DNA from: Bryopsis sp. KO-2023
Lineage: Eukaryota; Chlorophyta; Ulvophyceae; Bryopsidales; Bryopsidaceae
DNA length: 64,000 nt
Assembly: GCA_030272585.1 (NCBI GenBank)
Contig: BSYQ01000008.1
Coordinates: 744,001-808,000 of the forward strand
Direction of reading: 5' to 3'
In this document: positions 1 through 64,000 of the stretch, in pieces
Position numbering within the stretch: the stretch's first letter is position 1
How the letters are laid out: every line of letters begins with the position of its first letter
Made by a program: the position numbers and the translations under genes
The notes under the pieces: generated by a model
Database searches by the model: none
Told to the model about the DNA's origin: nothing
Seen by the model: only the letters and a program-made list of their open reading frames with translations

Positions 1-50
1 TGCGGGGGTTGGGAATAGGAGGAAGGGGGGGGGGGGGGGGGGGGGGGGGC
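1..50. repeat. Long poly-G homopolymer at the window edge
   Basis: A run of more than 20 consecutive G follows a GGAAGG-type purine stretch. It lies beyond the last exon I can place of the glutamine-rich gene on the minus strand, so it is probably intronic (C-tract on the sense strand). Its length may be affected by sequencing error. Confidence 0.7.
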
Positions 51-105
51 AGAAAGCTGACAATGAGAAAACGGCATGTCTAGGGTTTTCAGCAAGGAAT
101 CTTAC

Positions 106-1762
106 GTTTTGTCCAAAGTTATCCACTACGACACCTCTCTGTTGCCAATTTCCTCCCTGCTGAACCGGTGGTCCGCTTTCTTGGCCGACTACAACACGAA
201 ATCAGAAGAAGAAGAAAATAAAAACTAACCAGCCCAAGGTAAGAAAAAAACACATCAGGATATTATCGACTAGGGGTGCTGCCACTGAAAAAACCGAATT
301 ATCTCCTTTTGGCTGCTGATTTTCAAAGCAGGTGTTATCAGCCTCAATGTACCCCCCCCCCCCCAAGAAAAAAAGGAATAAATTGAAATTTTAAAAAATA
401 CACACACAGATATATATATGTTTCAAAAACACGCTTTTGAGGTATTCCGATACAAAACACTGTGAAATGTTCGTTCCAAAACCGGACAACCACCAGAACA
501 AAAAGGAAAAAGAAAGAAAGACAGATAATCACTTACCCACAGCTTGGACTTTTCCATCCACCAGGCGATATTGCAAGTTTGGTTGAACCACCGGTTGTGT
601 CGGGACGCTGACAGAGTTGAGCTGAAAAGGATGAGTCGGGGGCGATGCAGCAGCGCTGGGAGGAACCATCTGCCAAGTTTCACCAGAAAGCACCATTCTC
701 TCTGTCAGCTCAACTCAAAAAAACCGTCGGGCTGAAGTTCCAGATAAACTGAAGTGAAAACCACGCTTCAATGAAAAAAAAAATGAAAATGAAAAGAAAA
801 GAAAATGAAAATGAAAATGAAAAGAAACTGAAAATGAAACTGAAAAAGAAAATTGATGCACGCGTGCTCGTGCTCATATTTTATTTTATTTTTTGGCCAA
901 ATTTTCTTCTTTTTTTTTCACACTTGGGGGGGTTGCTGGTGCTCCTGCTGGTGCTGCTGCTGTTGTTGTTGATTCTGAAGTTGAAGTTGGTGTTGGTGTT
1001 GATGGTGCTGCTGTTGAACCACCCTTTGAGATTTCGAAGTCGTTATTCTTTGAACGTCGCTGGAAATCTGCCGGGCCCTCCGGCTCAACAAAACGACTTT
1101 TTGCAATCCTGTCAAACACAAGAAGAAAAAAAGCCGATTAATTTGAAAAAATTGAAAATTAAAAGTTCATCCTGAATTGACGAGAATTAGGATTCAACAA
1201 CAAGACATTGCTGAAAGAAATATCTTTATAGAAATATTTTTATAGAGAAAAAAAGGGGGGGTTTTAACATATTTCGGTGACTTTTTTGCTAGATCCCCAT
1301 TTCAGAATCTGCAGATGGTAAGTTTTTTTTCTCATTTTTGATTTGTGGTGGCAACTGAAAATTAAAAATTAAAATTAAAAAACATGAACTCACTGTTTCG
1401 AATCTCGGCACTGAATTGTCCATAATTTGACCCATTGCCAGTCACCACCTGCATTTTTTAATAAAAATACAAAAAAGTCAACCAACACCACATAAAAAAT
1501 GCCACATCAACGATCCTGAAAGCAATCAAATATCGCCAATGGGGGAAAACAAAAAAGTCAAAACAAATCCAAAGCAAGTTCCGAACCCCCCCCCCCCCCC
1601 AAAAAAAAAAAAACAAAAAAACCAAGTCTTATTCATCCCCCACCCATCTTTTGAAAAAATGTTCAGAAAATTTCCTGAAAATACCTCTTGGAGAAAGGGG
1701 GCTACGCTGTCAATAAGGACTTCGATCTCACACCACGTCCGAGTCAAATCAGCTGTGCTCAT
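106..1762 (-). CDS. Glutamine-rich protein of unknown family (5' part, five exons, runs off the window)
   Basis: I do not recognise the family. Five minus-strand exons join in phase: 1762-1685 (begins MSTADLTRTWCEIEVL), 1448-1394, 1108-924, 699-537 and 188-106, giving 188 residues before the gene leaves the window. The start is the first ATG of an exon with no in-phase coding exon found upstream. Residues 1-75 look helical and charged; about 76-105 form a Q/H-rich tract (QQQQQQHQQEHQQ); residues 107-160 are rich in Pro, Val and Gln, and the last exon is Gly/Gln-rich. Such low-complexity Gln tracts are common in transcription regulators and RNA-binding proteins, but that is only an inference. 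Splice sites are GT-AG, one with a weak GTGTGA donor. The intron at 190-530 holds a T(n)G(n) tract on the sense strand. The existence of the gene is better supported than any function. Confidence 0.6.
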
Positions 1763-2950
1763 TATGTTTCCTGAGAAACAAAATGAAAAAAAAGTAAAAA
1801 AAATAGCATAGGAAAGGCTTAATATGTTGCATTTCTCAACTCCATTTCTCACAAATCCTCCACTACAGCTTGCACAATTCACCAGCGTGTTTTTCTTAGT
1901 ATAAATATATAATATTAACATTGTCTGTCTGGCACTAACAACCAGTACCAAATAAATTAAAAAAATAAGAAGAATAGAATAGAATTAAAGAAAAATAAAT
2001 TAAAAATTAGTTAAAAAAATGAAATAGAGAGGCTCTCCTAACATCAGCATGAGTACCCACAATGGCATTTCAGAAAAACAATTTTTTTTTCCCAGGAAAA
2101 AGAAACAGAAAAGGATAAATACTGGAAACAAAAAAACTGGCGACAAAATAAGCGCACTCTGGAAGGAAGCATGACCAGAAAAAACACACACACATTTGAA
2201 TCATAGTTTTGCCACCCATTTTTGAAAAATACCTTTTTCTTTCTTGTCTTGTGTTGGACCAGAAATTTGCTTTCCAATGGTTTCTTTTTTCTTTTTGTGT
2301 TTTTTTTTTGCACCCCTTTGAAACGAAACGTCCACCACCTCGCTCCTTCTCGACGTTTCTTAACTTTGCAACGCGCGCGTGTAAAAAAAAAAAAAAAACA
2401 CAGAAAAGCCAAACCACCAACAAGTCCACCAGTTTTACCGAACCCTTATGTAACGATCGAGCGTGACGTGCGATCGCGTAAGAAAAAGTTATTATCAAAA
2501 ACACATAAAAAAGAATTGACTCAACATAATGCTGCTCCTTTGTTTCACCGGATGTTTCGTTTCAGTGTGTGTCGGCCAGCATTCCGTTTAGGTAGGATTC
2601 CGTTCAGAATTCAGCAATAAAAAGCAAGCAATGCTAAATTTAGGTGTCCCAGTGGAAAGAAGGGATCTGCTTTTCCTGCTTGTGTCGAAACTAATTACAA
2701 AAAATGGACATTATACCCTGTACATTATACCCTATACAACAAATTGACCCGTTATTCTATGTTTATTTTTGTTTTCATGAGTGGGGCTCGTGAAAAATGA
2801 TTGGTGAGGTGGGGTGGATGTGCTCAACCATCAATTTCTCTAGGTTTTTGAAGGATAATATTTCGAATTTCTGCCACTACAGGGAAATTCTTCCAAAAAT
2901 CTCGAGGGCTGGTAACTTTTCGAAAAGAGAAAATCGGGGACAGGAATTGG
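1763..2950. other. Intergenic AT-rich spacer between two divergent genes
   Basis: This stretch separates the start of the glutamine-rich gene (-) from that of the methyltransferase gene (+). It is dominated by A and T runs, with a short direct repeat CATTATACCCTGTA / CATTATACCCTATA near 2709-2740. Open frames here are low-complexity Lys/Phe-rich and have no recognisable domain. I see no coding exon or RNA gene. Confidence 0.5.
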
Positions 2951-4264
2951 ATGGCCTCCGGTCGAGAAAACGCCCCTCTTTTCTCGCCAGCATCGGAGAG
3001 AAACAAAGCCCCCATTCTGGAGGTGCTCCGGCAGAACATCGATTTCTCCAAGTTTTCTGGGAAAGGCGCTGAAAAATCGCTCACCCCGCTGTTTTTCCTG
3101 GAAATATCTGGGGGCTCCGGACAACATCTCGCTCATTTTTCGCATGGACTGAGGAGCGAATGCTCCATAATTTGGCAGCCGTCAGATTCCCACACCGATG
3201 GTTTCTCCAGCATGCGACATTACGTCAAGAAATCCCAAGAGATGGTTTTCTCGGAGCGAGGTGGGGGGGGTGACGGTAATGCTTGTGATTCGATTGTTTT
3301 GGAGCCGGTGGTTATCGATGTGACGGAGCAGAGGTGGGTGGTGGAGCCCGAGAATTTGGGTTACTGGGGAAAGAGCCCTCCGAGGTGCATTTTGTATTCG
3401 GAGGATCTGAGGGGGGGGTTGGAGGAAAGGGTGAAAATGGGGCTGGAGGGGAATGAGGGGAAGTTGTTTGATGTGGTGTATAATGCAAACATGGTTCACA
3501 TCAATGCGTTCGATTGTTCGGAGGGCATATTTGCTGGAGTTGGGAAGGTAACGATGCATTTCAGACTTTTTTCATTTTATTTTTTGGAACTTTTTTATGT
3601 TTTACCTTGATGACATTTTCGTTGTTTTGGTTTTTGTTGTTGTTGTTGTTGTTGTTGTTTTTGGGGGGGGAAGGGGTGCCAACTGGTTGGGTGTGTTTTT
3701 TCTTTTCATAATCCGATGGAATAAAAACTGTTCACTTTCTTTTTCGAATTATATTTTTGGCTGGGAGTCTGGTAGTTTGTTCTTTCAAAGATTGATGGAT
3801 TTTTTTGTTGAGTATTTCAGGTTTTTTTTGTTTTTTTTACATTTTTGAGCCACTCCGATATGATGCCAATTTCAATCTAACCCTTTTTTTTAAAAAAGCC
3901 TTTCGTTTTTTCGTGAAATCCCATATGCTCTCAAATGCAGTACAGGATTTCTGAAAGCGTCCCTTCTCAACGGTGATTTTTTCACTCCAGTTTTCCTAAT
4001 TCTGGCATTTCTCGGGTGTTTTTTTGCCAGATTTTACGCAAAGGAGGGCAGTTTTTTATGTACGGCCCGTTCAATGTCAATGGGAAATACACATCTGAAG
4101 GCAATGCAAATTTTGACAGACAATTGAGAGGAACCAATCCTGAATGGGGCATCCGGGATATCGAAACCATGGAGGAGCTTGCCCTGAAAAACGGGTTGGA
4201 AATTTCGAAGAGAGTGCAAATGCCTGCGAACAACCTCATGCTCATTTTCATAAAAAAACTGTAA
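2951..4264 (+). CDS. METTL26-like SAM-dependent methyltransferase (DUF938 family)
   Basis: Two exons, 2951-3547 and 4031-4264, join in phase 0 to give 276 residues. Family hallmarks are visible in order: SERNKAPILEVLRQ near residue 15; a SAM-binding glycine motif LEISGGSGQHLAHF near 50; WQPSD near 75; an N-M-H motif (YNANMVHINAFDCSEG) near 178; then YGPFNVNGKYTSEGNANFD and NPEWGIRDIETMEELA in exon 2. This order matches the METTL26/C16orf13 family, Rossmann methyltransferases of poorly defined substrate. The protein is longer than the usual ~200 residues because of an N-terminal lead and a Gly-rich insertion near residues 103-112. The start is the first ATG of the open frame and precedes the conserved ERNK block by a reasonable distance. 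The 483-base intron is T-rich and contains (TTG)n and T(n)G(n) tracts. Confidence 0.9.
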
Positions 4265-4382
4265 CTTTTTTTTGTCGAGGAGAACATAACAGCACGTGTG
4301 GAAAATTCTCTTCTGTCGATTTCAAACAGCTGATGCAGATGTTGAACGCAGAAAAACAAAGCTAAAAAAAACTGTTTTTGGG

Positions 4383-4495
4383 AAAGAGATAGCGTTTTCT
4401 GATAGGAAATGATAAAAGTTAACAAGTTTGGGTGTGGAAAATAGAGAGAAGAAAAAAAAAACGATTTAGGACTGGAGGCGGGAAATGGAAGACAG
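4383..4495. repeat. Dispersed repeat, copy 1 (second copy at 6782-6900)
   Basis: The sequence AAAGAGATAGCGTTTTCTGA through AACAAGTTTGGGTGTGGAAA, GAGAGAAG and CTGGAGGCGG recurs in the same order about 2.4 kb downstream with small gaps. Copy 1 sits between the methyltransferase gene and the protease remnant, so the repeat marks an old segmental duplication in the protease block. Confidence 0.7.
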
Positions 4496-4525
4496 GATCC
4501 ATCATGGAATCGACCAATAGCTTAC

Positions 4526-4850
4526 TCTTGCTGGCATCTTCCTGCAACCACAGCAGAAAAAACATCAACTCAATCCTGCGGAAATTGATTTTGATTCTAC
4601 ACTGCAGCCTTGTTATATTTTTTTACTTTTTCATGCATCCAGAAAACTTTTTAAAATTGAAAAATTGCCCCGATCATTGTCTATTATCCAAGTTGCAGAA
4701 ACACTCATAAATAGAAAACGGGCTTTGCAAGCCTGAAAGTCATTGTGAATGGTTGGATACGATATCAGTACCTTTTCATCAAGGTCGTGGAGCTCTCTTT
4801 TGATCCAACCCACAACCTCAGCAACAGTCCTGGCATAATTTGCAGCACTA
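4526..4850 (-). pseudogene. Truncated trypsin-like protease remnant (C-terminal end only)
   Basis: Only the 3' part of a protease gene survives. The exon segment 4850-4772 encodes VAEVVGWIKRELHDLDEK and ends at a GTACTGAT donor. The intron that follows is similar to those of the two intact protease genes. The 16-base microexon 4541-4526 (GAAGATGCC...AGA) keeps its acceptor and its GTAAGC donor. Upstream of 4850 the homology stops abruptly: signal peptide, activation site and catalytic triad are all missing. It is therefore a partial duplicate, not a working gene. Confidence 0.8.
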
Positions 4851-5232
4851 TTGGATCCCATTTTTTTTTCTTCCCGACATGCCGGTACGAACTGGTTGGT
4901 TTTTCTCCGAACATCGATTTGGGTTGACTTTTCTAGGCAACGGCCTGTTGTTTTCTTCCTTAATGCTACATCCCTTGCCCTGGCATATTATGTTAGAACA
5001 TTTTGTCGGTTTGGATTTGCAATTTCTGGTTCTCTTTGGATGGACTCATTTTCGAACAGTTGGGCAATTCATGATCAATTGTACTTTGCGACAAGCAAAA
5101 CAACAACCAGTGCGACGGAGGGGGTCACGTGTTATCTGGCGCCCTTTTGGAAGGTGGTTGCACCCAATTCCCGTGCACTCAGAAAGACAACCTCACCTGT
5201 CGACATTGGGGAGGCCGTTTTGCTTGCAAAGC

Positions 5233-5423
5233 ATACCTTTCTCGGCCTTTTGGCTAAGATCAAGTGTAGTTTCTGTTCTTATCAGTTTGATCGCTGATAT
5301 GGGATTCAAGGAATCCCTTCGACGATTAACCTGATTTTTCATGGGGTGCGGGGGCAACGGGTGCTTGCACCCGCCCTGCACGGCATAGTCACGGTTCTCC
5401 ACTACCACTGCGATTGTGCACCC
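5233..5423 (+). ncRNA. U2 spliceosomal snRNA
   Basis: U2 pairs with the intron branch site in the spliceosome. The 5' end ATACCTTTCTCGGCC and the block CTTTTGGCTAAGATCAAGTG match eukaryotic U2, with the plant-style first bases. It continues with TTCTGTTCTTATCAGTTTGATC (stem I/II region), a perfect hairpin GGGATTC-AAG-GAATCCC in the stem IIb position, an Sm-like site CTGATTTTTC, a GGGTGCTTGCACCC hairpin in the stem III position, and a 3' end GATTGTGCACCC. Length is about 191 bases, normal for U2. One departure: the branch-site recognition sequence reads GTAGTT, not the near-universal GTAGTA. Retained stems argue for a functional RNA, but a variant or pseudogene copy cannot be excluded. I see no clear promoter element. 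Confidence 0.93.
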
Positions 5424-5715
5424 GCGATTCAAAACATGGTGCGCTGGCCTCGTTCGGGTTCGATTCCTGAAGCGCTACTACTCTCGAGTTTGTATCGATA
5501 GAATATCACATCCCTCACAATACCACAAATTTCGCTTCCGCCGCCGTAACAAACCTCCACCAGACTCCTTTTCCAGACAAGCGCGTTATTATTTCCGCGT
5601 GTGCTTTTTTTTTCGCGTGGTGCACGAAGCAAGCAGCATGAGAAACATTCGCAGGCCACTTGGCTGGCAACGTTTTAGGAAAAAGCATCTTGAAGAGCAT
5701 GCTCTTTGGGTTCCG

Positions 5716-5885
5716 CGGGTGCGAGAGCACCTCGTTACGCGAGAGCCCGGGCTTGCGAAAACCCCGACCGGTGTTAACAGGTCGACGGGGTTTCGGAAGC
5801 CCGGGATACTAATGCCCGGGGCCACCGTATGGCACCACACTGGCTCACAAGTGTGGTGTCGAAAAATACGCCAGTGGGCCACATT
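5716..5885 (+). ncRNA. Candidate structured RNA: cluster of GC-rich hairpins
   Basis: Unlike the AT-rich surroundings, this stretch folds strongly. (1) GGTGC-GAGA-GCACC at 5718-5731. (2) A long stem with arms 5746-5769 and 5780-5805: CCCGGGCTT pairs with AAGCCCGGG, AAACCCCG with CGGGGTTT, and ACC with GGT, separated by short bulges. (3) An 11-bp hairpin GGCACCACACT / AGTGTGGTGTC at 5831-5860, enclosed by CGTAT (5826-5830) and ATACG (5866-5870). No protein reading is convincing. It lies about 300 bases downstream of U2, on a strand I cannot fix because stems are symmetric. It does not match any snRNA, RNase P, SRP or tRNA consensus I know; it could instead be a foldback element. Confidence 0.4.
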
Positions 5886-6238
5886 CAATTTCCTTCCTTT
5901 TTCCCTTTCTTGTTTTTTCTAACCAATAAAACCAAATCCGAATCTGATTAATAATCAATTAAATCTTGATCCACTGATCTATTTCAATAAAACATTTTTA
6001 GAAAAAAAAAACTTGGGAATACCGCAGAAGAACACAAATTTGTTTGAATTGAAAAAAATGAATCAAAATTAACTATGGGAATGAGAATAGCAAGGGTAAC
6101 GCCAACCACATCGAAAACTTTGGGATCTGGAATCTTTTTCGACTTGAGTATTGGAGTGTTTGTTCGAGCACCTTCAGCATCAATATCATAACTCGTGGTA
6201 CAAGGATATCACACAGGGCTACCCAGCGTTTCAAAAAA

Positions 6239-6289
6239 GCCGACGCCTGTTCGCTCACTTACCTGCAGCTAAGCGAACCAACAGGCGGC
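6239..6289 (+). other. Inverted repeat with a splice-site-like loop
   Basis: Arms 6239-6255 and 6272-6289 pair through CGCCTGTT / AACAGGCG and CGCT / AGCG with a small bulge. The loop contains ACTTACCTG (6257-6265), the exact complement of the consensus 5' splice site and also the U1 5'-end sequence. It may be an RNA hairpin or, read on the minus strand, simply a CAG|GTAAGT donor. No exon is certain. Confidence 0.35.
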
Positions 6290-6369
6290 TTACCCGCAGC
6301 TGCGACCATGAGACAGCCCAGAGTTTTGTCTCGAACCTGCAGTGCTTTCTGGAAAATTGACTTCGTTGC

Positions 6370-6392
6370 GAGCGTGTTGACACGCTTTTTAT
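6370..6392 (+). terminator. Terminator-like hairpin followed by a T run
   Basis: GAGCGTG-TTGA-CACGCT is a 6-bp perfect stem with a four-base loop followed directly by TTTTTATT. In a eukaryote a T run can stop RNA polymerase III, and the small stem resembles the last hairpin of several small RNAs. It could close a transcript covering the hairpin at 6239-6289. This is inference only. Confidence 0.25.
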
Positions 6393-6419
6393 TGGTTTGT
6401 ATGGTCAGTGATCACTGTC

Positions 6420-6720
6420 ATGGCAGGAGGATTTGTTCAAGAGATCGACGATAGTTCGAGTGTGATCGACTCGACACTTGGCACAGTTGGTACTCCTGCA
6501 CTCGACCTCGCCTATGGCATCGCGAATCCCTACACGGTTTCCTTACGGAGGAGATTCGATCTGGGATACTTCTGCGCAGGCGTGTTGGTGGGGAAAAGGC
6601 ACGTTTTGGCGGCGGCATTTTGACGGCGGCGTTTTACCCCCTCGTCAAAGACATCGATGGAATCCAGGTGCAAAAGCGTTCACAAGCTCCAAAACGTTTT
6701 AATTTGATCAAACTGTTCAA
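6420..6720 (+). pseudogene. Decayed S1-protease fragment, N-terminal half
   Basis: Translation from 6420 gives a stretch like the first half of a chymotrypsin-fold protease: NPYTVSLRRRFDLGYFCAGV followed by LVGKRHVLAAAF, parallel to PFMASLR...HFCGGALIRKNVVLTA of the neighbouring genes. The frame then stops. One base shift later it resumes as LTAAFYPLVKDIDGIQVQ. The break coincides with an imperfect 14-base tandem duplication, TTTTGGCGGCGGCA / TTTTGACGGCGGCG, near 6603-6630. The catalytic His position reads Phe and no triad residue is present. It lies opposite to the two intact proteases and is too diverged to be a recent copy of them. Confidence 0.6.
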
Positions 6721-6781
6721 GCTGGTTAGCAGAGAAACCGGCAAAAAATCTCTTTGCCACTCAACAAGTCATTTCTACTCG

Positions 6782-6900
6782 AAAAAGATATAGCTTTTTC
6801 TGACAGAAATTATAGAAGTTTACTCTTTAGCTAACAAGTTTGGGTGTGGAAAACAGAGAGAAGAAGAAAACTCGATTTGCAAGCACTGGAGGCGGAACGC
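6782..6900. repeat. Dispersed repeat, copy 2 (first copy at 4383-4495)
   Basis: Same order of blocks as copy 1: AAAGATATAGCTTTTTCTGA, AACAAGTTTGGGTGTGGAAA, GAGAGAAG, CTGGAGGCGG. A short ACTCTTTAG insertion distinguishes it. It lies just downstream of the decayed S1 fragment. Confidence 0.7.
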
Positions 6901-7607
6901 GGGCAGTACATTATTGGTGCTGTATTTTGTAGGGCGTGATCCATACTTTCCTTGTAACAAGTGTCTTTTGGGCTGCCCAAAACCCAAGTACTGTTAGGTA
7001 ATGTTTTTTGAGGTTTTTGGGTTGAGTACAGTTTTTTGAGTTTTTTTGGGGTGCCAAATCTGAGGACTTCACCTCATGGTGGTTTTGATTGAGGTTGTGC
7101 TGAGTGTTGCACTCCACCCACAAAAAAAGAAAAAAAGAAAAAAGAAGTGGTGCATGACAGTTGTTTTGCTATTCTGGTTTTGTTATTCTGGTGGTGTTTG
7201 GTGAATACCTGGCTCGTTCCACTTTAGTAATCAGAAGGTAATCGATGGTAGTCCCCCCCTCAAAAAAAATAAAGCAAATTAAAAACCTAAACGAAAAGAA
7301 AACTGACATATATCCAACTCGAAAAAAAAAAGGACCAATCAGAAAGTAAATATAAAGAAAAAGAAAAAATCAATCAGAACCTAACAAAAAAAAGAGAAAA
7401 AAAAGTCCAACCTCTGTCTTTTTTTTGTTTCAAAACTTTCCCACAGTTGCTGACAAATACAATTGCTGGATTGTATTTACAGTAGGGAAAAAAGTGGGTG
7501 CACCGATGCACAATATCCTGTAAATATGATATCCGCAAAAAAATTCTCCAACCATCAACGGGTTTCCCGCTGGAAAGTCCAGGATTTCCAAAAATAGCAA
7601 AAGCTGG
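6901..7607. other. Spacer before the first intact protease gene
   Basis: Mixed AT-rich sequence with GGGTTGAG-type repeats near 7010-7100. From about 7330 it is homologous to the 3' flank of the second protease gene (10620 onward). No gene is recognisable. Confidence 0.4.
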
Positions 7608-9252
7608 CTAGCATTGAATGCAGCCGTCAGGGAGGTATCTTCCAAATACAAACGAACAGCACTCTGTTCCAAAAAGACACAAACATATAATGCTCCTGTG
7701 AATTATAGGATATCATTTCAGATATAATAAATCAAATTGACTGAAATGTATGGAAGTTAACAAATGTTTTTTAGTATTATTATGATTCCAAAGGCAAAAC
7801 CAAATTGCAATATCAAAAAAAGAACGACATACCAATATACATACACAATATTTATTTATTTTTTTGATCCACTTCTAACTCACTATTGATGTGAAAGAAG
7901 TTCATACCAAAAAGGATTTATGGAAGGATTTATGGCATCGCCTGTGCATCTAGATCAAAAAGCGATTCAAACAGAAATGCTTTGTGGGGAAAATTGTGGA
8001 AATAAGTCGATTTGAATATTAGCCAACACTGGAAAGACAGGGTCCGTCATGGAATCGACCAATAACTCACTCTGGCTGGCATCTTCCTGCAACCACAACA
8101 ATACACCCCCTCAAATCAATTTCTCTGCCAGAAATTGAAAAATCAGTGATTCATCCAGGATCCATGTGCAAAAGCAACTCTTGCACAAAACTCATTTTAG
8201 CAAACCTTAAGGGAGTGAGAGCTATCCTGCTTGATATTATACAGTTAAGGATGCTAACTGAATTTCCCACATGGTCCTATCAGTACCTTTGCATCGAGTT
8301 TGCGGAACTCTCTTTTGATCCAACCCACAACCTCAGCTAAATTTCCAAACACCCCTGGAGAGCCTTCTTGACCGCACCCCCTTCCCCAAGAAACCACCCC
8401 AGCCAACTTTCCGTTCACCAACAACGGTCCCCCCGAATCTTCTTGACACGAGTCTTTTCCTTCTGCCCCAGCGCACACCATATCCTCCGTAATTCCCACA
8501 TCTGCGAAAATCGAGTTGCAGTCGCTGCGAGGCACCAGCGGCACATCGACTTTCAACAGCTGATCTGCTAAGGAAAATCGACGACCTTCCACCGTTGTTC
8601 CGAATCCCAAAACGGTGCCGCCACCGCAAGGATCTCCTTCGCTAAAGCATAAGTCTGTCGAGTGGAGCTTGGCCGGGGTGTTTTTGGACTCCCCATCCAG
8701 CACCAACAAGGCGAAATCGAACCTACTGTAGTCCCCCACCTTGAAATATTGAAAATCTTCGTGGTATATGACCTCGGTGACTTCGAACGATTCAAAACGC
8801 CCCTCGTCGGCCCCCTCCCGGTGAAATCGATTGATATGCACAGCTGGGAAGCCAACTTGCGATATTTTCAAACAGTGGGCGGCCGTCAGAACGACGTTCT
8901 TCCTTATCAGCGTCCCCCCACAAAAATGCTTGCCTCGCCTTCTTTCCGATCTGGTGCTTTGAGGGTATCTCAGGGATGTCATGAAGGGGAATTCACCAGG
9001 CTCGACAGGTTTCCCACCAACGACTTTAGGTATGAACAAAGACGATATAACGGCCGAGTCATTGGATTCCGGTTCTCGTTGGCTTTCTTCCCCGTTCTCT
9101 TGTTGGAGCATGCGCCGCCCGTGGCGAGCTGTCGCGCTTTGCACGGGATGATCACTGCCCAATCCTTCGCGCACTACTGCCACCTCATCGGATGCGGTCA
9201 GCGCTGGCGGCGGAAGGGCCAGAAGCAACAGCAGTGGTCCAAGCAACCTCAT
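7608..9252 (-). CDS. Secreted trypsin-like serine protease (S1), copy A
   Basis: The main exon 9252-8287 encodes 322 residues. It opens with a signal peptide (MRLLGPLLLLLALPPPALTA), then a ~55-residue propeptide and activation site K76|VVGG. The triad is His126 (LTAAHC), Asp179 (FDFALLVL) and Ser273 (DSGGP). Asp267 sits in the S1-pocket position, predicting cleavage after Lys/Arg. The residue before the DSGGP motif is Glu271 instead of the usual Gly193, part of the oxyanion hole. The exon ends at LDAK with a GTACTG donor. Two short downstream exons fit in phase and are conserved in copy B: a 16-base microexon 8086-8071 and 7663-7608, adding a Cys-rich tail (KCCSFVFGRYLPDGCIQC). Another reading frame of the last exon is possible. 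The start Met is chosen because it begins the signal peptide; upstream in-frame residues are poorly conserved. Probably a digestive or extracellular peptidase. Confidence 0.9.
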
Positions 9253-9527
9253 TCTCGAAGAAACGCCTGCAGAACAGCCGAACACAGAGATTGAACTCAC
9301 GGGTAGCTGCGTTTCTACACAAAGAAAGAAAAACATATATGAGCTGTGAGGGCAACCTGTTCATTACTTTTATTTCCCCACCGTTTACGTTCTTGCGGCT
9401 TGGGGGTGGTGCAGGGATCGTGAGGACTCGATGGGTATCAATATCTGTTCGTTGGGTGACAGCCTTTGGCTGCATTTGCAAAGTTCTCCGACGACTACGA
9501 GATAACAACGATGAAACATCTCCACTC

Positions 9528-9577
9528 AGCTGGGACATGCTCATCACCAAATCCACTCAGTTTCATCCAAAGTAGGC
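9528..9577 (-). promoter_or_regulatory. Conserved upstream box of protease copy A
   Basis: A ~50-base block lies about 280-325 bases upstream of the protease start and is nearly identical to 12796-12844 upstream of copy B: on the sense strand CCTACTTTGGA, then TGAGTGGAT, TGGTGATGAGCA and GTCCCAGCT. The sequence on either side has diverged strongly, so this block is either a retained promoter/5'UTR element or a remnant of the duplication. Confidence 0.4.
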
Positions 9578-9590
9578 CGTTCATGAGCTT

Positions 9591-10620
9591 CAGTTGGAAC
9601 GATCCCATTTCTTTGTTTGTTGAGTTCAACGATATGAAGTCATCCTGAGCAAACAAACAAACAAACACCTTGAGGAGCTCGCAGCTGTGGTCGCTTGAAA
9701 CCACAAAAAACCACTCATCTTTCCTTTTCGTCTCGTTTGCTTTATTGATGAAAACAGACAAGATTTTCCAGGTGGAATATCTCAAAGCCCCCCATCCACA
9801 CGCTGCCCGCAAACTACTGGCTCTTTGTGGAAGAATTCCATCAAACTTTAACAAAAGTTGGATTATAAAGCCAGTCTGAATTGCATATATATATATATAC
9901 TTAAAAAATAAAAACTAAACTTGCCCAGGTATTGACAGCAGGCGAAGAGGGGGTGATGGATCTCTTAACACAGGTGTAATTTTTGCAACAGTACTTATTT
10001 TGCCTGCCTGCAAATCATTGCAATCATATTGCGGAAAAAGAAGTAATTTTTTATGGGTGGGTTCGTTCAAAAAATAAGAAAAACAAGAAGTTGACTGGAC
10101 CCCCCCCCCCCCCTTTTCTACCAAATCTTTTCGATCATTTTTTTATAAATCATTCTAATGTATACGTGTATACATCTTGAAACTGCTAAAATTTCAGGTC
10201 AAAAGTTCGTCCAATACAATGGCTTCCCCATCTTTTATTATTTCCACAATTCTTGTGGTCCAGCATGTACTTTTTATTTTATACCCCCCCCCGCCCCCCC
10301 CCCCCCCAAAAAAAAAAGAAACTTTTTGACTAAAAAATATAGTGGGATTCAGTGGGACTGGATCTTTGAAGAAATAGTATTGGGGATTTATCAATCCCTT
10401 TTAAGGGAAACACTTTGATGAATTAACTGACCATTAGTCTGACACGATGCTTTTTATCTAAAAAAAACAAAAATGCATAAAAGCATGTCGATGCAATGAA
10501 AGATTGATTAAGCAGAAAATGGAACCCCAGAGAAGAAATTTGAGATCCATAATTACAAACTCAACAATAACAGCCCATGAACCAAATCGAATTTAAAAAC
10601 TGGCCCCCACACAATCCAAT
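9591..10620. other. Spacer between duplicated protease loci
   Basis: AT-rich sequence with poly-C tracts at about 10099-10112 and 10285-10307, the second followed by an A run, and an (AT)n run near 9887. I see no gene. Confidence 0.4.
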
Positions 10621-10897
10621 CAAAAAGAAGAGGAGCAATCAGAACCTAAAAATTGAAAGAAAAAAAAATAGTCTAAAAATAATCAACCCATTATCTAAAA
10701 TCTTGTTTTTTTTGTTTCAGGTTTTTCTTCCCGGCAAATACAATTGCTGGACCGTACCTGCTCAGCAATAATAAAAAAAGAAAAAGTGGGTGCTACCGAT
10801 GCATAATATCCTGTAAATATGATATTTGCACGAAAACTATTCAATTGTCAATGGGTTCCCTGCTGGAAAGACAGGGTTTTCCAAAAATAGCACAGGG

Positions 10898-12539
10898 CTA
10901 GCATTGTTTGCAGCCGTCAGGGAGGTATCTTCCAAATATATATGAACAGCACTCTGCATCAGAATAAAAGAAAAAAATGTGTGAGAATAGTTCCCTTGAA
11001 TTAAGAAAAAATAGGCTATTTATAGATAGCAAACATCAGGTAAAGTATCGTTGAGTACAACAAATGCTTTTTTTTAATCCGGGGAAGAAAATGCAGCTTT
11101 TCAAAGAAAAAATGGCACATTCACAGTATGATATATTTTTTTCATCCACTGCTGACTCACTGTTCCTCGAAAAGAATACAACCCTAGGATAGATTCAGGA
11201 TTTATGTATCGTTTTGCATAGATGAATCAAAAACGGTTGATGACCATACAAAATAAAAAAAAAATGTGGATTTTAAACTCAAAAACTTGAGGGAATGCTG
11301 TCATGGTATCGACCAATGGCTTACTCTTGCTGGCAGCTTCCTGCAACCACAGCAGCAAAAACATCAAATCAATCCTGTGGGAATTTAATTTGATTCTGCA
11401 CAGCAGCTTTGTATTTCTCAGATTTTTCATGGATTCCAGAAAACCTTATTGTCAGGAGAACAAAAATTTGTCAATTATCCAAGTCGCAGAAACACTCTTA
11501 AATACTGGCTTTGCAAACCTCAAAAAAGGAAGTGAAAGTCATTGCATATGGTTGGATATGATCAAGGTCCTATCAGTACCTTTTCATCAAGGTTGCGGAG
11601 CTCTCTTTTGATCCAACCCGCAACCTCAGCAACGTTTCCAAACACCCCTGGAGAGCCTTTTTGACCGCACCCCCTTCCCCAAGAAACCACCCCAGCCACC
11701 TCCCCATTAACCAACAATGGCCCCCCCGAATCCTTTTGACACGAGTCTTTCCCTTCTGCCCCAGCGCACACCATGTCCTCCGTAATTTCCACATTTTCGT
11801 ATTTCGAGTTGCACTCGCTGCGAGGTACCAGCGGCACATCGACTTTCATAAGCTTATCTGCTAAGGAAAATCGACGACCTTCCACCGTCGTTCCGTACCC
11901 CATAACGGTGCCGCCACCGCAAGGATTTCCTTCGCTGAAGCAGAAATCTTTCGTGTGGAGCTTCGCTGGGGTTTTTTTAGACTCCCCGTCCAGCACCAAC
12001 AAGGCGAAATCGAACCTACTGTAGTCCCCCACCTTGAAATATTGAAAATCTTCGTGGTATTTGACCTCGGTGACTTCGAACGATTCAAAACGCCCCTTAT
12101 CGTCCCCCTGTCGGTAAAATCGACCGATATGCACTTCTGGGAGCTTGCCTCCCGATTGCAACAAACAATGCCCAGCCGTCAGAACGACGTTCTTCCGTAT
12201 CAGCGCCCCCCCACAAAAATGCTTGCCTCGCCTTCTTGTAGACCTGGTCTTTCGAGAGAACCTCAGGGATGCCATGAAGGGATAGTCACCAGGCCTGACT
12301 GATCTCCCACCAATGATTTTAGCAACAAAGAGGGCAAAGGTCGCCTGAACGATTCCCAATTTTCGTTGGCTTTCGTCCCCGTTCTCTTGTTGGAGCATGC
12401 GCCGCCCGTGGTGAGCTGTCGAACTTTGCATGGCGCGATCGATGCCCAATCCTTCGAGCGCCGTCGCCACCTCATCGGCTGCAGTCAGCGCTGGCGGCGG
12501 AAGCGCCAGGAGCAACAGCATTGGTCCGAGCAACCTCAT
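10898..12539 (-). CDS. Secreted trypsin-like serine protease (S1), copy B
   Basis: Tandem paralogue of the copy A gene. The main exon 12539-11580 encodes 320 residues: signal peptide MRLLGPMLLLLALPPPALTA, propeptide, and activation site K74|IIGG. The triad is His124 (in TAGHC, Gly replacing the usual Ala), Asp177 and Ser271, with Asp265 at the specificity position. The residue at chymotrypsin position 193 is Lys269 rather than Gly; copy A has Glu there. Downstream, the 16-base microexon 11340-11325 and the exon 10953-10898 join in phase and give the tail KCCSYIFGRYLPDGCKQC, stopping at exactly the same place as copy A. The conservation of both splice sites and the stop supports this 3' structure. 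The protein is predicted to be secreted with Lys/Arg specificity; substrates are unknown. Confidence 0.9.
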
Positions 12540-12795
12540 TCTCGAAACGCCTGCAGAACAGCCAAATCCAAGAGAATGAATGCGCGCGGGTAGCTGGAGG
12601 TACCTCTCGTAGAAAAATGAGCTATGAGCTGCCCAGCGCAATGCATTGGTTTTTTCTTTTCCCCTACCGTCTCCGCTGTTGCCGATTTGATACGCCCCCT
12701 GTGGTGCCGTTGGTGCTAGGTGCTGGCCTCACAGCACCAGCTATATTTGTGAATAGCTTGGACTCCCACAAGAGGACGATGAACTGTCATGATTG

Positions 12796-12844
12796 AGCTG
12801 GGACTTGCTCATCACCAGATCCACTCAGCAACGTCCAAAGTAGG
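12796..12844 (-). promoter_or_regulatory. Conserved upstream box of protease copy B
   Basis: Counterpart of 9528-9577, about 255-305 bases upstream of the copy B start codon. See that entry for the shared blocks. Confidence 0.4.
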
Positions 12845-12850
12845 ACTCGA

Positions 12851-13230
12851 AGTCAGCTATGAGGCTTCGATTGCACGTGTCTGACGCCGTCCAGACCTCG
12901 AGACAGAAAAAAGATTTCTTCGTCTCTTTAAAAGATTTTTTTTGTAAGTGCACGTTTCTGGGTGTACTTAGTGCACGTGTTAGGATGGTGGTTACGTTTG
13001 TATTTTTCTTACTTCGTTAAGTCTAAAGGCCAAAAAAAAACATGGTGAAATTCGAGTTGGTGAAGTGGTGAAATGCGCAGATGGTGGGGTTCTGAGTCAC
13101 TCAAAACGGAGACCTTTGACCCACGGAGCTGATTCTACAATGGAGCTGCACTCCCCATGAGCCCGAGGCATTGGGTTCCTCACCCATTCCAGCAACAACA
13201 AAATACAAACACGAATGGACAAAAACAGCG
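12851..13230. other. Short spacer downstream of the ankyrin-GTPase gene
   Basis: No gene seen. The sequence holds GTGCACGTGTT-like repeats near 12940-12990 and the presumed 3'UTR of the ankyrin-GTPase gene. Confidence 0.35.
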
Positions 13231-16200
13231 TCAAACAGACTCTGCCAACTCGTTGGGAGAGGTGCTTTCCTCTTGTTTCCAAGGCAAGCTTTCCGGCGGC
13301 CAAAACGCCAGCCGAATGGATCCACTCCCAGCCAAAGCCCCCCTGAGAATAAAGTTCGCTGCTCGATAAACATCCAACCTCCCCCCACGGGTCGTGTACC
13401 AATTCTTCTTCGAGGCAAACGTCTCGCAGAGCTCATAAGCAGTCCATTCGATATCATTGTCGAGAGGGGAGGGCCCAGCTTCGGAGCTCCTCGATAACGA
13501 CTTGGAGGTCGCTGAGTCTTTCGAGATGTTCAGTATGTTGTGAAGGCGTGGCCAAATTCTCTCGCCCAGGTACCGAACCACGCAGTAGGGATCTCGGCAT
13601 CGTGCGATCGGGAAACTTCCAAATAACACCTGAAAACACGGACAACGCGCAAAAACTCACCCCTGGAAAGACGTCCAAAAATTGTGGGTACGTGGTGAGG
13701 TTGTGGCGACCTCAAACGGCTATGTCGCACTCAAACGGAGGCAAGATTGAGTCCAGCAGCGAAACCAGAGCGTCCAAAACGTGTCCCAGCGTTCATAATC
13801 TGATATCCACCTGCAAGGGCATCACGACGTCCAGCCTGGGGAACACAAGCCCAGGGCAATCGCACAACATGAGCTTCGGAGTTAGGTAGTAAGTCTGGTA
13901 ATGCTTGGTTCGGCCTGGATGTGCCGAAACTGCCATTTTCTTCATCCCCAGGAGCGCGTTCATGGTCGTGGACTTTCCTACGTTCGGTTCTCCAATAACG
14001 CAAACGACCACCGGCCTCTGCTGGTCGTCGTGTCGAGTGGATCCCGAACGAGGAGCGAGAGAGTCAAACTGGGCATTTTCGTTGTCTTGGTCGATGGGCT
14101 TCCCGTCCGCACCACCACCACGTGAATTGCCCTCATCTGTGGACATCGAAAAAACACGAGCGTTACATGCCAGTAACGCATAATATCCCACGCACGATCG
14201 ATTTTCACAGATTTTTATGAAAGATGTGGTGGTGATCAATGCAGTGGGTAAAAAAACAAAAAAAAACAAAAAAAACATACCGTTGTCAGGGTTCGAACTC
14301 TCCATGGCGGCTCTTGCCCGTCGTTTTTCACGCCTGGCCTCTTTTCGTTTGGCCCTTTTGCCCTTGCTGTCCCAATCCTCATCAAATTTGCCTTCTTTCC
14401 TGACCTGAACTCGCATCCACCACACTCAAATAAAACAAAGGAGCAAAAACCATCGTTTTGTTGGCGATCCAATGCCAGGCATATATATGCAAGAGAAACA
14501 CACAAGACAGACAGGCTTCCAACTCACCTCACATTTGCCTTCAAAAAAGGTATTGGCCCTCTCCCGAAACTCCAGTATTTTTTCCACATCCATTCCCACG
14601 ACCTCCTGGACTTTCGAAGGCTCTATCCCACCAATTTCGACATTCAAAATTGACCCCAACAGCGCCCTCCTAGTGAATTGCTCGCCCCCTTTGGAAGCAT
14701 GCACCGGGACGGTCGAGACGCCAGGGTAGAGTTTTTCAAAGTACTGGCTCCAAGCTTCTATGGCTGACGTAGGGACAAGGTCGCATTTGTTCAAAACGAT
14801 TATGACTTTGAGTCCCATTGCTTCAGTCACGTGAGTGTACAGAGCATGGCTGAAATGGAGAAGAGGGTTCCTGTTAAAATACAATCAAAACATAACAAAT
14901 TCAAGAGAAACTTCAGAAAAAAAAATCCAAAGCGAAAGCTTTCACTGAGAAAAAGGTGCAAGAAAATAGTAAGTGGTGTGGAAAATGTCAGGATGGTGTG
15001 CATGAACAGCTCAATGATTGAGAATTGAAACAGGCCATGGGGACCTGCTCAATTGTAAAAAGATTCCTAAGATTCCACAAAAAAAATAGGGGCGGACCAA
15101 ACCTTGTGCAGGATTGTTTCTGATATTCCCACAAAATACAGACTAGGACGTCAAAGAAATCAAATTTGCCAATCTGCTGGACTGTGATCAAGGGTCCCCT
15201 GTGGCTGGGGAAAAAAATATCCACAGGATTCAATCACGGGTCAAAGTAAAGCCCTATTGCAAAAAAACAAAAAAACTGATAAGAATATATATGTATATAT
15301 TGGATAGAATGGTGTATTGGGAATCGGATAATCGCATTCGTGTGCAGAATTTTACCTCTCACCTAGCATCCACGATGACCATGCAAATATCAGCCCTTTC
15401 AGTGACCCTCCACAGCTGACGCCAGTATTCCAGATTCCTTTCGTAACTACTCAGCCGCTGAGAGTCAAATCTGGAAGGAAAGAAAAAACTAACCGCATCA
15501 GCAATACATACCTCAAGCAAGGGACAGCGAGAATCCTTTCGTTTCGTTTACTGAAAAAAGACACAAACAAGAAGGAAAGAAAGAAAGAAATAGGGGCTGA
15601 CCTGGAGTTCATATCATCTTGCCATTGAGCGAAAGAGTCTTTTTCTAATGCATGGAGCTCGTCCGTGGTGGTTGCCATGCCTTGCCAATGGGGACGTTTT
15701 GGAAATGTTAAGCCAAGGCCCTCTTCGGACCAGCCCACATCTTCCAGTCGACACCTGAAACATTTTTTTCAAACCATAACATGTCAGATAACAAATTCAA
15801 CAAAGTACTGTCTCAAAAAAAAAAAATACATGAAATAATAAAACGTAAAATAAAAAAGCATTCCCACACAAGACAAAAAAAAACTCTCATCCCAAATTCC
15901 CAGCAAACTAAATTTTCCGCATGTGTTGGGGACACCCTTGAAAAGCAAATTTTTTTTATTGTTGAACAAAGGACTCATGGTTCTCAAATATCTAGGGTTG
16001 TTTAACGTTTCCTTGAAAAATTATAAATAACTAAAAAAAATACAACAAAAAATTACCCACGACTAACCTGGGCATATAAAACTCGTCATCTTGTGGAGGC
16101 AGGGGAACCTCTTCTTCTTCTTCCCCAGATTCTTCTCCACTGCTCGATGTGACTGATGATGACTCATAGGGTGACTCATCCTGGCCATCTTTTCTTCCAT

Positions 16201-17990
16201 CCAGAATTTGTCCGGAAGTAAAATAAGTCACTTTTTCCAGTCTAACCAAATCCGAAACGTACTGGAACGGGGTTTCCAGCTCTTGCCTTGTTTTCGATTT
16301 AGCCTTGCCTTTGCTTTGGACTTGAGAAAACCTCTCAGGGGCTGCACTACCTATTTTTCAACAATAGAAAAAATATTTTTTTTTTAATTATAAAGAAATC
16401 ATTTTTTTTTCGTGGAATTGGACACCGAAGATGTTCCAATAACCCACAAATCGACCAGCCCTAACCAAATTATCCGCCTTCAAATATTTCAAAGCCCTGT
16501 AAACGGAAAAACACCCCAAACCCACAAAAAAAACAAAAAAAAGTGACCTTTTCCACTTTCTCACTCTTTTCTCACCGATGCCTTGAACTCCCGACAAATC
16601 CTCCACCTTGATTTCTTCGTCGGAGTCCAGTTCGTTTTGCCTCCGCGTCCTGTCACGTTCACGCTTCCATTTCAGATACTCTTTTTTGTTTTTCGCACCC
16701 AGCGGTTTTTTCTTCTGCCTGGCATCTTGCTTAGTATTGCTGTTGGGCCCTGGAGCTGGCTGCCGATTCCAATTGGAATCGTCTTTTTTCTTGGATGCAT
16801 AAGCAACGTAGCTTTTTATGTGTGGAGCTTTTGCAACATCCTCCACCGATTCTCCTGACAGTCCGTGCAAAAAAACAAACAAACAATTGAAACAGAAACC
16901 GCAAGCTGTGCAGGGGACAAACCCCCAACCCCCCCTTTTTTTTTGGCAAGTATTTGGAAAAAAAAAGAAAGGAGAGATTGAAAATTCAAAAACAAATCTG
17001 CGTGAAGGGAAAGAAAAGAAAAATGGAAATGGCTTTGAGCGAGGGATTAATTTGGAGGGGAAGTTTGGGACAGCCGGCTGATTTTGTTGGGGGGGGAAGG
17101 AGAAAGAAACAAAACAGAGGGAGGTGGAAATCAGCTCCTATCAGTGAATGAAATAGAATTTTCAGTTCTTTGATTTTTAATTCTTTAAAGCTTCACAGAA
17201 GCACGCGATTATAAGAAGAAGAAAAGTCATTTCACTTGCAGATTTAAAAAAAAAGAGGGAAACTGCCCCCCCAACCAGAATGATAAACCAAAAAGAAAAA
17301 AGAAAAAAACACACAGCATAAACGCTTTTCACCAAAAATATGAAATGACAGACAGGACACCTTTTTTCGTCACAGCTGAAAAAACCACCCCTTCCTTCTT
17401 GAGCAACTTCAACACATCCAATTGGCTTCTGCGAGTAGCATCGTGTGCGACGGAATTCCCTGAATGATCTTTTGCTTTCAAATTGCACCGAGCAGCAATC
17501 AGGAGGCGAAGAATCTACAGCCAGCATTTGCACATACCCGCACATTCTATGTCAGATCCCTGGGCATGCTAACTCAAAAAAGAAACCTCACATGCAAAAG
17601 CACCTTGAATTAAAACCTTTAATTTTCAAGCTGATCTCATTGGCGGCCCCCCTTGCCCCCAGAAGCAAAAGCAAAAAATATCAAAATTTCACATCTCCAT
17701 GTGCTGCCCTAACCTCTGCGGGATCAATGTCAATTGCAGATTCACTTTTCACAGGGGGAGAAAATGGGAGCACAGTCGCAAGGTGTTTTTTTTTTTTTTT
17801 TCTGTCGATCATATTGGACCTTGGTGTGGCCGCCAGCAGCCGCAACATGGGCCAGTGATTTCCCCGCGCCGTTCCTGACGTTTACGTCCAATCCAGCCTC
17901 CAGAGCGATTTTAACAGCGTCGAATTCCCCCTTGCTGGCGCTAGTGAACAGATGTGCCTCGTCGTATTGGAAATCGCTTCCTGTTTCCAT
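13231..17990 (-). CDS. Ankyrin-repeat / GNL1-type circularly permuted GTPase fusion
   Basis: Eleven exons (17990-17820, 17514-17361, 16854-16548, 16496-16426, 16350-16068, 15754-15602, 15470-15363, 14870-14528, 14404-14281, 14136-13811, 13629-13231) join with matching phase at every junction to give 812 residues. Residues 1-130 are ankyrin repeats (LFTSASKGEFDAVKIALEAG; NLKAKDHSGNSVAHDATRRS). Then come a Lys/Arg-rich linker, a helix-hairpin-helix-like VQGIGEKRVRKWKRALKYL, and a Glu/Ser-rich acidic stretch. The GTPase part shows the permuted order of GNL1/YlqF proteins: SYERNLEYWRQLWRV, VDARNPLLHFSHALY, NKCD (G4), HASKG (G5), GEPNVGKST (G1), then DCPGLVFP (G3), and the family C-terminus DVYRAANFILRGAL. 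Known relatives act in ribosome assembly; ankyrin repeats on them are not usual. The start Met follows no upstream exon I can find and lies 140 bases from the divergent mTERF gene. Confidence 0.88.
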
Positions 17991-18130
17991 AGGATCGAGA
18001 GGAAAAAACGGACGCCAGCGACCAAACGCAATCCGCCCACCAACTTGCAGGATCACAGCTTCGTTTACCTATCAGCGTTTAGGTAATGCAACACGTGTCG
18101 GCCAGCGTGGGTGCCGCATGAGTTGTCTTT

Positions 18131-19513
18131 TTGGTGGTTGCTTTTTCGAAATTGCGATTTGGACGCTGTGTCGCCTTTGGAGGAAAAGACGTCAAAATGC
18201 TGGGTAGGTTGTGTCGACGCAGGGAGGTGTGGGGAGGTATGGGATCAGGAAGGTGGTTTTCGCTGGCGGCGGACGTCATCCCAGGTGAGACGTCGACGTC
18301 GGGCTCGTTCCCGAGCAGCGGCGAGGTCGAAAGCCTGAAAAAGCGTCTGAAAATTTCCGAGCATGAAGTGGGGTCCATACATGCAAGAATGGGGGAGGAA
18401 ATCAAGCTGGAAAAATCGCAGTTGAGGGATATGCTGGGGAGCATGGAAAAGAGGGGCAATGTCGGGGAAAATATGGACCTGCTGAAAGAGTTTGGTTTCA
18501 CGAGCGGGGATCAGAAATCCTTGCTGATGAGAAGCCCGGTAGTTTTCACAGAGGGGAGGGAAAAGCTGGAGAAGTTTTGGGGGCATTTCGTGAAAGAGTT
18601 TAACTTCGACGATAAGCAGCTGAAATATATGGTGCTGTTTCAGCCCAGAGTACTGGAGTTTGACCTGGAGCGGGAGGTGATCCCTTCTTTGAACGCATTT
18701 CTGGACATGGGTTTTTCCAAAGATCAAACCAAGAAAATCGTGCTGAACTACCCCCACGGCTTGGAAACATTCGGCGAAACGTTGGAGCCGATGCTGGAGG
18801 TGTTTCGGGGAGGCGGCTTCTCGAAGAACGATTTTGTTGAGTTGGTTTCTGAGGTGCCGAACGTTGTAAAGGGAACTGTGGAGGATAAGAAGATGCTGAT
18901 CAAAGAATTAATGGCCAATGGATTGAGCCAGGAGGAAACCCGGGTGCTCCTGACAGAGTGTGAAAGCCTGAGTACGGAATCCTACGAAGACAACTTGCTG
19001 CCGAAATTCCAATTTCTGGAAGACATGGGTTTATCTAAATTGATAATCATCCACAAAATCATCAAGAAAGCGGGGCTTTCGTTTTCCCGGGTGCGTCTGG
19101 AAACCATGAAAGAATCGTTTCGGTGTTTGATTTCGCTGGGGATTAGCCAAGACATGTACAAAGAAATGGTGTGTCGATCGCCGTTCATCCTCGGCCAAGG
19201 TCCGCAAGGGCTGAGGGAGAAAATCGATTTTACCACCGAGGTTATGAAAAGGAAAGTGGATGAAATCGCGCGTTGGTCGCCGTATTTGACTTATTCTTTG
19301 GAGAGGAGGATAATGTACAGGGCAGCCATCAAATTGTCGACAGGGGAGGATTTGACCGGACTCAGTCTCAGGAACTTCATGCTCCAATCCCATGTGAAAT
19401 TCTGCAGAAGATACAAGAAGGACCACATCGATCGGCTCACCGAATGGTGGCAAGGTCTGACCAAAAAAGAAAAATGGGAGGCGGTTGAAAAGCAGAAATT
19501 CATGGAAGGATAG
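18131..19513 (+). CDS. mTERF family organelle transcription/translation factor
   Basis: A single uninterrupted exon of 460 residues. From about residue 115 onward there are helical mTERF repeats of the form 'LGFS..Q....V...P.VL': LLKEFGFTSGDQKSLLMRSP, LDMGFSKDQTKKIVLNYP, FRGGGFSKNDFVELVSEVP, MANGLSQEETRVLL, LISLGISQDMYKEMVCRSP. The C-terminus has the family's WSPYLTYSLERRIMYR signature. mTERF proteins bind nucleic acid in mitochondria or plastids. The Arg-rich N-terminus is consistent with organelle import; an internal Met at 18197 (MLGRLCRRREVW) could be the true start. The gene is head to head with the ankyrin-GTPase gene and, unlike it, has no introns. Confidence 0.93.
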   Translation: MVVAFSKLRFGRCVAFGGKDVKMLGRLCRRREVWGGMGSGRWFSLAADVIPGETSTSGSFPSSGEVESLKKRLKISEHEVGSIHARMGEEIKLEKSQLRDMLGSMEKRGNVGENMDLLKEFGFTSGDQKSLLMRSPVVFTEGREKLEKFWGHFVKEFNFDDKQLKYMVLFQPRVLEFDLEREVIPSLNAFLDMGFSKDQTKKIVLNYPHGLETFGETLEPMLEVFRGGGFSKNDFVELVSEVPNVVKGTVEDKKMLIKELMANGLSQEETRVLLTECESLSTESYEDNLLPKFQFLEDMGLSKLIIIHKIIKKAGLSFSRVRLETMKESFRCLISLGISQDMYKEMVCRSPFILGQGPQGLREKIDFTTEVMKRKVDEIARWSPYLTYSLERRIMYRAAIKLSTGEDLTGLSLRNFMLQSHVKFCRRYKKDHIDRLTEWWQGLTKKEKWEAVEKQKFMEG

Positions 19514-20898
19514 ATCTGTATTTTGTTTTTTTCCTTTTTTTTGTTTTTTTTTTGGGGGGGGGGTAGGGATCCAAGGAAGAAATGGAGGGCTATGCTCCTT
19601 TCCATGAGCTGGAAAAACTGTGGTTTTCAGTGTGTAACCCTTGGAGGTGCAAGATTAGAGGGGGGTTTGAACCCCGCTTGATGGCTGTCCGGAGATATTG
19701 TGTTGAAAACATGCTCTGACAGAATGGACTGGGGCAGCATTTTCACCACATCTTCAGGTTTGAGTTAGAGATGCCTTGTTTTCGAAATTGAACTCAAGTT
19801 GGAGGAAAGCCATTTCATTTTTTTGGAACATTTTCTCCGAGGTGTTGATGTGCCCATTTTTATGTTTATGGGTTGACTGGATGTTAGTCAGGTGCGAGGA
19901 TAAATTATCTACTGTCTGTATGAGAACACCTTTTTGTAAGGTCAAGATCCGCTTGTCGAGAAGCAACTGTGCATAATGACTCACTTTAAAAGAGGTTGAA
20001 AGCCCCACACAACCCATCCACTGTGCAAATGAGCGATATCGACCAAACTCTGTTTCTTGAAAGTAGAAAAAGCATTCAAAGAGGGGTCAGCAGCATGGCT
20101 TAACTTTGATTAACTTTAATTTGAACCATCGCAAATTCATAGAGTTGTGGAACCAGAACACACGGTGCAAGTTTAGGGTCTTCCACCACCCAAGGGAAGC
20201 CCCCTGAATGTAGGGAAGCACTCTTAGGAATGCCCGAAGGGGACTCACAAGTGTTGAATTCACATTTTTACAGTGACAAGTATGACCTCTATTCCAACAA
20301 AGGGATGGTATTGACTCAACCTCTTCAACCATCGGCGAGCAGTGCATTTCTTTTTCAATTTAGACAGCCCAAAAAGGTGGACCTAAATTCGGCTGTTTCA
20401 CCTGCTTGAGGGCCCAGTTTTTACAAGAAAAAAAGAGAATGTGGCCCCAACTTCGATGATTCAAATTCCAAGGTGTCGGAACACAAAATTGATTCATCTC
20501 TATTGGTTGTGAGCTCTGTGGAATCGTCGATTTTCTCTCTCGAATGTGGCCCAGTCCTGTCAGACTTAGGGTGCATGTGGGCCTTTGCAGCCCTAAAATT
20601 ATCTTGTGAAAAAACATTTCAGCTCTTGAAGCTGCTAGGCACATTTTGGGGGGGGGGACACAACGGACAAAAAAGGCCTGCCAAAAAGAATACACCGCCG
20701 GCGAGTTCATTACACTTGTCACTTGAACCACATCTCAATACAAAGGAAGAAAAAAAACATTGCATACAAAAATCTGTTCTCACAAAAAAAAATACATGAA
20801 AATGAAAGGAAAAAAAAAATTGCCCTCTAAGAAACGAAATCCAAAATCATCTTCTTTTCCCGCAAGGCTTTTGGACTTCTTACAGTTCCTTGAAGGAT
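19514..20898. other. Intergenic region without recognisable gene
   Basis: The presumed mTERF 3'UTR contains a T(n)G(n) tract at 19537-19562. The remainder holds short open frames with no domain or splice-supported exon. A B-box-like GGTTCAAACCC on the minus strand near 19665 has no matching tRNA. Confidence 0.4.
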
Positions 20899-23352
20899 TC
20901 AGGTGGTGATGATTTTTCTTTCCCTCAATCGCAACGCTGAGCGGTCCATGGCTGTGGGGGAATCAGTAGGGACAAACTTCCTTTCGTCGATGAAACGACG
21001 GACGATGTCGAAAGCAGCTTCTGGCTGGTCTGTCGGCACCATGTGGCCAGCTTGGTAGACTCTACAAAAAGTCAAAGGCTCCGTGGCTTCGCACTGGCCT
21101 GCTACGACTGCTTGGCCAGATTTGGATGTGAATCCCCAGTCGCTCAATTTTCCGGTCCATTTAGACGATTTGTCCCAAGCCATGCCATCCAGCCAAGCCT
21201 GTAGAAAGGAAAAGCAACAAACACGTTGTTTTGAAATACGGGGCCACAATAAACCTCACTACAATACCACACTTTCTTGAGTGGAGCCTATCCTGACTTT
21301 TTTCCAAAAACACGAGAAAAGAAAGAATAACTGAAAATAAACTGTAAACCAGGCAACCACTGGATCCAAAACCCAGACTCTTTCTTTCTTTCTTTCTTTT
21401 TTTTTTTTTCTTTTCGTGTCAAATTTTTGTCGGTCGCAACAAAAGCTATAGCCGACAGCTCACCGCCACGACTGGCTTAATTATTCTGACTGGAATATAA
21501 TTATTACTGACTGGATTATTCTACTGTGGGAAAAAAGCCACCCCGTAAAACGCTATTAACAGAAATAACCCACCTTGTTGCCCATCCAGTTGCAAATCAA
21601 ATCCTGATCTCCGACATACACCATGAAACGAATTCCATCATTCAGCAGCTCGCGCACTTGAACCCCCATGTTGATGGCCAGGTCCCCATACATTTCCCTC
21701 ATCACCTGAACATCGAAAAAAAACACACACAACCAATAAACCACACCATATTTCCCACCAAAAATCTGCCATATTTCAGCATCCCCCCCCCCCCCCCTTT
21801 CCCAAAAAAAAGAAAATCCATTCAAAAGAGCCCCCAGCTCATTTTTCAAGTTTTTCACACATGGTTTTGAATCTCACATGGGAGGTGCACTCTGACCACC
21901 GCTTATGCACTCCTAGTATTTTTTGGACCCCTGGGTCGTTGAGGAATTTGGTGATCAAACTATAGTCGTAGCAGAGGGAGCCGGCACATTTTTTCCGAAT
22001 GTCGTAATAGTTTATGTCTGGGTTTGCGTCGATGACAGGATCCCAATTTACTCTGAAGCAAATCCACACCAAAGAAACATCAAAAATAAAATATGCCAAA
22101 AAGTAATATAAAAAATTAGTACGTATATATATATATGAACGGGCTGCACTCAGCCTTTTGGCTTTGTGAAATTGAATACAATATATAACCATAAAATGTA
22201 AATTTTCCGAAAAGAAAGAGAAAAACTAACCTACACACGATGGAATATTGACGAGGGAAGGGAAATGAGCAACATGAAAAAAACTCAGGAAAAAACAAGC
22301 AAATCATGTTCTGCATTAATTTTACCCTGTCATTCCACTGGATTTGATGGGATGGTTGTATGTAGCATTGATGCGTTCATGATTTAAATAAGAATAATAA
22401 TAACAATGGCTAAGAAATTTTGGTATTACACACGTGCATGATTCAAATTAAAAAAATAGTAGTTAAGAGATTGTGGTATTACAAGTTGCATTCTTCAGCT
22501 GCATCGTAGCAGGCATAAAAACCCTTTGTTGCTTGACATTCCCTGTCAAATTCGATGCACTCATCCTCTTCCTCCCTTATGGAAGCAGCCAATTTCTGAA
22601 ACCAAAGGAAACTATTTCAATTAAAGAAAAAAAAAACCCTAAAGACACAAAAAAAAATACTGTGGAAAAAAAAGCATTCGAACATTGCTTCTGAAATTAA
22701 AAAAAAAATCGATTCCTCCAAAGTCACAGTTCTCAAAAAACAGGAAAAAAGAAAGATTAAAAAAAAAAAAAAAACTTGAATGGTAGGTACACTTCTGCAG
22801 TGGCTTCGATTTGCTGGCATGTATTAAACAAAAATCTGTGAAAAAAGATATACATGTCTTACGACTTTGCGGAGACCTGTGTTTTTGTTTTTTTTATATT
22901 AAAAAAAAAGCCCTTTGAAATTACCTTTGAAATGAGTCCATTTGCTTCTGCAAACTTGGGATACGATAATGAGATGGCGAGTGGGTTAGTCATGGGGTTG
23001 CCCATCAAAACTCCCTTCAATTTTAGATCAAGCGAATCAGCATTCTTGTGAATACTGTCGGCAATCGCAGGGAGGTAGTGCCCTGTCCCAAGCAAATATC
23101 AAAAAAACTGAAATAAAGAACAGAACTCTGCAGACAGATTTGTTCATTGTTGGCCAAGGTATATGAAAAACTGGTGGAGAATTTACAGAAGGTAAATTAG
23201 CCAGGGAAAGGTGTGGAGTCGGACAGATTTTTCTGAAAATTTGAGAATCGTGCGGTGTTGCAGATGTGTTTCACAAAGATATAGTTAATCGGAGAACCAG
23301 TCTTTTGATACATATTATGGGTTGTTTATGGGTTTCAATGCATATGTTATAT

Positions 23353-23386
<34 letters not shown>

Positions 23387-24211
23387 TTCTAATTTGTCAT
23401 CGAACATCAGTGCAGCTCAGAATTTGCATTGAAGAAAAATATAAAAAGGAAGGGATGAAGTCAGGGAATGATCCTGTCATTGGAAAAGAAATGTGATGTG
23501 ACCTTTCGCAAATTCAACAAAATTTATTTCAAAATGACCTGTCACCTGCGTAAGACTCGCCGGACAGGTAGAAGTCTTTTCCCTTCAATTCGGGATGTAT
23601 TTCCAGAAACTCCACAAAGAACGCCAGCATGTCGGCTCCAACGCCAGCTTCGTAGTGAACATAGTCGCCGGTGTCGTGACTGTAGCTGAACCCGGTCCCG
23701 ACCGGTTGATCAACGAAAATTATGTTTTGGCCGATGTCCCAACCGAACTCCGACCACCTGAGGGTGAGATCTTCTTGGATCTTGTATGGCCCGTTTTCGG
23801 TGAACAGTCCGAGCATCGACGAGCATCCTGGCCCCCCATTCGTCCAAAACAGCAAAGGAGCGTCGGGAGATTTGTTACGTTCCTGCAGAACCGAGTTCAG
23901 AAACGTTCGACCGGAAATACAGCATCGCTGTTTGGCTTGGGTTGGGATGCGATCGAAAGAACAGGGTGGGGGTGCGTTCCATCGAATACCTGGAAGTAGA
24001 AGTAGAAGAGTTTCGCATCTTCAGTGTTCTCGGGGTGTATATACCCTGCGGCGTGGTATGGTGGGTCGGTGAGTGGCACCGAGTTGCCGCGAGGATTGGA
24101 GGGGGGGACCAGGTGCTGCAAATCGGTTATAGGCCATTCTTTGATGAATGCGGCGGTGGAATCGGAAGCCCACAGCAACAGCACTCCAGCGAACAGCAAT
24201 GACACCCCCAT
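20899..24211 (-). CDS. Serine carboxypeptidase (S10 family), secretory
   Basis: Nine exons (24211-23990, 23882-23546, 23082-22925, 22813-22793, 22595-22483, 22409-22326, 22052-21878, 21705-21574, 21198-20899) join in phase to 513 residues. A signal peptide (MGVSLLFAGVLLLWASDSTA) is followed by the S10 landmarks: LLFWTNGGPGCSSMLGLFTE (oxyanion/substrate binding), the nucleophile in GESYAGHYLP, NYYDIRKKC and SLCYDYSLITKFLND, the catalytic Asp in YVGDQDLICNWMGN, and the catalytic His in AGHMVPTDQPEAAFD. These enzymes remove C-terminal residues from peptides in vacuoles/lysosomes or outside the cell. Two oddities: a 21-base microexon (22813-22793, QIEATAE), and exon 22409-22326, whose first part lies in a tandem repeat shared with the intron before it. 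The start codon is the Met of the signal peptide. Confidence 0.93.
22378..22484. repeat. Tandem ~52-55-base duplication across an intron/exon boundary of the carboxypeptidase gene
   Basis: On the sense strand two adjacent units each start GTAATACC(A) and end AATCATG(C/A)ACG. The first unit starts at the 5' donor of the intron; the second supplies the likely acceptor (TTTCTTAG) and the first ~12 codons of the next exon. Confidence 0.6.
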
Positions 24212-25964
24212 TTTCCTCAGACGTGTGAGAACTCCCCAACGGCGGTTCCACGGCTGCTCAAAAATAAAAGTTGTACGTCAAACTCACGTGAAAAGTACGT
24301 GGTTGTGTGCGCTTTGGTGTGCATCACCTAAAGATCATTCAAAAAGGGGTTTTGCTGTGCAGAATTGGGGAGGTGGGTCTGTCACTGGAAAAAGGAAAAA
24401 AGATGGCAAATACTGGGGGGGGGGGGCATACAGAGAAACCTCAGCCAGGAAGTTTGTATCACCTTAATCAATCTATCCAATCAACTGAAAGCAAATCATC
24501 AACATGAGAAGCCAACTGAACCAAAAATGTGGAAACCATGTCAACATCAATTTACCAAAATACCAAATGTTTTCAATTTTTTCAAATTTCCCAATTTCCC
24601 AATGTCCAAATCATCCCATTAGACCCAAACACCAAAATTTCCAAGAAACAGAAGAGTCCCAATATTCCCACTGAAGATATTGAAACCCAATCTCAAACGC
24701 AATATGACAAGCCATCTCACCGTGATAAATCAGCAAAGGCACTATGAACGAGCCAACCCACACCGAAAGGGAGAATTCGTTTTGTTTAAGGTTAAATCAT
24801 GTAGCGGTTTTCAAAGGTGTTGAGTGGGGCTGGTGGTGTCGGGACTTTTCACCAGTAAACATTACGAGGCTCTTGGGGTTTTTTGGGTCTAGAAAATGGA
24901 GGTTGCTGGTAGTTGGGTGGTAGAAATTATTTAGAAATTGGCAAGGAAGGTTCTGTTGTTTTTGATGTTTTGGGCATCATGGCCCGGAACAGGTCGGTCG
25001 AAAGGTTAAGTGGGTTGGGTTATTGAAGAACACCAGAGATCGGAAGACGAATATTGTTATGTAAGAACCTTTAAAAAAAAGGGAGAATCATAATAAAGGA
25101 TGGGAGGGAGCAAAGACTACTGTTCAAGTATGGATGGAAATGTGACGTGGAATTCGTGACAATAGATTTCTGGGAAATATGCATGTATATCAAATATATT
25201 TAAAGAGAACTGAAATTCGAAACTGGCAACAGTGGCAATGATAGAAACGAAAACGACCGCTTTCCACGGGTGATGGGTGGGAGAAGTCGTTGGATGCCTG
25301 AGAGACTTCCAGGGGGGGGAGCACCGAAAAAAATAAAAATAAAGTGATATAATGTATGGTTAGAGTTCTGATAGTTGACCAAACGCCTTGTTCTTTCAAC
25401 AGTTGGAAAATGTTCCTTCTAGCAGTGAGATAGACAGATAGACAGACAGACAGACAGCAAAGTTCCAGACAGAAAACTGAGTGCAAAATAGGTTTTACAT
25501 CGTTCGTTTTTGTTACCCAACTCATCCCTTCTTGTTCTAAGATTCGACTATCCGATAGTCAACAGAAATATGTCATTCCTGGATATGTGAAACAGGTTTG
25601 ACCTCTCTCCTCCACTACACCTGTTACCAGCCACAGTTCGTTTTCGGCTCACACCCAGAAATCGCCCAGCAACTAATTAGTGGTTACAGCGTCAGGTGGA
25701 TCAACAACTCGTCACAGCAACAACAACAATAATAACAGCAGTTTATGGGACTTTTACAGCAGTCTTCTTTCGGACCCTATTTCTTATCTCTACAATTGTC
25801 ATGTATCTCGTCATTTCAACACAATACTACTTCTGATGGCCTCTTTTTGCTGTAATTGATTGATTGATTGATTCAACGCTATACTACTGCTGTACTTTCT
25901 CCAGCCAAACTGCAACCATTACAATCCAGTACACAAAGCCACACACACAGCGCTCAACAACCGG
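24212..25964. other. Intergenic region with microsatellites
   Basis: AT-rich sequence without a supported gene. It contains a poly-G tract at 24415-24427, a (GACA)n-like run at 25430-25458 and (TTGA)n at 25856-25872. Confidence 0.4.
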
Positions 25965-26630
25965 TTAGGCTTTACGAACTTGAAAAGTTGTTTCGCGTTA
26001 CCCCCCCCCCTCCTTTTTTTTGGAATTGGAGGGGGGAATCAGAAAATTTTGTAAAATAGGCCGCAGTAATCGATTTTTGAAATTTTGAAAGCGGCCCGAG
26101 CCTTCTTATCCTGTGAGGATGCTAAATACGCCTTCTTTTCGGCCAATTACCCTTGGAGTGCTTCTGTGGGGGGACCATCCTAAATTGCTGTCAGACCTGC
26201 ACACTAGGGCTGACGTGGAAAGCCTTACTACAAAATGAGTTTCTCCAAAAACGATCATTCCGAACGTACGAGCATTGTACCGCAACATTTCTGTGTCAAA
26301 CCTATCCACTTTCCTTGCAGCCCTGCAAATTCGAACGAGATATTGAAGTGATTCTCTTCCACGTTCATGACGGCGAGCATAAGTCTCTTCAGCGTCCTTT
26401 AACGTTGAGATTTTGTTATTCTATGATGGATTGAAGGACTCTCTTGTTGAAACTTTCGATATTGTGGTCTTTTTGGAAATAGTCAGCAGTTCCTTGGATA
26501 GTTTTAAGGAAATTAATCCATTTTGACTCATTTTACAAAAACATCCGTTTTACAACTTCCCCCCCCCCCCTTCAAAAAAAATAGGATCGTAATGTAACGC
26601 GAAACAACTTATCAAATTCGTAAAGCCTTA
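25965..26630. mobile_element. Non-autonomous PIF/Harbinger-like DNA element (MITE)
   Basis: An imperfect terminal inverted repeat of about 34 bases bounds the element: left GGCTTTACGAACTTGAAAAG...TTTCGCGTTAC (25968-26001), right its reverse complement with two mismatches (26594-26627). A direct TTA flanks both ends (25965-25967 and 26628-26630), the 3-base target duplication typical of PIF/Harbinger elements. Both repeats are followed inward by a poly-C tract, one next to T and the other next to A runs. The ~600-base interior has no transposase-like reading, so mobility would depend on an enzyme encoded elsewhere. Confidence 0.7.
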
Positions 26631-26863
26631 CACGGACCTACATCCGCGATCGAACACATCTGACCATTCTGGCGACGACAACGATAACCTTTCTAAGCGA
26701 CTATGTCGCACATTCCCTACTTCCAAACTTGACATCGACGGTCAAACTCCCCTCATATACATATACATGGTTCTTGTTCTTCATATCTCTCGCGAAGTTT
26801 GGCATCTGTCGAGTAACGAACTGCTAGGGAACAAACGAAGGCGGGAAATAGTTACGAGCTACG

Positions 26864-29800
26864 ATGCAGTTCTTGCCAGCCGCCAGCCGCCTCCCGCCTA
26901 CTCTTGCGGCTACGAAGCACGCAAGACTCTCTCAGTCGCCCCGCATCTTCAAAGGCTCGAAATATCAGAGAGTTGGGAGGTCGTTTCCGCGACTGCGTTT
27001 CAAACCAGACACCGAAACCGATGTGCCTACCAGCGATGCTGAAACCACTGCACGCACGCTTTCCGAAGGCACCTGGGATCGAGAGTAAGAAAACTCCCTC
27101 GACACCTTGATAAAATGGGTTTTCTCCACATCGCACTGGTGTGGTGGTGACTGACGCCTTTCCCTGCTTTTTGCAGCGAGTGGTTCTCGGCGTACGAAGA
27201 CGCCGTTGAAAGTCCAAGCGGTTACTGGATGAAGATAGAAGGCGAGTTGCCAAGCACGCTGAGAGGAACATATTTCAGGTGAGGGTCCACCATCGTCTAC
27301 GAACGATCGCGTCGCCGTTTCTTTCGGTGTGTACAGAAGAAAGTCGCCTCCAATTCAACCACCTCCTGTTTGTTGACCCATGAGCATGAGTTTCTACCGT
27401 GTCGCTCAGGAATGGCCCAGGGAGATGGAACGATGGTGGAGAAGATGTCTTGCACCCATACGACAGCGAAGGCCTGGTGGCTAGCATATCGATAAAAAAT
27501 GGGCGTGCATTCTTTCGATCCAGATTTGTGGAGACCAAAGAGTGAGTCCAGCTTTTTCCCAATTTTTCGTTCAAGAAAAGTTGTTCATCCTTGTTCGGTC
27601 GACCCTTGGAGTTTTTGGAAAAAGCTTGGTATCACTGGGTGCAAATTCCCGTCTCAAAATCTGGAGCAAAGAAGAGTTGATCGAAACTGATTTGCAGGTC
27701 CCAACAGGAGGAGGCGAAAGGTCAAAAGGTCTACAAAGGAGCCTTTGGCACTGTACCTAACGCCGCCAGGAAGAACTTTGATGTTTACGTCAAGAATGCC
27801 TCAAATTCTGCAGTGTTCTTGTGGGGGCCAAAGTTGTGGACCTTGTATGAGGTGCTGTTTCTTCATGGCAGTTTCTTTGAATGTATTTCCATCCAATGCG
27901 CATGCTTGATGTTGAAATAGTGAAAAATTCTCGCGCAATGGACCCAGAGGGTGCTGAAACTGTGCTGGCCTGTTTACGATTGATTCGCATGATATGTTAT
28001 ATCGATATGTGAATACAAATGTTTTTCTTGAAATGCTTTCCATCTGCAGTCTGGGCAACCTTATCTTCTCGACCCTTACACGTTGAGAACTGTTGGGCTC
28101 GACAACCTTGACGGGGTTTTCCATGAGGGTCTTCCTTTCGATCTTGGACTAGGGAGGATCGCTAATAGCCTTACTGGTGCGCTTGCACTGAATATTAATA
28201 TCTCTTATCACGTCTCCCCCTGGGGAAGAAGCGAACAACTCCTGGCATTGTCCAAAATAGAAACAGGCTCTGCGTCGGTAGATAGAACGGTTCCCTCAAG
28301 AAAAAGTAGTGTCTTCCTCTTCGTTTCACAATCGCTCCAGGAGCAAAACGTGAGGAAATTTCGCTTCGAATGTTTAGGTGCCCTTCTCCAAGTTCTGAAG
28401 CGTGATGAAAGCTTCAAGGCACTCGTTGGTGGCGATGCCGTCTGCGCGCACCCAAGAGTGGATCCCAAGACAAACAGACTTGTCATATTTTCTTACCGGC
28501 TGAAGGTACGCCCACTTCCACAGTACTCCTGAATCTGAACGTTTGTTTCACGATCTCTTCTATACGAAAGTTGGTGGTGCGCAGCTGTCCCACAACCCCT
28601 CCCTCATTTCGACCGAGCTGACGTTCTACGAATTTGACCAAAAATTCAATCTTGTGAACACCCTGCACCACACCTTTCCTGGATATGCATTCGTGCATGA
28701 TTTTGGATTGACAGAGAACTACTACGTCGTTATCGAGGTATGATGATCTTCTTTCTGTGCTTTGTCTCGTTCGCTGAAGCTGGAATTATTGTTTGAGGCA
28801 ACTTTGCTCTGTCGCAGAACCCCATTTCCTTCAATATTTCGAAGTATCTCCGAGGAGTTCAAAGTCCTATCCATTGCGTTGAGTGGGAACCAGCTGGATC
28901 TTTAAAGGCACGGTATTTCTTCACCTCACCTCCACAAAAATGAACACCATGAACTCAGTACTGATTGGTCCAGCATTCCTTGTTTCTCAGGCTCATTTGA
29001 TCTCTAGACCTTCGTCCGATTCCGCTTCAAAATCCAAAGCGCAGATCATCAAGGTGAGCGCAACATTCCTCAAGAAGCAATTCTATTTCATTCAAGCTTC
29101 TTCGTGGGAATGCTGATCAGCATGGTGTGCCGGCTTCAGATGCAACCCTCTTTCTGTTTCCATCACGTTAACGCGTACGAAGAAGACTCGACTGTGGTCT
29201 TGGACTCCATCCATTACCCCCGTTTCCCCGACTTTCACTACATGCTGCAGCCTGGGAAGGGCTACAAAGACATCGATGCAGATCAACAACCCATCGGTCG
29301 GTAGGGAGTCATCGAGAGCTGCGCAAGGACTAATGTGCACTGGATGCTTCATGAGTTTTCAGTTTTGCCGTGGGTTCACCTTACCAAACTTCCGCGCTGG
29401 TTTCTTTGGCAGGTTGAAAAGGATGGTGCTGGATTTGGAAAAAAGGGAAGGAACTCTCACGGAGAAAAACTTTCGCGCCATGGAGTTTCCGGGGATCAAC
29501 GCAGGGTTTGAGGGCAGCCCATACAAGTACACGTATGTGTCTGCATCCTTGCATCCCCACAAGAATCAACCAGGTCAAGCTATCGCAAAGGTTCGACATG
29601 TCGGGCTGATTCCTCCCTGGTCTTATGTTGCACGCACACAGAGCGCTGTTTGGTTGGTTGACTGATTTCTAGTTTCAGGAATCCTTGGTCGCGACTCGCG
29701 TGGTTAGAATGTATCGTTTCGCAAATGTGCATTCCACCCCCATCGAGAATGCCGTGTGCATGGCAGGTGAACGTCGACTCAGGAGCAGTGGAGATGTGGA

Positions 29801-30303
29801 GTGCAGGCACGCACTACTACGTTGGGGAGCCAGAGTTTGTTTCGAATTACCAAGGGATCGGCGCCGTTTCTGAGGTGGAAGATGATGGATGGATCCTTTG
29901 CATGTGCTATGACAGTTTGGCACAACGCAGCGAGCTCGTCGTGCTGAATGCCAGGAGAGTGATCGACGGTCCAGTTGCGGTTCTTCCTTTGGAAGGGAAG
30001 CTCCCCCACGGTAAGATTGATACACGATGCACCCAGCCAGCAATTCAAATATACAAACAAGCAATCTTGCATCGAAAAATGTTAACAGGAAAGTGTTGTA
30101 TTGTTGGGAAAATGTTGCACTGGTGAATCCACAGCTGTAGCAAAAAAAGAAAGCCTCTGTCGCTCCGAATCGACAAAGAGAATGAGTGCTCCAAACAAAA
30201 GCATTGGATTTTCAGCCCAAATCTGACTTCTGATGATAATTTTTTTTCACCATTTATTACAGGTCTCCATGGTTGCTGGTCAGGGAAGTATTTTGGACCA
30301 TGA
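26864..30303 (+). CDS. Carotenoid cleavage dioxygenase (RPE65/CCD family)
   Basis: Twelve exons (26864-27084, 27177-27278, 27410-27541, 27698-27851, 28050-28505, 28585-28737, 28818-28912, 29008-29053, 29140-29300, 29413-29590, 29767-30010, 30263-30303) join in phase to 660 residues. Family landmarks: GELPSTLRGTYFRNGPGRW, KLWTLYESGQPYLLDPYTL, and four iron-binding His in CAHPRVDP, FVHDFGLTENYYV, FCFHHVNAYEE and the last exon's GLHGCW; also EPEFVSN and SEVEDDGWILCMCYD near the C-terminus. Such enzymes cleave carotenoid double bonds to apocarotenoids. The N-terminus is rich in Arg, Ser and Pro with few acids, as in organelle transit peptides. Between 'GVFHEGLPFDLG' and the first iron His there is a ~80-residue insertion not usual in the family; it reads open within one exon. 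Start is the first ATG of exon 1. Confidence 0.93.
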
Positions 30304-32142
30304 AATGTGACGATTGGTACTACTCCTAGCTATTATAAAGAAATGGACCGACGGTGAAGCGGAAACTCTGTTTCTTGTGGATAGAATAGGTTCAGATTTG
30401 GTTTTAAGCTCGAAACATGCTTCAGGATGAAAGGAATAGATATACTGGCGAATCATGAACGAGGAGGAATAGATTAACGGTGGCTGAAGCGTTGGTAGAT
30501 GATTAAAACTGGACTCTCTCAGGATTTTGTCAGTGTGAAGAAGGTTTAGACATTCTTCACTAACTAGGTATTTATTGGTGGATGAGGTAGATATAATTAT
30601 TGCTATCCTTGGCTGCTTTTTTTGAGAATTTTTGGTTATTATATTTGAAGAGGTAACACTCTGAATTCCGACCATTTCCTTACAGAGACACTGCCCCCCC
30701 CACAAGAGCTATCATTCAATCCTGGTTGAGGATGGAAATTTATTCAAGATTTAAATTTGTTCTCATTATTTTTGAATTCCCTCGTAGTTGCTAATGATGA
30801 AAGTTTCTTCCAACCCCACCGCTACTCCTGCTGGGTCAAAATTCTACTGAACTAAATTGATAGCATACTAACGATTGAATATTGAATATTGCCCCAATTC
30901 ATATATTGCAATGCGAATGATGAAGAGAAAGAAAAAGAAAAAGAAAAAGAGAAAACCCACCCACCCCTTCTATCTTGACACGATTTCCAGACAAAAAACC
31001 TGACACGATTTCCAGACAAAAACAAAGAGAAGAAGAAAAAATTCAACTTTTCCACCACCATGTTTTGCAACATCGTTTTCCACCCCCACCCCCCACCTCG
31101 TGTTCGGCAAAAAAAAAAGTACAAATAAATAAAAAAAAGAGAGCCTGTGTAATAATGAGTTTCAAAAAAGAAAGCAGGCAACGAGACTATATTCACTCGA
31201 AATAAACCACCGAAGTACAAAAAAAATCATATTTTCAGCTCCAATAGGGCTTGGCCCATTCTCTTTTCAGGGGAAAAGAATTTTTTCTTCTTTCTGTTCA
31301 AAAAAAAAAAAAGAATAATCAATTTCATACAACCCCTATCATGCCAGTTTTTTTAAGTTAAATGTTTGTTTTTTACCCCCACTATGCCAAGAAATTTGTT
31401 CTGATTTTTTTTCTTACCTTTTGTCATGTGCGTATGTGTTTTTTTTGTAACACCTTTTTTTTCCCCATTTTTTTTTCCCTTTTCGGTTAAAAGTCAAAAG
31501 GGAGGATGAAAACTTCAATATTGAATAATCCGACTATTCCCCTTTATCCACATGTGGTGCTCATCGTTTTTTTTTTTTTTTTTTTTTGAGGCCTCTAATC
31601 ACTGTTCTAGCCCCACCCTCATTTTTTTTTTCTGGGTAAATCCCTCGCAAGTGCATGATTTCTTTCTTTCTTTCTTTTTTTCCACCCCTTTTCTCTCTCC
31701 CCCTTCAAAACAGGCCATTGACAAGAAGCCCCCCCCCAAAAAAAAAAAAAAAAAAAACAGAGCGAGCTACCAGCGAGGTTCATGCTCCAGACTCTTGCAT
31801 TTTTTTTTTCCGAAGTTTTTTTCAAATCCTGCAAACAGTTCTTTTCCAAATAGCCATCGAACCTCTAAAAAAAATGGCACCGGACCCAACTGCTCTAATC
31901 CCCATTTTCCCCCCATCGAAATTCTTTTTTTCTTTCTTTTGATGAAACCCAACTCGCCCAGGGGTGCCAAAAACATACTCTTCTCACTCATATCCTTACT
32001 GGGGATTTCCCCCACCCAAAATCTGCCATCCCTCCCTTTGAATTTTTGTTTTCAAACAGTCTTTGTTTGTCCCAAACGGCCCCCGAAAAAAAAAAACAAA
32101 AAAAAAAACGCAACAAAATCCACAAATCCCCCCCCCCCTCCA
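30304..32142. other. Intergenic homopolymer-rich region
   Basis: Includes GAAAAA-type repeats near 30925-30950, long T runs (31568-31586) and a C(7)A(19) tract at 31731-31757. The long Phe/Lys/Pro-rich open frame across 31552-32349 reads through these homopolymers and is not a credible gene. Confidence 0.45.
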
Positions 32143-34170
32143 CTACGACTCTTCCTTCACCACCACCACCTTATCCACGCTTTTCACCGGATTTCCGAAA
32201 AAAGCATCTTTAAAAAAGGTGGGTGTCATGCTGAACGGAATCGTCACTCTCGACCCTGGTCCAGCATAGTACACCGCTTTCGGGAAAGCGCTCATGAGGG
32301 TCCTTTCTATGCATTTCGCAATCACGCTGGCTTCGCATGCACCCTTTAGGTAATCCTTCATCAACGCTGCGAAGGATTTTGCATGATCGGTGCCCCCGTA
32401 TCGACTCACGATTTCCGGGTCTGCCTCCATCGCCAGCTTAACATAACTCCTTGTGATGTTTGCCAGTGCATCTGTTTGGACGGCCGATGCAAATATCTGA
32501 ATAACCTATGAAAAAAAACCCGGAAAAAACACCACATATCAGCCTGCCATTGTTTTTTTTTCCCCTGAATACAAAAAAAAGGGAAAAAAACCTGTACATA
32601 TCAGCCTGCCAGTGGGGGGGTTTCCAACGTATGGGTATATTCCATATATGCATTGGGATTGATCACGATATTTTTTAGCAGCTTTTTGTCAACTTATTGT
32701 CACTGTCAGAAAAGATATCCATATTTTTTATTTTTCTCGCAACCTCAAATATACTAAAGTGGAATAACACTTAGAAAAAATCAGAAAAGAATGCAAAAAT
32801 TAACGATGGATGACCCTAATTTATATCAGGGTACAACCTTTTGTTTTGTTTTGCTACGTTTTACGGGTTTTCAAATGGATACGCTGAAAGCTTTGAAAAT
32901 TAGCGTAGAATATAATACGGTGACAGTTTTTCTTTGCAGTAATATGTACTGATTGGGGCAATGCCCTGATTTATTTATTATATTTTTATTTTTATTTGGC
33001 AACAGTCAGCATTCTTCCATGAGAAAAGTTGTACTTGGCTTTGTAATTTGCTCGTGTCATTCCAACATTTCATTACTAATTTACAACGACAATATCATCC
33101 GTGCAATGGATTTTTACACGGTTTTTTTTCCAATTTTTGGTCCATTTTTCTCAAACAAACAAACATAATCACATGAGGAGATTTTTCTCAAAAATAATAT
33201 GCTCCGGTATTTGCTTTTTTTGTTGTGTGATGTCGTAAGTAAGGTTTTCGAACAAGATAAATCGATCATGCAATGCATTCCCCAGCCTAAAACTTGGCAG
33301 AGGAGTTTTATCAGGACATGTAGCTGTTTTCTAATGCAAAGGATAAAAACTATCTTCATCCCAAACATATCTGGAACCAAAAAAACAACACGAAAACCAT
33401 GAATTTTCTGCAATGGATTTGTGGGTGTGATGTCGGTCGAAAAAAACGAGAAAAACAAAACAAACAAAACGAGACTTCTGTTTATTTCGATTTCCTACCT
33501 CGACTCCTTGGTATCCCACTTCCGACCTCAACGCTTCGCTGAACGCTCGCAACGCATGCTTGGACGCGGCGTACGTGGCGTTGGAAGGCGTCGAAAATAT
33601 CGACGCCACCGATCCAACGTTGATTAACCGTCCCCCCGACCTCACCAACATCGGCAAGAAAGCTTTCGACACAGAGACCGCCCCGAAGAAGTTCACGTCC
33701 ATCACGCGCTTGAAGGAGCGCAACGGCGTCAACTCGCTGTAGAAGCCGTCGTAAATCCCAGCGTTGTTAATCACCGCGTGCAGATTCGCGCCCCCCAGGT
33801 TCGACGACACCAACTTCGTTGCGTTCGCAACGCTCGACTCGTCGGTAACATCCACGACAAACGTGATAAGATTATCCCGCCCCTCCAACGCGGCCTCGTC
33901 GCTCAACCTCGCGGCGCCCTCTTTCGTTAGACATCCCGCGAACACCACCAACTGGGGCCACTGTTTCGATAAATGCTCCACAGTCGCGCGCCCAATTCCA
34001 GAATCGCATCCCGTCACCACCACGCCCTTCCCTTCCAACTTCTGAGGCTTCAGCTTGAACGTCGACAAGAAATGCCGCCATAGAAACGCGCAACTTATAC
34101 TACCACCCAGCGCCAGAGATCCCGCCCCGACGGCAATCAGCGCGTCCACCGGTGCCCAGTTGTGACGCAT
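32143..34170 (-). CDS. Membrane-anchored short-chain dehydrogenase/reductase (retinol/17-beta-HSD-like)
   Basis: Two exons, 34170-33499 and 32505-32143, join in phase 0 to 344 residues across a 993-base intron. Residues ~8-30 form a hydrophobic anchor (ALIAVGAGSLALGGSISCAF). The SDR core shows the cofactor motif VVTGCDSGIGRATVEHL, VDVTDESS, INNAGIYDG, the catalytic Ser in INVGSVAS and YAASKHALRAF (YxxxK). TGCDSGxG and the layout resemble SDR9C/11-cis-retinol and 17-beta-hydroxysteroid dehydrogenases. After the active site the usual 'PG' motif is not seen; the second exon starts VIQIFASAVQTDALANITRS. The substrate cannot be told from sequence; a retinoid or apocarotenoid role next to the dioxygenase is possible but only circumstantial. 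The start Met just precedes the anchor. Confidence 0.85.
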
Positions 34171-34898
34171 ATTTTTCCGCTACACCGCCAGGACCACCGG
34201 GTAGGAGGTTCTTTCCACAGCAGCGGGGGGGGATTGCTGAGTTGTCTGATAACGAAACCGATAATCTGGAGACTGCGGGGGCGGTTTGCTTTTCGTTCGC
34301 CTTCCAGCACACTACCACTGGGACAGATATCGCTGGCCGAAAGATTGACGCGTTCCGAATCGACACAACGTCTCGGTTGGATGTGTCTTTGTCAGATTTC
34401 TGGCTTGCCCCGTGGGCGTTCACGGAAATAGAACATCAACAGATTGCATGCAGGGTTCGACCAGAAAACGACATTTGGGTGTGGAATTCCTGTCGTACCC
34501 TGCCTTTTCCTTCCAAACAGGAAGGGGCGGCTTGCATGCAACGTGGTAAAGTTGCACGGCAATCTCCACAGTGGTATCCAAAACCTGTCCAGTGTTTTCT
34601 CCCCGTTGTTGGGGTTGCGACAAGGCGTGGTTTCTGGGTGAAGTTTGCTTGTGCGATCACTGAATTTGTACGACTGGATGTTGATATGTGGGTGTGGAAA
34701 GAACAATGCATTGTGGAAGTCAGAAGAGCGTTATGGGCTGATCCCCAACACTTTTGCTACTTCCTTGTTTCATTGTGCGTTTTTGTCTCCAAGTTCAAAA
34801 CTGGGCATTTCCATTTGCAGCAGTCGAGCAGGTGCTTGCGATTGGAGCAACAATCGCAAGCAATAACCCCAGTTTTCTCAAAAAAAAAAAATCTTTAA
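34152..34898 (+). CDS. Hypothetical open frame, 248 codons, no recognised domain
   Basis: A long uninterrupted frame overlaps the first 19 bases of the dehydrogenase coding region on the opposite strand. The predicted protein has many Trp, Cys and Phe and no family signature. Its last third runs through a perfect 11-bp hairpin (34834-34861) and into A-rich sequence. It may be chance or part of an unrecognised gene. Confidence 0.2.
   Translation: MPSCDAYFSATPPGPPGRRFFPQQRGGIAELSDNETDNLETAGAVCFSFAFQHTTTGTDIAGRKIDAFRIDTTSRLDVSLSDFWLAPWAFTEIEHQQIACRVRPENDIWVWNSCRTLPFPSKQEGAACMQRGKVARQSPQWYPKPVQCFLPVVGVATRRGFWVKFACAITEFVRLDVDMWVWKEQCIVEVRRALWADPQHFCYFLVSLCVFVSKFKTGHFHLQQSSRCLRLEQQSQAITPVFSKKKNL
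34834..34861. repeat. Perfect 11-bp hairpin
   Basis: GCTTGCGATTG at 34834-34844 and its exact complement CAATCGCAAGC at 34851-34861 enclose a six-base loop GAGCAA. It stands alone in intergenic sequence or inside the doubtful frame at 34152-34898. Confidence 0.6.
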
Positions 34899-35531
34899 AA
34901 AGAAAGATCCAAGTCCACAGTTTTTCCAAAAGTTTGGACACAGAAGTTCCCCCCCACAGAAAATTCAAGAGCACTTTCTTGTTTCCAAATATTCAGTCCA
35001 ATGATATCCTGGGAGAAGAAATGTCCAAATAAGAAAAAAAAAAAACAAAAAGAAACCAATAAAAACACACTCACAGCACAATATCAAAAACAAAAACACT
35101 CGGGCTCTGCAGCTGGGCAAAAATCCCTAGCACCACATAACAATCTTCCAGTTCAAATTACTGCGAAAAGAGGTACTGGTTGAAATGGTCCAAAGTCAAG
35201 AAAAACCTGATCCTGTATTTTCAGATCCAGGCACTTTGGGGGGTTGACTAAGCAACAGAGCAAACGCTCTCCACAGCATTGCCCCATTCTGTGGCGATTA
35301 TGGTCTCATCTTGGCAATTTGCAGCCTCCTTTCCCTCAAAAGCGATTTCAACACAATCGCCCAGGGACTCCGAAGTAGACAACTCAGTGGTCATGGCTTG
35401 ACTGCAACTGGAACTGTACAGCGTTGTACAGGTCTCCTTGAAAATGGCTGCAAATTCAGGATCTACATAACAGCAACAGGCATTACTTTGTTCGTTTGGT
35501 ACCCCCCCCCCTTCTCACTAACACTACAGGT
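34899..35531. other. Intergenic sequence, no gene seen
   Basis: A-rich stretches and a C9 tract near 35502-35511. Nothing with coding or RNA character is supported. Confidence 0.35.
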
Positions 35532-36012
35532 TTAGAAACTCGTTGGATTGCTGATGGTCCGTTTGGGGTTCAAATCGATCGAGAAATCACCTTCTTGCTC
35601 CGCTGCGGTTTCGTCAAACAATTTTTGCAGGTTGTTTTTCACCAGGTTGTCCGGCGCCGCCTCTGGAAGCTCCGACTCAGGATTGCATTTTTGGAGGAAC
35701 GCTCTGCAAGCGTTTTTGACTGCCACCGTCCCCGCAGCCTGCCCCTTGACCTGGCATTGATCTAGCACCGCCTCCTCTCCCTCCTCTGTAAGCACGCAAC
35801 GCAAAAAAACCCAACAACAACGCAAGGTGTCAGGAATTCAATCCACCTTTTTGAAAAGCAACCCAAAACGAAAACGAGCAAGCCCGTGTGGGGGGGAATT
35901 CGACCGAGTCGGTGGGAGGTCGAAGGGAGCCCATTAACTCACGTCCAACTGCTGGATAAGCGGTGAGCGCCAGCACACAAATGCAGATCGCCGTCGCGAG
36001 AGTGTAACGCAT
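35532..36012 (-). CDS. Small secreted protein of unknown function (107 residues)
   Basis: Two exons, 36012-35943 and 35785-35532, join in phase. The first exon is almost exactly a signal peptide (MRYTLATAICICVLALTAYP then AVG) with a GTGAGT donor; the second encodes the mature part with three Cys (DQCQVKGQ, NACRAFLQKCNPE) and acidic helices (LVKNNLQKLFDETAAEQEGD). I do not recognise the family. The start is set by the signal peptide; longer upstream reading lacks support. The second exon's stop follows NPTSF. Likely exported or placed in the secretory pathway. Confidence 0.6.
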
Positions 36013-36884
36013 GTTGCCTGCTCTGTACTTGAAACTTCGAAACCAACCCCCAAAGACCTCTGGAAGCAACAGCAGAACCACACAGCAGGCCGATATGCTC
36101 GCCCCAATGGGCCTTTGTCTCTTTGTGTCTCTCCTAGAAACCCATGCGAGGAGGTGACCTGCCACTGGGTATCGACCAGGTTTCCCCATCATGATCGTGT
36201 GCTTTTTCCCGCAACAACGTTGGCGTTTCTCTTTCCCTCCCCAACTTTCGATGAATCTTCCTTTGGTTCAAAAGCGAGGTGTTGCCCATGGCTGAAAAAA
36301 AATAAGAAGAAATAATGAAGCAAAATACAAATATGTTTTTTTGGGGAGATCAAGGAAGCAGAAAATCAAGTGGCTTCAAGCACAACCCCACACGCACAAG
36401 AAACGAAAAAAACTTCAGCAAACATCACAATCCAAACGGTCCACCCCGGGTTGAGATCAGCCTTTTGTGCAACCCCTTGGGCCAAAAATAATTGGGAACT
36501 CATAATTCTTTGCATTACATCCGATCAACATCTCAGCACATCTTGGATTTCACCACACACAGGGATGCAGCCCAGGGCTCTGTTGCAAGCTAATAATAAA
36601 AAGAAAGAGACTGGGTCGTGGTAGTGCACTCCATTTCATTGGCTGCAAATGATTATATTTGCTGCTGGCTGGTGGACTTCACAACTAAATGAAACACTAG
36701 GTTTCTTTGGCACCCCTTCACATCCACGTGGCGATCAAAAGAAAAGAAGAAAATGCAATTACAATGATTGCTGTAAGATGTCCGGTTGAAAACCGGCATT
36801 CCACCGTGATCAAAAGCGCATTCCGTTTTTTTTTTCTCTGTAGCTGCATATTTTATTTTGCTTTGAAAAGAAACGGCAATTTCA
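36013..36884. other. Intergenic region
   Basis: Spacer between the small secreted protein and the 3' end of the HisC gene. No supported gene. Confidence 0.35.
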
Positions 36885-39698
36885 TCATTGAGCCCCGTTT
36901 CCTCCTCCTTGTGATTGGAGCTCTTTCAGGGCAGCGACGATCGAGTCCGTTTGTTCAGGTTTTCCGACCGAGATTCTGACGTATCCACTCAACTCCTTCT
37001 TTTCATAATGCCTAATCATGATGCCATACTGATTTTCAAGATGGGCCTTGACCTGTCTAGCTTCCAGTCCATTTTTGACCTATATCAAACCAACACATGA
37101 TACTTGATCAAACACACACACATGTTGAAATTACTTGAAAAAAGCTCCTCTGATTTATTGCAATTACCAAATCTGTGTCAAAAAAAAAACAAGTTTAAAA
37201 AAAAGGGTTGTTTCTTGGGTTGTTGAAAGCTGAGATGTGGAATCTGCAGATGCATATTTTTAATCACATTTTGGTGTTGGATTCTCCTTTTGAGAAAGGA
37301 TGACAAAGCACAAAGAACAAGGAACAAAGTGCATGCATGCGATTTCACGTACACTCCATTTCCAATATTATATGTCAAAAAATGAGACTGGGCCTTTTTT
37401 TAATTATCTTAAATGGACCTACTTTGCAGAGAATGAAATTTGATTCCGAAGGGTAGGGCTCCAGGAAATCTATTTTTAGCAATTCCTCCATGAGTCGACC
37501 TCTTTCCGCAACCAACAAATCACGAACACTCTGACAAAACAGAACAAAACTGCATCATTAATCGCTCCATCAAAAATGTTCAAAAACAGGCCACCACCTT
37601 GCCAAGCATAACAATACATAATTCTTAACTACTTTTTTAAAGGATTAACCATCTCCTTGACCAAAAGCCAAATATTTTTTCTCCCAGTCAAACCATGCAC
37701 CTTATAGAAACTCTACGAGGGTTGGTTTCAAAAACAAAACAGATCAACCTGTTTTCAAACTTATCGATATTTCCTTTCAATAATTTTTCCATCGTCAGTT
37801 TCAAACCTTGATGTATTTTTGATTGCTGAGGGCAGCGCAAGCCGCCACCTCCCCAACCACAGAAACGTTGTAGGGCTGCTTAGCCCTCCACACATATTCT
37901 ATCAATCCTTCCGGAAAACTGCCATAACCGACGCGAACCCCTGCAAGGGCTGCATCGACACAACACACAAAATCATGAAGTCAATAGACCATTGATATTC
38001 TGAAAAAAAGCACCAGACAACTTTATTTATTTATTCTGTTTCTATATCCCACAGATATGTAAGGACAGGCTACATGGAGGTTTCAACTCCCCCCCCCCAA
38101 AAAAAAAGAAAAGAAATGAAATAAAAACAGATGAAATAAAATAAAAAAAAAATGCAATTAATAAAAAGCAATGAAATACCTGCACACTTGCTGAACGTCC
38201 TCAAGACAACCAAATTTGGAAATCGCTCCACCCACCCAAGCCGTGATGGGATGTCTGAAAACTCAATGTACGCTTCATCCAACACCACCAGCACGGGCAA
38301 CCCAAGAACCGCCAGCAAGTCTTCCTCAGAAATTAAACTTCCATCGGGGTTATTGGGGGATGTCAGAAACACTGCTTTCGGCCGATGCTCATTGACCGCC
38401 TGCCTGGAGCAAAGTTTCGCACACTTAGCCCCACATATATTTTCAAATTTCATGGAAAATGGATTCCTTGAATCTTTCACAAGAAAAAATAAAAATGAAT
38501 AAATGAATGACTACATAAATAACAGAATAAACTTCTTTTAAAATAAATTAATTTGATTCAGTCGCTTCGCAAATTGTACATGCTGACATCTCATATATAC
38601 ACGGTGTTCTTTTTTTTAGTTCTTTTTTTTTATCCGCTGCTTATTTTCTTAAAGGGAAAAGCTGAGCAAAACACACACACAACACACAAACAAGCCTCTT
38701 GCTTTTTTTTTACAGATGCAACTGAATTTTGTTTTTTTCCTCCTCAAAGATTAGGCAACGTTACCTAATCCCTTCGACATCGATTCTGAAATCCGCCAGT
38801 CGTGGAACCGTAACCACATTGGCAGCATTCACATCGGCATCAAAATTGTACATGGTGAATGTGGGCGGACAATCGATAATGGAATCGCCGGGGTCCAAAA
38901 TGCACCGCATCAATAAATCGATCAACTCATCACAACCACAGCCCACCTGATGCAAAAAGTAAAAAAACTCCCATTAAAATCTTAACCGATCGAAATCAAT
39001 GTCTAGAAGATCGGACTTTTTTATTTTTTGGGATAGGAGAGGGGGAGAGAGGAAAGGGGATTTCAAAACCTAAAAAGAAAATATATAATTAAAAACAAAC
39101 ACAAATCTGGGCAACGTTCGGCTAAATTCTGCATGACTTGATGAAAAACTTACGTCCCTACAGGTTGGTATGCGGGTATTTTCTGCAGCATTGCGATTTC
39201 ACTTTGGCATCAATACTTATTAAGGCAAAAAAAACCTGATTTCAATTCAATCAAGGAAAAAAAAAGAAAATGATTTTTTTTTTAAAGAATTTAAAGAATT
39301 TGCAGTTGCCATTTCGACCTTCTCACCAAGAGTCGCTCCTTGGGAACCCCCGTCCAGTCCTCCAGAGCTTTCCTAAGTTTTCCAGATTCTGGGTCGGGGT
39401 ATATGTGCGGGAAGGATATGCTTCCCAACGCTTGCAGAACTTCGGGGGGAGGGCCGTAAGGATTTTCGTTCGCGTCCAGTTTCACGATCTCCTCTGGCTT
39501 TCGACCCAGTTTCTGAGAAAGAATCTCGAAAGGTTGGATCGGGGTGTACGGTGCAAGGTCCAGAAGGTGGGGTCTCAGGAACTGCGACGCTTTTGGCGTT
39601 TCTTTGGACGTGGAGCTCTGCAGGGAAGCGACTCGAACGCCGCGCCGCCACGGTTTGGCGGCGACGACTCTGGACGATATCGTCCCTGTTTGAGACAT
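36885..39698 (-). CDS. hisC: Histidinol-phosphate aminotransferase (plant-like)
   Basis: Six exons (39698-39327, 38946-38765, 38403-38180, 37940-37807, 37530-37423, 37079-36885) join in phase to 404 residues. The enzyme makes histidinol phosphate from imidazole acetol phosphate, a late step of histidine synthesis, using PLP. Motifs in order: [107 protein letters not shown] (PLP-binding Lys in SK), [16 protein letters not shown] and [14 protein letters not shown]. Several stretches are close to the plant chloroplast enzyme. About 40 residues before [12 protein letters not shown] look like a transit peptide (basic, Ser/Thr-rich), suggesting a plastid location. Start is the first ATG of exon 1. 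Confidence 0.95.
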
Positions 39699-40320
39699 AT
39701 CGAAGAACTTTGGCTTTCGAGCAACGCGCGCGCTAACTGTTTCTGGTTTGCTGGGTTGTTCAAGGAAGCGAATTCATTGAGGTTTGTCTGTCTGACCCCA
39801 GCTGGAGCTTGGTGACGTGAGGTGCGCTGCCGAGAAGCTGTGAAAATCTGCTTTCAAGACATTCACCAGATGATGATTTCAGGGAAACCTCAAGGGCGGA
39901 GGGTGGGGGGTGGGGACTCCCCACTGGGGAGGGTTCTTTGGACTTTGACAATCATTTTAATTCTAAATGTATATTCTTGGATTTCCCCACCTGGTGCCAC
40001 AAAGAAAAACTTATAGCTGTTTCCACATTTCCTAACAGGGAAATTGAATATTGAACATCCATCACACGAAAACTGTTTTCCACCTACTTCCCCTGCATGC
40101 ATCGTCTAATGAATCGCCAACCCACCCCCCCCTCCAACCACCACCACAAACACTATTGTCCTATTTCCACCAAGTCTCCTTCAACATTTCCATCAAAACA
40201 ACCGACACAAAATACAAACCTACCAAAAATCTACTAAACTGCTCAATGAAAAACGACCAGAGAACACAAACTGTCCAGAAATTCGACTATATTGGAGTGC
40301 TCCTCCAAACCTGCATCCCA
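39699..40320. other. Intergenic region
   Basis: Spacer between HisC and the WD40 gene. Contains a CCCACTGGGGAGGG-type element and C tracts; no gene is supported. Confidence 0.35.
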
Positions 40321-42989
40321 TCAGGGACGTTGATATTCTGGCGCTCCAGGCCGTTGCCCGTCGGGTCTACCAGCAAATCCACCATAATCTGAAATTCGTT
40401 GCATATCTGGAATCCAGAATGCTAGGGCAGAACAAGCGCTGGCGACCAAACATCTGGTCAAGCTCCATTTCAAGGTGGTGGGAACCCCTGCATGGCCTTC
40501 CCAAGCCGCCACCTCCAATCCTGACTTGCAGCTCCAAACTCTAATCTTTCTGTCATGGCACCCTGAGACGACATACCTGAACAGGCACCAATCAGAAATA
40601 TCACTCAGTGTCTGACTTTCACGGGGTCACTTTTCAAATTTTGAAACCTCGCTGCAACTGTAGAAAACGCAGATGGCCTCCTTTTCCTCCAAAGAAGGTT
40701 GTTGAATTTTCTGACATGAACGCATGTTGCGTCGGACAGCTGCCCTCCGGATCTTACTTTGCATCCGGGCTGAAGGCTGCCCCTAATGGAGTGCCACCCT
40801 CAGGAACCCCAGAATCGAATCTGTGAGCAGAATGGCCTTTGAATGCATCCAAAACATATACCCTACTTTCCACCACGGCAAGAATCTTCTGGCCATCGTT
40901 GCTGAACATCAACGAACCAAACGGCACCTACACAACACCAGAAGGCAAAAAAAAACACGCACAGTGGAGCAATCCTGAAGGATGGAGCTTGTGTTTCTCT
41001 CCGACAAGAAAACAAAACATCTGGGAAGATAGACCCATGCAAATTTTTTCATTCAAATTCTTATTGGAGGACACCCATCCACAAACCAGAATTCTATCCG
41101 ATGAACATTTTCTGCTAACCTGTTTTTTTTTCACATTTATTTTGGGAGGGTTGCTACCTACCTGGCCACAATTTTCTTCCTCCAAGACAAAGGTATCGAA
41201 AGGGCCTTTGTCATAAGCTCGCATGTCGTACAGTTTAATTATGCCACAATCGGCGGCTGCAGCGAATACCAGCCCTTGTTGATCGAAGGTGGCCACTGGT
41301 TGCGATGGAACCCTCAAGACACCTTGACAATGATTAATTCTCAAGTCCCATAGCCGAACCTAGGCAAAGATTCGAAAACAAAGGAAAGAAAGGGGGGGGG
41401 GGGATAAGCATCAGAAAACACTGACATATAGCTTTCAACCACTATGAAACCTAATATATATTTTTTTGATGCTAAAATCGACATGTTGGATCAAGGATTG
41501 AGGGCAGAACCACATTTTGAATGAAGCACATTGGGGCTGAATTCCACTACGATCCATACAGATATCGACCAGAAAAAGAAAACACACTGAAAAGAGTTTC
41601 TATTTTTGGAGAGCATAGTTTCAAACTTCGCCCAAACTTTTTTGTACCTCTCGGTCAACCCCTGTGGATAAAAACAGATCGTCTTTGGGCGAGACTGCCA
41701 ACCCCGTCACTTTTCCATTGTGCCCAGCAAAGTACCTGCGACACAGAATATGTCACATCTGAAAAACACTCCATATCCTCACAGACAATTCCGTTTTTTT
41801 TTTCCTTCCGCCAGAACATCACATCCAAAACTCATTTGGATGCCCCCAACAGACATTCCATTGCTGTTTCTGGAAGAAAAATGGCCAAACACCACCTCAC
41901 CATAAAAAAAAGAACAAGGTCTGCCAAATGTTATGCTCAAATAATTTGTTCGAGACTGACAGCACATAAACCTCTCGAAAAAATATGCTCCACTGAAAAA
42001 AAAAGAAAAGAAAAGGAAAAGTATCCAGGAAGTCACACAGTCCTTCAAATATTACCATATCCACACTGCAAAATATCGACCATTTGCCAAAAAACAGCCC
42101 CTCCCTCCCCCAACTTTTAACCAAAACTTCTATATATTCCGTGTAGCACTGTACCTATTCTTGCCTTTCTGTAAAGTTTCACCTGAGCCAGCGATTATCA
42201 TGCAGTGAGAGGTATTTCACACTGTGATCATCGCCCTTACTGCTGGCTGCCAGAACTGCGTTGGTGTGGTGCGTGAAACTGACGGAGTGGCAGCCATACT
42301 TTCTCGAAAACAGAGTTTTCAAATGGCTTCCCCCACAGGTGTCATAAACGTTGATGCTATCATCGTCGCTGGCAGTTACCTACATTGCACAAACCAGATA
42401 GGTCATTTCGACAGTCAAGTATCACAAAAAAAATTGAAAAAAAAAAGAAGAAAGGAGGAAGGAAAGGTGGCGTTTTTCGAAAAAAAATAGATATGAAAAA
42501 AGCATATTTTTGTTTTCTTTTATTATTTTTTTTTTTGGGGGGGGGGGAGGGGGCATAGCCACTTCTGATTACTTCTTGTAATATTAAACTTTTCCCCCCC
42601 ACCACCCCCTCACTCAACATTTCTAGTTCCACCATAGGAAAGCAAATTCCCAACTTCACAACACGCTCCCAATGTCTTGCTGATATTTTCGTCCACAAGT
42701 GGCCAGATTCCACACACAAACTTGCTGATTCTCGACCCAATCATCACCCATCAGACGTCAAGCAACCCACCAGTAACTCGGCGGAGCGGTGGAAATCCAA
42801 GGAGTTTATCTTCGCCTTGTTTTCTTTGTCGAACACGGCACCCATGTCCATGTTCCTCACAACATTGTCGTCCAACACGATATTCCAATCCTTCAGACCA
42901 TCCGCTCGCCCCGGTACATCCTGGGAATCCCCGCCGAATCTACTCCCTGGGGTAGGTGGCATCGACGTCTGTAATGGCGAGACGCTCAT
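40321..42989 (-). CDS. WDR82/Swd2-like WD40 repeat protein
   Basis: Six exons (42989-42771, 42379-42183, 41735-41648, 41359-41162, 40927-40758, 40576-40321) join in phase to 375 residues. The order of blocks matches WDR82: AVFDKENKAKINSLDFHRSA, ASDDDSINVYDTCGG, LFSRKYGCHSVSFTHHTNAV, KYLSLHDNRWLRYFAGHNGK, VRLWDLRINHCQGVL, IIKLYDMRAYDKGPFDTF, GHSAHRFDSG and ALAFWIPD. In animals and yeast this protein is a subunit of Set1-type H3K4 methyltransferase and PNUTS phosphatase complexes. The first ~45 residues differ from the animal protein. An in-frame Met 63 bases upstream (43052) is an alternative start. It is head to head with RPS13, about 350 bases apart. Confidence 0.93.
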
Positions 42990-43341
42990 TCTGCTCGTCT
43001 CGACACTTGACTTCAAAACCTGCCCCTCCAAACGGAAACCAAGAAACGACACGGCTGGTTAAGTACGCGCAGCGTGCCTGTGGGTCCGACATACAAGATA
43101 CTGTACAATCTAAGGTAAAATTTCCAGAGAATTTGCTGGAAACGTACGGCGTGGCGTCGGTGGATCGAGCATGATCGAGCTCAGCCGCCGAATGGCGTAC
43201 TGTGCGTTGCGTTGGACTGGGGGGCTCTCTTTTTGATATCTGGCCAAAGCTGGAGTGAACGATACCAATTGAGAGTGGGGGAGTCGAGCGGTATTTTGGA
43301 GGTCGCGGGCATCGCGTTTTTGTAACGAGGAGTGAGACACC

Positions 43342-44925
43342 ATGGGGCGTATGCACAGTAAGGGAAAGGGTATTTCCCGGTCGGCCTTGCCTTACAAGAG
43401 GACGCCGCCCAGTTGGTTGAAGATCTCCGCGGCGGAAGTATGATTATTTCGCCTTTTTTGTTTTTCCGGATATCCGAACTTCAAGAAAGTTTTTCGAAGG
43501 GATTCTTTCTCGTTTTGATGTTCCGTTGGATGTCATGATGAATGGGTCCTGGGGAATATTTCTGTTGTGACTTCCTCCCCTTGCCTGGTTTGTTCTTGTG
43601 CCACCCCATCCCACCATGCCCTTGAACTGTTTTCTTGTACAGCTTTTTCAACTTCTGAAGGAGTGAGACCTGAAAAGAGTGAGAAGAGTTCTTTCTCCAG
43701 CAGAGCTCCCTATAAAAAGGATAGAATAAGGGGGTTAGCAGCAATCCCTCACAAAGATGTTTATTGTTTTCAGCTTGGCTCAAAAATCAAAAAGTCTTGC
43801 AACATTAATTTTCTTTTTCAAACACTCTTTATTGATATCCAGGTTCATCCTCTTGGTGAGGCCTTGGAGGGAAATATAAGCCGAAATTCACTGAGATTTT
43901 TTGGGGAAAACCTCGACACATTTTTTCTTCCATTATGTCGACAGAACAACCATCAATAGATCTCTTTTCTTTTGTTATTTATGTATTATTTTATAAAATT
44001 TGGGGGTGGGGTCAACCGTATAGGTGAAGGACAAGATTTGCAAGGCTGCCAGGAAGGGACAGTCTCCGTCTCAGATCGGTATCCAGTTGAGGGACCAGGA
44101 GGGAATTCCCCAGGTGAGCTCCATCACCAAGGACAAGATCCTCAGGATCTTGAGGATCAATGGGCTCGCCCCCGAAATCCCGGAGGACTTGTACCACATG
44201 ATCAAAAAGGCCGTTTCCATGAGGAAGCACTTGGAAAGGAGCCGTAAGGATGTCGACGGAAAGTTCAGACTGATTTTGGTGGAGAGCAGAATCCACAGAC
44301 TGGCACGATACTACAAGGTGAGAAAAAACAAACAAACGGGGGAAAAAGAGGGGGGTCTGATTCAATATGATATTGATTTTGAGTGGGTGGGTGTCTTTTT
44401 TTGAATCCTTTTTTGGGTTGGGTGCTTGGTAGATTGAGGTGTTGAGGAGGGGGGGGGGAAGTCTTGTTTGGTTCTTTCTTGAAAACGTGTTGAATATAAT
44501 GTACGTCTGGAGTTGTGTGATCCTTTCCCTGCTATGGTGATGCTCACAAATTTGGGTCCTATTTTTACTACCATTAATTGAGGAGGGATGTTTCTGGAAC
44601 AGTGTGCAAATTTTCATACAGTATCTTGATTTTATGGACCTGTGACAAAAAAGATTTAAACAGAGGAATACAGACCAGCAAAAATTTGCGTTCAACAACC
44701 CAAGAAACCTGTGGAATGAGAGAGGTTTTGATTATGGAAAAATAGTAACAAGGGTTGTTACTCAATGGTGCAGTGGAGCACTCGTTTTGGAATGGTAAAC
44801 TGATGTGGTGGTGGTGGTGTGTGTGTGTTCTTGCTTTTTCCCCATCGATGAATTTGCAGCGCGTCAAGAAGCTCCCCCCTAACTGGAAGTACGAGTCCGC
44901 CACTGCTTCTGCCCTTGTTGCCTAA
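43342..44925 (+). CDS. RPS13: Cytosolic ribosomal protein uS15 (RPS13)
   Basis: Three exons (43342-43437, 44024-44317, 44860-44925) join in phase 0 to exactly 151 residues, the normal length of eukaryotic RPS13. It starts [20 protein letters not shown] and continues with [66 protein letters not shown] and ends [17 protein letters not shown]. It is a component of the 40S subunit. Both introns are several hundred bases long, contain G- and GT-rich runs and begin with GTATGA and GTGAGA donors. Confidence 0.98.
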
Positions 44926-46071
44926 GTTTGATTTTGTTTTTCGGTGCTTGGAGGAGATGGTATGGTTGTTTAGTCATAAAGTGGACACACTCTTTGGTTG
45001 GCTTGTTGGAAATTGGAGGAGGAAATTTGTAAAAAAAAATGGAACGGGTTTCCATAGATGTAGTGGTGCTCTCAGACAGACATACATTCCAAGGCTCAGT
45101 CTTGCCAAGGTTTTGGTGTGCCTGCACCTGACCTTGGAAAGCTCTTTCCTTTTTCGACTGGGGATGGTGGAAGCACAAAGGGGCAGTTTTTGCCTTGGAT
45201 AAGGAGGAAAGCTTCCACCACAATTCCAACATGCCATGGTCGTATCGTAAAATGAACGACCCCCCCCCCTCTCCCCAAAATTCGGTGTAAACACCAATGC
45301 AAGGAAGGAAGCAAACGCCTACTTCTAATCAGAGAATATGTTGTGGCTACTATTTTGTTTTTCGAGGAGAGCTCGCTTAAATTTGCGTAGGAAGCGTAAC
45401 CTCGTGAGATTACCCGATCTTCATCGTGATTCTGCAAAAAAATTCGCGCGCGCAAGGCGTGACGTAGTACTCACAGAAGGGATTCTGTAGCGGGCAGCAC
45501 TAGAGAGGGTACAAACTGAGACGAACATTGCAAGAAGGACCTCTTTCCCTCCATCCTTGTCTGATCAACACAAGACAAGACAAGGTTACCAACAATTCAA
45601 CGGACAGCACCTCCCCACTTTGGATGGGCGCAACCTTGTTGTTGTCAATCTCCGCTAGATCTATCGACTATGTGGCTGTCAAATCATCCGGCCATCAGCC
45701 GTTTGAGGGTTGATAGCGTGCCAAGCACCAGCCCCCAGCTCGTGGGAGACGAAAGCCCGTTGTCCTTTGCGGCGACCAACCTCCAGCCTCCAGCATTCCG
45801 AGTGCTGCAGGATCGGAGGTTTGTGTTTGATCTCGTGGTGAATTTGGAAATCAGGCGGGGCTGGCGGCGATATCCTCGAAGGGGGGTTTTCGTTCTCGAC
45901 TGGTTGGAAAACGGGGGGACAACTGGCACCTCTCCTACTGGGTGGTCATAAAAAACTCGATAATTCATCGCAAGCACGCTTACCCCCCCCAGACTTGGAC
46001 TCGTGCATAAAGTTGCGGCCGAAGCGCAGATAAATACACGAGAGCACTTTTGCTACCTCGACGCAGTTTCG
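44926..46071. other. Intergenic region with a doubtful short frame
   Basis: The stretch 45670-45951 (+) is relatively GC-rich and open for 93 codons, ending VLDWLENGGTT...TGWS, but it has no known domain and its complement is also open. It could be an exon or 5' leader of the P450 gene. The rest is AT-rich with a C9 tract near 45259. Confidence 0.3.
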
Positions 46072-48159
46072 ATGGTGGTGGATGAAGTATCTGTTACGCA
46101 TGTGGTGGTGCTCTTGTTGGTGGCTGCTGTAGTTATCGAATGGATCTGGGGGTTGTGGCGGCGGACGCGGTATGACTTGCACAAGATTCCAGGCCCGACA
46201 TCTCTTCCACTGTTCGGTCATGTTCACCTGTTGCCCCTTCTGCTGCCGGTTTGGGGCAAGCTCCGTATTACGGCAAAGATGCACGAATGGGCTCTGAAAT
46301 ACGGAAAATTGTACAAGGTGAGTAGCTCGCTTTTTGCTCTCCCCAAAAAACATATTCACTGAGCACAGACAAGAGATGCTTCCATGACTTCCATAAGACA
46401 GGATTTTCATTAATGAATCGAAAGAAGGAAATGGCACAGTTCTGCAATCCACAGATGCTTTTTTGTTTTCAGCATGTGGACTCAGGATTGCATTTCATTA
46501 CTGGGCATTGATCAAATCTCAACTCTTGCCATTGATAGTGGGATGGATTCTACGTTCGCAGTTGAATATGTTGGTGGATGATGTGGTGGTAATTCACGAC
46601 CCGAAGTTTATCGAGAAGCACGTTCTTGCCGGAGGCAAGACGGACATCCCTAAGGTCTCCACCTACGATAGCTTTAATAAGGTATTCCACTGATCACAAT
46701 TGATTAATATTCTGCATGCAATGATTAAAAACCAAAAACCAGTTGATCTCATTGATTCAAGAGGAGAGTATTTTAGAGTGTATATACACTTTTGTATTAA
46801 TCTTCGCCTTTGCATCAAGAAGGTCAAAAACCAAAAATCGAAGTCCAAAAAAACCGAAAGACAAAAAGCTTTAATAGGAGATTTCAACCCAGGGCAGTGA
46901 TCTGGACATTTTGGTTGGCACCGTGTGTGTAGATGATGAGTCCTTATAACATGCATAGTCTGTTCACCTCGCCTAAAGCGGACGCAAAATATAAGTCTTT
47001 TCGGAAGACCATGGCCTGCGCTTTCAGTTCCGAAGCCCTGAAAAGAGGTTTTCCTCAGCTCCTGGAAAAAAGTAAACAAGTGGGGTCGAAAATAGCCACC
47101 CTGGCAAAAGATGGAACACCTTTCGACATGCAAGACCTCGGCGTGAGGTTCTCTTTGGATTGTATTGGGCATTTCGCGTATGGTTTGAATTTCAACTCGG
47201 TCGGTAAGACAACCCACCCTCTGTTGGAAGCGCTGGAATTCACCTGCGAAGATTCCTTTGCTGATCATCTCAATCCATTCAGGGAGCCATTCAAAAAAAT
47301 CATGTCCTTCACACCATCCGGCAAAAAAATCAAGGGGATGTACAACATACTGTATCACGAATATGACAAAATCATGCAAGCGATTGATTTTGAGGATGCC
47401 CCTGCTGGAGAGGACGACCGGTCGATCAGAGCTCAATTAATGCGGCTGAGAAATCCGCTCGAAAACGACCGAAAGGCGTCTTGGGAAGAGATCTATGCCG
47501 AGATGGCAACCTTCATTTTTGCAGGGACAGACACGACTGGGCATCAGGTTGCCTGGGCATTGATGTGCTTAGCCACACACCCAGAGGTTCAAGAGCGTGT
47601 GTTTGAAGAGTTGGTGGAAAATGGGTTGGCAGGGAAGGGATGCAGGGATCCAGAGTTTGCTGATCTTAATAGGTTGAGTTATTTGAACAATGTGGTGAAA
47701 GAGAGCTTGCGGAGAATTCCAGTTGCTCCCAGCTGCGGACCCAGAAGATTGGAGGAAGACATGGATGTGCTGGGGTATCGGGTGCCCAAGGGGACGATTT
47801 TGGTTTGCCAAGCACACACTCTCAACACTTGCCCCTGGTCTTGGGAAAACGGTGAGGATTTTGACCCAGAAAGATGGGCAACGAAAGGCGAGCGAGATTT
47901 CCCTGAGGAGGTCAAGCTGAACAACCCATCGCAGAAAACATGGACGTTTGGTTTTGGGGTGAGGAATTGTGTGGGGCAGAGGTTGGCGATGCTGGAGCTT
48001 CAGCTGCTTTTGGCTGTGCTGTTGGCGAAGTTTAGGTTCACGCTGGAGTCCAGCATGGGGGGGTGGGATGGGGCCCTGAAGCGAGGTTTCAATTCGTTGG
48101 TTTTTACCTGTGAAGGAGGCATGTGGATGAAAGCCACTCCAAGATTTGAGAAAACGTAA
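46072..48159 (+). CDS. Cytochrome P450 monooxygenase
   Basis: Three exons (46072-46317, 46562-46681, 46933-48159) join in phase 0 to 530 residues. An N-terminal membrane anchor (VVVLLLVAAVVIEWIWGLW) is followed by the proline hinge IPGPTSLPLFGHV. P450 signatures: I-helix oxygen-binding FAGTDTTGHQ, ExxR in KESLRRIP, PERF-like DPERWATKG, and heme loop FGFGVRNCVGQRLAMLE with the axial Cys. These ER-type enzymes oxidise small hydrophobic molecules using a CPR-type reductase. The clade is not clear. In exon 2 an earlier acceptor would add residues without homology; 46562 gives the best fit. Start is the Met before the anchor; an earlier in-frame Met is at 46003. Confidence 0.93.
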
Positions 48160-49461
48160 AATTCATGGAAATAAAAACTTTTTTGCGGGGGTTTTCCTCG
48201 AGAAGAGTAGAAGTTATTATTACATATATTTATATAAATATCGTTTTTTGGAGTGGCTTCACGCGGAATTGCTTTTTTCCTTCATGCATTTTTCTTCCTC
48301 TTTTTATCGCACTATTAGGTAACTTACCCCCTGATGCCCCCCCTCCAAAAAAAATTACCATGCTTGGGTCATCGTTCTTCTTCCATTTTTGGTTGCGAGA
48401 TATTGCCGCCCGTTTGTGAATTTGTTCTTTTTTGCTTTATTTTCGGGAATTATCATGGGTGTGATTTGAGATCATGGGCGAATGGAGGAGTTGTGATTTG
48501 TTATTGGATAAGTATGTAATAAATTTGGGCCAGTGTTGAAGCTTCTTTCAAAAAACAAAGAAAAACTTCCTGGCTGTTTTTTTTTGCTCGCTCTCCACCT
48601 CTCCATCCTGACATTATTCTTTCATCAGAAAACAAAACATATCAGGTATCGAGCTGATATTTTGGCCTCCCACTGCTGGGGAGTGGGGGAAAAGGATGGT
48701 GAAAAATCACCAGTCACATTGTCCAAGAAGTTGGCGGCTGCCTCCACCTAATATAGCAGCCGTAAGATTCGTATGGCCTGAGCCTCAATTCTATCGAGTT
48801 CCAACCAATTTAATCTGCACTACAGAGACCATGTGGAAACTCTAACAAACAAAGAAGCATCAAAATACACCCCTTGTTTTATTTCTTTTTTTAAATACTG
48901 ACATAAACTATACAAATATTCCATACTAACAACATTATCTGTCAAGGTGAGGTGCAACGATTTGCTACTTTTCCCAATCGATGACTTTGCGCAAACATTT
49001 GATTTGATAATTTGGTCACTTCATTTTTGATAAGCACTCTTTTTTCTGAAAATTATATTACAAAACTATGCAATTATAGATTTCAAAAGCAAATGCCTAC
49101 ATAACCCGCCCTCCTCTCAAAAAACAAACAAACCCAGAAAATATATCTCAATCCCGCCCCTGTCCAGATGGCTGGATCAACCAACCTACATCAACCAATA
49201 CTGTTGGTACAACACTCCCTGAGATGCACAGGTGGCTAAACCGATTGAATTTCTGAAGACAAGGGGTTCCCCTTATTATCAAGCTCTTGCAATTACTTGC
49301 ATATCACCATATCCATTCAACATTCCGCCTGCTGCTCCCCAGCTGTCTTTCCCACACTTGACCGTTATTCAACACCAAATATTTCACAACACCCTACACA
49401 TAATATTACACATCTCTTGGATTCCCTTACAGCCTGGACGGAAAAACGGAGGGTGCGTTGA
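48160..49461. other. Intergenic region
   Basis: AT-rich region between the converging P450 and type I membrane protein genes. No gene or RNA is supported. Confidence 0.35.
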
Positions 49462-51205
49462 TCAGCGCGGAGCACCGGCTTCTTTGGAGTGAGGTATCAA
49501 GGGGGCTGTGTTTGGGGGGTAGTAGTCTGGAGGATGGATGGCTGAAGAAACGGAGGTGTAAGCAGCTGGGTGGATTTTGTAAGGCTTGCGACGGCCCCCA
49601 TGGCGGTAGCAGCAAAAGCAGCATACGCACAAGGCCACTCCCAGCACGATCAATGAGAACGCCAAGATGAGAATTGCATGATCTTTGTCATTGGTTGACA
49701 AGCAGGCTGGAGAAAAGAAAACACACACACACACACACACGGCTGAGAGGTCAATCGGTGTTGCTGCTGCTTTCTCTTTTCTTTTAGAGGATTTTTTCAC
49801 CAAGAAAAAAAAATTAATGAGGGAAAAGAAGACGGAAAAAAGAAGCCAAAGAAAAAAAACACAGCTCATCAGACACACAGACACAGACACTTGCAGAATT
49901 TTTGCCAGGGAAACGGTCGAAGCAAGAAGACATTTCCAAAATATTGAAAAAAAGTAAGTTGAAAAAAGGAACAGAAAAATAAAGACAAAACAGATCAGAA
50001 ATAATAACAGCAATAATAATATCAAATGGCTAGGGCAAAACAATTAATAATAATATTAAACGCCCCGATGTGTCACCTTAGAATGACCTTACTGATACAA
50101 CCCGGTTGTTGTTTTCACTAAATACATCAGGGTGATATAGGACTCGATTTCTGTTACGGTTTTTTCCTCACCTTGATAGCTATAATTGACATCAGCGGTG
50201 CGGAACAGTGGATCAGCGTTGATGACCACCAGGCACCAGTTTTTGAAATGTAACCTTACTTTCCTATCGCATTGCGAACCCAAGCAATGGCTACCATCCA
50301 CATATTCGTACTCTGATTCTTCACCTTTTTGGACATCCTGCCAACGTTATATAACATCTTTGATTAATGAAAAAATTAGCTTTATTTCAACTCGAAAACA
50401 AAACTGCATAGACTTTTTTACCCAAGCGTATTTACACTTACATTTTTCAAACCACTATTTAATTTCACTTTTTTTCTGCTTTTTTTTCAATCGTTTAATT
50501 TCACTTTTCTTATTCTGCAGAGATGCCCGAAAGAAAAGTTGATGGAAAAACTGGACCCCTCGCATCACCTCGTATTGTATTTTGTCGACCACGAAAGCTT
50601 CCACTGGGGTGGTTGAGTTTACGTGATACTTCAAGCAATGCAACCCCAAATTAGATGAACAAACCCCAAACGATTGGAGAGGGCTCACTGACTGCTGCTC
50701 CTCTCCCCCTAACCAAAGCTGCTCCCCTCTTCCAGCATTCCTAACAAAAAAAGGAAAAAAAAATGGTTAAGAGACAATATATTGCAGGCGATTTTCTTTC
50801 CTTTTTTTAGACAGGGAAAGAGTTATTACTACTCATTACTAATACCTTTTTAAAGAAATTTGGGGGGGAATGGGGAAGAGTCATTTTCTCTGGGGAGGTA
50901 CTGCAGACAAATAAGGAGATCAGCAGCAAGAGGTAGAAATTTTCAATTCTGATGGAGGTCTGCTTTTCCCACAGCCAAAAAATAAAAACCCTCACCCACT
51001 CAAAACGAACATATGTCAAATAAGCACCAAGGTTTCAGAGGTTCTGTTCAGTGGAGCAGAACGCCAAGCGTGAAGAGAAGATTGCGTACCAGGTGAGGTT
51101 CGCTGGAATCTGTCCGAGTTTGCTGCCGAACCCCGCGGTGCGGAATGCATGGCTAGCAGCAAAACAGACAGCAGCACAAACACACAGATATTGCGCGACC
51201 CTCAT
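49462..51205 (-). CDS. Type I membrane protein of unknown family
   Basis: Four exons (51205-51090, 50740-50569, 50337-50172, 49706-49462) join in phase to 232 residues. A signal peptide (MRVAQYLCVCAAVCFAASHA) leads a ~130-residue luminal or extracellular domain with paired Cys (GVCSSNLGLHCLKYHVNSTT with an N-glycosylation site, DGSHCLGSQCDRKVRLHFKNWC). One transmembrane helix follows (AILILAFSLIVLGVALCVCC), then a basic stop-transfer (RHGGRRKPYK). The ~40-residue cytosolic tail is rich in Pro and Tyr (HPPDYYPPNTAPLIP), with PPxY-like motifs that often recruit WW-domain or sorting proteins. No family recognised; receptor or sorting roles are only guesses. Confidence 0.72.
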
Positions 51206-52609
51206 CCCTGCTTAAATTTCCAGCACCTATTTTTCTGGAGCTATTTTTCTGCAGACGAAGAAGCTGGATCGCAACAAGACAGGCCAGCAACCTCATGTCA
51301 TCATATGGCTTCAACTGGGCTGTCGCTTCCCCGTGTACATTCTGTTGGGCGTGCCGATTTGGCATGTCTTGTACTTGAGGTTGTGGTGGGGAGCCGCGCG
51401 GCGTAACACATGTCCAGTGCGAAATTGTGATGCGGAGAAGCGTTGCACAGAAACGGAGCAAGTGCGTCAAGGGCTGATGAACGATAGGCGATCGAATCCA
51501 TGGATGCAGCTTCGTTGGTGGCATATTTCAAAACGGCGGGAAAGGAAAATAGAGTTGAATTCACATTCTTGCATGTAAAAAGTAACACCTTTGTTCCAAT
51601 CAAAGTCCATTCGAAAACCACAACTAAGGGTTTAACTGTACAAACTGCACAGCAACCCCCAAAACTGAATTACTCCTTTCCCAGAGTGCAAATTCTCATG
51701 CTCTGTTGTGTGGGTCTGGAAACCCACTGGCAGATGAAAGATCCCAGTCTGACAAAAGAAGGGTTCCAGCAATTCTGCTGAGTCCTGTTCTTCACATTCC
51801 TGTCCACGTCCGCGGATATCCTGGCTGGGGCCCTTCCCCTCGTGTAATTGGTTAATGATCGAGCATGGTCATCCATCCATCCATCAATCCAAAGCAACAG
51901 ATGCAGAAACCAAGAAGTGTAAAAAATAGCTGCCCCGTGGGGAGCGAAAACCAGTCAAGTTTGCAACAGAATAGTCCAAAGGATCCAAAACTGCCGCCCT
52001 TCTTTGACTTTGTCATTTCTCGCCACATCTCGTTGTAAGTCGCCAAGGACCACGCTCGCATGTCGGACGAGCATGTCCTATGTCAGTCACATGCACACCC
52101 CAAAACCCTGAACCCACCCTCCCCATGTCAAACATGGAAGTCATCCCTGGCAACTTTGGGGGGCTTCACAGTTGTCTCGCCCAGTACATTGGGTGGCATT
52201 GGCGAGCTTGAGGATCGCATTCAATGAAACTTGAGCTGAGTAGGTTTTGTTTTTACAAATGCGTTAGGTTTGGATCGTTCCTCAAACAAAAGCCACCCCA
52301 CCAAACAAACACAAAAAAAAGCGGCACTCCTCAATGGTAAACTACCTCTACCTCCCTCCAATTAACACAACCTGGTCAACTTTTCCATAATTCTTTTTCG
52401 TTCCCGTTCCTGTCTAGATTGATCTAATTTTTAACACCCCCTTTGCCCTCCTCCCCCCCCCCTCTCAATAAACAAAAAAACAAAAGACAAAAGAAAGAAA
52501 GATTTCTAAAAACCATCACAGTTTCTCAATTTTTTCTTGTCCAAAAAAGAAAAAGGGAAAAGAAAAAAAACCTACCTGTACTTTTATTGCCTCCACAACC
52601 AAAACTCCT
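51206..52609. other. Intergenic region
   Basis: Contains a moderately GC-rich stretch at 51290-51540 that is open on both strands but has no known domain, then (CATC)n near 51870 and a C-tract near 52450. I see no supported gene. Confidence 0.3.
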
Positions 52610-53230
52610 TCACGACCTAGCCCCCTCTCCACCCCTTCGATTCCTGGGCGACCCCCACTCGCCTCGCTCCTCTCTTTTAGGTTTTTTGTTGGCTTCCCAG
52701 TGAGGTGGTGGGCCCGCCATCCCCCCGCCCTCCTCCTCCTTATCGCCCATTTGCTGTTTCGCAATTTCCACCAGATTTTTCTGCACAATCTTCCCCCAGC
52801 CCCCCCTCTCCGCATCGTAATGGTCTCGATGCTCGTCGCGAACCTGCCCACCGCTTCTCCCACGACCAAATTTTCGCGTCTCGAATTCCCCACCCCAATC
52901 CAGGTCGACACGTATCGCTCGGTTATCGAATTTCACTCCGTTCAGATACCGAACGCAGTTCTCTGCGTCCTCTCGACAATGGTACACCACGAAGCAGAAT
53001 CCACAAGGCGTCATCCTGAACTTATCCAGCCCCATCACGACCTGCTTCACGCTCCCCGCCCTGGAAAAGAGTTCGTAAACCTGCTCCTCGGTTGTGTAGA
53101 AAGACAAATTGCCCACGTAGAGCGCTGTCGAGTTCTGCAGGCATTTCGAAAACTCTTCCGGCGTTCCGTCGAAACGACTGTCGACATAATCCGGAACGAT
53201 GGGCTTCAGCAGCCGCAGTAACTTCGACAT
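52610..53230 (-). CDS. Nuclear cap-binding protein subunit 2 (CBP20)
   Basis: A single exon of 206 residues. It contains one RRM: RNP2 [20 protein letters not shown] and RNP1 GFCFVVYH, the conserved DLDWGGEF, then [18 protein letters not shown], which binds the m7G cap in CBP20. Aromatic and Asp/Arg positions of the cap pocket are in place. With CBP80 it binds capped pre-mRNA in the nucleus. The protein is about 50 residues longer than the animal form, through an acidic/basic, Gly- and Pro-rich C-terminal tail ([20 protein letters not shown]). No intron, unlike most neighbours. The start Met gives the usual ~35-residue N-terminal extension. Confidence 0.96.
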
Positions 53231-54215
53231 TTATCCAGAACGAAGAGGAAAAAACACCGCCGCTCCACAAACGCGCGCGCCACTCTCAACCACAACACAA
53301 TAAACGGAAACACACGATCGGAACACACATTGACAGATTCACGTAATTCTCACAATATCCTTTTCTGTACGGCAAGCACACTGGCTGCGTTTTTTCTCTT
53401 TTTTGGGAAAAAGGTACGCACCTTTCTCGTCTTCTTACACGTTTTTCACTTTTTTCCACACTTTTTTCGCTGTTTTTCACTTTTTTCCACACTCTTGAGA
53501 CGATGCCTCCTACAACAGAAAAGAATATTTAAAAAAAACCCTTCCATTTGACAGTTCTTCTCTTGGTCGTTGCACCCCTCACTCCAATCCCCACCAAAAC
53601 AGCTTGCACAGCTGTTCTGTTTTTCCATAAAGACCCCCCCTTCCCCAGCCACTTTAATCACCAAAAGACTTGTCCATTATTTTTTCATGTACTATTCAAC
53701 ATGTGCAAAAGAGAAGAAAAAATTATAGCAGCCCCATGGCTGCACAAATTCATTTCACCCCTTAAAACCTTCCCCCGAACTACACAATCCCCCATCAGTA
53801 CTTACAATTCCAACCTGTTGAACATAAAATTGTCCACTTCTATACGGAAACCCTGCTAAACCGCATTCTACTTTTTTTCAACCCCATCACGAGCACCCCC
53901 CAAGTTTCCCCATACAGCACCTCCCCCCCTGACCCCTAAATTTCCATTCAAGTATGTGATACCCAAAAAAACCACCCAAATCTTTCATTCCACCCCCGTC
54001 CCCCAAATTCCTATCCAGCCAACCGTAACCCCTCCCTACTAACCCTAGTGTAATGTCTAAACATAGACCGCAACTGATCATCGATCAATCCACCACAAAA
54101 ACAACCTCCCTTGTTGAAAATCATTATGTCCCCGCTGGCACCGCTTCTTTTCCTGGGCAAGCTGCTCTGTTCGCACAATTATGATAACTGATTGCTCAGG
54201 TCGATTCGAGTGCTG
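53231..54215. other. Intergenic region
   Basis: T-rich then C-rich sequence including TTTTTCACTTTTTTCCACAC tandem repeats at 53438-53492. No gene is supported. Confidence 0.4.
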
Positions 54216-56471
54216 TTACGCAATGGTGGTGGTCCTACGTAGCAGTCTCCTTGAAGGTTGGCGCTGTCGATTGGCAGCGACAGTGAATGATTTTGCCGTT
54301 TTCATCACAGGCAGACTGTCCACCCCGCTCAGCCAATTCTCGTACGACACTCGGTCCAAATACGGTTCCAGCGTCAGCTTCTCCAATCGATCCTCCACAT
54401 GGTAAGGATCGATTAAAGTGTTCTGACATTGCACCAGCAAATCCCTCGTGATCATCCCTTTCAGCGGCCCGAAATTCGACACAACCGGAATGTATTCCAG
54501 CCCCGTCGAATTTTTCAGTCGGTAGATGGATGTCAGCGACATGTCGGGGGGGATCACCACCGGAGGAAGTTTAGTGATCCCAGAAAGGTCGATCAAATCC
54601 TCCCCCTCTTCGTTTATCACGGGCGGGTGGCTCCCCAGCAGCCGAGACGCGTTCTCTCCGAGCAACCTGGTTTTCTCATCGTCAATCTCAGCCCTCTCCG
54701 ATACCCCACCATTCTCAGCATCGTCCACACTCGCCAGCAACTCCCTCAAATCCTGAGCATACACCAACCCTCGGAATGCGATCACCGTCCAGCCGGTTCG
54801 CTCCACCACTGGGAAAACCTCCGTTTCGTCCAGCTCCAGCGCCCTGTCGATCACCTCCCTCCGTTCCCTGAGATCCAGAGTGGTCATGGTGCGTGTCATG
54901 ACGTCTTTTGCTTCGAAACCTTTCCTCTTTATGGTGGATTCTGGGTGGCCGCCGACGTAAGGTAACCCAGAGAGCACACACAAGTGATTGAGAATGTTCT
55001 GATTGAATCGATCCCCAACCCCCTTTGCTATGATGACCACCAGCATCAGGAGAGGAAGCTGCTCCTCCGTGTTGGTCAATTCCGTCAAAATCACCACAAA
55101 ACTCACGGCAAATCTGTACAGCCCGCCCAGCACAGCACCGGAGCCCAGGAAAGCATACAACCCAGGGTCCAATTTCACACCGAACGCACGATTCACGGCA
55201 TCGGCATAGACCCTCCCCAAGGCCCCTCCAGTGATGACTGACGGGGTGAACAGACCAGCCGGGATCGCCATTCCGTAGGTAACCACCGACATCGAGAAGT
55301 AGAAAACGCAAAAAATGACTAGCGACACCCCGTGGAATGCATGGGGTCCCTCTGTGAAGAGAGACTTCACAACGAAACCTTGCGGATTGTTCAACAAGAC
55401 TGCCAGGTCGTTGTAAGTCCCATTGTGACAACCGTAGAATCCAAAAGCTTGGAGCTCCTCCACCCCCGGTGCAGCCAGGCAATGTTCCTCTCCCTGGCAA
55501 TGATCGGTTTTCTCCAGGCAAGTTCCCAGAAAGGGCAGGGAAATCCTGAGCCCTGTGGTCAACAGTGTCACTGAAGCAGCTTCCAGCAACCTCAATGGGA
55601 TGTTCAATTTGAACCTCCACCTTTTGCTTCCCAGATACATGTTAAGGGTGGTGAAAAGCGACCCCACCACCCCACCGATCGCCCCCAGCAGAGCTACCCA
55701 ATGCACTTCCTGGATCGGCGTCGGGAAATCCACCTCATTCCGGAAAAATAACAAGGAACCGTAGGATAGCGTGCCTTTATCCACGCTGAGCGCCGAGCCC
55801 CCACGCACGACTGCCGCGACGACCGCGCACGTGAATAGGGTTCTCCACGTGAGTTCGGGTCGCCATCGCGAAGCCATCTCGTACGCCAGCAGCATTCCCC
55901 CCACCGGAGCTTTGAAACCGGCGGCCAATCCCGCGGCGGTACCGCACGCCACCAAATCTCGAGCGTGTTGCTCGTACGTGAACGGGTCCTGTTCGCGCCT
56001 TTGGCCCAAACTTCGAAACACCCGCGAACCACCCAGAAACGTCGCGACAATCGCGCCGATATGCAACAACGGTCCCTCCTTGCCAATCACGAGACCGCCA
56101 GACACCACCAACACGCTCGCGACGAGTTTCACCACCGCCACCTTAAGCGTCAAAAATCCCGGCATCTCGACACCGTTCAGATAGGCGTACATGTTGGGCT
56201 GCCCAGAGCCCGCCGCTATCGGCGCGATAAACAACACCAATGCGGAGCCAAGGAGAACCGTCGCGACATTGTAGAGGCATGGGATCAAAATATCATACAC
56301 GCGCACCATCGTCGTGTCCACCAGTCGGAAGACGAACAGCGAGTAAACCTCCTTGAACAGAAACCCGACGATGAAGTTTGCCGAGACCGCCACGCTGCCG
56401 ACGACCAGCCCAATCACCAGGCAAAACACCCAGAAGAGGATGGTGTAACATCGCGGGATGTGCAATCCCAT
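54216..56471 (-). CDS. CLC-type chloride channel / H+ exchanger with CBS domains
   Basis: A single exon of 751 residues with about ten membrane helices followed by two cytosolic CBS domains (DVMTRTMTTLDL; LPPVVIPPDMSLTSIYRL to IPVVSNFGPLKGMITRDLL). Selectivity motifs: GSGQPNMYAYLNG where GSGIP is usual; GKEGPLLHIGA with the gating Glu; KAPVGGMLLAYEM, where the Glu aligns with the proton Glu of exchangers; and MAIPAGLFTPSVITGGALGR. Retention of both Glu suggests a 2Cl-/H+ exchanger of endomembranes rather than a plain channel; this is inference. The N-terminus is short compared with plant and animal CLCs, starting almost at helix B. It has no introns. Confidence 0.94.
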   Translation of the reverse strand: MGLHIPRCYTILFWVFCLVIGLVVGSVAVSANFIVGFLFKEVYSLFVFRLVDTTMVRVYDILIPCLYNVATVLLGSALVLFIAPIAAGSGQPNMYAYLNGVEMPGFLTLKVAVVKLVASVLVVSGGLVIGKEGPLLHIGAIVATFLGGSRVFRSLGQRREQDPFTYEQHARDLVACGTAAGLAAGFKAPVGGMLLAYEMASRWRPELTWRTLFTCAVVAAVVRGGSALSVDKGTLSYGSLLFFRNEVDFPTPIQEVHWVALLGAIGGVVGSLFTTLNMYLGSKRWRFKLNIPLRLLEAASVTLLTTGLRISLPFLGTCLEKTDHCQGEEHCLAAPGVEELQAFGFYGCHNGTYNDLAVLLNNPQGFVVKSLFTEGPHAFHGVSLVIFCVFYFSMSVVTYGMAIPAGLFTPSVITGGALGRVYADAVNRAFGVKLDPGLYAFLGSGAVLGGLYRFAVSFVVILTELTNTEEQLPLLMLVVIIAKGVGDRFNQNILNHLCVLSGLPYVGGHPESTIKRKGFEAKDVMTRTMTTLDLRERREVIDRALELDETEVFPVVERTGWTVIAFRGLVYAQDLRELLASVDDAENGGVSERAEIDDEKTRLLGENASRLLGSHPPVINEEGEDLIDLSGITKLPPVVIPPDMSLTSIYRLKNSTGLEYIPVVSNFGPLKGMITRDLLVQCQNTLIDPYHVEDRLEKLTLEPYLDRVSYENWLSGVDSLPVMKTAKSFTVAANRQRQPSRRLLRRTTTIA

Positions 56472-57388
56472 GGCGACCGAGGGAGAGCCAAAATAATCCC
56501 ACTTCTGCCAAGCGACCCTGTGTTCTCAGAAGCCCCCTATCAACACACCTTGAAACCGGCCAACAATAGTACCCAGGGGGGGAGTATCCCGCTTGTTCAG
56601 AAAAACGTCACCACCCAGTCACGCGAGCTCGGCTCGTTGTTCGATTTGCAGAAACCCAGCACCTTCCCTGTTTCGTTCTCTTTGAAACGGGGTTGCTGAA
56701 AATGGTGCGTGCTTCTTTCCAACCTCGAGAACACACCCCCACCCCAGAAAACGCCCCATTCTTGCCACCAGCGATAGAAAATGGATTTTCAGTACGAGGT
56801 ATGACGGAGACATGAACAAAGCCACGATTTGCATGACTGATCCCTCCGCCGTTCTTTCAGACCGCCCGCTGTGTGAGTTGGAGGAATCGCATCTGATCAT
56901 GTTTTGTTTGTTTGTGAATTGGAGGATGGCTGTCCTGGCATCGACGACATTCTTCCACCGACTGATATGCTATTGGGTACATGTCAGCGATAAGCAAGTC
57001 CAGAAATTTCCATTCACAGATGGTCCCTAGATCAAACAAGAGGGCAACATTGACATATACTCACCTTGGCCAACAGTGGTCATCCTGCTGCCAGTATCTT
57101 CTGATCCCGAAATGCTGATTGGAGGTTTGGCTGTGGGGTGGTTTACAAAAAAATCAACACAATTGAGATGTTTTTTTGCGGCTTCTTGGTACATCCGATG
57201 GAATTACACCTGGTGCTGGTGAACACCGTTTATTTACTGTTTCTGTTTGGTTGGTTTTTTACTTGTTTTTTTTATTTCTTACACAATTTTGAAGATGGTT
57301 GCTGGAAACGCACTGCAAATCACGTTTCAAATCACTGCTGAAACCAAATCATTAACTGCCTACCCCCCCCTCCCCCGTCCCGGTGGTA
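56472..57388. other. Intergenic region
   Basis: 5' flank of the CLC gene and 3' flank of the diflavin reductase gene. The region has no gene I can support. Confidence 0.35.
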
Positions 57389-59787
57389 TCATGACCAAGC
57401 TTCCACGAAATACCTCCCCTTCAGTTCCATTGTACGCAACAGCTTCTTTGCATTCTCGGCCGAAACGTCTTCCCCAACCAATATTTCCTGGAATGCTTCC
57501 ATGACATTGGAGGGCATTTTTTTGGCCGATCCTGCCACATACACCGAAGCCCCTTTTTCCAACACCCATTCCCTGACCACACCTTGCATCTCTCTAAGTT
57601 TATCAGTGACGTACACCTTCTTTGGCTGATCTCTAGAAAACGCAGCCACCAACCCATGGTTCTTATCCAAAACCCCAGATTCCTGCAATGCCTCCCACTG
57701 GGTTCGATAATAGAAATCCCCCTGTTCGTTTCGACAACCGAAAAAGAGCAGCGACGGGGCTGGAGGGTTGGCAGGGTTCGACTTCAGGATTTGCTGCCGC
57801 TCCTCCAGAAAAGATCGAAACGGAGCGACCCCGGTCCCAGGTCCAATCAAAATCATGGGGGTGGAAGCTTCCTTCGGCAGTGACAGAGCCCCACTCTCCA
57901 CCCAAACAGGGATTCGGTCAGCACCCCCTGGCGAAATGTTCGCCAGCCAGGAGGTACACAGCCCGAACCTCTGTCGTTTGAACGGGGTCCGCCATTTCAC
58001 AATGGCCACAGTCACATGGGCTTCCCCAATATGGGCAGCAGGGGAAGACGAAATCGAGAACTGCCGAGGTTGTTTAATCGGGCAAGCTTGGAGGAGCCAC
58101 TCCAAAGGGGGGGTGGCGCTCGGGAAATCTTGCAACACCTCCAGCACTGTCCTACCCTCCCTTTGATTGTAAACGTGCAGATCGTCCCGCCCCTCCGTGG
58201 ATGCAAAATAAGCCAACCGGTCGATTTCCACCTCCGTTTGAGCGAACGCGTGCAACACTTTGAAAAAGAATCGACGAGGGGATGCTCCACAGACATCCAA
58301 TACCCCAGCCACCAGTTCTCGAATTCGCATGGTAGCTTTGCTCCTTGTCGACACATCCACTGGACCCTGATTGGCCGAAACCTCAATCCAATCTTCCCCG
58401 TTCAACCCCATCCGCTTCAGAAACTCCTCCACAGCATTTTCTGGAGTTTGTGGAAATATGGTCAAGACGTCACCTGGGCGGTAATTCAGGCCGGAGCCGT
58501 GAATGTCCAATTCGATGTGGCGGACATCCTGAAAATGCTCCGCGGTTGTGATTCTTTCATTTTTTAGCACTTTTGCCATGTGCGGTTTCCAACGGCCAGC
58601 AACACCCTCTTCTGAAGTCCAGGTTGAGTCAAACGTCGATCCGCTGGCTTCCCCCATGATCTAGACCCATAGCAACTGACATGTCCGAAGTGGAATTTCC
58701 TCAACCCCACACTCCAAGATTCGATTCTACCCAACTGAGAAATTCACGAGTGCATCCGATTACTGTTTTTGTTTGTTTTTTGCCATTGACTGATATTTTG
58801 AGAAGCATTACAAAAGAAAAAAGCTGGAAACAGTAACAGGGAAAAGGTGGGTATTCTATACAAAAAAAAAGCCTTCCTGAGCGCTGGATACCATAGAACA
58901 GCGTTAAAAACACCTTGCATTTTGATTCACGGGGAAATCCTCCAAATGTGCTTATTTAATAAATTATTTATTAATTTCTTGTTTGTTTACATTCAGTGAT
59001 TCGACATTGCTTCGTTAGTGCTATGATTAGTACTTTGCTACAGAAAATGAAAACGGATGTCTAGGGCAGTATCTCCAGTATGGTATTCCAACAATTGAAG
59101 TTTTGATCTTTTTTTAAATCTATTGAATCAGCTTGAGTCACTGATTCTGCCACTCACCTGTCTGAAAGATGCCGCGGCCTCCACAGCTTTTTCTAAATTT
59201 GTCCGGCCTATCTGGGCACCCCCACCCCCTCTGGATGCATCCCCACTTTCCCCATCCAGAAATCGCACACAGTATTTTGGCAAGCCAATGCCATCCTCCT
59301 TGAAAGCCTTTTCCACCCCAAATCGCAGTTCCAAAGCTTTCCACAACTTTTCCGACCAGGGATCGAATCCTGCCTCGTACCCGCTCGGATGCTGGTCATC
59401 CCCTAACCCCCTTTCGATCAGCATGTCACACCCCAGCCCTGCAAGCCTGTTCGCCAGTTTCTTCCCTGTGACATTGTATTTCTGATATCCCGAATCCCCC
59501 AACCCAAACACAGCAGTGCACACCCCCTTCAAGGAATCAGCCGGCAGAGTTTTCCTCAGCAAAAACTTCCAAAATGTCCTCATGTTCTTGGGAACCTCCC
59601 CTTGCCCCGTGGTCGCAGCCAGGAATATCACCAGCCTCTCCTCCGGGATGTTTTGAACGGGGAAAGCATCCATCGACATCACTCTGGGGGTGAGTCCCCT
59701 CCGTCGAGCTTCCCTCCCGATCGTTTCTGCGACATCCTCCGCATTCCCCGTTTCCGAGCCGAACAAGATCAACATAGGTAGAGACAT
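57389..59787 (-). CDS. NADPH-dependent diflavin oxidoreductase (NDOR1/Tah18-type)
   Basis: Two exons (59787-59158, 58660-57389) join in phase 0 to 633 residues. Flavodoxin domain: LILFGSETGNAEDVAETIGR, TTGQGEVPKNMRTFWKFL, VFGLGDSGYQKYN. FAD domain: YRPGDVLTIFPQTPENAV, RQFSISSSP. NADPH domain: LIGPGTGVAPFRSFLEER, FGCRNEQGDFYYRTQWE, VYVAGSAKKMP, and the terminal YFVEAWS whose aromatic stacks on FAD. Size and lack of a membrane anchor match NDOR1/Tah18, which passes electrons to anamorsin/Dre2 in cytosolic Fe-S assembly, rather than P450 reductase. An upstream in-frame Met at 59886 would add 33 residues without family similarity; the start chosen precedes LPMLILFGS directly. Confidence 0.94.
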
Positions 59788-60257
59788 CGTCCAGTGGCCA
59801 CGATCCGCGTTTGCCTGAGAAAGCCATGCTTGAGCTGGGGGGAGGGGAGGAATGATGTCACAAGATTCGTACGGGTGGTGAAACATCTCCCTGTGTTTTA
59901 CTGCTCATAGCTTCTGAGAAGTGTTTCTCAGAATCGAGTTCGGCACTTGCTAGCCGGCCCCCGAAAGGAGAAGGAGATGTGTAAAAATAACGTGGCCGTT
60001 GGAGGTAATCCCATGAGAAACCTTCAACCACATACTGGTCGGACCTGAGGTCGATAGTTGCCAGTGATACGAAACTCGTTGGATAGGCAAGTGCACTTTC
60101 CTTGCTTCGTTGCAGATTCCGCTCGCTAGGGTTCTGGCTGGCCTGGCGCGCAGCTTCGAAACGTTGCCTGGCCGAAGAGGCCCTTCGGTCGGTCCCTCTC
60201 TACAAAGATCGCAACTTAGAAGAGTGGAAAGAGACTGCAAGTGAAAGGGGGAAAGGC
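59788..60257. promoter_or_regulatory. Head-to-head intergenic region (diflavin reductase / potassium channel)
   Basis: About 470 bases separate the two divergent start codons. The first exons probably have untranslated leaders here; the open frame from 60102 in frame with the channel may be part of its 5' leader or an N-terminal extension. No clear TATA box. Confidence 0.35.
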
Positions 60258-63200
60258 ATGGAAAAAGTGCTCGATGTCAGTGATATCAACGCTGCCTTGG
60301 CCAGGCTCGGCGAACAAGTGGAGAAAGGATATCTCGAGTTGAGGCAGCAGCAAACAGTTGCTTTTCAGAGGTGATATGAATCATCAAGCAGTGTCCCTGA
60401 TGTGCTTAAAAATCAGCGCAGGAGAATCAATTGAAAACCTGGCCTGCACATGAATTCATCAAAAGTTGATCATGAGTGATGGGAGTCCTTCTCCTATTAT
60501 TCAGTGAGAAACAAACCAACTGATGGGTAGTACATTGCAGGCTGGAAAACAGACTGTCATCCCTTGAATTCAAGGCCTCTTCTGGAGACAGTAAGCGCAT
60601 TCACCCACAATTTTTCACAGTAGCTGCAGTGATGGATATCGTACTCATAAGCTGGAGCACAACCGAATCTCGATAGATGTGCAGAAGCTAGATGTATCAT
60701 GTTGAAATGCCTCAACCATCTGAACCTAACACGTATTGCTTTTACCAGTGATAAAAGCTCCAAAAGCTGGACAGGTCCTGCTGGAATTATTTCAATGATG
60801 AACAAATTATTTGTGCAAGTGTATGTATGACTCATGCTAGTTGTGTTAACCAGATACTGGAACTGCTCCCAGCGATGTCGCCCCTAGCTTTGGAGACGAT
60901 GGATCTTGGCAGGAGAATCCAATTTTCTCTCAGGCTCAAGCTGACGAAGCATCCAGTGGGGGGTTCACGGGGAGGCAACCCGGTTCTGCTTCTTATTCAA
61001 GTTTTGACACAGCCGCTCGCCAGGATTCCTTGCAGTCTAAAAACAACGAGGCTGTTTGTGTAGTCAGAGAGGAAGACGATGGATCGCCTGGTGGGTCTCG
61101 GTGAAATTATCGATTTTACAATCAATTCATGCAAATCAAGCAAATTTCATTTTCCCTGACTGACCAGAGGTATTCCACAGCTCAACTGTGATGCATTGAT
61201 TTAGTCATATGTTGTATTATAGGGGGCGAGGCCGAGTTTTTAATTCGAGTTGGGGATAGAACTGCATCAGGTGATGGTGCCACAACTCAACACATACCCT
61301 CAACCAGCACTGAGACCAAAAGTGATAAGGATAGGGGCAGCAAAAAAGGGATTCATCGAGCACCCAGTATGACCAGTGGACGGGATTCGGCTTCTAGTGA
61401 GACCAACAAAATGATGATGAATTTTCAGGACAGAGGAATCAGTTGGGTCAAAAATGTCAGGAGGACGTATCTGTTTGGGATACTTCATCCTGACGAAAGG
61501 GGAAAATGGGATCTCTATATTCTCATTCTCATGTGTTGGGTGTGTCTGATTTCACCTTACACAATCTGCTTTGGGATTATGGTGAGTTTGTAGGTGTCAC
61601 TTCATACTTGAAGCATGCAGTTCATTTTCCGGAACCCCTGCGAATAAGCCACTATTTTCCCCAGTAGGCTGGCATGTCTCACTCTGATGCATGAGTAATT
61701 ATGTTGTTGAGGGTTCAGTAAGCCGGCTTGGCTGTCTGACCTCACCTCCTTTGAATGGTTTGCCCCACTCTTACTTGACAAAACTATGTGCCAGGCAGAT
61801 CTCAACTCTACGATTGGTATTCTGGAGCTGGTTGTGGATGTGTCATTTGCCCACGATATCTATTTGAATTTTCGAACGTCCTATTATGACGAGGAGGGTG
61901 AGCTGATCGAAAGAAGAGTAATGATCGCCAGGAATTATTTCAAAGGCTGGTTCGGTGTGGACCTCATGTCTGTGCTTCCCTTTGATGTATTGCTGGCCGT
62001 ATCCAATGAAGATGGCGCAGCAACAAAGCTGCTTGAAATGTCCAGGTGAGCGAACTCAGCAACAGGCTCATATAATATCCTGCTATTCTCGCCTGGTTTG
62101 ATATAAAATGTTAATTTTGCCACAGGATAATCAAGGCTGTGAAGATATTGAGATTGCTGAAAGCAGTAAAGATGATGAAACTGCTTCGTTTGCCACAACT
62201 TTTGGATGTTCTGGAGAGGTTGCTGGGAAAACCCATGTTCAGGCTCCTCCGGTTCTTATTTGCTGTGATTATCCTGTCTCATTGGAGCGCATGTTTCTTC
62301 TACTACATGGCATACTTGCAGCCATCAAGTAGAACCACATGGCTGAACAAGGCTGAAATGGAGACAGCCAGCAACACAGAGAAGTAGGTGGCATCATCGA
62401 TTCCCTTGGTAACCCAACTCTTGGTGGAATTCTGCACTCGAGCTCCAATGGCTGGCGGTGTGCATCTCCATTGCAGATACGTGACGTCGTTGTATTGGGC
62501 GTTCGCGACGATGACGTCCGTTGGCTACGGAGACGTCGTGGCCGTGACCATCAACGAGAAGTTCACCGCTATTGTGTGCATGATCGTTGGGGTCACAGTG
62601 TTTGCTTATTTGATGGGAGCAGTGACGTCGTTGCTGGGTGCGCTCAACTCTTCGCAAGCGAGGATTGCAGCCAAGAAGCAGCGAGTGGACGATTTTCTGA
62701 GAGCCAGGAAGGTGAGCTATGACTTGCCCGCCTCCCTTCTCTGCTCGTCCAGCCGCCACCGAACGTATGTCTTGGAGGGCAATCCCTCATACCTCGTTTT
62801 GCTCATATCTGTAGGTTCCCCAAATCATGGCGAACAAGATACGTCAGTTCTACAGTTACATAGTGGACAAGGAAGTGCGCAACGATGAAACCGACATCAT
62901 CGCTGGGCTGCCGAACAAGCTTCGCACGGAAGTGATCCTCTACTTGTTCCGCGAAACCTTGGAGAAGGTGCTATATTTCGAGAATAAGGCCCCCAAGTTT
63001 ATCGCGGAGCTGGTTATGATGATGAAAATCGAGTTCTACGCTCCCGAAGATTTTGTCGTCGTTCAAGGAGAGCAGTCGACGGAGATGTATTTTGTCGGGG
63101 AGGGAACTCTTGCCATTCGCGATTACGGGAATATCGAGAATCTACCAAGTGAGCTGCTTTGGCTGCTTTCGGCAAGACGTCTTAGCAAATAGGACCACGG

Positions 63201-63859
63201 CCCAACGATTTCTTCTAATATTCATTGCCCTTCAGAAATTCTGTACTCTGGGGAAAACGTCAACGTGGAGTTCAAGCACTTGGGTTTTATTCACGCTGGA
63301 AGCCAGTTTGGCGAGTATGCATGCTTGACAATGGAGCCCAGGACTGCAACGGTCGTGGCGCACACTTTCGTCGAGCTCCACTCCCTTTCCCGAGCAGCGC
63401 TGCAGGAGGTCATGGGGAGGTGGCCAGAGTATGGAAACGAGATGACGCACCACATGATGAAGCAGTCGAGAGCTACGAAGGACAAGAAAAGGAAAGAAAA
63501 AGGTAGACCGAGTTCTGACCTCCACCGCCAGCGCGAGTTCTTCCAGATTGTGTAATCAACGGTATCGTTCACTGGCTGTGTGCGTCGTGTTCCCAGGCGC
63601 CGCCACCCCCAGAGCATTGACTATCACATCCGAAACACCTCAGAGGTCGTCTACCATTATCAAGCCGATGGCGGTGAGGACGCCAGCACTGGACTCTGGT
63701 AGTATTCACCACCGTGGTTCGCGAGAAAGGCACGGTGTCCAAATGGCGGGTGGCAACAATGCTAGCAACAACAGGGTGTTGAGCAACATGGACGAGTTCT
63801 TCCATCCCATGTTCACTTCTCAAAGCGACGAAGTGTTCCATCCGCATAAGGATAGATGA
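60258..63859 (+). CDS. Voltage-gated potassium channel with C-linker and cyclic-nucleotide-binding domain
   Basis: Ten exons (60258-60370, 60541-60590, 60854-61090, 61223-61581, 61795-62045, 62126-62383, 62477-62711, 62815-63148, 63236-63502, 63597-63859) join in phase to 788 residues. After a disordered Ser/Asp/Gln-rich N-terminal region of ~200 residues come the S1-S3 helices (WDLYILILMCWVCLISPYTI; LVVDVSFAHDIYLNFRTSYY; GVDLMSVLPFDVLLA). S4 follows with eight Lys/Arg spaced every third residue (RIIKAVKILRLLKAVKMMKL...LR), then S5, and the K+ filter TSVGYGD. A C-linker (DKEVRNDETDIIAGLPNKLR) and a CNBD with FGEYACLTMEPRTATVVA follow. This is the HCN/EAG/plant Shaker-like layout, found in algae and other protists. 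Cyclic nucleotides could regulate it. An in-frame Met at 60102 would extend the N-terminus by 52 residues. Confidence 0.93.
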
Positions 63860-64000
63860 GAGATTGGAAGGATTGGGTGTGCGTGTGTGTGTGCATGAGT
63901 TTTGTTTGTTCGCGTGTGGGAACCGCTGGAGCGTGAGCGCCAGTGTATTGAGTTAGAAAGAAAGTGGGGGTTAAGACCTTGGGGGGCATAGCATAAGGGG
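63860..64000. other. 3' flank of the potassium channel gene
   Basis: GT-rich sequence with (GT)n at 63878-63893. No further feature is seen before the window ends. Confidence 0.4.

Follow-up and report, generated by a model that had tools for sequence, protein, structure and literature searches.

Does a single gene of the green alga Bryopsis sp. KO-2023 join ankyrin repeats to a permuted GTPase, which GTPase would that be, and what might the repeats do for it? These questions are raised by positions 17990-13231, minus strand, of the window, by which we mean the whole stretch of 64,000 nucleotides that was analysed. A preliminary description of this DNA had proposed that an eleven-exon chain encodes here both the repeats and a complete GTPase of the GNL1 type, GNL1 being among the least understood of the eukaryotic permuted GTPases. 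The reading that we prefer, to which we give a probability of roughly three in four on the strength of the predicted protein, is that one gene encodes a GNL1 orthologue whose N-terminal ankyrin module would give this ribosome-assembly GTPase an arm for binding a partner.

Results

We rebuilt the exon chain independently and arrived at the same eleven exons on the minus strand, with a reading frame that stays open for about 800 residues, a product without an internal stop and GT-AG borders at all of the introns used. Most variants that include exon 4 give a product of 793 aa to 812 aa, the variant used most being 803 aa long. The predicted protein opens with the ankyrin repeats; a basic segment and a weak helix-hairpin-helix-like stretch come next, then an acidic stretch, and last the permuted GTPase, which is complete. 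Exon 1 (17820..17990) supplies the start codon at 17990 and the first ankyrin repeats (residues 1-57), with Ank_4 and Ank_2 both above cut-off, and exon 2 (17361..17514; residues 58-108) continues the repeats. Exon 3 (16548..16854; residues 109-210) contains the end of the ankyrin homology, a basic GNL1-like motif (residues 156-177; 16649..16714, coordinates derived from the exon table) and the beginning of the helix-hairpin-helix-like stretch. The end of exon 4 (16444..16496) is ambiguous, with 16456 or 16444 used here and others possible, and the exon could even be skipped; the start of exon 5 (16068..16341) is likewise ambiguous, with 16341 used here, and this exon carries linker sequence and the acidic stretch.

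The GTPase lies in exons 6-11. It begins in exon 6 (15602..15754), which aligns to the human LSG1 chain of 6lsr, and continues in exon 7 (15363..15470). The G4 motif NKCD (residue 434; 14791-14780) is in exon 8 (14528..14870), exon 9 (14281..14404) forms the insert that separates the two GTPase halves, and exon 10 (13811..14136) carries G1, GEPNVGKS (residue 611; 13993-13970), and G3, DCPG (residue 655; 13861-13850), so that G4 precedes G1 and G3 in the permuted order. Exon 11 (13231..13629) holds the C-terminal region, which aligns with the C-terminal part of the presumed human GNL1 sequence, and the stop codon. The sequence taken as human GNL1 in our comparisons is presumably that of the human protein. 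Its length, 607 residues, agrees with the available part of PMC6065441.

Since Ank_4 (43.1 bits, cut-off 22.7), Ank_2 (40.3 bits, cut-off 27.3) and MMR_HSR1 (58.5 bits in exon 10, cut-off 21.9) all exceed their Pfam cut-offs, the ankyrin and GTPase domains are well above chance, and with the open frame these scores uphold the proposed chain. Three of the shown alignments to solved ankyrin proteins start ahead of the exon 1/2 junction and continue without a gap to residues 116-117, in exon 3, thereby extending just some 7-9 residues into that exon; others are broken by a gap near residues 104-111. The donors of introns 1-3 (at 17819, 17360 and 16547), if the model is right, read GTCCAATA, GTGTCCTG and GTCACTTT and differ from the usual GTRAGT. 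Polyadenylation-like motifs on the minus strand from 18100 to 13000 were uninformative (one TGTAA, one AATAAA).

The preliminary description had pointed out that all ten junctions keep phase, so that a single transcript could encode the whole. The chain is indeed open, and that part stands; as an argument for one gene, phase carries little weight. The whole frame stays open in 25 of 99 exon 4/5 junction combinations, exon 4 skipping included, in 13 of 55 combinations at the exon 2/3 junction and in 3 of 12 at the exon 1/2 junction. With so many alternative combinations also keeping frame, phase does not fix the junctions, and we rejected it as proof that the exons form a single gene. A codon score, trained on the window's other long frames together with the LSG1 exons, preferred the model frame in 11/11 exons and was positive in 9/11; it was negative in exons 2 (-1.8) and 6 (-0.8) and only 0.2 in frame in exon 5. 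For exon 4, with its end at 16456, the score was 3.6 in frame compared with -19.8 and -16.9 in the other frames, and 29 of 30 intron-frame scores fell below zero, a contrast much of which is owed to stop-codon penalties.

The linker also received attention. The acidic stretch that had been claimed is real, spanning residues 270-316 with a pI of 4.05. A helix-hairpin-helix is at most suggested by the predicted sequence: HHH_5 scored 18.9 and 16.5 bits in full-length proteins (Pfam cut-off 27) and rose above the cut-off in one of ten isolated linker versions, at 29.3 bits with two stretches counted. We rejected HHH_5 as decisive support for the exon 3-4-5 junctions, because the 29.3 bits of that fragment fell to 16.5 in the full protein.

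That the locus is one gene, as originally proposed, is best argued from exon 3, in which the ankyrin homology ends, which also contains the GNL1-like motif and which itself lacks a start codon. Residues 156-177 are identical to the N-terminus of the presumed human GNL1 sequence at 12 of 22 positions, with a score of 59 that none of 1000 shuffles reached in either of two tests. The shuffles averaged 34.2 and 32.0, and four further segments of the same protein scored 38 at best in this comparison. Read upstream to the stop at 17140-17138, the exon 3 frame holds no in-frame methionine, and in the 803-residue variant the first methionine after M1 is M318. The same is seen across all 25 frame-keeping variants, which have no methionine between M1 and residue 282, the second one being that at the end of exon 5 or lying beyond residue 280. 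Because exon 3 is without a methionine and the next is M318, the only start codon for the GNL1-like motif is that of the ankyrin part, barring an unseen first exon.

One might instead suppose two adjacent genes on the same strand, the first encoding an ankyrin/helix-hairpin-helix protein (exons 1-3 or 4) and the second a GTPase that starts at M318 or in an unseen first exon. M318 does precede the entire GTPase domain, and a frame that can be kept at exon 4/5 in so many ways would often be kept by chance. However, a split would strand the GNL1-like N-terminal motif in the wrong gene, the ankyrin homology ends in the very exon that carries this motif, and in exons 3, 4 and 5 it is the model frame that the codon score ranks best. 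We consider two genes very unlikely, and from the sequence we expect with high confidence that all of the exons are spliced into one mRNA.

As to the identity of the GTPase, its best matches among solved structures are to LSG1 chains (164 bits), and none of the 44 matches listed bears the name GNL1; among the 21 NCBIfam matches listed, no model scores above its own cut-off. LSG1 acts in late maturation of the large ribosomal subunit, and the algal protein resembles it (human 6lsr, yeast 6n8n) in the permuted GTPase and in the same flanking WRQLWRV-type region. On these matches the gene could be a diverged second LSG1 and not GNL1, and a published survey of GNL1 would allow for that. The available part of this 2017 survey of 46 eukaryotic proteomes describes GNL1 as mostly metazoan and infers that fungi and Viridiplantae have lost it (PMC5224878). 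The available part of PMC1262696 places GNL1 in coelomates and notes a possible plant equivalent.

The genome, however, already contains a canonical LSG1, carried by a different contig (L017, G000:C4:6868500-6878000, at about 3200-6800 of that locus), which reaches 341 bits in comparison with human LSG1, against 164 bits for the ankyrin-GTPase protein. Compared with the presumed human GNL1 sequence, the ankyrin-GTPase protein scores 594 and the alga's own LSG1 384. Both conserved halves of the ankyrin-GTPase protein likewise favour the presumed human GNL1 sequence (280 and 345; identities 53/130 and 75/162) over the alga's own LSG1 (210 and 208; identities 48/123 and 61/162). With LSG1 accounted for elsewhere in the genome, the ankyrin-GTPase gene fits the GNL1 slot. 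These pairwise scores and the separate LSG1 bear out the earlier assignment to the GNL1 type, and we think it highly probable, judging by sequence likeness, that the gene is a GNL1 orthologue; a second LSG1 is improbable. No ankyrin-like match is listed adjoining the alga's own LSG1 gene.

The likeness to the presumed human GNL1 sequence comprises the permuted G motifs, a matching C-terminal region and the basic N-terminal motif. In contrast to the human protein, the algal one has an ankyrin module and a long linker before the basic motif. An acid-rich C-terminus of the human kind is not known to be a family-defining feature of GNL1. Human GNL1 has such a C-terminus according to the available part of PMC6065441, whereas algal exon 11 is without it and the acidic stretch of the algal protein sits before the GTPase.

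When the ankyrin-GTPase protein was compared with its own genome (91,088,769 bases, 28 contigs), 56 of 234 candidates were scored and 81 matches were obtained, of which 10 were the same locus, 2 were pieces of LSG1 and 69 were ankyrin-type, with 23-39% identity. As 56 of the 234 candidates were scored, the gene is single-copy at that sensitivity only. At 23-39% identity to the other genomic ankyrin matches, the ankyrin module is no fresh duplicate of a listed gene.

Discussion

Ankyrin modules bind proteins. In the model that we favour, the permuted GTPase would serve as a GTP-controlled switch in ribosome assembly and, in the way reported for human GNL1, travel between the cytosol and the nucleolus. 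The basic motif would provide nucleolar targeting or contact with RNA, and the ankyrin module, as an integral arm, would bind a protein partner and hold it beside the GTPase. Human GNL1 shuttles between compartments, has a localisation signal rich in arginine and lysine, and is a binding partner of RPS20, as stated in the accessible portion of PMC6065441. We lean towards a partner-binding function for the ankyrin arm, with less assurance than we have for the gene structure or the GNL1 assignment. If the arm does bind a partner, it offers a handle on the partners of GNL1, and whatever it binds becomes a candidate GNL1 target.

The ankyrin extension might also be a recent, lineage-specific passenger without an important function. 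The genome is well stocked with ankyrin genes, as the 69 ankyrin-type matches among 81 attest. A good ankyrin consensus has nevertheless been kept, and no close copy of the module is found in the genome, where identities are 23-39%. We regard a passenger as unlikely, while giving it more weight than any other alternative to the partner-binding arm.

A more specific proposal can be drawn from yeast, where Yar1 escorts Rps3 and Acl1 escorts Rpl1, in each case by ankyrin repeats that bind the ribosomal protein (PMC4740875 and PMC13034042, each available in part). The likeness is one of analogy only, an ankyrin module in a ribosome-assembly setting, and it would make the algal module a built-in ribosomal-protein chaperone that unites delivery and GTP licensing in one polypeptide; that human GNL1 binds a ribosomal protein, RPS20, is in keeping with it (PMC6065441, from the same accessible portion). 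In contrast, Yar1 and Acl1 are stand-alone proteins with four repeats, whereas the algal module has about three and a cap and is fused to a GTPase. Its charge also differs: the eight known dedicated ribosomal-protein chaperones are acidic, with pI 3.87-4.83 in the available text of PMC13034042, whereas the ankyrin part is basic, at pI 9.02 (8.65 for the whole protein). Because of this charge we disfavour the chaperone version, which seems to us a doubtful one, well behind the passenger. It is slightly more doubtful still that ANK-GNL1 represents a form of GNL1 conserved among green algae, whose arm binds a fixed client, for example a ribosomal protein, and so couples delivery to GTP-controlled assembly.

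In the titles and abstract openings of the literature searched there was no description of ankyrin repeats fused to a GNL1 or MMR_HSR1 GTPase, and none appears in the available parts of PMC2588589 and PMC12258605. As predicted from sequence, the joining of ankyrin repeats and GNL1 is well supported, and for this known GTPase it is a new domain combination. The same architecture may have been annotated elsewhere, or green algae may commonly have it. A search with the 495 aa of the GTPase part, ankyrin repeats excluded, in viral and prokaryotic contigs returned 3 and 67 pattern-matching stretches, respectively, and no relative; being viral or prokaryotic, these collections say nothing on other algae. 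The reported distribution of GNL1, in which it is lost from Viridiplantae, would need correction if a green alga has the gene.

Neighbouring and other genes

Upstream of the ankyrin-GNL1 gene and divergent from it is an mTERF gene on the plus strand (18197-19513; 114.9 bits). As the two start codons are 207 bases apart, a single promoter region may serve both genes. Two genes for similar trypsin-type proteases stand in tandem on the minus strand, downstream of the GNL1 gene (8254-9252 and 11562-12527; Pfam Trypsin 151.3 and 161.6 bits). Further long open frames lie at 46933-48159, 54216-56471, 57389-58657 and 59128-59886 and to the eye resemble a cytochrome P450, a chloride channel and parts of a diflavin reductase. 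Elsewhere in the genome, a light-harvesting protein assembled by joining two frames (L018) is identical at 213 of 214 positions, counted by eye, to 8hlv chain A, Bry-Lhcb1 (479.1 bits), a chain labelled as siphonaxanthin chlorophyll a/b binding light-harvesting complex II. With 'Bry' standing for Bryopsis, this near-identity indicates a Bryopsis-like green alga as host, and the light-harvesting proteins led us to abandon a stramenopile as an alternative. The chain 9jzr_d is an equally good match, and the top score for this protein, 489.5 bits to 9vfj_2, is a sum over two domains of 264.1 and 231.4 bits.
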